In this document: in pieces, positions 1 through 39,720 of the stretch | How positions within the stretch are numbered: the stretch's first letter is position 1 | Layout: each line of letters opens with the position of its first letter | Assembly: GCA_001781335.1 (NCBI GenBank) | Contig: MFLL01000027.1 | Span: 1-39,720 of the forward strand | Direction of reading: 5' to 3' | Length of the DNA: 39,720 bases | DNA from: Candidatus Kaiserbacteria bacterium RIFCSPHIGHO2_02_FULL_55_25 | Lineage (GTDB): Bacteria; Patescibacteriota; Minisyncoccia; Phycocordibacterales; UBA2100 | Position numbers and translations under genes: made by a program | The notes under the pieces: generated by a model | The model's input: the letters and a program-made list of their open reading frames with translations, nothing else | What the model was told of the DNA's origin: nothing | The model's database searches: none

Positions 1-2
1 CT

Positions 3-662
3 ACGAATACCATCAACGTCTCGGGCGAGGGCGAGGTGTTCGCGGTGCCGGATACGGCGACGTTTTCTGTAACCGTGCAGGAGACGGCAAAGGATGTTCA
101 GACGGCGCAAGCCGCCGCGACGAAGAAAAACAACGACATCATTGCCTACCTCAAGGGTGCGGGCATAGACGAAAAAGATATCCAGACGACCGACTACAAC
201 ATCTATCCGCAGTACGAGTACGGTACGCAGATTTGCCCCATGGGAAGTTATTGTCCGCCCGGCAAACAGACACTCACCGGCTACCAAGTCTCGCAGACGC
301 TCACCATAAAGGTGCGCGACACCAAGAAGGCGGGAGATTTGTTGAGCGGAGTCGGTTCGCGCGGCGCGACCAACGTCTCGGGGCTCTCGTTCACGATAGA
401 CGACCAAAAAGCACTGGAGGCGCAGGCGCGCGGTAAGGCCATAAACGATGCGCAGGACAAAGCGGAAGCGCTGGCCAAACAACTCGGTGTGCGACTCGTG
501 CGCATTGTCGGCTTTAGCGAAGGAGGCGGCGGGCAGATCTACTATGCAAAATCGATGGCGCTCGGCATGGGTGGCGATTCCGCCGCCGCACCGTCACCTG
601 AAATAGCGACGGGCCAGAACAAAATCGTTTCGAACGTGAGCATTACGTACGAGATTCAATAA
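3..662 (+). CDS. SIMPL (DUF541) domain protein, 5'-truncated by window edge
   Basis: Reading frame is open from the window start (TNTINVSGEGEVFAVPDTATFSVTVQETAKD...), typical of SIMPL domain proteins; stop at 660-662. Confidence 0.8.
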   Translation, partial: TNTINVSGEGEVFAVPDTATFSVTVQETAKDVQTAQAAATKKNNDIIAYLKGAGIDEKDIQTTDYNIYPQYEYGTQICPMGSYCPPGKQTLTGYQVSQTLTIKVRDTKKAGDLLSGVGSRGATNVSGLSFTIDDQKALEAQARGKAINDAQDKAEALAKQLGVRLVRIVGFSEGGGGQIYYAKSMALGMGGDSAAAPSPEIATGQNKIVSNVSITYEIQ

Positions 663-665
663 ACT

Positions 666-1208
666 TCAGGAGAAGTACACTTCTTTGTAGTGGAGACTCG
701 CGATAATGCGTGTCGCCAAGCGTAGAGCGATGTACATGCCGAGTAACATCAGCGGAGAGAAGGCGAACTGTATCGCTACGATTAAAAGGCCGGCCGTATA
801 GAGCATTTCGGCGATGTTCATTGCAATCCACGCATGCACGAATTTTTTCTCACGACCCGATGGGTGGTATTCTCGGCGCGCACGAATAAGTGAAAACGTG
901 TCAATGATTCGAAATGCTCCGAAGCTCACGAGGAAGTAAGTAATGGTGAGTTGCGTGGAATATATATAGAGAAACATCGTGAAAATAATGGCGACGTCGA
1001 GCATGATGTTCAGCTCTCGTTTCGGCGGGAACGCTTTGAGTGAGAAGGAGTAGTCTATCCAGTAGTCGACGAGGTCGATGTAGACGAAGATGAACGCCGC
1101 ATATTGCCACGGCTCGACGAGATTCGGCCACCACTGGAATCCGAGTCCCAGCACGACCCCTATCATGATGTCCACGAACTTGAGGCTGATATTGGCAAGC
1201 TTCCCCAT
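666..1208 (-). CDS. Multi-pass membrane protein of unknown function
   Basis: 180 aa ORF with several hydrophobic helices (VVLGLGFQWW, IMLDVAIIFTMFLYIY, MLYTAGLLIVAIQFAF). Confidence 0.65.
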   Translation of the reverse strand: MGKLANISLKFVDIMIGVVLGLGFQWWPNLVEPWQYAAFIFVYIDLVDYWIDYSFSLKAFPPKRELNIMLDVAIIFTMFLYIYSTQLTITYFLVSFGAFRIIDTFSLIRARREYHPSGREKKFVHAWIAMNIAEMLYTAGLLIVAIQFAFSPLMLLGMYIALRLATRIIASLHYKEVYFS

Positions 1209-1235
1209 GACGGAAGTATAAGCTACTTTGCCGCC

Positions 1236-1263
1236 TTGACAGTCGTTGGAAGTGGACTACAAT
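1236..1263 (+). promoter_or_regulatory. Sigma70-like promoter upstream of secE
   Basis: TTGACA (1236-1241), 16 nt spacer, TACAAT (1258-1263). Confidence 0.6.
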
Positions 1264-1357
1264 GCACGCACATAACCGCCGGAAGGCGGTTTAAAAATGC
1301 CTAGATTTGAGCCTTTATTTCCTACAAACTATCAACTAAAAACTAACAACTATCTTT

Positions 1358-1633
1358 ATGGCTGGATTCGGACAATATTTGAAGGATACGCGGGGGGAAT
1401 TGCGTCACGTCGCATGGCCGACTCGTACGCAAACTGTCGTCTACACCATCCTCGTCGCGCTTATATCCATCGGAGTTGCGCTTTACCTCGGCCTCTTCGA
1501 TTTCCTGTTTACGACCGGGCTGGCGCGCCTCGTTGAGGTCTTGCCGAGTGCGAGTCCGATACAGGTGACACAGCAACCGGTCACGACGACCCCGACAGTT
1601 AATTTCTCGGTTCCTACCACGACGTCGCAATAA
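1358..1633 (+). CDS. secE: Preprotein translocase subunit SecE
   Basis: Short protein with FGQYLKDTRGELRHVAWPTRTQTVVYTILVAL signature; directly upstream of nusG. Confidence 0.9.
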   Translation: MAGFGQYLKDTRGELRHVAWPTRTQTVVYTILVALISIGVALYLGLFDFLFTTGLARLVEVLPSASPIQVTQQPVTTTPTVNFSVPTTTSQ

Positions 1634-1677
1634 TTATTGACTACGAACTACGTTCTACTTACTACTAACTATTCACC

Positions 1678-2223
1678 ATGGCAAAACAAACATACGGCTC
1701 CGAGCGGAAGTGGTACGCGGTGCACACGTATTCCGGCTACGAGGATGCGGTCGCGCGCAATCTCAAGCAGCGCATCGACTCCTTCGGCATGGGCGAACAG
1801 ATATTCAATGTCGTCGTGCCGATAGAAAAGAAAATCAAGATTAAGAACGGCCGCAAGACGGAAATGAAAGAGAAGATATTCCCCGGCTATGTCCTCGTGG
1901 ACATGATTGCGACCGACGATGCGTGGAGCGTCGTGCGCAATACGCCGCAGGTCACCGGGTTCGTGGGTACCGCCAATCAGGCGGTCCCGCTTTCACAGGA
2001 GGAAGTGGACAAAATCCTAAAGCGCTCCGAGGGCGACACCGTGCGTCACGCCATCGACCTTTCGGAAGGTGACGCGGTCATTATTATCGACGGGCCTTTC
2101 AAAGATCTCGAGGGCAAAGTGGGCGAGATTGACGAAGAGCGCGGAAAAGTTAAAGTGCTCGTACCCATGTTCGGTCGCGAGACTCCGGTGGAGCTCGAAG
2201 CCGACCAAGTGCAGCGAGTATAA
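1678..2223 (+). CDS. nusG: Transcription termination/antitermination protein NusG
   Basis: KWYAVHTYSGYEDAVARNL...FPGYVLVDM...VTGFVG...PFKDLEGKVGEID (NGN + KOW). Confidence 0.97.
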   Translation: MAKQTYGSERKWYAVHTYSGYEDAVARNLKQRIDSFGMGEQIFNVVVPIEKKIKIKNGRKTEMKEKIFPGYVLVDMIATDDAWSVVRNTPQVTGFVGTANQAVPLSQEEVDKILKRSEGDTVRHAIDLSEGDAVIIIDGPFKDLEGKVGEIDEERGKVKVLVPMFGRETPVELEADQVQRV

Positions 2224-2343
2224 GTATCAAATTACAAGAAACAAGTATCAAACAAGTAATAAAGTATCAATACACCAAGTATCAAAGGGAAGCTTCTTGA
2301 TACTTGCTACCTGATACTTGCTACTTTTTGCGAAGCAAACAAT

Positions 2344-2769
2344 ATGGCAAAAGAAATCACAAAAATAATCAAATTGCAGATTGAAGCGGGAAAGGCCACA
2401 CCAGCTCCTCCGGTGGGCACTGTGCTTGGCCCAGCGGGCGTGAATATCGGCGAGTTCGTCAACCAGTTCAACAACCAGACGCGACCGCTCGCAGGCAACG
2501 TCTTGCCGGTCTTGCTCACCGTCTACAAGGACCGCACGTTCACGTTCATCGTGAAGAAGCCGCCGGCCTCGCGCGCTATTCTCAAGAAGCTCGGCCTCGA
2601 AAAAGGCTCGCAGAAGCCGCAGAACAAAGTCGGCAAGCTCACCAAGGCCCAGCTCGAAGAGCTCGCGACGGAAAAGATGGAAGACCTCAACACCTCGGAC
2701 ATTGAGCAGGCAAAGAAAATTATTGCGGGCACTGCGCGAAGCATGGGCATCGACGCCGAAACACGCTAG
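2344..2769 (+). CDS. rplK: 50S ribosomal protein L11
   Basis: [36 protein letters not shown]...GTARSMGID. Confidence 0.98.
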
Positions 2770-2773
2770 GGCT

Positions 2774-2867
2774 GACCCCATCTGCGTCGTTACGGGTCCC
2801 AAGCCGCGCACTCACCGTACGCTAGTACGGCTCGTGCGCGGCTTTTCCCGTGCCTAGCATCTGGGGC
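2774..2867. repeat. Large imperfect palindrome / stem-loop between rplK and tmk
   Basis: Nested complementary arms: gccgcgcac/gtgcgcggc, ccgtac-gcta-gtacgg, cggg/cccg, and outer gacccca/tggggcc. Confidence 0.6.
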
Positions 2868-2906
2868 CATCCTAGCGATTTCGGAAATGTTGGGCATAAT
2901 CAGTGT

Positions 2907-3518
2907 ATGAAGAAACGAATATTTATTGTCATAGACGGCGTCGACGGCTCGGGCAAATCGACCCAGATGCGTCTCCTGAAGAAACGGCTCGGAAAGCGGG
3001 CTGTGTTTACATTTGATCCGGGTGGTACGAAAATAGGTATTCGCTTGCGCGGCATGCTTCTGGGGAAAGGGAAGAAACCTTCTCCTCTCACCGTGTTCTA
3101 CATGTTTCTCGCCGCGCGAGCATCCATCGTGCAAGAAATCATCGAGCCGGCACTCAAGGCGGGAAAGTTGGTTGTGTGCGACCGTTTCGACACATCTACC
3201 TACACGTACCAAATGCGTGCGGGCAAGCATCCCGAGTACAAAAAAGCGATTGAGTCTTTTACTGACGCAACAAAGGGAGTACGACCGGACGCATACATTA
3301 TTCTCGACCTCAATCCTGCGGAAGCCCGTCGCCGCATCGTCGGAGACGGCAACATGGATGTGTACGAGAGCAAACCACTCTCATTCTACCGCGACGTCAG
3401 ACGGGGGATGAAAGCGTTCAAACCGCGGGGCTCGAAGAAGTATGTGGTGGATGCATCCGGTAGTAGATATGAAGTACATGAGCGTGTCTGGGCTATCGTG
3501 AGCCGATTTGTGAAGTAG
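2907..3518 (+). CDS. tmk: dTMP (thymidylate) kinase
   Basis: KKRIFIVIDGVDGSGKSTQMRLLKKRL P-loop; CDRFDTSTYTYQ. Start refined from the 2850 ORF to ATG 2907. Confidence 0.92.
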   Translation: MKKRIFIVIDGVDGSGKSTQMRLLKKRLGKRAVFTFDPGGTKIGIRLRGMLLGKGKKPSPLTVFYMFLAARASIVQEIIEPALKAGKLVVCDRFDTSTYTYQMRAGKHPEYKKAIESFTDATKGVRPDAYIILDLNPAEARRRIVGDGNMDVYESKPLSFYRDVRRGMKAFKPRGSKKYVVDASGSRYEVHERVWAIVSRFVK

Positions 3519-3534
3519 TTGGTACAATGCCCGC

Positions 3535-5283
3535 ATGAGGGAAATGCTTAAAAAAGTCGTATCGGAGGCACTCAATACCATTGGGATTTCCACGCCGAGC
3601 GTTGTCATTGAGCATCCCGCGGAGCTCTCGCACGGCGACTATGCGACGGGCGCGGCTCTGCAGTATGCCAAGCAGGCGGGAATCGCACCACGTGCACTTG
3701 CAGAGAAAATAGTTGCGGCGCTCGGCATTGTTGAGGGAGTTTCAAAAGTAGATATTGCAGGACCGGGGTTCATCAATTTTCATCTCGCGCCTGCGACTCT
3801 CGCCGCTTCGATTGAGGAGGCGCGCAAGGAGGATATGCTTGTCCTCCAAAGCCTTGGCGACGGAGGATGGGGCGCCAACAAGAATCTCGCCGGCAAAAAA
3901 ATAATGGTCGAATATACCGACCCGAATCCGTTCAAAGAATTCCATATTGGCCACCTGATGAGTAATGCCATCGGCGAAAGCATTTCCCGTCTCGTGCAAT
4001 TTTCCGGCGCAGAAGTGAAGCGTGCCAACTATCAGGGCGATGTGGGGCCACATGTGGCGAAATGCATTTGGGGTATGGAACAGGACATGGAGCAAGTTGC
4101 TAGCATTCTTCACACCAGCTCTGTCAGTGAAAGGCCCGCGGCTTTACTCGGCGCATGGTACGCCCGAGGCACACACGCATACGACACAGATGAGAAAGTG
4201 AAAAAGGTAATCGACGAGATAAACGCAATAGTTTACAAAATTATTGAGGGCCAACCCTCCGGTGATAAACGAGAAGTTCTCATTTCGAACATGTATAAGG
4301 CTGGGCGAGAGTTAAGTCTCGCGCACTTTGAGGAGCTTTACGAAATACTGGGTACGAAATTTGATTACTATTTTTTCGAGAGTGCGACCGCTCCGAAAGG
4401 ACTGGAAATTGTGCGTGCACATCCGGAAGTATTCGAGCAGAGCGACGGTGCCGTCGTGTACAAGGGCGAGAAAGTCGGACTTCACACGCGAGTCTTCATC
4501 ACCTCGAAAGGGTTGCCGACATATGAGACAAAAGAGCTTGGACTTGCGGAGCTGAAGGCCGAAACGTGGGAGTGCGATACCTCAATCACAATCACTGCAC
4601 ACGAGCAGGCGGGATACTTTGCCGTTGTTGTGGCCGCCATGAAAGAAGTGATGCCCGACATCGCCAAGAAAATTACACACGTATCGCACGGCATGATGCG
4701 GTTTGCGGAAGGAAAGATGTCTTCGCGTACGGGGAATGTCATCACGGGCGAATCCCTTCTTACCGATTTGACCGAAGCCGCACAGGAGCGTGCCAAAGAA
4801 AGCCGCGCGGACAATGCTGAAACGCTGGCGCAGAATGTCGCCGTCGCCGCCATTAAATATCAAATTCTCAAACAGGGTTCCGGCAAAGATATTATTTTCG
4901 ACCGCGAACGCGCGCTCAGTCTCGAAGGCGATTCCGGTCCGTACCTGCAATACGCACATGCACGCACACAGCAGGTTCTTGAGAAGGCGAAGGAGCAGAA
5001 CGTTGCGGCGAAGACGGATAGTGGTGCGGAGCCCAACGAAGTCGCACACCTGCTTCATCGCTTTCCGGAAGTCGTCGAGAACGCCACGACGCTCATGGAA
5101 CCGCACGTGCTCACCAATTACCTCATCGTACTTGCAGCGGCATTCAACAGTTGGTACGGGCGAGAGCAAATTCTCGATGGTTCGACAAGCTCACCACATA
5201 AAGTCGCGCTTACCGACGCGGTACGCCGCACGCTCAAGAACGGCCTATGGATATTGGGCATCCCCGCGCCGGAGAAGATGTAA
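3535..5283 (+). CDS. argS: Arginyl-tRNA synthetase
   Basis: MVEYTDPNPFKEFHIGHLMSNAIGESISRL...NYQGDVGPHVAK; DALR-type C-terminus. Confidence 0.96.
   Translation: MREMLKKVVSEALNTIGISTPSVVIEHPAELSHGDYATGAALQYAKQAGIAPRALAEKIVAALGIVEGVSKVDIAGPGFINFHLAPATLAASIEEARKEDMLVLQSLGDGGWGANKNLAGKKIMVEYTDPNPFKEFHIGHLMSNAIGESISRLVQFSGAEVKRANYQGDVGPHVAKCIWGMEQDMEQVASILHTSSVSERPAALLGAWYARGTHAYDTDEKVKKVIDEINAIVYKIIEGQPSGDKREVLISNMYKAGRELSLAHFEELYEILGTKFDYYFFESATAPKGLEIVRAHPEVFEQSDGAVVYKGEKVGLHTRVFITSKGLPTYETKELGLAELKAETWECDTSITITAHEQAGYFAVVVAAMKEVMPDIAKKITHVSHGMMRFAEGKMSSRTGNVITGESLLTDLTEAAQERAKESRADNAETLAQNVAVAAIKYQILKQGSGKDIIFDRERALSLEGDSGPYLQYAHARTQQVLEKAKEQNVAAKTDSGAEPNEVAHLLHRFPEVVENATTLMEPHVLTNYLIVLAAAFNSWYGREQILDGSTSSPHKVALTDAVRRTLKNGLWILGIPAPEKM
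5178..5196 (+). repeat. Related TCGACAAGCTC repeat in argS
   Basis: tggttcgacaagctcacca encoding GSTSS near the ArgS C-terminus. Confidence 0.5.
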
Positions 5284-5294
5284 GGTCGGTGTCA

Positions 5295-5330
5295 ATCCCA
5301 ATACTTAGTCTAAAGCCTAAGTATTGGGAT
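5295..5330. repeat. Perfect 14-bp inverted repeat (stem-loop)
   Basis: atcccaatacttag - tctaaagc - ctaagtattgggat. Confidence 0.75.
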
Positions 5331-5378
5331 GACGAGTTAGTCTATGTTGAGGACATTCACTGGTGGTAAACTGCCTCG

Positions 5379-7043
5379 ATGACGCAGGATGAAGCGCTAG
5401 CGATTTTGAAGACGGGGCTGAATGTGTTTCTCACCGGCGAACCGGGGAGCGGCAAGACGCACACCATCAATCGTTATGTTGCGTGGCTGCGGGAGCGGGG
5501 AGTGGAGTCGGCAGTGACAGCCTCCACGGGTATTGCAGCCACGCATATCAATGGCATGACAATCCATTCGTGGAGCGGCATCGGCATCAAGCGCGAGATG
5601 ACTGACTACGATATTGAAATGATTCACAGCCGCGAAAAGACGGCGAAGCGCATCGTCTCTGCGAAAGTCCTCGTTATCGAAGAGGTTTCGATGCTCGATG
5701 CCGCCACGCTGGAGAGTGTCGATAGAGTGTTGCGCACGCTGCGCAGGCGGCCGCTCATGCCCGAACAGCCTTTTGGCGGATTGCAGGTCATATTTGTCGG
5801 CGACTTCTTCCAACTTCCGCCCGTCTCGACGAGCGCGAGCCGAGGCGGACCGGTTTCCAAGAATGAGCAGGCGAAATTTGCATTCGAGTCATCCGCATGG
5901 AAGGAAGCAAATCCCGTCGTCTGCTATCTATCCGAACAGCATCGGCAGGAAGACGGAGATTTTCTTGACCTGCTCACGGCAATGCGGCGGGGCACGTTTG
6001 GTGCGGCGCATCGCACAAGACTCAATTCGCGTGTCGGCATTCTTTCCAAGCAAACCATCGCGACGCGGCTGTACACGCACAACGAAAATGTCGACCGCAT
6101 CAACAAAGAGTCGCTCGGGAAAATCGAAGGTGCCACCAAAGTCTTTCACATGACCACGCGAGGTGCGCAGCGGCTGGTGGAGTCACTCAAGGCGCAATGT
6201 CTCTCGCCGGAGACGCTCGAATTGAAAGAGGGTGCATCGGTCATGTTTACGCGCAACAATTTCGATGCGGGATATGTGAACGGCACGCTGGGGACCGTCA
6301 CGTCGTTCACGTCGCTCGGTGTTCCTGTGGTGAAGACGCGAAGCGGCGAGACCATCACGGCAGAGCCGGCCGAATGGGCGATACAAGACGGCAACAAAAT
6401 TCTCGCAAGAATTACGCAGGTGCCGCTCCGGCTTGCATGGGCCATAACGGTGCACAAGAGTCAGGGGATGTCGCTTGACGCGGCGATTATCGACCTGTCG
6501 CAGGCGTTTGAGTTCGGGCAGGGATACGTCGCCATCTCGCGGGTGCGTTCGTTGAGCGGACTGTTTCTCGAAGGGTTCAACGAGCGTGCGCTTGAGCTGC
6601 ATCCCAAAGTTGCCGCAGCCGACCGTCATTTCCGTGCGTACTCTGATGCGGCACGCAAGAAATTTGCAGCCCTTGGCACGAGTGAGAAAACAAAACTCGA
6701 GAATAATTTTCTGCGCGCTATCGGGGCCAAGAGTGTGGCGGCGGCGGGTGCGGGAAATTCCGCCCTGCGGAACTCGCGTCCAAGTCGCTCAAACAGTCCT
6801 CGTTCGGAATTTCCCGCACCTGCCGCCGCTTCCGGCGACCGCCTTGCCGAGTTACGTGAAAAATATCCCAACATGGGCAGACCGTGGACCAAAGACGATG
6901 ACACGCTCCTCGCAAAAATGTTCGGTGAAAAGCAAAGGAACGTCGACATCGCCAAACATTTCGGTCGCAAGCCGGGGGCTATCCGCTCCCGTCTCGGCCA
7001 CCTCGGACTTGTGCCTAATTTTTGGAAGCCTCGAAAGAAATAG
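5379..7043 (+). CDS. PIF1-like/UvrD-family DNA helicase with C-terminal HTH/Myb-like domain
   Basis: GEPGSGKTHTINRYVAWLRERG, TASTGIAATHINGMTIHSW, VLVIEEVSMLD, GDFFQLPPV, AITVHKSQGMSLD; C-terminus GRPWTKDDDTLLAKMFGEKQRNVDIAKHFGRKPGAIRSRLGHLGL. Confidence 0.9.
   Translation: MTQDEALAILKTGLNVFLTGEPGSGKTHTINRYVAWLRERGVESAVTASTGIAATHINGMTIHSWSGIGIKREMTDYDIEMIHSREKTAKRIVSAKVLVIEEVSMLDAATLESVDRVLRTLRRRPLMPEQPFGGLQVIFVGDFFQLPPVSTSASRGGPVSKNEQAKFAFESSAWKEANPVVCYLSEQHRQEDGDFLDLLTAMRRGTFGAAHRTRLNSRVGILSKQTIATRLYTHNENVDRINKESLGKIEGATKVFHMTTRGAQRLVESLKAQCLSPETLELKEGASVMFTRNNFDAGYVNGTLGTVTSFTSLGVPVVKTRSGETITAEPAEWAIQDGNKILARITQVPLRLAWAITVHKSQGMSLDAAIIDLSQAFEFGQGYVAISRVRSLSGLFLEGFNERALELHPKVAAADRHFRAYSDAARKKFAALGTSEKTKLENNFLRAIGAKSVAAAGAGNSALRNSRPSRSNSPRSEFPAPAAASGDRLAELREKYPNMGRPWTKDDDTLLAKMFGEKQRNVDIAKHFGRKPGAIRSRLGHLGLVPNFWKPRKK
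6738..6829. repeat. 25-bp inverted repeat (24/25 matched) inside the helicase CDS linker
   Basis: gcggcggcgggtgcgggaaattccg (6738-6762) versus reverse complement of cggaatttcccgcacctgccgccgc (6805-6829); 42-nt loop. Confidence 0.85.
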
Positions 7044-7097
7044 ATTGGTCCTCGCTGGTACGCTTTTCCTTTGGCTAAAGCACTTTGTGCCCGCCCG

Positions 7098-7123
7098 ATA
7101 AATCGCAAAAGCGATTTATTTAG
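7098..7123 (+). terminator. Stem-loop between helicase and ileS (possible terminator)
   Basis: ataaatcgc-aaaa-gcgatttat followed by ttta. Confidence 0.5.
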
Positions 7124-7140
7124 GGTACGATAGGTGAAAT

Positions 7141-9963
7141 ATGGCTGAAAAACCCCAAAAATCCGATGTTGCAAAGCGGGAGGAGGAAATACTCGCGTTT
7201 TGGCAGGAGCGGGGTATTTTCAAGAAATCCCTCGAAAAGCACGCTCCGTTGGGCGAATTTGTTTTCTACGAAGGACCGCCGACCGCCAACGGCCGCCCCG
7301 GCATCCACCACTTGGAGAGCCGTGCGTTCAAAGACGCAATTCCGCGCTACCGCACGATGCGCGGATATCACGTGCGTCGCAAAGCAGGGTGGGACACGCA
7401 CGGATTGCCGGTCGAGCTCGAAGTAGAAAAAGAAATCGGGAGCAAAAGCAAAAAAGATATTGAGGCGTACGGTATCGCGAAGTTTAATGCGAAGTGCAAA
7501 GAGAGTGTCCTGCGCTATATCGGCGAGTGGCGCACATTTAGCGACCGTATCGCGTTTTGGCAGGATTACGACAATACCTATTTCACATTCGACAATGCAT
7601 ACATCGAATCGGTGTGGAATATTTTGAAAACGGCGCACGAGCGCAAACTGCTCTACAAGGATTACAAGGTCGTCCCATGGTGCCCTCGTTGCGGCACGGC
7701 GCTCTCATCGCACGAAGTCGCGCAGGGGTACGACGAAGCGAAAGACCCGTCGGTGTATGTGAAGTTTGAACTTATTGACGACAGCCCTTCGACAAGCTCA
7801 GGGCAGGCCAAAACATATGTTTTGGCCTGGACAACGACGCCGTGGACCTTGCCGGGGAACGTCGCGCTCGCAGTCGGCGAAGACGTCGATTATGTAAAAG
7901 TGAATACGGAAACGGGTTTGCTCTGGATGGCAAAGGCACGTGCGGAAACGATTGCGCCGGGCGCAGAAATTCTTGAGGAAGTGAAGGGGAGTGAACTCGT
8001 GGGCAGAACATACAAACCGTTGTTCCCGTTTCTCGCGCAGGCAAATCTTCCGCAAAAAGAGCGCGAGAAAATGCAAAACGCGCACAAGGTATATGCGGCG
8101 GATTTCGTCTCGACCGAAGACGGCACCGGCATCGTGCACACCGCTGTCATGTACGGCGCCGACGACTTCGAACTCGGGACAAAAGTCGGACTTCCCAAAT
8201 ATCACTTGGTAGGACAGGATGGAAAATTCACGCAGGATGCCGGATTGTTCGCGGGGAAATTCGTCAAAGATGCCGACGCGGATGTCATCGACGAGCTGAA
8301 ACGAAGCGGCGCACTGTTCAAGCAGGAAGTCATCGAACACACCTATCCGTTCTGCTGGCGTTGCAAGACGCCGCTTCTCTACTACGCGGACAACTCGTGG
8401 TATCTCGCCATGTCGCACATCAAGGGCACGCTCATCAAAGAAAATGAGGGTATTCACTGGGAGCCGGAGCACATTCGCGAGGGCAGGTTCGGAGAATGGC
8501 TCAAAGACTTGAAGGATTGGGCCATCAGCCGTAGCCGCTACTGGGGTACACCACTTCCCATATGGGAATGTGCTACGTGCAAAGAATTCACGGTCATCGG
8601 CTCGGTCGCCGAATTGAAGGAAAAAACAGGCAGTGTGCCGGACGACTTGCACCGTCCGCATATCGACGGATTTACGTTTAGCTGTACCTGCGGCGGCGAA
8701 ATGCGCCGTGTGCCGGAAGTTCTCGACGTGTGGTTCGACTCGGGCGCGATGCCTTTTGCGCAAGACCATTATCCTTTCGCGGGAAAAAAATTATTGTATC
8801 CGGCAGACTACATCTGCGAAGCCATCGACCAGACGCGCGGCTGGTTTTATACCTTGCATGCGGTGGGCAATATCATGGGGCGCGGCAAGTCGTTCAAGAA
8901 TGTCATTTGTCTCGGGCACATTCTCGATGCCAAAGGAAAAAAGATGTCCAAGTCGCTCGGCAACATAGTGGTTCCCGGTGCGGTCATCGACAAATACGGC
9001 GTCGATGCGTTGCGCTTTTTCATGTTCACGGTAAATGCGCCGGGGGATAGCAAGAATTTCGACGAGCGGCTCGTAGATGAAATCGTCAAGAAAAATCTCG
9101 GACGGCTCGGCAACGTCCTTTCCTTTTATCAGCTCTATGCCGACGGGACGGAGCGAGATTGGCAGAGCGGGCATATTTTGGACAAGTGGATAATCGCGCG
9201 GCTCGACGAGCTTATCGGCTCGGTGACCAATGGCTTTGAAAAATATCAGCTCGATGTCGCCACACGCCCCATCGCGGGGTTCATCGACGATTTGTCGGTG
9301 TGGTACCTGCGTCGCTCGCGCGACCGCTTCAAGGAGGAGGGGCCGGACAAAAAAGCCGCGCTCGCGACACTGCGTTTTGTGCTCCACCGGCTCTCCCTCG
9401 TGATAGCGCCGACAATGCCGTTTTTTGCTGAATATCTTTTCCAATCAATCCGTGAGGAGGAAGACGAAGAGAGTGTACATCTCGCCACGTGGCCGGAAGT
9501 GTCGAACCAACCGACGTTCTGGAGAAAACTTTTCGGCAGGAATGACGCGCGGGCCACGCTCAAATCGATGGAGGAGGCGCGTGCGCTCGTTACGCAGACG
9601 CTTGAAGCGCGGGACAAGGCGGGCATCAAGGTCCGCCAGCCGCTCGGAAAGCTGTTTGTACCCGTTGCATCCAAGTTGCCCAAGGCGCTTCTCGATGTCA
9701 TTGCCGAGGAGGTGAATGTAAAGAGTATTGAGAAGAAAGGAAGTGCCGTGACTCTCGACACGACACTGACTGATGAACTGCGGGAGGAAGGATTTGTGCG
9801 CGACACCATCCGTGAGATACAGGCGTACCGCAAAGAGCAGAAACTTCGCCCCGGCGAGCCTGCGGTATACCGCATGCAAACATCACCGGAAAACCGCGCA
9901 ATCATTGAGAAAAATCGCAATCAGATAGAAAAGACGACCCACACAAGCATCGAGTTTACCTAG
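7141..9963 (+). CDS. ileS: Isoleucyl-tRNA synthetase
   Basis: EGPPTANGRPGIHHLESRAFKD...AWTTTPWTLPGNVAL...LDAKGKKMSKSLGNIV. Confidence 0.97.
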   Translation: MAEKPQKSDVAKREEEILAFWQERGIFKKSLEKHAPLGEFVFYEGPPTANGRPGIHHLESRAFKDAIPRYRTMRGYHVRRKAGWDTHGLPVELEVEKEIGSKSKKDIEAYGIAKFNAKCKESVLRYIGEWRTFSDRIAFWQDYDNTYFTFDNAYIESVWNILKTAHERKLLYKDYKVVPWCPRCGTALSSHEVAQGYDEAKDPSVYVKFELIDDSPSTSSGQAKTYVLAWTTTPWTLPGNVALAVGEDVDYVKVNTETGLLWMAKARAETIAPGAEILEEVKGSELVGRTYKPLFPFLAQANLPQKEREKMQNAHKVYAADFVSTEDGTGIVHTAVMYGADDFELGTKVGLPKYHLVGQDGKFTQDAGLFAGKFVKDADADVIDELKRSGALFKQEVIEHTYPFCWRCKTPLLYYADNSWYLAMSHIKGTLIKENEGIHWEPEHIREGRFGEWLKDLKDWAISRSRYWGTPLPIWECATCKEFTVIGSVAELKEKTGSVPDDLHRPHIDGFTFSCTCGGEMRRVPEVLDVWFDSGAMPFAQDHYPFAGKKLLYPADYICEAIDQTRGWFYTLHAVGNIMGRGKSFKNVICLGHILDAKGKKMSKSLGNIVVPGAVIDKYGVDALRFFMFTVNAPGDSKNFDERLVDEIVKKNLGRLGNVLSFYQLYADGTERDWQSGHILDKWIIARLDELIGSVTNGFEKYQLDVATRPIAGFIDDLSVWYLRRSRDRFKEEGPDKKAALATLRFVLHRLSLVIAPTMPFFAEYLFQSIREEEDEESVHLATWPEVSNQPTFWRKLFGRNDARATLKSMEEARALVTQTLEARDKAGIKVRQPLGKLFVPVASKLPKALLDVIAEEVNVKSIEKKGSAVTLDTTLTDELREEGFVRDTIREIQAYRKEQKLRPGEPAVYRMQTSPENRAIIEKNRNQIEKTTHTSIEFT
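7785..7807 (+). repeat. CCCTTCGACAAGCTCAGGGCAGG repeat in ileS
   Basis: cccttcgacaagctcagggcagg encoding PSTSSGQA; abuts the perfect 26-bp palindrome caggccaaaacatatgttttggcctg (7804-7829). Confidence 0.75.
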
Positions 9964-10010
9964 TCCCTAGAACCCAGCCAGTGAGAGCACGGTTCAGTGT
10001 GCAAAAAGCC

Positions 10011-10016
10011 TATAAT
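10011..10016 (+). promoter_or_regulatory. -10 box TATAAT 6 nt upstream of ATG 10023
   Basis: Exact TATAAT at 10011-10016. Confidence 0.55.
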
Positions 10017-10022
10017 ATCCAT

Positions 10023-11141
10023 ATGTTTCGTAAGAAAGCGGAGAAAGAGAAGTTATTCATACGTGTACTTCAATGGGCTTCCGATAGAGGCTCAGCAGGT
10101 TTCAAGCTAAACGAGTTGAAAAAGGCTATTGCGGATGATGAGGAAGAGTGGACATGGATACAACGGATGGTATTGGGTGAGATCCACGGAAATCCAATTT
10201 TAATTGCGCATCTAGGCTCTCATCATAAAAAAGAGGGGGAATACAATTATTTTATAACCGGGGCAGGTGCCTCAGCACTGGTAGACTACGTGGCGCTTAG
10301 AGAGGCGCGTAAGAGTTCCCATAGCGCCACTATTTGGGCAGCTGTCTCGTTCGGAGTGGCGATTGTATCTTTGCTGATAGCCGCAATCGTTGGAGGTTTT
10401 CAAATTAGGTCAACATATCTTGCACAAAAAACACTAGAAATATCGGCCAACCCCGTGCTCAACATCACGCACGATCCGAGCGAAGTACCCGACGGTACAG
10501 ATGAGGTAACAATAGCCGCTGGCCTCATTCCGCTAAAAGAATCGAAGTTGAACCTACTTTTAATCAACAATTCTGTCTCATCAATCGAACAGGCGGACAT
10601 GCGAATGACGTTGTGGCAACTTTATGTAAATAAAGAAAACAGACATCTGACCGTTTGTCCGCTCGGTTATGTAGATCACCATTCCAACCCGCACTTTACA
10701 CTAACTCATTTGGGAACGACCAACCTTTTCAATAACAAGTTTAATCTTCGCGAGGGTGAGGCGTACCCGTTCGATCTGGACCTAGTTCACTTAAACGAAA
10801 TACAGTCAACGTCAGACGATGCAATAATTCTTCTAAAAATTGATGTCAATTTTGTTAAGTCTGCGAGTCAAAGCAACCATAGCTATGTAAAGTTACTTGT
10901 ACTGAATTCTTTCGACGGGAATGCTCTCGATCCAAATATTGCTCCTACACTGGCAATGGGATTAGCCGATAGAAAGGAGGAGGTAGCCTGGGAAGGATTT
11001 AAATTCCCGTCACTCTTGCACCCCTTTCAAGAAGAGGAATTTCTTAAGTATTTTGAAGTTCCAACTCCGGATCTTGATCTGACACCTTCAGGCTGTCGGG
11101 AATTTCGGCTTTCAAAAGAATTAAGAACGATATACTATTAA
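10023..11141 (+). CDS. Hypothetical membrane protein: cytosolic N-terminal domain, one TM helix, large C-terminal domain
   Basis: Start refined to ATG 10023 (MFRKKAEKEKLFIRV); TM segment SATIWAAVSFGVAIVSLLIAAIVGGFQI. Confidence 0.65.
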   Translation: MFRKKAEKEKLFIRVLQWASDRGSAGFKLNELKKAIADDEEEWTWIQRMVLGEIHGNPILIAHLGSHHKKEGEYNYFITGAGASALVDYVALREARKSSHSATIWAAVSFGVAIVSLLIAAIVGGFQIRSTYLAQKTLEISANPVLNITHDPSEVPDGTDEVTIAAGLIPLKESKLNLLLINNSVSSIEQADMRMTLWQLYVNKENRHLTVCPLGYVDHHSNPHFTLTHLGTTNLFNNKFNLREGEAYPFDLDLVHLNEIQSTSDDAIILLKIDVNFVKSASQSNHSYVKLLVLNSFDGNALDPNIAPTLAMGLADRKEEVAWEGFKFPSLLHPFQEEEFLKYFEVPTPDLDLTPSGCREFRLSKELRTIYY

Positions 11142-11247
11142 ATCTGTCCAAGGAGCCTCATTTCGCTATTCTTAAAAGTGTTGATTTGGTCGCAGGGCTG
11201 CGCGGTTATCAATAGTTCGAGTCCAAGGAGTTCAGCACCTATCCCGT

Positions 11248-11820
11248 ATGTATCAGAAATACAACACCGAGGCGCTTGTTTTGGGAAGCCGCGAAACGGG
11301 GGAGAGCGACCGCGTGTATGCGCTTTTTACAAAAGACTTCGGACTCGTGCGCGCTCGCGCGAGCTCGGTTCGCTCGGAGAAATCTCTGATGCGCTACGCG
11401 CTACAAAATTATTCACTGGCGAATATATCACTCGTGAAGGGGAAGCGCGGGTGGCGCGCAGCAGGCGCGACGGCAATCAAAACGGCGTCGGGCGATGTCC
11501 GCGGCGTCGGTGCGTTCGCGCGCATTTCGGAGCTTGTGCTACGGCTCATTCACGGAGAAGAGGCAAATGAGTATCTGTTTGCGGCACTTTCCGAGGCGCA
11601 CGATGCGCTCATGCGGGAGAAATGCGACGCGTTCGGGATGATAGAAATAGTTTGCGTCGCGCGTATTCTCTACACACTCGGTTATATTTCAAACGAAGCA
11701 CTCTCGACCGCATTATTCACGCACACCGCGTACACCGGCGAGTCGCTGCTCGAGGCGGAGACCATGCGCGACAAGCTGCTCTCTTCTATCAACAAAGCGA
11801 TTGCCGAAACGCAGCTCTAA
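11248..11820 (+). CDS. recO: DNA repair protein RecO
   Basis: MYQKYNTEALVLGSRETGESDRVYALFTKDFGLVRARASSVRSEKSLMRYALQNYS. Confidence 0.85.
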   Translation: MYQKYNTEALVLGSRETGESDRVYALFTKDFGLVRARASSVRSEKSLMRYALQNYSLANISLVKGKRGWRAAGATAIKTASGDVRGVGAFARISELVLRLIHGEEANEYLFAALSEAHDALMREKCDAFGMIEIVCVARILYTLGYISNEALSTALFTHTAYTGESLLEAETMRDKLLSSINKAIAETQL

Positions 11821-11836
11821 AGGTAGTCTCTTGTAT

Positions 11837-12265
11837 ATGATAACCATTGAACGTCTAGTAGAGGCGACGCCGAGAGCAGTCGAGGAACTCATAGCCCTTG
11901 GGCGCGACTTGCATTCAGATGACCGTACGATGTCCATAGCTGATTTGGAAGAAATTCTTCGCGACGACAGCGCGATTTGCATGGTCGTGCTAGACAATGG
12001 ACGCATTAAAGGAATGGCGACGCTGTACATCATTCCAAAATTCGGAAGTAAAAACGGACTATTGGAAGACGTAATTGTCTCATCGGAGTATCGCGGGCAA
12101 GGTCTAGGAGAAAAACTCGTTAAGTCACTTATTGAAGAGGCAAAAGCACGACGCGTTAGATCTATCAGCCTGACATCGCGCCCTGTGCGTGTTGCATCTC
12201 ACAAGTTGTACCAAAAGCTAGGTTTTGAAAAAAAGGAAACAGAAGTTTTCAAATTGTTTCTTTGA
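11837..12265 (+). CDS. GNAT family N-acetyltransferase
   Basis: LLEDVIVSSEYRGQGLGEKLVKSLIEEAKARRVRSISLTSRPVRVASHKLYQKLGFEKKE acetyl-CoA binding motif; start refined to ATG 11837. Confidence 0.9.
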   Translation: MITIERLVEATPRAVEELIALGRDLHSDDRTMSIADLEEILRDDSAICMVVLDNGRIKGMATLYIIPKFGSKNGLLEDVIVSSEYRGQGLGEKLVKSLIEEAKARRVRSISLTSRPVRVASHKLYQKLGFEKKETEVFKLFL

Positions 12266-12266
12266 T

Positions 12267-13421
12267 ATGGCGCGGGTAAAAATTAGCGAATACCGAGCCA
12301 AGAAGATTTTGCTTGGTGAGGAGTACAAAGGTGTTCAGTTGCGCTCGAATAATAAGATGGTTATTCCCAAGGGGAAATGGGTGGCAAAAGTAGACCAAGG
12401 CGTAAAAAAGCGCATGAAACAAGGGCTTGTTGTCGTCGGCAAGGTGGGTGCGGATATCCTGAAGGCCATCAGGTCGTGGGAGAAGAAGGGGTTTTCGCAG
12501 TTCTTGCTCGAGCCGCTTGTGCCGCATGAGGCCGGCGAAGAGCAATACTTTTCGATGGAACGTGTCAGAGAAGGAATTCGCTTCTTACATACAAGAGAAG
12601 GCGGAATTGATATAGATGCGCATCCGGAAAAGGTACATACCTATGTATATACAGCGGCGAAAGACATTGCAGACATCTCAAAACGTTCGGGGCTGCCGAA
12701 AGAATTTCTAACGACGGCCATACATGTCTTCGAGAAGAACTTCTTCGGCTTTCTCGAAATAAATCCACTCGTCGTACAAGGGGAAAATATATTTTTGCTT
12801 GACGCGGCGGTACTCGTCGACAGTGCCGGGGAATTCTTTGTGCGTGATTCGTGGAGCGAGGACGACGTGGTACAGGGAAGAGCAAAACATGCCGCAGAAA
12901 CGCGTGTGGAGGAACTCGCCCGCACGACACCGGCGTCTTTCAAGTTGACCGTTCTGAATCCAGACGGCGCACTTTTCTTTCTGCTCTCGGGCGGCGGAGG
13001 CTCAATCGTCATCGCCGATGAAGCGCAGCTTGAGGGTGCGGGGAAGCTCATTGCAAATTACGGGGAATACAGCGGTGGTCCGACGCGCGAGGAGACGTAC
13101 TTGTATGCAAAAGAGGTCATAACGCTCATGCTTGCTTCACGCGCCAAGAAAAAGGCGCTTATTATCGCGGGCGGTGTCGCCAACTTTACCGATGTGCGCT
13201 CGACGTTTCTCGGCATCATTGATGCACTCACAGAAGTTGCGCCGGCGCTTCGCAAAGCCGGAGTGAAAGTGTTTGTCCGCCGCGGCGGACCAAACGAGAC
13301 GGCGGGGCTTGCGCTTATGCGCGAATTTCTTGAGCGCGAAGAATTACTTGGCTCCGTTCACGGCTCGGACGATATTATTACCTCTGCTGTCGGTGACGCG
13401 ATTGCGGCCGCTCCTGTATGA
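12267..13421 (+). CDS. aclB: ATP-citrate lyase small (ATP-grasp/CCS-beta) subunit
   Basis: FLEINPLVVQ...LLDAAVLVDSAGEF; SFKLTVLNPDGALFFLLSGGGGSIVIADEAQLEGAGKLIANYGEYSGGPTREETYLYAKEV; FVRRGGPNETAGLALM; resembles the ACLY N-terminal half. Confidence 0.85.
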   Translation: MARVKISEYRAKKILLGEEYKGVQLRSNNKMVIPKGKWVAKVDQGVKKRMKQGLVVVGKVGADILKAIRSWEKKGFSQFLLEPLVPHEAGEEQYFSMERVREGIRFLHTREGGIDIDAHPEKVHTYVYTAAKDIADISKRSGLPKEFLTTAIHVFEKNFFGFLEINPLVVQGENIFLLDAAVLVDSAGEFFVRDSWSEDDVVQGRAKHAAETRVEELARTTPASFKLTVLNPDGALFFLLSGGGGSIVIADEAQLEGAGKLIANYGEYSGGPTREETYLYAKEVITLMLASRAKKKALIIAGGVANFTDVRSTFLGIIDALTEVAPALRKAGVKVFVRRGGPNETAGLALMREFLEREELLGSVHGSDDIITSAVGDAIAAAPV

Positions 13422-15253
13422 ATATTCTTCAACGGGTCCGAAAGGGTGATGATGGAGTATTGGTGTTCGGCAACCATCCGGCCGTCGTGCAATCGATACT
13501 CGACTTCGATTATCTCTCCGGCAAGAAAGAGCCGTCGGTCGTCGGCATCATCGCGGGCAACCGCTCTGCTCAGAAGTTTTTTTTCGGAAAAAGCGAGATA
13601 CTCGTGCCGTGTTTCAAGTCCGTTGCGGATATCCCGAAGCATTTGAGACCGCGCGTGCAATGGATGCTCAATCTGCAGTCAGGCAGGCGGGCGTACGAGT
13701 CGACCGTTGCCTTTTTTGAAGCGTTTCCGCAGGCACTCGGCGGCCATATTTTCGCTGAAAATATGCCTGAAATGCAAGCTACGGAGCTTATCGCCCGTTT
13801 CGGCAGAAAACATCTCATAGCGGGACCCTCGGGCGTCGGCATCCTCGTCCCGGGGCATCTCAAGCTCGGTGCGATAGGTGGTGTCGACATGCATCAGATA
13901 GAGGCGGGCAAGCTCTCGACCGCCGGCTCGGTTGCGGTCGTCTCCACGTCCGGCGGGATGACCAACGAGCTCATCCGCGCAGTCGCCGCGGCGGAGAAAC
14001 GAGTATCGTTTTCCGTCGCCATCGGCGGCGACCGGTTTCCCGTCACCTCGCTCACCGACGTGCTGAAGCTTGCGCAAAACGACGAGGCAACGAAAGCAAT
14101 CGTGTATTTCGGCGAGCTCGGCGGCAGCGATGAGTATGAAATAGTTGAAATGCTCAAGACGCGGACGCTCACGAAACCGGTATTGTGCTACATCGCCGGT
14201 ATTATCGACGAAGCATTCGATGAACACATGCAATTCGGACATGCCAAAGCGCTCGTCGCGCGCAAAGATGAAAGTGCGCGCGCCAAACGTGAAGCGCTCC
14301 GCGAGGCGGGAGCGCTCGCGCCGGAGACATTCCCCGAGTTTCTGCGCGAAATGGCGCGACTTCCGTCCGCGCCTGTTCGCCTGCCTGCCGCGAAGCGCTC
14401 GCGTGTGGCGCAGGCAGGTGATAGGGTAGTGGATATTATGTCGCTCACGAACCGGCAGAAAAGCATTCTTTCCACGCGCGAAATCGTCGACCTCGATGCG
14501 GTGCCGCAATTCGTGCGCGGCGGAAAACTCGCGAAGCAAAAAGACAACGGGTTTGCCGCGGCCGCGCTCTCTGCGTTGCTCGGTAGCGAAGTCTCCCCCG
14601 TCACTGCGGCGTTCGTCGAAAATATCTTTGAACTTTTGATAGACCACGGCGGCCATGTCTCCGGCGCGGTCAATACGATGGTCACGGCGCGCGCGGGCCG
14701 CGACATGGTCTCGTCGCTTGCCGCGGGGTTACTCACAGTGGGACCGCGTTTTGGCGGCGCGGTGAACGCCGCTGCGGAGCAATGGCTCGACGGTGTTGCT
14801 CAAGATGCTGATGCCGCGGATTTTGTCGAAGCGCGGACAAAAAAGGGTGCGCTGCTCGCGGGCATCGGCCACCGCAAGTACCGCGTCGGGCTCGGCGACC
14901 CGCGCGTCGCCGCTCTCTCCGGGTTCGCAAAGCTGCTCAAAAAACATCCGCACTACGATTTCGCGCGTGATGTCGAGAAAGTGACGACCCGCAAGAGCGG
15001 TAGCCTCATCCTCAATGTCGACGGTGTGATGGCGGCGCTCCTTTTGGATATTCTCGCCGAGAAAGAGGGTTATTCTGCGGCACAACTGCAGAAACTCACT
15101 GAAGCGGAGTTTTTCAATGCGCTTTTTATCATCCCGCGTACAGTCGGTTTCATTGCGCACTTCATCGAGCAAAAACAGAACGACGAGGGATTGTTCCGCT
15201 TGCCGGACGAACTCCTCTTTGAGCGAAAGAAAGGGCCAAAAAAAGGGGAATAG
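13418..15253 (+). CDS. aclA: ATP-citrate lyase large (CCS-alpha + citrate-synthase homology) subunit
   Basis: Catalytic-His segment MQFGHAKALVARKDESARAKREALREAGALAPETF; citrate synthase part DHGGHVSGAVNTMVTARAGRDMVSSLAAGLLTVGPRFGGAVNAAAEQW...GIGHRKYR...SLILNVDGVMAALLLD. ATGA overlap with aclB. Confidence 0.87.
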   Translation: MNILQRVRKGDDGVLVFGNHPAVVQSILDFDYLSGKKEPSVVGIIAGNRSAQKFFFGKSEILVPCFKSVADIPKHLRPRVQWMLNLQSGRRAYESTVAFFEAFPQALGGHIFAENMPEMQATELIARFGRKHLIAGPSGVGILVPGHLKLGAIGGVDMHQIEAGKLSTAGSVAVVSTSGGMTNELIRAVAAAEKRVSFSVAIGGDRFPVTSLTDVLKLAQNDEATKAIVYFGELGGSDEYEIVEMLKTRTLTKPVLCYIAGIIDEAFDEHMQFGHAKALVARKDESARAKREALREAGALAPETFPEFLREMARLPSAPVRLPAAKRSRVAQAGDRVVDIMSLTNRQKSILSTREIVDLDAVPQFVRGGKLAKQKDNGFAAAALSALLGSEVSPVTAAFVENIFELLIDHGGHVSGAVNTMVTARAGRDMVSSLAAGLLTVGPRFGGAVNAAAEQWLDGVAQDADAADFVEARTKKGALLAGIGHRKYRVGLGDPRVAALSGFAKLLKKHPHYDFARDVEKVTTRKSGSLILNVDGVMAALLLDILAEKEGYSAAQLQKLTEAEFFNALFIIPRTVGFIAHFIEQKQNDEGLFRLPDELLFERKKGPKKGE

Positions 15254-15282
15254 CTACCACCGCTGCGTGATAGAATTGTCGA

Positions 15283-17280
15283 ATGCCTCCCCAGCAGGAA
15301 CTTTCGGAGCACGAGAAGGAGAAAATAGAGCGTTTGCGGCGTGCAATGTACAGCAGGTCGCTTTCAGGTATGCTCGGCGAGCGGCCGCGGCATACGCTTG
15401 GAAAGCCACAGCAAGTCGTCGGCGAGGACTGGGAGGAGAAGGAAATGGGGGCGGAACCTTCGATGGTCGCGCCGCCTACGATGGGTCTCGTGCGCAAAAT
15501 ATTGTGGTGGTTCCTCGGCGCATCAATCATCTTCTTCATCGCGGCGCTCGCGTTTTTCGGATACTACTTTACGCTCGGCGGCGGTTCCTTCGCCGCGTCG
15601 CCGTCAAATATAGACATTTCCATCTCCGGCCCGCCGCAGATAGCGGGCGGCGAACCGGCGAAGCTTCAGATAGTCGTCACCAACCGCAACAAGGTCCCGC
15701 TCCAGCTTGCCGACCTCGTCATCACCTATCCGCCGGGGACGCGCTCGCCGACGGATTTCTCGACCGACTTCCCGACGCAGCGCATTTCATTGGGGAGCAT
15801 TGAGGCGGGCGGAAGCAGGCAGGGGACGGTCTCCGCTGTGTTTGCCGGCACGGAAGGACAGCACGCCAACGTCAAAGTAGAGCTCGAGTATCGCGTATCG
15901 GGCTCGAGTGCGATATTCGTCGCACAATCCGGATACGACGTCACATTCAGCTCCTCGCCCATCACCCTCTCCATCTCAGGCAATACCGAGACCATTTCCG
16001 GTCAGCCGGTACAGCTTGCGGTCACGCTCGCTTCAAACGCCGGTGCGCCGATAAAAGACGCACTCCTGCACGCGGATTTTCCGTTCGGATTCACATTTAG
16101 TAGCGCCGAGCCAGCGCCGGTCTCGAGCGGCCTGTGGGCGGTGGGCGATATCCAGCCGGGACAGACCAAAACGGTGACCATTCGCGGGTCGCTTTCCGGA
16201 CAATCAGGCGATAGCCGCGTCTTCCGCTTCTCGGCGGGCACACGCTCCGGCGCGACATCTACCTCCATCACTACCTCGCTCGCCGACACCACGTATGCGA
16301 TGCAAATATCACAGCCGTTCCTCGGGCTTTCGATAGGCGTGAATAACAGGAGCGGTAAGAGCGTCATTGCCGCGCCGGGCGACACGATTACGGTATCCGT
16401 TACGTATCAAAACAACATTCCGACCGAAATTACCGATGCCATCATCGTTGCGCGTCTCAGCGGTGTCGAAATAGACGGCACGACGGTCAAAACCGCCGAT
16501 GGGTTCTTCCGCTCCACCGACAACACCGTGCTGTGGGACAAGAGCACGACCGACGGCGCGCTTGCAAATCTCGCACCAGGTGCGAAAGGCACGGTCAGCT
16601 TTTCATTCCAAATGCCAAACTCCGATGCGCTGAAAAATATCAAGAATCCGCATCTTGATGTCAGTGTCAACGCCGCGGGGCAGCGGCTTTCGGAGACCGG
16701 TGTGCCGCAAAACCTCCAATCGGCTTCGCGACAAACTATCAAACTCGCGACCGACCTGCAGCTCAACGCGCAGGCGCTCTACTATGCCAATCCGTTCGGC
16801 TCTTCCGGACCGATGCCGCCGAAAGCCGGTACCGAGACGACCTACGGGCTCGTATTTACGATTACCAACTCGACCAACAAAATCAGCGGTGCCCGGCTGA
16901 CGGCGACACTGCCGAGCTACGTCCGCTGGATAGGCTCGCATGCGCCCGCTTCCGAGAGCCTCTCGTTCAATCAGACGGACGGCACCTTTACGTGGAACAT
17001 CGGGGACATTCTCCCCGGAACGGGCATCGGCAGTACGACGCCGCGGCAACTCGCAATCGCCATCGGCTTCACGCCTTCGACGAGTCAGATAGGCGACCAG
17101 CCGGTTCTCGTACAGAACGTTACCTTGAGAGGCCTTGATGCGGCGACCGGCGCAAGCATTTCGCGGACAACCGCACCGAATGTGACTACGAATCTTGCGA
17201 CGATTTCCAAGTCGTCTGCGGAGGCAATCGTCGGGACCGACCCCGGCTTCGCTCCCGCAAACGCAACTGTGGTAAAGTGA
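15283..17280 (+). CDS. Single-pass membrane protein with repeated Ig-like/DUF11-type extracellular domains
   Basis: N-terminal cytosolic segment, TM at ILWWFLGASIIFFIAALAFFGYYF, then beta-rich repeats (GGEPAKLQIVVTNRNKVPLQLADLVITYPPG; APGDTITVSVTYQNNIPTEITDAIIVARLSG; TTYGLVFTITNSTNKISGARLTATLP). Confidence 0.75.
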   Translation: MPPQQELSEHEKEKIERLRRAMYSRSLSGMLGERPRHTLGKPQQVVGEDWEEKEMGAEPSMVAPPTMGLVRKILWWFLGASIIFFIAALAFFGYYFTLGGGSFAASPSNIDISISGPPQIAGGEPAKLQIVVTNRNKVPLQLADLVITYPPGTRSPTDFSTDFPTQRISLGSIEAGGSRQGTVSAVFAGTEGQHANVKVELEYRVSGSSAIFVAQSGYDVTFSSSPITLSISGNTETISGQPVQLAVTLASNAGAPIKDALLHADFPFGFTFSSAEPAPVSSGLWAVGDIQPGQTKTVTIRGSLSGQSGDSRVFRFSAGTRSGATSTSITTSLADTTYAMQISQPFLGLSIGVNNRSGKSVIAAPGDTITVSVTYQNNIPTEITDAIIVARLSGVEIDGTTVKTADGFFRSTDNTVLWDKSTTDGALANLAPGAKGTVSFSFQMPNSDALKNIKNPHLDVSVNAAGQRLSETGVPQNLQSASRQTIKLATDLQLNAQALYYANPFGSSGPMPPKAGTETTYGLVFTITNSTNKISGARLTATLPSYVRWIGSHAPASESLSFNQTDGTFTWNIGDILPGTGIGSTTPRQLAIAIGFTPSTSQIGDQPVLVQNVTLRGLDAATGASISRTTAPNVTTNLATISKSSAEAIVGTDPGFAPANATVVK

Positions 17281-17287
17281 CCGCGAT

Positions 17288-18595
17288 ATGGCCGATGTGA
17301 CGATGGAAAAAATAGTCTCGCTCTGCAAGCGCCGCGGCTTCATCTATCCGGGCTCCGAAATATACGGCGGTCTCTCCGGTACATGGGACTACGGGCCCTT
17401 GGGCGTCGAGCTCAAGAACAACATCAAGCAACTCTGGTGGAGAATGTTTGTGCAGGAGCGCGACGATATGTACGGCGTCGACGCAGCCATTCTCATGAAC
17501 CCTGAAGTCTGGAAAGCGAGCGGTCATATCGAGGGATTTCAGGACCCGCTAGTCGAATGTTCCAAATGCAAACGCCGCTTCCGCGCTGATCAGGCAGAAG
17601 AGAAATGCCCAGAGTGCGGCGGAAAATTCGGCGAGGTGAAGCAGTTCAACATGATGTTCAAGACGCAGATCGGCGCGGTGCCGGAGGACGAGGCGTCCAA
17701 TGTGTATCTGCGACCTGAAACCGCCGGCGGCATTTTCGTCAATTTCAAAAATGTTGTCGATTCGTTCCACCCCAAATTTCCGTTCGGTATCGCGCAGATA
17801 GGCAAGGCGTTTCGCAATGAAATCGCTCCGCGTGATTTCATTTTCCGCGTCCGCGAAATGGAACAGATGGAAATTGAATATTTTGTGCGCCCCTCCGGTT
17901 GGGAAGAAAGTTTCGAGGAGTGGCGGAAAGCGGTGCTGGGGTATTTCGAAGCCGTCGGCGTTACGCTCGGCAACATCCACGAGCTCGATGTCCCCGCGGA
18001 AGAGCTTGCCCACTACTCGAAGCGGACTATTGATTTTGAATTCGATTTTCCTTTCGGCAAAAAAGAACTCTCCGGACTGGCATACCGCACTGATTTCGAC
18101 CTGTCCGCACATACCAAGGCTTCCGGCGCGGACCTTACGTATCTCGATGATGCAACGGGTGAGCGCTCCATGCCGCATGTCATCGAACCGTCGTTTGGCG
18201 TTGACCGCACCATCCTCGCGCTCCTCACGAGTGCGTACACCGAAGACGAGCTCGGCGGCGAGCCGCGCACGTACCTCAAATTCAACTCCGCGGTCGCACC
18301 GGTCAAGGCCGCCGTTTTTCCGCTTCTCAAGAACAAACCCGAGCTTGTTGCGAAAGCCCGCGAGGTGTACCTGATGCTCAAAAAGCAGATACCGCAGGTG
18401 ATGTGGGACGACAACGGTAATATCGGCAAGCGTTACCGCCGTCAGGATGAAATCGGCACACCGTACTGCATCACCGTTGATTTCGACACGCTCGGCGAGA
18501 CGGCAAACCTTAAAGACACGGTGACTATCCGTAATCGCGACACCGGCACGCAAGAGCGAGTATCTATTGACAATCTAGCCTCTCGTATAGTATAA
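17288..18595 (+). CDS. glyS: Glycyl-tRNA synthetase (class II, homodimeric type)
   Basis: MEKIVSLCKRRGFIYPGSEIYGGLSGTWDYGPLGVELKNN...RPETAGGIFVNFKNV...FRNEIAPRDFIFRVREMEQMEIEYF. Confidence 0.96.
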   Translation: MADVTMEKIVSLCKRRGFIYPGSEIYGGLSGTWDYGPLGVELKNNIKQLWWRMFVQERDDMYGVDAAILMNPEVWKASGHIEGFQDPLVECSKCKRRFRADQAEEKCPECGGKFGEVKQFNMMFKTQIGAVPEDEASNVYLRPETAGGIFVNFKNVVDSFHPKFPFGIAQIGKAFRNEIAPRDFIFRVREMEQMEIEYFVRPSGWEESFEEWRKAVLGYFEAVGVTLGNIHELDVPAEELAHYSKRTIDFEFDFPFGKKELSGLAYRTDFDLSAHTKASGADLTYLDDATGERSMPHVIEPSFGVDRTILALLTSAYTEDELGGEPRTYLKFNSAVAPVKAAVFPLLKNKPELVAKAREVYLMLKKQIPQVMWDDNGNIGKRYRRQDEIGTPYCITVDFDTLGETANLKDTVTIRNRDTGTQERVSIDNLASRIV

Positions 18596-18596
18596 T
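18567..18596 (+). promoter_or_regulatory. Consensus sigma70 promoter of the DGR target gene, embedded in the glyS 3' end
   Basis: TTGACA (18567-18572), 18 nt spacer, TATAAT (18591-18596). Confidence 0.75.
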
Positions 18597-18620
18597 ACAA
18601 CGCTCGTTCTTTGAGACAAA

Positions 18621-18682
18621 AGGCGCTTTGCCGTGGGATAAAAGAGCCGGATTTTCAGCTTTTTTATCCTGTGGCGAAGCCT
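18621..18682 (+). promoter_or_regulatory. Stem-loop in the DGR target 5' UTR
   Basis: gccgtgggataaaaga (18630-18645) pairs with ttttttatcctgtggc (18660-18675): 16 bp including G-U wobbles; flanking aggc/gcct extends it. Confidence 0.6.
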
Positions 18683-18749
18683 GGGTGCACGACGGAACCT
18701 CCCGCATGGGGTGGGGGCGGAACTCGTTGCAATCTTGTGGAGGAATACC

Positions 18750-19409
18750 ATGGACGGCAATCAATCCCAACAGTTGATGGCCACATTTACGACGAATGTG
18801 GACTGGAACAAGGTCGACTTCGAAAAGATCGGAGCGCAAAGCTTGATCCGCAATCCGAAATTTGCAGGTGCACAATTCCGTGCGTGGATGGAAAACGGCT
18901 GTCGCTTCGTCATCAAGGGCCCGAGCGTGCTCGTCATCGACCGCTCCAAGCCATTCGATTCGACCAGATTCCTCGGCCAAGGGTCGAGCATCTGGCGCGG
19001 TCCGGCCGAGGGCAAGGGCCTCGAAGGCGAGGAAGACCAAGACTCGCGCTCGGTCGCCTTGACCGAACTCGATTTCTCGAGCGTCGCGTTCGACAACTTC
19101 CTGAAGGAAGACGAGCCGACCATCATCGGCGAAGAGAAGCTCGTGCGGATGAAGGCCGACCCGCGCATCCGCTACGACGCGGGGGTTGGTGTGGCGCTCC
19201 TCGACGAGAAGGGCCAGGCCACGTTGCGATGGCTCCACGACACGTATGGAATTACGTGGATGGAGTTCGCAACCGTGCTGCGCTACTCGGACGGCCACCG
19301 GTGCTTCCTGTTTCTCGACCGGCGCGGCGGCGGTTCGTGGCACGCGCGCTGCCGCTGGCTCGGCCACGGTCGCAGTGCCGGCGGCGTGTCTCCGGTTTCT
19401 GCAAGTTGA
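18750..19409 (+). CDS. DGR target protein with C-terminal variable (probable C-type-lectin-fold) region
   Basis: SD ggagg 6 nt before ATG 18750; C-terminus LRYSDGHRCFLFLDRRGGGSWHARCRWLGHGRSAGGVSPVSAS is encoded by the VR, which matches the TR downstream with A-only substitutions. Confidence 0.9.
   Translation: MDGNQSQQLMATFTTNVDWNKVDFEKIGAQSLIRNPKFAGAQFRAWMENGCRFVIKGPSVLVIDRSKPFDSTRFLGQGSSIWRGPAEGKGLEGEEDQDSRSVALTELDFSSVAFDNFLKEDEPTIIGEEKLVRMKADPRIRYDAGVGVALLDEKGQATLRWLHDTYGITWMEFATVLRYSDGHRCFLFLDRRGGGSWHARCRWLGHGRSAGGVSPVSAS
19278..19401 (+). repeat. DGR variable repeat (VR)
   Basis: Gap-free alignment to TR 19729-19852 (offset 451). In 123 nt there are 21 mismatches, all at TR adenines (13 A>G, 6 A>C, 2 A>T). 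Confidence 0.97.
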
Positions 19410-19452
19410 ACTTACCGCTTTGGTCTGGGGCTGTGCCCTTCGACCTTTGTGC

Positions 19453-19488
19453 ACGGCTCCGCCCCCAAGGCGGAGCCGTTTCCTTTTG
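19453..19488 (+). terminator. Intrinsic terminator/hairpin downstream of VR
   Basis: acggctccgcc-cccaa-ggcggagccgt (perfect 11-bp stem, 19453-19479) followed by ttcctttt. Confidence 0.8.
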
Positions 19489-19495
19489 ATATGAT
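19487..19495 (+). promoter_or_regulatory. Candidate extended -10 promoter for the TR RNA
   Basis: TGaTATGAT at 19487-19495 directly after the target terminator; no convincing -35. Confidence 0.3.
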
Positions 19496-19728
19496 ACGCA
19501 TGGTAGTAGGCCAATGAGCGTGCGATTACGGTCGTACGCCGCCGAACCCAGCGAACACACATCGGGAGTATTTCCGTCTGCCAATGGAGGGATTGAAATA
19601 GGGTGGTGTATGCAAGCTCAAAAAATGAAGATACTTGGTGCGCGATGCTAGGGCATTCTGATGCCGGATACGATACAGCTCATTTGAGTATTCAAAGGGC
19701 AGTGACATAGGTGGCATCGCGCACGTTT

Positions 19729-19852
19729 CTGCGCAACTCGGACGGCAACCGGTACTTCCTGTATCTCAACCGGAACGACGACGGTTCGTGGAACGCGAAC
19801 TACAACTGGCTCGACAACGATCGCAATGCCGGCAACGTGTCTCCGGTTTCTG
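19729..19852 (+). repeat. DGR template repeat (TR)
   Basis: ctgcgcaactcggacggcaaccggtacttcctgtatctcaaccgg...gtgtctccggtttctg; donor of the VR; 28 adenines in 18 codons, 21 altered in the VR. The shared 3' end cgtgtctccggtttctg is a candidate IMH. Confidence 0.97.
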
Positions 19853-19861
19853 TAACTCTCC

Positions 19862-20233
19862 TCATTTCTCCCCCGCTTTTGCGGGGGAGTTTTGCTTTCT
19901 CAACTGTCCCTGCCAACCTCCGAGCATCTTGCCGACCTCGTCCACTTTTTCGGAGAGTGCGGCGTACTTTTTCACGTCGAGCGATTTTGTCTCCCACAAG
20001 ATCATCAATAATAGTTTCAGCGCATCAATTTTTCGCGTAGCCAGCCGCACGTACGGCAATTTCTCTTCCCGAGAAAGAAATGCTGCTGCTGACGTGGCCT
20101 CTACCGCTTCTATGAACAACCCGTCAATCCGTGCGCCGAGTGAATATCGGTGGATTTTCGGGAGGGTAGAATGATGTTCATGCCAGAGAATGTAGGCCGC
20201 CTTGATGCGCTCCAAAAGGGGCAAAAGCCGCAA
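19862..20233 (-). CDS. avd: Avd-like four-helix-bundle DGR accessory protein
   Basis: LPLLERIKAAYILWHEHHSTLPKIHRYSLGARIDGLFIEAVEATSAAAFLSREEKLPYVRLATRKIDALKLLLMILWETKSLDVKKYAALSEKVDEVGKMLGGW; resembles Avd/bAvd-type four-helix-bundle proteins. N-terminus uncertain (TTG 20233 or 20224, or frameshifted at G10). Confidence 0.85.
   Translation of the reverse strand: MRLLPLLERIKAAYILWHEHHSTLPKIHRYSLGARIDGLFIEAVEATSAAAFLSREEKLPYVRLATRKIDALKLLLMILWETKSLDVKKYAALSEKVDEVGKMLGGWQGQLRKQNSPAKAGEK
19868..19893 (+). terminator. Hairpin plus T-run immediately downstream of TR
   Basis: ctcccccgc-tttt-gcgggggag followed by tttt; lies inside the 3' codons of the antisense avd gene. Confidence 0.7.
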
Positions 20234-20243
20234 GGGGGGGGGG
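20234..20243. repeat. G10 homopolymer at the divergent avd/RT 5' ends
   Basis: caa-gggggggggg-tacgg; 10 consecutive G. Confidence 0.95.
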
Positions 20244-20325
20244 TACGGCTAGGCGGATTCAATTCGCTCATTCATACGAGGATATCATCTCGGTCGAGAA
20301 TCTCCTCGCCGCATGGTGTGAGTTC

Positions 20326-21243
20326 GTGAGAGGCAAACGCCAGAAGAAAGACGTGCAAGAGTTCCAGCATTGTCTGATGGACAATATCCTTGCACTCCAT
20401 CGCGACCTCGCGGCGGGAACGTACGAACATGGCGGCTACAAACACTTCCGCATCAGCGACCCCAAGCCCCGCGACATCCACAAGGCAAGCGTATGCGACC
20501 GCCTGCTCCATCACGCCCTGTATCGCACACTTTACCCATTCTTCGACCGCACCTTTATCGCTGACTCGTATTCATGCCGCAAAGGCAAGGGAACGCACCG
20601 AGCCATGAACCGTTTCCGAGAGTCCGCATACAAAGTATCGCGTAACCACACGCGTACGTGCTGGGTACTCAAGTGCGACATCCGGAAGTTCTTTGCCTCC
20701 ATCGACCAGAACATTCTGCTCGACATAGTCCGTACCTACATTCCCGACAAGCGCACCGTCGCCCTCATCACCAAAGTCGTCGCCAGCTTCCAAAGTTGGA
20801 CACCCGATGTCCAATATGAGCCAAGAGGATTACCACTCGGAAATCTCACGAGCCAACTTCTCGTCAATATCTATATGAACGAGTTCGACCAATTTGTGAA
20901 GCACACGCTCAAGACGAAACAGTACGTTCGCTATGCCGATGACTTCGTGTTTCTTTCCCACTCAAGGGGCACCCTTGAGGAAATGTTGCCGCGTGTACAG
21001 GATTTTCTCAATGCACGTCTACACCTTGCATTGCATCCCGACAAAGTATTCATCAAAACGTTCGCCTCCGGCGTCGACTTCCTCGGCTGGGTGCATTTTC
21101 CCGACCACCGGGTACTGCGAACAGCGACGAAGTGGAGAATGCTACGGAATCTTGCCGACGATGCGTTCGATGCGCGCGTGGAATCGTATCGGGGATTGCT
21201 GGGGCATGGGAATGCACGGAGACTCACTGCGTCGCTCCGCTAA
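20326..21243 (+). CDS. DGR reverse transcriptase (N-terminus probably further upstream)
   Basis: RGLPLGNLTSQLLVNIYMNEFDQFVKH and YVRYADDFVFLS catalytic motifs; SYSCRKGKGTHRAMNRF; reading frame open upstream to about 20206 encoding RRIQFAHSYEDIISVENLLAAWCEFVRGKRQKKDVQEF. Confidence 0.95.
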   Translation: MRGKRQKKDVQEFQHCLMDNILALHRDLAAGTYEHGGYKHFRISDPKPRDIHKASVCDRLLHHALYRTLYPFFDRTFIADSYSCRKGKGTHRAMNRFRESAYKVSRNHTRTCWVLKCDIRKFFASIDQNILLDIVRTYIPDKRTVALITKVVASFQSWTPDVQYEPRGLPLGNLTSQLLVNIYMNEFDQFVKHTLKTKQYVRYADDFVFLSHSRGTLEEMLPRVQDFLNARLHLALHPDKVFIKTFASGVDFLGWVHFPDHRVLRTATKWRMLRNLADDAFDARVESYRGLLGHGNARRLTASLR

Positions 21244-21269
21244 TACTCTTATGTTACGATGCCCCATAT

Positions 21270-22325
21270 ATGGAGGGGCGCAACTTTAATATTTCCATTA
21301 CATCGGGGACGGTGGTGAAAACCATCTTTATCCTCGGTCTCGCGTGGCTGTTTCTAAAGCTCTATAGCATCGCTCTCATAGTGCTCACGGCTATTGTTAT
21401 TGCTTCGGCAATAGAACCCGGCGTCGCTTCGATCGTGCGCCGCAAAGTACCTCGCGTACTTGCGGTTTTGATGATCTATCTACTCATGATGGGGACATTT
21501 TTCGTCCTATTCTACTTCTTCCTTCCGTCGCTGTTGACTGATTTCGCCACGTTCCTCTCTTCGCTCCCGGCGTACCTCGAAGCTTTTAATCGTACCGGTG
21601 CATTCGACCAGTATGCGAGTATTCTCGGTATCCCCGCGCCGTCAGCCGCCTCCGCAATCGATATCATGGCCGACATCCGGAACGTTTTTAATCTGGGCGG
21701 CGTTTTCGGTAACGCGGTGACGGCGGCGAGCCAGATATTCGGCGGCGTCTTTTCGTTCGTGCTCATCATCGTTTTCTCGTTCTATTTCGCCGTCATCGAG
21801 ACGGGTGTCGATGACTTCCTCCGCATTGTGACACCGCGCTCTCATCAGGATTATGTATTGGGTCTCTGGCGCCGCTCGCAACACAAAATCGGTCTCTGGA
21901 TGCAGGGCCAGCTTATTCTTGCGCTCATTATAGGCGTCCTCGTCTATCTCGGGCTGACGATACTCGGCGTTCCGCACGCGCTTGTCTTGGCGGTCATAGC
22001 GGCATGTTTTGAGATTATTCCGGTCTTCGGTCCGGCGCTTGCAGCGGTGCCTGCGGTGACTATCGCGTTTGTCGCCGGCGGCGCGCCGCTTGGCCTTCTC
22101 ACTGTCGCGCTCTATGTCATCGCCCAGCAATTTGAGAACCACCTCATCTATCCGCTCGTCGTGACACGCGTCGTCGGCGTACCGCCGCTCCTCGTTATCC
22201 TCGCGCTCATTGTCGGAGCGGAGCTCGCGGGCTTCCTCGGCATCATTCTCTCGGTTCCGGTCGCCGCGGCATTGCAGGAATTCGTGCACGATATCGAACG
22301 GGGACACCTGCCGAAGCAAAGCTGA
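21270..22325 (+). CDS. AI-2E family transporter (PF01594-like)
   Basis: Multi-TM protein with LGLTILGVPHALVLAVIAACFEIIPVFGPALAAVPAVTIAF and QQFENHLIYPLVVTRVVGVPPLLVILALIVGAELAGFLGIILSVP; start refined to ATG 21270. Confidence 0.9.
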   Translation: MEGRNFNISITSGTVVKTIFILGLAWLFLKLYSIALIVLTAIVIASAIEPGVASIVRRKVPRVLAVLMIYLLMMGTFFVLFYFFLPSLLTDFATFLSSLPAYLEAFNRTGAFDQYASILGIPAPSAASAIDIMADIRNVFNLGGVFGNAVTAASQIFGGVFSFVLIIVFSFYFAVIETGVDDFLRIVTPRSHQDYVLGLWRRSQHKIGLWMQGQLILALIIGVLVYLGLTILGVPHALVLAVIAACFEIIPVFGPALAAVPAVTIAFVAGGAPLGLLTVALYVIAQQFENHLIYPLVVTRVVGVPPLLVILALIVGAELAGFLGIILSVPVAAALQEFVHDIERGHLPKQS

Positions 22326-22329
22326 TTCT

Positions 22330-23814
22330 ATGGCGAAGTCGCTGTATATCACGACGACATTACCGTACGTGAACGCGGAGCCGCACATCGGTTTCGCGCT
22401 TGAGATGGTGCAGGCCGACATTATCGCGCGCTACCGGCGGCTCCTCGGCGACGACGTCTTCTTCAATACGGGTACCGACGAGCACGGACAGAAAATATTT
22501 CAGAAAGCGAAAGAGGAGGGGCGTGACGTGCAGGAATACGTGGACCACTTCGCGGGGGAGTTCAAGAAACTGAAAAGCGCACTCAATCTTTCGTACGATG
22601 CGTTTGTCCGCACGACAGACGCGGGGCATGTCGCGGCCGCGCAGGAGCTTTGGCGGCGTTGCGACAAAGCGGGCGACATTTACAAAAAGAAATACAAGGG
22701 GCTCTACTGCGTCGGCGACGAAGCGTTCGTCAAAGAGAGCGACCTTGTGGACGGCAAGTGCCCGAATCATCCGACAATGGACCTTGTAGAGATAGAGGAG
22801 GAGAACTATTTTTTCAAACTCGGCACATATCAGGACAGATTGTTGAAGTACCTCGGTACGGAAGGTGCTGTCGTGCCGGAGTGGCGCCGGCAGGAGGCCA
22901 TCAACTTCGTAAAGCAGGGACTTGAGGATTTCAGTATTTCGCGGGTCAAAGAAAAAATGTCGTGGGGCATTCCGGTCCCCGGCGACGACTCGCAGGTCAT
23001 GTACGTGTGGTTTGATGCGCTTACCAATTACATCTCGACACTCGGTTGGCCCTGCTCCGCTCCCGACTCCGCTAAAGCTACGTCGGGCAAGAAAGCTACG
23101 CAGGGCAAGCCCGAAGACTTGTTCGAGAAGTTTTGGGTCAATGGAGAGACGCTACAGCTCGCAGGCAAAGACCAAGTGCGTTTTCAGAGCATCATGTGGC
23201 AGGCCATGCTGCTCTCTGCTGGGCTCCCGACCACCAAGCAGGTGATTTATCACGGCTTCATCACGAGCGGCGGGCAGAAAATGAGCAAATCAATCGGCAA
23301 TGTCATTGACCCGCTTGCTATCGTGACCGAATACGGCACCGATGCACTGCGCTACTTTCTCGCGCGCCACGTGCACCCATTTGAGGATTCCGACGTGACC
23401 ATGGAGCGATTCAAGGAGGCGTACAACGCCGACCTTGCCAACGGCATCGGCAATTTGGCGGCGCGCATCATGACGCTTGCGGCGGCACACCTTTCCGAAC
23501 CCGTGGAGCGCCCCGCGCCGGCAGGGTTCCACGGCGAATACGAGGATGCGCTCTCAAAGTTTGAATACAATCGCGCGTTGGAATTTGTACGGTCTCAAGT
23601 GCAGATACTTGACCATAAGATAGTCAAAGAAGAGCCGTTCAAACTAATCAAGACTAATCCCGAAATGGGGAAGCAAATGATACGCGAACTTGCTCTCGAC
23701 CTCTATGGCATCGCCCGCATGCTGAGCCCTTTCATGCCGCACACGAGTGCCGCGATAAAAGAAGCAATCCTGCAGAACAAGAAACCCGCGAATCTCTTCC
23801 CGCGCAAAGAATGA
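22330..23814 (+). CDS. metG: Methionyl-tRNA synthetase
   Basis: MAKSLYITTTLPYVNAEPHIGFALEMVQADIIARYRRLLGDDVFFNTGTDEHGQKI...KMSKSIGNVIDP; start refined to ATG 22330. Confidence 0.96.
   Translation: MAKSLYITTTLPYVNAEPHIGFALEMVQADIIARYRRLLGDDVFFNTGTDEHGQKIFQKAKEEGRDVQEYVDHFAGEFKKLKSALNLSYDAFVRTTDAGHVAAAQELWRRCDKAGDIYKKKYKGLYCVGDEAFVKESDLVDGKCPNHPTMDLVEIEEENYFFKLGTYQDRLLKYLGTEGAVVPEWRRQEAINFVKQGLEDFSISRVKEKMSWGIPVPGDDSQVMYVWFDALTNYISTLGWPCSAPDSAKATSGKKATQGKPEDLFEKFWVNGETLQLAGKDQVRFQSIMWQAMLLSAGLPTTKQVIYHGFITSGGQKMSKSIGNVIDPLAIVTEYGTDALRYFLARHVHPFEDSDVTMERFKEAYNADLANGIGNLAARIMTLAAAHLSEPVERPAPAGFHGEYEDALSKFEYNRALEFVRSQVQILDHKIVKEEPFKLIKTNPEMGKQMIRELALDLYGIARMLSPFMPHTSAAIKEAILQNKKPANLFPRKE
23050..23109 (+). 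repeat. Nested short palindromic repeats inserted in frame in metG
   Basis: Outer ccctgctccgct...aaagctacgcagggcaag is interrupted by inner cccgactccgctaaagctacgtcgggcaag (23062-23091, 30 nt). Confidence 0.8.
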
Positions 23815-23880
23815 GGTGTGTATGGAAGGTTCGCGTAGAAGATGAAATTATAACTTGAGCGTCTTAATTATCCTGACCCT

Positions 23881-24666
23881 ATGGACAACCAAGATATCAG
23901 GCATCAACAATCTCGTCTGGAAGGAACCCCGCCCCATTGGGTGCCGATTAGAGGGCTGACCTTGTTGCTTGACACGCCCGATGTTTGCTTGGTAGCTGAC
24001 GAAGCGAACGGGTTGCGCAGGTTGCACTGCGATGTGTCAAGAGAGGCCAAATTAGCGTTATTCAATATTCTGTACGGCGGGGTCGCCGATTCGGAAATAA
24101 TTCGCTTGTTTGCAGGTAAGCAGAACTTCTGTATCGTTCCTTCCGCGGCTTACCACGTGACTGCTCTAGGTCTTTTCAGTGAGGAGAACGTACACCTGTT
24201 ATCGGCGCGCGTTCGCAATGCGGCAGTCGCGTGCCTGCGAGAGCAGCCTGGGTGTGAAAGAAGAGAATTTCCAGAATTGATAGACTGCATAATGGAATCT
24301 GGCTTGGTAACGCAACAGTTTTCTGTAGAGTATGAGTACGACAGTTTCGCTCTATTCTCGACCGCTCTCGTCGCGCGACTGCGGCCAACGCTGGTATCGT
24401 TAGAAGCACATCAATCATTGGAGCATGCAAGAAATGCCCTATCTTCTCAACTGCATGAACGCTTCGGTCTGCCCATTTCGGCTAAACTTGATCCTCATGT
24501 GACAATTGGGTACTTTACTTCCCTCGAAGAAAGGGAGTCGTTTTCTCCGTTCCTTGAGCACATACAGGCCGTTGGCAGTGGAATCCGATCAAGAGTGAGC
24601 TTCAGTTCCGTAAGCTTATATTCATATTCCGACGTGACCCATTTCTTTAGAGTTCCACTACCATGA
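23881..24666 (+). CDS. 2H phosphoesterase-like (2'-5' RNA ligase/cyclic phosphodiesterase fold) protein
   Basis: Two H-x-T motifs: AAYHVTALGLF and LDPHVTIGYF. Confidence 0.6.
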   Translation: MDNQDIRHQQSRLEGTPPHWVPIRGLTLLLDTPDVCLVADEANGLRRLHCDVSREAKLALFNILYGGVADSEIIRLFAGKQNFCIVPSAAYHVTALGLFSEENVHLLSARVRNAAVACLREQPGCERREFPELIDCIMESGLVTQQFSVEYEYDSFALFSTALVARLRPTLVSLEAHQSLEHARNALSSQLHERFGLPISAKLDPHVTIGYFTSLEERESFSPFLEHIQAVGSGIRSRVSFSSVSLYSYSDVTHFFRVPLP

Positions 24667-25979
24667 GGGAGAACATAAGGAACCAAACAGAGAAAGGGTT
24701 GTTTGAGAACAAGGTTGCGAGAATTCAGGAACGAACACGCTCTCTGCGGGAAAGAATTCTCTCTCGAGATGAGGCGGATGCATATCTTGAAGACGCCCTT
24801 AACGAACTCGTGCTACTTGTAGAGGAGGTGTTGTCGTTATCTGGGGTACAGGGGGCGGATCAGCGCACGCACAAACGAGATACAGAAGATGAATTGTTTA
24901 AACAGCTAGGCCTGCCACCCGTAGAGTCACTGCTTGCGGAAATGACCGAGAAATATGGAAGAGCCATTTCAGGAAATATTCCTGATGAAGTACATCACAT
25001 GCGCGAATTGGACACCAAAAATGTTCCAATGGTCCCCTCAAAGTTTCTGATTAAGCAGTTCATTTTTAATGGCATTAGGCCGCGTTTGATTGAGTGGGTT
25101 GGTGTGCAGGCCGCAGATCGTCTTTTGAAAACAGGGGTAATGGATACATGGCTCCAACTTCTCTTTTATAGAAATCCAATCGCAATTGAAAAAGCATCTT
25201 TTTTCGTTCTAAAGAAAAAAGACGTCATATCTTTCTCGATAGATAAGGGTGATGAAGTAAGACAGAGTTTTGCGCTCCACCGGGAACGTCTGAACCTTGC
25301 AGGGCCACACGTAAGCGTAGCTTACATGCCGTCTGGATATGAACAGCCGTATCATACACAGAAGCGCATTCCCGAGCATAACCTCCTTGTTCAGGGAGAC
25401 CAAGAGTTACGTTGGATTGATGCGGAAGGTAATACAAGAGTGTGCCTCGGAGAACATGGGGACGTATTCTTTGTTCCTGCCCTCGTAGCACACACAATTC
25501 GCAATTCAGGGAAAAGCATTGGCATAAATCTCATGGTTAAGCCATTCTTTGAGAGAAGGGAGTTTATTGAGGAACAGGGCGCGGGCCATGTAGGTTCCGT
25601 TGATTCACCAAAAGTTCTCAACGGGAAAAAAGTACGATACGAATGGGGCGACAGTGTATCCCACACAATTACCTCGATTGATGGTTTTAGCTACGAAGTC
25701 GAGATTACGGATTTATCGCCAGGAAGAAATTTGTCACTTGGCCGAATTCGCGGAGGCGTCCCGTATGAACAGGAGGTCGTAGTTTCGTTTGCCCACGGCT
25801 TGCTAATCGTAGAAAGGGATTCGTCACCTGCTCTTGTTCTAAAATCAGGGAGTATTTTGTATGCTGGAGCAGACTATAATTATCGAATCAGAAATACCGG
25901 AAGCGACACTGCAACCTTCGTACGCATTCGAGTATTGAATTCAAAGAAGAGCACTCATTCGAAATCCACAGATGCATGA
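24663..25979 (+). CDS. Cupin-domain protein with N-terminal helical region
   Basis: YMPSGYEQPYHTQKRIPEHNLLVQGDQELRWIDAEGNTRVCLGEHGDVFFVPALVAHTIRNSGKSIGINLMVKPF; second beta-rich domain follows; ATGA overlap with the preceding gene. Confidence 0.65.
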   Translation: MRENIRNQTEKGLFENKVARIQERTRSLRERILSRDEADAYLEDALNELVLLVEEVLSLSGVQGADQRTHKRDTEDELFKQLGLPPVESLLAEMTEKYGRAISGNIPDEVHHMRELDTKNVPMVPSKFLIKQFIFNGIRPRLIEWVGVQAADRLLKTGVMDTWLQLLFYRNPIAIEKASFFVLKKKDVISFSIDKGDEVRQSFALHRERLNLAGPHVSVAYMPSGYEQPYHTQKRIPEHNLLVQGDQELRWIDAEGNTRVCLGEHGDVFFVPALVAHTIRNSGKSIGINLMVKPFFERREFIEEQGAGHVGSVDSPKVLNGKKVRYEWGDSVSHTITSIDGFSYEVEITDLSPGRNLSLGRIRGGVPYEQEVVVSFAHGLLIVERDSSPALVLKSGSILYAGADYNYRIRNTGSDTATFVRIRVLNSKKSTHSKSTDA

Positions 25980-26848
25980 AATATTTTGATGCACATACGC
26001 ACGTGAATTTTGTCGCGTACAACGACGACCGCGAGCAGACGATTCTGCGCGCTCACGATGCGGGTGTGGGGATGAATGTCGTCGGTACACAATTTGATAC
26101 GTCTAGAAGCTCCGTGGAGCTTGCGGAGAAATACGACAATGTGTGGGCGACTATCGGACTGCATCCCATTCACACGAGCAAGTCCTATCACGACGAAAAA
26201 GAGCTCGGCCCCTCCTTCGCCGAGGCTTCGAAGGGCAAGGGAGAGGTGGAAGGGTTCACCTCGCGCGGCGAAAACTTCGATATGTCGGCATACGTCGAGC
26301 TCGGCAAGTCGCCGCGCGTTATCGCGGTCGGGGAGTGCGGACTCGATTACTATCGCGCCGACAAAGAATCAAAAGCGGTGCAGGTCGCGGCGTTCGTCGA
26401 GCAGATAGAGCTGGCCAATACGCTGGGGAAGCCCCTCATGCTCCACATCAGACCTGGCCTTCGAAGCCTTGGCGAAGTAGGCAATGCGTATGAGGATGCG
26501 CTTGAGGTCATCAAGTCGCACGCAAAAGTTCGAGGCGATGTGCACTTTTTTGCGGGCAACTGGGATACCGCCAAAAAATTTCTCGATCTTGGCTTCACTC
26601 TTAGCTTCACGGGGGTCATCACCTTTACGCATGACTATGACGAAGTCATCAAAAACGCGCCGCTCGACATGTTGCTCTCCGAGACCGACGCACCGTACGT
26701 GACTCCCGCGCCGCACCGCGGCAAGCGCAACGAGCCCGCCTACGTCGAATATGTCGTTCGCAAGATTGCCGAAATCCGGGGTGAGGACCAGGAAAAGGTG
26801 AGTGCCCAAATTATGGCCAACGCCAAGCGCGTTTTCGGTATCCGGTAA
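25976..26848 (+). CDS. tatD: TatD family deoxyribonuclease
   Basis: MKYFDAHTHVNF...WATIGLHPIHTS...VAVGECGLDYYR...LLSETDAPYVTPAPHRGKRNEPAYVEYV. Confidence 0.92.
   Translation: MKYFDAHTHVNFVAYNDDREQTILRAHDAGVGMNVVGTQFDTSRSSVELAEKYDNVWATIGLHPIHTSKSYHDEKELGPSFAEASKGKGEVEGFTSRGENFDMSAYVELGKSPRVIAVGECGLDYYRADKESKAVQVAAFVEQIELANTLGKPLMLHIRPGLRSLGEVGNAYEDALEVIKSHAKVRGDVHFFAGNWDTAKKFLDLGFTLSFTGVITFTHDYDEVIKNAPLDMLLSETDAPYVTPAPHRGKRNEPAYVEYVVRKIAEIRGEDQEKVSAQIMANAKRVFGIR
26209..26242 (+). repeat. Short palindromic repeat in tatD (PSFAEASKGKGE)
   Basis: ccctccttcgccgaggcttcgaagggcaaggga. Confidence 0.65.
26454..26482 (-). repeat. Second related palindromic repeat in tatD, opposite orientation
   Basis: cctggccttcgaagccttggcgaagtagg; reverse complement cctacttcgccaaggcttcgaaggccagg matches the 26209 family. 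Confidence 0.65.
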
Positions 26849-26890
26849 TTCTTGCGAGGGCTAGGCCCCTGTGATAGAGTGCCTCGACAT

Positions 26891-27406
26891 ATGGTAGATG
26901 CGACAGTTGCTATAACATCCGAAACCTCCGAGAATGAGGTCCTTTCCCGTATCTACGAGGTCGGGTACCACATCATTCCGACGATTGCCGAGGAAAATCT
27001 CGAGAAAGTCGTCGGCGGTATCCGTGCCACGATAGAAAAGGCCGGCGGCTCGTTCATCGCCGAAGGTGCCCCGACGCTCACGAAGCTCGCATATCCGATG
27101 GAAGCCCGCGAAGGCGACCGCCGTATCAGCCATGATCGCGGGTATTTCGGATGGGTAAAATTCGAAGCACCGGTCGCCATCGCGGAGATGCTCGAAGAAA
27201 TGCTCAAGGCTGACGCCAGCATTCTGCGTTCCATCGTATTCCGCACCGTCCGCGAGGAGACACGCGCCCGCATGAAGGCTCCGACCCTGCGCGAGGTGAA
27301 GCGCACCGACACCATCCGCAGTTCACCGCGCCGCGAGGAGGAAGTATCCGCGCCGATTTCCGAAGTTGACCTCGACAAGGCGCTTCAAGACATCACCACC
27401 GACTAA
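26891..27406 (+). CDS. rpsF: 30S ribosomal protein S6
   Basis: NEVLSRIYEVGYHIIPTIAEENLEKVVGGIRATIEKAGGSFIAEGAPTLTKLAYPMEAREGDRRISHDRGYFGWVKFEAP; followed by ssb and rpsR; start refined to ATG 26891. Confidence 0.88.
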   Translation: MVDATVAITSETSENEVLSRIYEVGYHIIPTIAEENLEKVVGGIRATIEKAGGSFIAEGAPTLTKLAYPMEAREGDRRISHDRGYFGWVKFEAPVAIAEMLEEMLKADASILRSIVFRTVREETRARMKAPTLREVKRTDTIRSSPRREEEVSAPISEVDLDKALQDITTD

Positions 27407-27469
27407 TGTGTATTTGCCTTTTCTCCTATAAGCTATAAGCTATAAGCTACTAGCTACAAGCTATTCAAT

Positions 27470-27925
27470 ATGTACATCAACAAAGCGATACTATTTGGCA
27501 ATCTTACCCGCGACCCGGAGCTCCGTGCGCTCCCGAGCGGTATGAATGTCTGCAACTTTTCTCTCGCCACCAATCGCGTCTACAAGGACCGCGACGGCAA
27601 GAAGCAGGAGCAGACCGATTTTCACAATGTCGTCGTCTTCGGCCGTCAGGCCGACACGGTGAATCAATACCTCAAGAAGGGAAGCAGCGCCTATGTGGAG
27701 GGTCGCATCCAGACACGCAGCTGGGACGACAAGACGAGCGGAGAGAAGAAATACCGCACGGAGGTCGTCGCCGAAACGGTACAATTCGGTCCACGCAGCT
27801 CGGGTACCGGCGGAGGCGGTCGCAAGCAGGACGATGCGGGTGCCACCGACGAGGCGCCGATGTCCGGCGGAGCCGGTATCGAGTACCCGAAAGACGACAT
27901 TAATCCCGACGATATACCTTTTTGA
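27470..27925 (+). CDS. ssb: Single-stranded DNA-binding protein
   Basis: MYINKAILFGNLTRDPELRALPSGMNVCNFSLATNRVYKD...; acidic C-terminal tail DDINPDDIPF. Confidence 0.97.
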   Translation: MYINKAILFGNLTRDPELRALPSGMNVCNFSLATNRVYKDRDGKKQEQTDFHNVVVFGRQADTVNQYLKKGSSAYVEGRIQTRSWDDKTSGEKKYRTEVVAETVQFGPRSSGTGGGGRKQDDAGATDEAPMSGGAGIEYPKDDINPDDIPF

Positions 27926-27976
27926 ACAGTTAGTAGTTGATAGAACGTAGTACGTAGTAAATTCAAATACAATAGT

Positions 27977-28174
27977 ATGGCAAACATTCTTACACAAAAT
28001 GACATCCGGCACGTCGACTACAAAGACGTGGACCTTCTCAAGCAATTTGTAAATCCGCACGGCCGTGTGATGGGCAAAAAGCGCACGGGCCTCACCGCCA
28101 AACAGCAGCGCGCCGTCGAGGCCGCAGTGAAGCGCGCGCGATTTATGGGGCTCTTGCCTTTCATTCAGAAGTAA
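27977..28174 (+). CDS. rpsR: 30S ribosomal protein S18
   Basis: DIRHVDYKDVDLLKQFVNPHGRVMGKKRTGLTAKQQRAVEAAVKRARFMGLLPFI. Confidence 0.95.
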   Translation: MANILTQNDIRHVDYKDVDLLKQFVNPHGRVMGKKRTGLTAKQQRAVEAAVKRARFMGLLPFIQK

Positions 28175-28208
28175 AAGAAAAGCGCGCTTCGTTTATTCGA
28201 AGCGCGCT
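28173..28208 (-). terminator. Terminator hairpin (minus-strand gene; possibly bidirectional)
   Basis: agcgcgcttcg-tttatt-cgaagcgcgct (11-bp stem); on the minus strand followed by tttctttt. Confidence 0.7.
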
Positions 28209-28222
28209 GTGAAGTTCTTAGG

Positions 28223-28645
28223 CTAACTTAGCCTAGTGCAGTCTGAGTATCTATACAACGTAGCCGGAGGCATCAGGTAAAGAAGGAAAGATGGGAGATC
28301 ATACATCCACTGCGGGACGGTGGATTTTCTTGATGTACAACCGAGTTCCTCGTTCAGCTTGAGAAACCTCAATCCTACGGGAGGAAACCCTTCTCTGAAT
28401 TTTGGATATAACGTGCCCTTAGGGCATCGAATGCCCGCTCCGCGTACCTGCCGATGCTGACCGTATCTTGGCTCGTAATGTTCTTCAATCGTGAGCTGCA
28501 GTACGCGACAGCTCACTTGCGTCGTTTCCTCAAATGTAACAAACGAGGCGGTGATAGCGATGCCCATTAAGATAACTACGTAAGTCATGCCAGCGAACAT
28601 AAGCCCAACAATTGTGCCGAGAGCATGGTTAGGTCGTATTTTCAT
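28223..28645 (-). CDS. Small membrane protein of unknown function
   Basis: MKIRPNHALGTIVGLMFAGMTYVVILMGIAITASFV; start refined to ATG 28645 preceded by aaaggag. Confidence 0.6.
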   Translation of the reverse strand: MKIRPNHALGTIVGLMFAGMTYVVILMGIAITASFVTFEETTQVSCRVLQLTIEEHYEPRYGQHRQVRGAGIRCPKGTLYPKFREGFPPVGLRFLKLNEELGCTSRKSTVPQWMYDLPSFLLYLMPPATLYRYSDCTRLS

Positions 28646-28770
28646 AAGAATCTCCTTTGACATTTCCTGTAAAACGATAAGGTGATTCGCCAATATAGTC
28701 ATCAGCTGTAACAAAATCACTGGTATTGAGCCTATATCGCTAGGAAAAGTATGGTATAGATGGTTCGATT

Positions 28771-29556
28771 ATGTCAGGAATATTGACAAATATTAGCGAT
28801 TACGCTAGGTTTCGTGCAATGGATTGCAAACAACTCGAATTCACAGGTACTAGTGAAAAGGCCGCCAAAATATACCTTGCGGCGCTTAGTCTCGGCACGA
28901 CCTCTGTGCAAGAGCTGGCGCAAAAAACCAGTATCAAGCGACCGACCGTGTACCTGCATGTTGACGAGCTCATCGCTCAGGGACTCTTCGAGAAAATCTC
29001 GATAAACAAAAAACATTTCTATCGGGCGGCAGACCCGCGCGTTCTCGAAGAGCGCTTGAAAAACGGCTTGAGTGCGATTCAAAAAGTGATGCCGGAGTTT
29101 GAGGCGCTAAAAGCGCGGACACCGGGTAAGCCGCAAATTGTCGTGTACGAAGGTGTCGAGGGGATACGGAATATTTATCGAGAAGTAAAGAAGTCAAACA
29201 GTTTTCGCGTTTGGTCCAACGTGGGGGAATACTATGCCCCATTCCATGACGTATACATGGAAGTCGCCGAGTCCGTCAAACAGAATGGAATCGGTGTACG
29301 TGAGATTATTGCCGATACCAAAGAGTCTCGACGCTATTCAAGGTTGGTCGCAAAAATGTGCGGCCCAACATACGTGGCGCGCACAGCGACAGTGGAAGGC
29401 TTTTCCAATGATGCAATTATTTTCGGCAACATTGTCGCACTCTTTCGCTTGAGCGAGCACAATATGTTTGTCGTCCGCATAGAGGACAAAACGATAGCGG
29501 ACAGCATGAAAGCGCTGTTTGATATGGCGTGGAAATCAGCCAAAGCCTTCCGCTAA
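28771..29556 (+). CDS. TrmB-family transcriptional regulator
   Basis: HTH: SEKAAKIYLAALSLGTTSVQELAQKTSIKRPTVYLHVDELIAQGLFEKISINKKHFYRAADP. Confidence 0.85.
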   Translation: MSGILTNISDYARFRAMDCKQLEFTGTSEKAAKIYLAALSLGTTSVQELAQKTSIKRPTVYLHVDELIAQGLFEKISINKKHFYRAADPRVLEERLKNGLSAIQKVMPEFEALKARTPGKPQIVVYEGVEGIRNIYREVKKSNSFRVWSNVGEYYAPFHDVYMEVAESVKQNGIGVREIIADTKESRRYSRLVAKMCGPTYVARTATVEGFSNDAIIFGNIVALFRLSEHNMFVVRIEDKTIADSMKALFDMAWKSAKAFR

Positions 29557-29589
29557 CTATTCTCTAATTCGCACGAATATGCGAATAGA

Positions 29590-30150
29590 TTACACTCGTT
29601 CCACGTATTCACCCGTCTCGGTATTGATGCGGACGACATCGCCCAACTTCACGAACATCGGGACGTCGAGCGTCGCCCCCGTTTCAAGCTCCACTATTTT
29701 TGAGCCGCCCTGTGCGGTGTTGCCGCGGACATCCGGCGGAGCCTCGGTAACTTTGAGCTCGACTTTCACAGGGAGCTTCACACGGAAGAGCCGCTCGTCA
29801 AACCACAGCGTCTCCACTTCGGTATTACCCTTGAGGAATTTGCCGTTGCCACCCATCTGCTCCTCCGTGACGGAGAAGCGCGTGGACTTGTCCTTGGCAT
29901 CGTGGAAAAACCATTCGCCATTGCGCTCGTAGATAAAAACGGCCGGACGCGATTCGATTTCGGCTTCCGTGAGTTTGTCGGATTGCTGAAATGAGTACTC
30001 GGTCACCGTGCCCTTGATGATGTGGCGCAGTTTGGTCTGATTGACCGGACGGCGCTGTTGCTTCTGCATGATGTTGTTCCACGTGCAGACGTACGGCTCG
30101 CCATCGACGAGTACCGCAACCCCCGGCTTGATATCGTTATATGCCAACAT
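29590..30150 (-). CDS. efp: Elongation factor P
   Basis: MLAYNDIKPGVAVLVDGEPYVCTWNNIMQKQQRRPVNQTKLRHIIKGTVTEYSFQQSDKLTEAEIE. Confidence 0.93.
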   Translation of the reverse strand: MLAYNDIKPGVAVLVDGEPYVCTWNNIMQKQQRRPVNQTKLRHIIKGTVTEYSFQQSDKLTEAEIESRPAVFIYERNGEWFFHDAKDKSTRFSVTEEQMGGNGKFLKGNTEVETLWFDERLFRVKLPVKVELKVTEAPPDVRGNTAQGGSKIVELETGATLDVPMFVKLGDVVRINTETGEYVERV

Positions 30151-30188
30151 TGCTGGGTATTCTATTCAAAAAACGCCGTTTGTCCAAC

Positions 30189-31295
30189 TTATTCCTCGCT
30201 GACGCCAGTGCTCTTTGCGGTCATGCCGCCTTCGGCGAGACTCTTTTTGATATCTTTGAATAGCTGGTTCAGGACGGGCTTGTTTTCCTTGAGGAACGTG
30301 CGCGCGGCGTCGTAGCCGCGGCCGAGCTTGGTCTCGCCGATGGCGTAGGAGCCGGCCGACGATTTCTGTACGAAGCCGAGCTTCTCGCCAAGCGCGAGCG
30401 CCTCGCCCTCCTTTGAAATGCCCTCGCCGTAGAGCATGTCGAATTCCGTCTGGCGGAACGGTGCGGCGATTTTGTTTTTCACGATTTTCACGCGGTGCCG
30501 GCCGCCCATGACCTCGTCGCCCTTCTTGATTTGCGCGATGCGGCGTATGTCAATGCGCACCGATGTATAGAACTTGAGTGCCTTACCGCCCGGAGTCGTC
30601 TCGGGGTTACCGAACATGACACCGATTTGCATGCGGATTTGGTTGATGAAAATGACGATGGTTTTCGTCTTGCTTACGATGGCGGTGAGTTTGCGAAGTG
30701 CTTGCGACATGAGGCGCGCCTGTTTGCCGACGTGCTGTGCGCCCATGTCGCCCTCGATTTCGTCTTTTGGGGTGAGTGCGGCGACCGAGTCGATGACGAT
30801 GACGTCGATTTTGCCGCTGCGCACCAACGACTCGACTATCTCAAGCGCCTGCTCGCCGGTATCCGGCTGGGAGACAAGAAGATGCTCGATTTGTACGCCG
30901 AGTTTCTTTGCGTACTCCGGGTCGAGAGCGTGCTCTGCGTCTATGTACGCGCAGATACCGCCTTTTTTCTGTGCTTCGGCTACTACTTGGAGCGAGATTG
31001 TCGTTTTGCCGGATGATTCGGGGCCGAATATTTCGATGATGCGTCCGCGGGGTAATCCGCCGATGCCGAGTGCCCAGTCTACACCGATGGAGCCGGTAGA
31101 AATGGCATTCACGTCTACTTTCGGCTGGGCGCCGAGCATCATGATGCTGTCGTCGCCGAATTTCGTCTTGATGTCGGAGAGCGCACGCTCAATGTCTTTG
31201 TCGGGCTTGCCTGCCGACTTGTCCGCCGCGTCGGAGGCTGAACGGGTGCCGATGGTTTTCGGCGGTGCTTTTTCCTTTTTTCCAAATTTGACCAT
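30189..31295 (-). CDS. recA: Recombinase RecA
   Basis: [67 protein letters not shown]. Confidence 0.98.
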
Positions 31296-31364
31296 AGGAA
31301 TAGTTTTTAGTTAATAGTTCGTAGTTGATAGTACATATACAACTCGCAGTATATCGAAGTACGT

Positions 31365-31790
31365 TTATTGTGCTACGGCAGGTGTGGACGACGAAGTGGT
31401 CGTCTGCGGTGAGCTTGCTTGCCCTGAGCTCGTCGAAGGGGTCGAAGGGGGAGTGTAGACAATTTGTATCACCTGACTCCGGCGACGGCCATATTTATCG
31501 GTGGCGTCGAGGATAATGCGGTTTAATCCGGGGGAGAGGAGGTACGGCTCGTTGAATACGCCGCCCTCAGTCACGCTGATTTGTTTACCGTTCATGGAGA
31601 GTGAGGAAATACGGTCGGCCGTGCCTTTGATTTCGATGAACGGGTCGTGCACTTCCGTCGTTTCGGAGTTGACGACTATGCGCGGGCCGTAGAGAAGTCC
31701 GCGCGCTTCGAAATATGCGTAGCCCAGCACGAGCAAGAAAAAGACGACGATGACTATCGTGGTTATTCGGCTGTCTCGGTAGGGAAGCAT
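31365..31790 (-). CDS. Membrane-anchored protein with small beta domain
   Basis: N-terminal TM (ITTIVIVVFFLLVLGYAYF), then VVNSETTEVHDPFIEIKGTADRISSLSMNGKQISVTEGGVFNEPYLLSPGLNRIILDATDKYGRRRSQVIQI. Confidence 0.65.
   Translation of the reverse strand: MLPYRDSRITTIVIVVFFLLVLGYAYFEARGLLYGPRIVVNSETTEVHDPFIEIKGTADRISSLSMNGKQISVTEGGVFNEPYLLSPGLNRIILDATDKYGRRRSQVIQIVYTPPSTPSTSSGQASSPQTTTSSSTPAVAQ
31418..31441 (-). repeat. CCCTTCGACAAGCTCAGGG-type repeat in CDS (PSTSSGQA)
   Basis: cttgccctgagctcgtcgaagggg; same family as ileS 7785-7807. Confidence 0.65.
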
Positions 31791-32009
31791 TGTGCTTGGT
31801 AGTATAACGTGCTGGGAAGTGACCTGTCTTGATCAAACCAAAACACCAATGGACGTTGCATTGGTTGGTATTTCCAATGTCGCTCTGACTATGGGTATTG
31901 CACGACCATACAGACAGTATATTATTCGTACATATCTCGTCAATCTTCGCATCAATCCTCAGCAAACGACAGTAGAGGTCGTGACTCAAGTAGGACGATT
32001 ATAAGGTCG

Positions 32010-33380
32010 ATGAGACTGGCACTGCGCGATAGCCAGGATGTATACAACCTGCTCAACCATGCAACTATCTGGCACCGCCTCGGGGTTGCCGAGGAGGTTG
32101 GCCATTCTGCATTGTATTTGCCCTATTGCTCCGTGTTGCGTCAAAAGCCAGAAGTTGGGGCGGACCGAGTGCAAGCATTGATCGAAGAATTCGCCATGCT
32201 CTATGGCATGAGCGGTATTAGCCGTTCAATCATGCCGGGTAATGGGCAAGACCACTTCGAGATTATCGAAACAATACGCAAATTGAATCCGATATATCAG
32301 CATCTTTTATTTGAGGGGTATGAGATTGCTTCAGAACAAGAGAACGCGTCGGTTCACCGCGATCTCGCGCGTCGGGCACGTGAACGCGGCTACATGGTCA
32401 CTATTTCCTCGGGAAGTACTGTTGATAGATGGAATGCAAAACCATACTTTCGCGACCGCGTAGTCAAAGCGCTCGGCCATGGTGCCGTGCCACCGGGAGT
32501 ACACTTGGACTCGCCACAGCACTCCGAGGAAATTATCCAGGCAATCCAAAACTTATTTAAGACCGATGCGGAGCGTGTGGTGGTTAAGATTAGCGGAAGC
32601 GGTGGCAAGGGCAACACGATTCTCACTCGCGGAGAGGACGTTCAATCGGCGAGTAAAGAAATTTACTCTCGCCTGTTAGCGAAAAACGAGAAATGGGTTG
32701 CGGTTGAAGCGTGGATTCCCTGGCAAACCACAGGCTGTTGCTCGTTCTTCCTCGCCGACAACCACGCGCCAATCCCGATGACGCTGGTTGAGCAGGTACT
32801 TTCGCCGATATCGGCAGGATTCATAGGCTCAAAGTCGCTTGTTAACATTACAAGTGCCGATCAGCAGGCAATAAATGATCTCACGGCCCGTATCGTGAAT
32901 ATGGCACTCGTCGAAGGTATACGGGGTTTTTGCGGTGTGGACTTCATCATCTCGCTACCTGGACGAACCAAAAACGAGCTGTTACTTCCTTCGGGTCTCG
33001 CTTTACGCTACATCGAAGCTACTCCACGTATAGGTGCGCACAACCAGGAAATGAAGGCGCTCTCCATGATTGCTACACGTGAGGGTGCTGCTGTTGATGA
33101 CTTTGTGCATGTGCGCGTGTGCAATAATCCAATCCCCGGCACGACATCGCGTGGGGATTTGTACTCTTGGTTCGCTCAGGCACTTCGTGACCTTGCAGAG
33201 CCTCTTACTGAACAGTTCATTGATTATGACACCGTGCACTTCCTGCTCGATTGTAACTTTGGGCAAGATTTGCGGACGCGCTACGACGCCATCATGTTCG
33301 TGTGTCGCCGCGGTCGCGCTGAGGTGAAGTTGCGCGCCGCATTTAGTCACCTACAGTCACTCGGAGTGTTGCAGACTTGA
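32010..33380 (+). CDS. ATP-grasp superfamily ligase-like protein
   Basis: ERVVVKISGSGGKGNTILTRGEDV; KWVAVEAWIPW; IRGFCGVDFIISLPG...LRYIEATPRIGAHNQE, consistent with an ATP-grasp fold. Confidence 0.6.
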   Translation: MRLALRDSQDVYNLLNHATIWHRLGVAEEVGHSALYLPYCSVLRQKPEVGADRVQALIEEFAMLYGMSGISRSIMPGNGQDHFEIIETIRKLNPIYQHLLFEGYEIASEQENASVHRDLARRARERGYMVTISSGSTVDRWNAKPYFRDRVVKALGHGAVPPGVHLDSPQHSEEIIQAIQNLFKTDAERVVVKISGSGGKGNTILTRGEDVQSASKEIYSRLLAKNEKWVAVEAWIPWQTTGCCSFFLADNHAPIPMTLVEQVLSPISAGFIGSKSLVNITSADQQAINDLTARIVNMALVEGIRGFCGVDFIISLPGRTKNELLLPSGLALRYIEATPRIGAHNQEMKALSMIATREGAAVDDFVHVRVCNNPIPGTTSRGDLYSWFAQALRDLAEPLTEQFIDYDTVHFLLDCNFGQDLRTRYDAIMFVCRRGRAEVKLRAAFSHLQSLGVLQT

Positions 33381-33407
33381 GAAATTTACTGCTTTAAGTT
33401 CGTGAGA

Positions 33408-35648
33408 TTATCGTCGAGCGTTATCTTCCTCACTTTCTGCACCTGTCTCATCTTCTGGCTCTTGCGCCAGCTCGTCGGCGTTGCCCTCACCGATAATGTC
33501 GCGCGGCTTCGCTCCGTCCGCGGGCCCGACGACGCCGCGGTCTTCGAGCATGTCGATGAGCTTTGCGGCGCGCGCATAGCCGACACCGAGCTTGCGCTGG
33601 AGGTACGATGTTGATGCCTTGCCGGCTTCTATCACGGTCTTTTTTGCCTCCGGATACAACTCGTCATCATCGTCACCCTCGCTTTCCATTGAGGCGAAGA
33701 TTGCGTCCGTACCACCGTTCTGTTTTGAATTGTCGGTGAAATCTATTTCCATGGGGAGCGTGCCTTCGTTCTGTTTTGCAATCCAAGCGACCACGCGTTT
33801 CACCTCGGTCTCGGTGATAAACGGCGCTTGGATACGGCGCGGCTTGCTCATCTCGCCCGAGAGGAAGAGCATATCGCCCGCGCCAAGCAACTTCTCCGCT
33901 CCGCCGGTGTCGAGAATGGTACGCGAATCTATTTGTGAGGCGACCTGCAAGGCGACGCGGGCGGGAATGTTGGCTTTGATAAGGCCGGTGATGACCTTCA
34001 CCGACGGCCGTTGCGTAGAGAGAATGAGGTGAATACCGATGGCGCGGCTCATCTGCGCAAGGCGCACAATCCCGCTCTCGAGCTCTCGCGGGTAGGCACT
34101 CATGATGTCGGCGAGCTCGTCAATAATGAGAACGATGTATGGCATCGCTTCCGGCAACGGCTCTTCCGAGCCCGCGGCGGCCTTTTCGAGCGCGGGCGCG
34201 AGCACGTTTGTGTGGTACGAGGCGATGTCGCGCACACGCTCGGCTTCCAGGATGTTGTACCGGCGTTCCATTTCTTTCGCGAGCCACTTGAGCGCCAGTA
34301 TCGCTTTCTTCGGGTCGGTGATGACGGGGGTGAGCAGGTGGGGGATTGAATTGTACGCGGTCAGTTCGACGCGCTTCGGGTCCACCATGATAAATCGCAG
34401 CCGTTCCGGTCCGCAGCGGTAAAGGAGGCTGACGACGAAGTCGTGGATGGCCACCGACTTTCCGGCGCCGGTCGTACCGGCGACGAGAAGGTGCGGCATG
34501 CGCGCCAGGTCGGCGAAGTGCGCCTGACCGGTGATGGAGCGACCGAGCGCGACGAGTAGCGCCTTGTCGGAGCCGACGAACTGCTCGTCGGAGACAATGG
34601 GCGCCATGCCGAGCGTGGTTCGCGCAATGTTCGGCACTTCGATACCGACAAGCGACTTACCTGGAATCGGCGCTTCGATGCGCACCGGAGAGGCGGCAAG
34701 CGCAAGCTCGAGATTGCTCTGCAACGCCACGATTTTTGAAAGGCGCACACCTTCGGCCGGCTTCATCGCATAACGTGTCACGGTGGGGCCGATCGACGCC
34801 TCGTCCATCTCCACGGAGATGCCGAAATTTTGGAGCGTGCGCTTGATGATGTTCATGTTCGCTTTCACGTCGCCGACCTCCGGCTTGCCTTTGTTTTTCT
34901 GCAGGAGCGAAGCCGGCGGGGGAGTGTATGCGTTGCCGGTTGCGGCGATGATGGGGAAGCCGTCGGGCGGGGCCTCGATGCGCCTTTCAAATGTCGTCAC
35001 TGCGGGTCCGTCTTTTTTCTCACTCGCCTCGGGTTCATCGTCGCTCTCTTCGGGCTCCGGCTCGGGCTCGTCAGGAAGTCCCGTTACCGGTACGTCATCA
35101 AGAGGAATCTCCTCCGGCTCGCCGCTCGAGACAAACCATTCACGGATAGCGGCAAAAAGCGCACCGAGGTGAATATTGAACGCGATGACGAGCGCGGCAA
35201 TGATGAACGCGATGAGGAAGATGACCGTGGCGGTCGTATCGACTGCCGCGACGATAGACTGCGACACGCCTTGTCCGAGGACACCGCCATGGCCGGGGAA
35301 AGCAAGGTTGACGAGACCGAGCGCGGAGAGCAGGAACACGAACATGCTTGCGAGTTGCACCCAGCCGAACTGTCGCTCAAAAGAGCGAAAGATGAGAATG
35401 GCGAGGAGGATGAGCGAAAGGGGGAGTAGGAGGTAGCCGACCCCCAAGAGCCATGTGAACCATTCATAGAGAAGCCCCCCGACTTTTCCGCCCCCTCCCG
35501 CCTCGGCAAGGATGAGGAAACCGGCCAGGGCGACAAAGAATATCGCGATTACGCCCCGCAGTGCCTCGCTGCTCACCTTTGGCTCTGATACATCGGCCTC
35601 CTCCGCATCTTTTCGCTTGCCGTTTTTGCGTTCCCGCTTTGATTTCAT
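33408..35648 (-). CDS. ftsK: DNA translocase FtsK
   Basis: MPHLLVAGTTGAGKSVAIHDFVVSLLYRCGPERLRFIMVDPKRVELTAYNSIPHLLTPVITDPKKA...; four N-terminal TM helices; gamma domain at C-terminus. Start refined to MKSKRERKNG. Confidence 0.95.
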   Translation of the reverse strand: MKSKRERKNGKRKDAEEADVSEPKVSSEALRGVIAIFFVALAGFLILAEAGGGGKVGGLLYEWFTWLLGVGYLLLPLSLILLAILIFRSFERQFGWVQLASMFVFLLSALGLVNLAFPGHGGVLGQGVSQSIVAAVDTTATVIFLIAFIIAALVIAFNIHLGALFAAIREWFVSSGEPEEIPLDDVPVTGLPDEPEPEPEESDDEPEASEKKDGPAVTTFERRIEAPPDGFPIIAATGNAYTPPPASLLQKNKGKPEVGDVKANMNIIKRTLQNFGISVEMDEASIGPTVTRYAMKPAEGVRLSKIVALQSNLELALAASPVRIEAPIPGKSLVGIEVPNIARTTLGMAPIVSDEQFVGSDKALLVALGRSITGQAHFADLARMPHLLVAGTTGAGKSVAIHDFVVSLLYRCGPERLRFIMVDPKRVELTAYNSIPHLLTPVITDPKKAILALKWLAKEMERRYNILEAERVRDIASYHTNVLAPALEKAAAGSEEPLPEAMPYIVLIIDELADIMSAYPRELESGIVRLAQMSRAIGIHLILSTQRPSVKVITGLIKANIPARVALQVASQIDSRTILDTGGAEKLLGAGDMLFLSGEMSKPRRIQAPFITETEVKRVVAWIAKQNEGTLPMEIDFTDNSKQNGGTDAIFASMESEGDDDDELYPEAKKTVIEAGKASTSYLQRKLGVGYARAAKLIDMLEDRGVVGPADGAKPRDIIGEGNADELAQEPEDETGAESEEDNARR

Positions 35649-35832
35649 GCGGACATCATACCACGCGTTGTTTCGGATTTTTTCCGGTAATTTGCGATTT
35701 TCTTCTATGTTTAGAGCGCCAAGAAAGGAATCTCGACAGGTCATCCGGAATGCATAACAAGTCTCGAAGTGTTGGTAGGGCGAATAACCATGCCGGCAGT
35801 TGTATGTCGCACAATCACGATATCGGACACGC

Positions 35833-35861
35833 TTGTATTGTGAAATATTCCTCTATATAAT
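35833..35861 (+). promoter_or_regulatory. Promoter of the 35915 HTH gene
   Basis: TTGTAT (35833-35838), 17 nt spacer, TATAAT (35856-35861). Confidence 0.65.
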
Positions 35862-35914
35862 CCACATACCTGCGTCCTTACGGACATTTCACGGACATCT
35901 CGCAGGAGACCACA

Positions 35915-36700
35915 ATGGACGACACAAAGGACATCCAAAAGAACAACTCTCTATCGGTTTTTCTTGATGGCCAGACAAGAACGAACCCGTTTGGTCTCAA
36001 TCGCGCGGCTGAACGGGCATACCGTCGTGCAGAGCGCATCTGTGCGGCCGCCTACCTGCTCACGAGCCATATACCGGGCACAGAGAACATAAGAGGCGAA
36101 GTCCGGGTCTCCGGCACAGGTCTCCTCTCCGACGCGCTGGCGCTGCGTGACGACATGCGCTCGCTCCAGTCAAAAAGAGTGCTGAACCTCCAATTGCGGG
36201 TGCGTCACATGATTTCCCTTATCAGAGTCCTCTCTGCTGCCGGATTTATATCGGAGGCTAATGCGAACACCATGACCGAAGCGCTCGATGAGCTTGGGAA
36301 TTTCACGTCAGTATCGCAGAGGTCTGCGCTCTCGGAGAGTGTTTCTATATCGCGTGAGGATCTTATGGACATCGGTTCTGTACAGCGGAGTCAAAGTCCA
36401 AGAAGAGTCATAAAGGACACTCACGGTGCGTCCGATACGATAAAGGACAGTGTGCACATATCGGACAATGTCAAAGTGTCCAATACGAAGTCCAATTCAA
36501 ATGGGACAAGTGGCTCCCGTGTCCAAAACATCCTCGAGATATTGAGGGTGGGTGGTTCGCTCGGCATTAGAGACATTGCATCAAACTTGCCGGAATACAG
36601 CGAGAAGATGATACAACGCGAGCTTCTTGGTATGGTCGCACGTGGTCAAATCCGCAAAATAGGGCTCAAAAGATGGAGCAAATACTCCCTCGCACAGTAA
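35915..36700 (+). CDS. Hypothetical protein with C-terminal winged-helix-like domain
   Basis: NRAAERAYRRAERICAAAYLLTSHI helical N-terminus; SRVQNILEILRVGGSLGIRDIASNLPEYSEKMIQRELLGMVARGQIRKIGLKRWSKYSLA HTH. Confidence 0.7.
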   Translation: MDDTKDIQKNNSLSVFLDGQTRTNPFGLNRAAERAYRRAERICAAAYLLTSHIPGTENIRGEVRVSGTGLLSDALALRDDMRSLQSKRVLNLQLRVRHMISLIRVLSAAGFISEANANTMTEALDELGNFTSVSQRSALSESVSISREDLMDIGSVQRSQSPRRVIKDTHGASDTIKDSVHISDNVKVSNTKSNSNGTSGSRVQNILEILRVGGSLGIRDIASNLPEYSEKMIQRELLGMVARGQIRKIGLKRWSKYSLAQ

Positions 36701-36953
36701 ATCCTGCTATTTTTAGCCATAGGCCTTCATCGTCCCTACACGGGAAGTTTCTGTGTTCCGGAAATACCGGAAATATATGGCTTTGTGGAACGTCATAGTG
36801 GATGCCCCCTCTCTCATTGACTCCCCGTTGGGGCTGGAGTATTCTGCGGCGGTAACTCGTGAAGCGGAATATGCCCAATAAATGGGCGTTTTTCATCACA
36901 AGTTATCCACAAAACAGGGGTGGGCAAATACAACCGCTCTTTGCCTCCTAGTA

Positions 36954-37435
36954 TATAATTGCGCTGATGTGCCAATGTGGTGCATTGCGCAGGGAGGTGG
37001 CGGAAGTCGCCCTCTGTGCGGTTCTTTGACATTTGGATAAGGAAACAATATTCAGGGTGTCGCACACCCGCGTTCATGATGAACATGAACACCCGCTCCC
37101 TTTCTCAGGGAGGCGGTTCTGTACGTCTGCTAATCCCGACACGTCCGCATGTCCGCACGAATTATTCCCTATTGCTGCTAATCCCTCGCTCCGCACTACA
37201 ATTATTAGAAGGAGTAGGGGCTAGCATAATTATCACGGCTAGCGAGGATCCGAAATGAAAGCTTGCTTTCATTTCGTCCGAGCGAAGACGGGATATGAGA
37301 CGCGGCAAACCGCGTCGATTATTAGTTGTCTTTCACTTCGGTGGAGGACACACAACAGTACGCGCTCCTCGTCGAAAGGGTGCGCGTGCGACTCGTTCGC
37401 TTTTTAGAGCGGACGGGAAAGGTCAAAAACAAACT
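36954..37435 (+). promoter_or_regulatory. Candidate promoter (TATAAT 36954-36959) and long structured leader of the S-layer-like gene
   Basis: About 470 nt without a convincing ORF and with several hairpins: gggtgt-cgc-acaccc (37055-37069), cgaaatgaaagc-tt-gctttcatttcg (37251-37276), gacgcgg-caaa-ccgcgtc (37299-37316). Confidence 0.5.
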
Positions 37436-39720
37436 ATGAGTAAAGCATTAGCAACAAAAAATGTTGCGGCAGTTGCTTTGGCTCTCGCTATGGTTTTTGG
37501 TTTCACGTTTGCATTTGCCAAGCCGGTTCATGCTGACGCGCTTTCCGATCTCCAAGCGCAGGTCCAGGCATTGCTCGCACAGATTGCATCGCTCCAGGGT
37601 GGCTCGTCCACTTCCGGTGGCGCGTGCTTCACGTTCACGCAGACCCTTCAGCAGGGCTCGACGGGAGCTGAAGTCATGCAAGTTCAGAAATTCCTTAACA
37701 ATCACGGCTTCACGGTCGCGGCGACAGGTGCAGGTTCTCCGGGTAACGAGTCTTCGTACTTCGGTGGTCTCACCAAAGCAGCGGTCATGAAATTCCAGGC
37801 TGGTAACGGCATCTCGCCGGTCGCCGGTTACTGGGGTCCGATAACTCGCGCAAAAGCCAACGGCATGTGCGCAGGTACGGGTACAGGCACGGGTACAGGC
37901 ACGGGTACAGGCACGACAGCTGGGGGCAACCTCATCATCGCCGCAGGTTCTCAGCCGGCCAACTCGCTCGCTCCGCAAGGCGCGGCGCGCGTTCCGTTCA
38001 CGACATTCACTCTCACCAACACGTCCAACGCGGCGGTGACGGTCAATGGCGTGTCGATACAGCGCACGGGCCTCGCACAGGACGCAGTCTTCTCTGGCGT
38101 TGTCTTGGTTGACTCCAACAACATTCAGGTAGGCACGTCCAAGACCTTCAACTCTCTCCATCAGACTACGGTTGGCGACACGTTCGTCGTTCAGCCCGGT
38201 CAGACGATGACGTTGACGGTTGCGGGCAACATGGCTGCTTCCCTCGCCAGCTACGCTGGTCAGGTCGCAGGCATCACCGTCACTGGCGTCAATGTCGCCA
38301 GCGGCACGGTAGGCGGCTCGCTCCCGATTACGGGCGCGATGCAGACTATCAACGCGACACTTTCGCTCGGTTCCGTTTCGACGACCACATCGGCCTTCGA
38401 TCCGGGCGTGGCAACCACCAAGAACATCGGCGACACGGGAATCAAATTCTCGGGCGTCAAGTTCACGGCCGGTTCCACCGAAGACCTCAAGCTCTACAGC
38501 ATCCGCTGGAGGCAGGTCGGTTCGGTCAGCTCGTCTGACTTGACCAACGTCGTGACCATCGTCAACGGTACTTCGTACCCGACGACGGTTGACTCGACAG
38601 GCAAGTACTACTCGACGGTGTTCCCGGGCGGTCTCTTGATCGGCAAGGGCAACTCAATCGATGTGTACGTGCAGGGTGATATCGTCGGTAGCAACTCCTC
38701 GTCCCGCACCGTGGACTTCGACCTCGACAAGGTCACGGATGTGTACTTCGTAGGTCAGCTCTACGGCTACGGTATCGCTCCGAGCGGCACCTACACGCCG
38801 TGGTACAACGGCTACGTCGTGACCCTCTCCGGTGCGTCGGTAACGACCATCGGCAAGGACACGAGTGCCGCGAACGCCGCGCAGAACATCGCGATCAACG
38901 TCGCGAATCAGCCGCTCGGCGGCTTCGTGATCGACCTCAAGGGTGAGGCCATCTCGGTCCAGTCCCAGGTCTTCACCATCGCCACTTCGTCGGCATCCAC
39001 GGGTCTTCTCACCAACGTATCACTCGTTGACGAGAACGGCGTCGTGGTCGCCGGTCCGGTTGATGCTACGTGGTCTTCGGGTAGCATGATCGTAACCTTC
39101 ACTGATACCGTGACGTACCCGTTGGGTCGCCACACATTCAGCTTGAAGGGCAAGATCCCGTCCGGCGCCGGCAACGGTGCGACGGTCGCTGTCACGACGA
39201 ACCCATCCAGCAACTGGACCAACATCACCGGTCAGACGACGGGTAACTCCGTCACGCTCTCCGGTGCGGGTAGCTTCACGATGAACACGATGACGGTGAA
39301 AGCGGGTGCGCTCGCAGTCACCATCGGCACTACTCCGGTCGCCCAGAACATCATCGCCGGTGTGCAGGGCTTCACCTTCGCGAACGTCCAGTTGGATGCT
39401 TCGCAGTCGGGCGAGGACGTCCGCATCAGCTCGATCGCGCTCACCGAGAACGGAAGCAGTCATGCTTTCGCGGGTGCGCACAACAAGCTCTCGACGTGTC
39501 AGCTCTACGACGGCGCTACCGCACTCAACGGCGGCAGCAACGTAGTTAGCGGCGATTCAGTCGCAACGACTACGACGGCAACGCAGGCAAGCACCTTCAC
39601 GCTCGACAACTCGCTTACAATCGCGAAGGGAACGGTGAAGACGCTTGCGCTCAAGTGCAACGTCGCCACCACGGCCGACTCGAACTCGCGATTCCAGTGG
39701 GGCATCGCTTCTGCCCAGAT
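37436..39720 (+). CDS. Secreted peptidoglycan-binding-domain / S-layer-like protein, 3'-truncated by window edge
   Basis: MSKALATKNVAAVALALAMVFGFTFAFAKPVHADALSDLQAQVQALLAQIASLQ...FTQTLQQGSTGAEVMQVQKFLNNHGFTV...GGLTKAAVMKFQAGNGISPVAGYWGPITRAKAN; then Thr/Ser/Val-rich beta domains open to the window end (absent from the ORF track because there is no stop). Confidence 0.88.
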   Translation, partial: MSKALATKNVAAVALALAMVFGFTFAFAKPVHADALSDLQAQVQALLAQIASLQGGSSTSGGACFTFTQTLQQGSTGAEVMQVQKFLNNHGFTVAATGAGSPGNESSYFGGLTKAAVMKFQAGNGISPVAGYWGPITRAKANGMCAGTGTGTGTGTGTGTTAGGNLIIAAGSQPANSLAPQGAARVPFTTFTLTNTSNAAVTVNGVSIQRTGLAQDAVFSGVVLVDSNNIQVGTSKTFNSLHQTTVGDTFVVQPGQTMTLTVAGNMAASLASYAGQVAGITVTGVNVASGTVGGSLPITGAMQTINATLSLGSVSTTTSAFDPGVATTKNIGDTGIKFSGVKFTAGSTEDLKLYSIRWRQVGSVSSSDLTNVVTIVNGTSYPTTVDSTGKYYSTVFPGGLLIGKGNSIDVYVQGDIVGSNSSSRTVDFDLDKVTDVYFVGQLYGYGIAPSGTYTPWYNGYVVTLSGASVTTIGKDTSAANAAQNIAINVANQPLGGFVIDLKGEAISVQSQVFTIATSSASTGLLTNVSLVDENGVVVAGPVDATWSSGSMIVTFTDTVTYPLGRHTFSLKGKIPSGAGNGATVAVTTNPSSNWTNITGQTTGNSVTLSGAGSFTMNTMTVKAGALAVTIGTTPVAQNIIAGVQGFTFANVQLDASQSGEDVRISSIALTENGSSHAFAGAHNKLSTCQLYDGATALNGGSNVVSGDSVATTTTATQASTFTLDNSLTIAKGTVKTLALKCNVATTADSNSRFQWGIASAQ
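37877..37912 (+). repeat. Three perfect tandem copies of a 12-bp unit encoding a GTGT linker
   Basis: acgggtacaggc x3. Confidence 0.9.

Follow-up and report, generated by a model that had tools for sequence, protein, structure and literature searches.

A tract of ten Gs lies between the start codons and the bodies of two antisense genes, avd and the reverse transcriptase (RT) gene, of a diversity-generating retroelement (DGR). We infer, with a probability of about 0.87, that this tract is a simple-sequence repeat (SSR) contingency locus, through which the DGR is switched on and off phase-variably. The anatomy, its conservation, the non-triplet repeat units, the frame statistics, a repeat length without phylogenetic signal and the absence of MutS were directly observed; slippage in the population, loss of Avd in the OFF phase and on/off mutagenesis were inferred. 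The evidence comes from one assembly per species, and no reads, expression or protein data stand behind the switch.

DGRs, which are abundant in Patescibacteria, rank among the strongest known targeted mutators of prokaryotes, yet little is known about how their activity is controlled. The window, that is, the whole stretch of 39,720 nucleotides analysed here, lies in contig C27 of an 868-kb genome that is 99% complete. The closest named relatives of its RT in a similarity search were from Ca. Kaiserbacteria and other Paceibacterota/Parcubacteria. The window carries a DGR with RT, avd, template repeat (TR), variable repeat (VR) and target gene. The avd (minus strand) and RT (plus strand) genes diverge, their antisense 5' ends overlap, and the G10 tract is inside the overlap. 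The features are as follows:

18750..19409, plus strand: DGR target gene, with ATG at 18750; the ORF reaches back to GTG 18711
19278..19404, plus strand: VR, in the 3'-terminal part of the target gene
19729..19855, plus strand: TR, with nearly all TR-VR mismatches at TR adenines
19862..20233, minus strand: body of avd (accessory variability determinant, bAvd); it lies downstream of the TR, in antisense to the RT leader
20171..20233, plus strand: probable RT 5' segment, open as far as the tract; its ATGs at 20171/20174/20180 are antisense to His codons of Avd
20234..20243, no strand assigned: G10 simple-sequence repeat (putative contingency tract), between the start codons and the bodies of avd and RT
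20244..20271, minus strand: avd 5' segment, open as far as the tract from ATG 20271, which is complementary to the RT His codon CAT
20244..21243, plus strand: DGR reverse transcriptase body in the RT frame, with the conserved N-terminus RIQFAHSYEDIISVENLLAAW; PF00078 E 2.5e-25

Besides PF00078, the RT matched the reverse transcriptase family phrog_1423 (E 9e-101). These family matches, the TR/VR/avd context of the cassette and an aligned homologous set together met the criterion for a DGR-type RT. TR adenines were the site of 21 of the 22 TR-VR mismatches. The window avd matched bAvd (PF22296, E 3.3e-10, above the cut-off), and the Avd of a paralogous DGR in the same genome matched phrog_3206 (Avd) and, below the cut-off, NF033474. 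The Avd leader with the repeat falls outside the NF033474 profile. In the predicted structure of Avd, the 16-residue leader including the repeat is disordered and a helical bundle begins at residue 17, with a fold that matches BPP-1 Avd (4dwl) and also 8ub7. No family match was found for the window target protein in Pfam or PHROGs, or for that of the paralogous DGR (L004 10243-10887) in NCBIfam, and an Rfam scan of the window locus gave no match. Targets without domains were also noted in the Patescibacteria clade by Roux et al. (PMC8144416). With its RT, Avd, TR/VR with adenine-specific differences and adjoining target gene, the cassette is similar to BPP-1 type DGRs and to Patescibacteria DGR clade 2 (Roux et al. 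2021). Unlike in BPP-1 type DGRs, avd is antisense to RT with overlapping 5' ends. Moreover, unlike in known DGRs, an SSR interrupts the avd start and, in the window, also the RT start.

An earlier note, made from the window sequence alone, had proposed that the length of the G10 tract decides whether both genes are open, either as a phase-variable switch or as a miscalled homopolymer. The tract and the frames around it were found as it had described them. Between the stop at 20203 and GTG 20326, the RT frame is open but contains no ATG, GTG or TTG. The ATGs at 20171, 20174 and 20180 are in another frame and run through the tract to a product that ends after 52 aa, and the minus-strand ATG 20271 is off-frame with the Avd core and yields a dead product of 53 aa. 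As assembled, avd and RT are thus each out of frame with their own ATGs, although the exact G10 rests on a single assembly without read-level support. The note had also pointed to a strong Shine-Dalgarno sequence (ggagg); it is present in the window but is not conserved in the paralogue, and we consider it weak evidence. GTG 20326 was rejected as the RT start, since an RT starting there would lack YEDIISVENLLAAW, which the N-terminal alignment showed to be kept in all relatives. A non-canonical RT start at ATT 20257 could exist. TTG 20233 is at the tract-proximal edge of the Avd core, and a weak, tract-independent Avd start at this codon is not excluded.

The second DGR of the genome, on contig C32, has the same anatomy and start codons as the window DGR. 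Its tract is CA-G9 instead of CAA-G10, two bases shorter, and both genes are in frame, with RT and avd open from the counterparts of plus-strand ATG 20171 and minus-strand ATG 20271, respectively. The restoration of both frames by a change in tract length, claimed from the window alone, is therefore realised in the paralogue. Judged by the assembled frames, the window DGR is OFF and its sister on C32 is ON. All 17 TR-VR mismatches in the 91-nt core of the paralogue are at TR adenines. Near the second DGR lies a remnant of a third RT of this family, which lacks the N-terminal half (L004 2978-3539, contig C32 11478-12039). A transposase-like ORF (L004 9140-9766), judged by eye only, is a few hundred bases upstream of the target gene of the second DGR. 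There are only four runs of at least nine Gs in the 868-kb genome and two of them are the DGR sites. The other two are in a Gly-rich linker of a probably secreted protein (G000:C25:27549-27557, L408) and between two ORFs, beside a NUDIX-like ORF (G000:C8:22257-22265, L407); they could be further variable loci.

Within the genus, RT matches were found in 16 of 52 genomes, and nearly all full-length loci had G7-G14 at the equivalent site. Order-wide and phylum-wide searches together with named genomes gave 334 distinct DGR RT loci. The avd gene was antisense in 280 of them and sense in six, and it was not found by profile in 48, many of which are distant viral contigs or cut ends. Of the 280 antisense-avd loci, 239 had an SSR immediately 5' of the Avd core. 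The repeat was poly-G (G7-G14) in 213, GA/AG in 16, GT/TG in four, CT in three, and TTGG, CTGA or ATTG in one each; no triplet unit was found among the 239. The criterion for an SSR locus, a non-triplet repeat between the start codon and the gene body, was thus met in 239 loci. Among 214 relatives, the 100-nt bin that holds the site contained an SSR in 201 of 210 cases, and SSRs occurred elsewhere in those loci at about 0.002 per 100 nt, an enrichment at the site of about 430-fold. TTGG and ATTG repeats occupy the site in two loci that are 91% identical, and an 85% relative carries G9; the repeat unit thus turns over while the site retains a repeat. Since loci were sampled by similarity to the window RT, the prevalence figures are valid for that RT group. 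SSRs are rare among RTs below about 57% identity in the N-terminal match, and almost none of the viral-contig DGRs, which were used as controls, carry the tract.

Four loci of the SSR group (L091, L114, L134 and L211) have a repeat of G6 or shorter or none, and all are in frame, as if locked ON. In L126 (G341:C6), 19 Ns occupy the repeat site with G6 on each side, and the locus is 97% identical to L125, which has G9; the Ns could result from masking or from a break in the assembly where the repeat length was polymorphic. We also considered two other roles for the repeat. A Pro/Gly homopolymer kept for the protein sequence was rejected, as the repeat encodes Pro, Ser-Leu, Thr-His or Pro-Thr-Asn-Gln depending on the locus. 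A ribosome-binding poly-G with a fixed 13-nt spacing from tract to start-like codon was rejected as well, as the units change and the distances varied once more loci were included.

The avd gene is the one affected most generally. In the 197 SSR loci of the first survey, a distance of 4-12 nt mostly separated the repeat from the Avd core. On the other side of the repeat, a minus-strand ATG open to it was found in 196 of these loci, in a single phase in 171, and none had an ATG between the repeat and the Avd core. TTG or GTG occurs there in 68 of the 197, and a weak internal Avd start is possible in some of these. In four loci (L204, L237, L240 and L246) the gap between avd and RT is 80-160 nt, and the SSR remains beside avd. 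The leader including the repeat is absent from the Avd of SSR-less relatives (L019, L028). Moreover, the RT His codon opposite the avd ATG was CAT in 146 SSR loci and CAC in three, compared with 55.5% CAT in the RT body (p=2.4e-33), a bias that would be expected under selection for the antisense avd ATG.

In 185 SSR loci, a start codon for the RT lies between the repeat and the RT core; the repeat therefore does not affect the RT of these loci and switches avd alone. There are 54 SSR loci, including the window, in which the RT has no such start. An upstream plus-strand ATG, with an open frame up to the repeat and in the avd phase, was present in 37 of 43 testable loci without an own start, versus 33 of 161 with one (p=2.6e-15). 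In the window group, each ATG faces a His codon on the opposite strand: that of RT is complementary to one in Avd, and that of avd to one in RT. Because of this pairing, both junctions are in one register and identical lengths open both genes. The claim that one length opens both N-termini therefore holds for the window and a subset of loci, but not for most relatives, where only avd is switched. The nearest loci suggest that the own start of the RT may have been lost through a shortening of about 9 nt between the repeat and the core.

The avd gene was in frame with its ATG in all 39 SSR-less loci but in only 66 of the 239 SSR-bearing loci (Fisher p=1.6e-19). The deficit was also seen in non-G SSR loci (10 of 26 in frame versus 39/39; p=8e-9). 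Of 204 loci with a single candidate phase, 45 were in frame and 68 and 91 were in the other two phases, so the in-frame phase was rarer than one third (p=5e-4). The median product length was 27 aa for OFF and 134 aa for ON. These Fisher and binomial tests assume independent loci; the loci are related, but phase itself has no phylogenetic signal. On a tree of 269 loci, phase changed 87 times (85.4 with shuffled labels) and poly-G length 112 times (114.4). SSR presence, with 14 changes versus 36.8, followed the tree. Unit type followed the tree too, and the on/off state changed as often as shuffled labels. The criterion for a contingency locus, a frame that varies with repeat length among relatives without phylogenetic signal, was therefore met. 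Since length, phase and on/off state changed as often as shuffled labels, repeat length changes faster than the sampled lineages diverge. No MutS was found in the window genome, and only 1 of 118 genomes of the order had MutS over the cut-off; fast change of repeat length is consistent with this lack of MutS across the genomes. The modal poly-G length in the two larger geometry classes is the in-frame length plus one G, and thus a single contraction would switch avd on.

We propose that slipped-strand replication errors alter the repeat length. The repeat separates the start codon of avd from the Avd core, and no unit has a length divisible by three, so that each gain or loss of a unit would shift avd in or out of frame. 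In the window group, where the RT begins on the far side of the repeat, one length would toggle avd and RT jointly. Avd is essential for cDNA synthesis in the BPP-1 DGR (PMC6642488). Since Avd is needed for DGR cDNA, its loss in the OFF phase would leave no cDNA and no target mutagenesis, and mutagenesis would be gated at random, with only a minority of cells or lineages ON.

Three other explanations have to be weighed. The true tracts might all be in frame, with Gs lost or added by sequencers or assemblies. Long G runs are error-prone and the window has no read check, but 72% of the loci are out of frame in many independent assemblies, and the loss of frame in non-homopolymer repeats argues against base-calling error. 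An SSR is also conserved at one site, with di- and tetranucleotide replacements. We regard this explanation as extremely improbable. Simple miscalling, one of the two options of the earlier note, cannot explain the pattern across relatives, and the other, a phase-variable switch, is favoured by the in-frame paralogue, the conserved and length-variable SSR, the replacements of its unit, and the 66/239 versus 39/39 loci in frame.

It is also unlikely that all cells restore the frame by slippage during transcription or by ribosomal frameshifting, with a steady low output and no switching in the DNA. RNA polymerase slippage is possible on homopolymers of nine or more, and RNA-level slippage would tolerate out-of-frame lengths and give a low product level. 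However, GA, GT, CT, TTGG, CTGA and ATTG units serve equally at the site, and to our knowledge such repeats are not known as RNA polymerase slippage signals. A constant shift of -1 or +1 does not fit either, since the two non-zero phases each occur often (68 and 91 of 204). Finally, translation of Avd and RT might begin at weak or non-canonical codons beyond the repeat, which would then serve some other purpose, for example as a ribosome-binding or structural element. This has some support in the 185 loci with an RT start beyond the repeat and the 68/197 with TTG or GTG before the Avd core. Nevertheless, it would not account for the in-frame far ATG in all 39 SSR-less avd genes or for the preservation of that ATG through codon choice (146:3), and changes in unit composition exclude a G-specific role of the repeat. 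We find it very unlikely.

A phase-variable switch remains the preferred reading. Like the contingency loci of Neisseria, Haemophilus and Campylobacter, the DGR loci have mono-, di- or tetranucleotide repeats of comparable length in the 5' part of the coding sequence, and as in SSR contingency loci the phase is random and unit changes lose and restore the frame. Known phase-variable SSR loci mostly switch surface structures or DNA methyltransferase genes (PMC11475388). In contrast to those of Neisseria, Haemophilus and Campylobacter, the product switched here is part of a mutagenesis machine, and, unlike in known contingency loci, in one group a single repeat is in the overlapping 5' ends of two antisense genes. 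No earlier report of a repeat-based DGR switch was found in the literature searched, from which subscription papers were largely absent.

Very likely, an entire lineage of Patescibacteria DGRs is under stochastic genetic control, in which SSR slippage toggles Avd, or Avd and RT in one group, and the contingency locus picks the hypermutating cells. The activity of DGR clade 2 (Patescibacteria) is lower than average (PMC8144416), and the same paper offers purifying selection as another possible reason. Low activity of the clade is compatible with a mostly-OFF population, and the switch, if true, would be a possible reason for it. Automated gene calling would often miss or misannotate avd and some RTs. 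Mixed repeat lengths would be expected within populations, with the in-frame length alongside fresh VR diversity. A slippage switch would explain how a cell line can retain a mutator whose cost does not fall on every generation, and the DGRs would be a two-level mutation system, with a contingency locus above targeted hypermutation.
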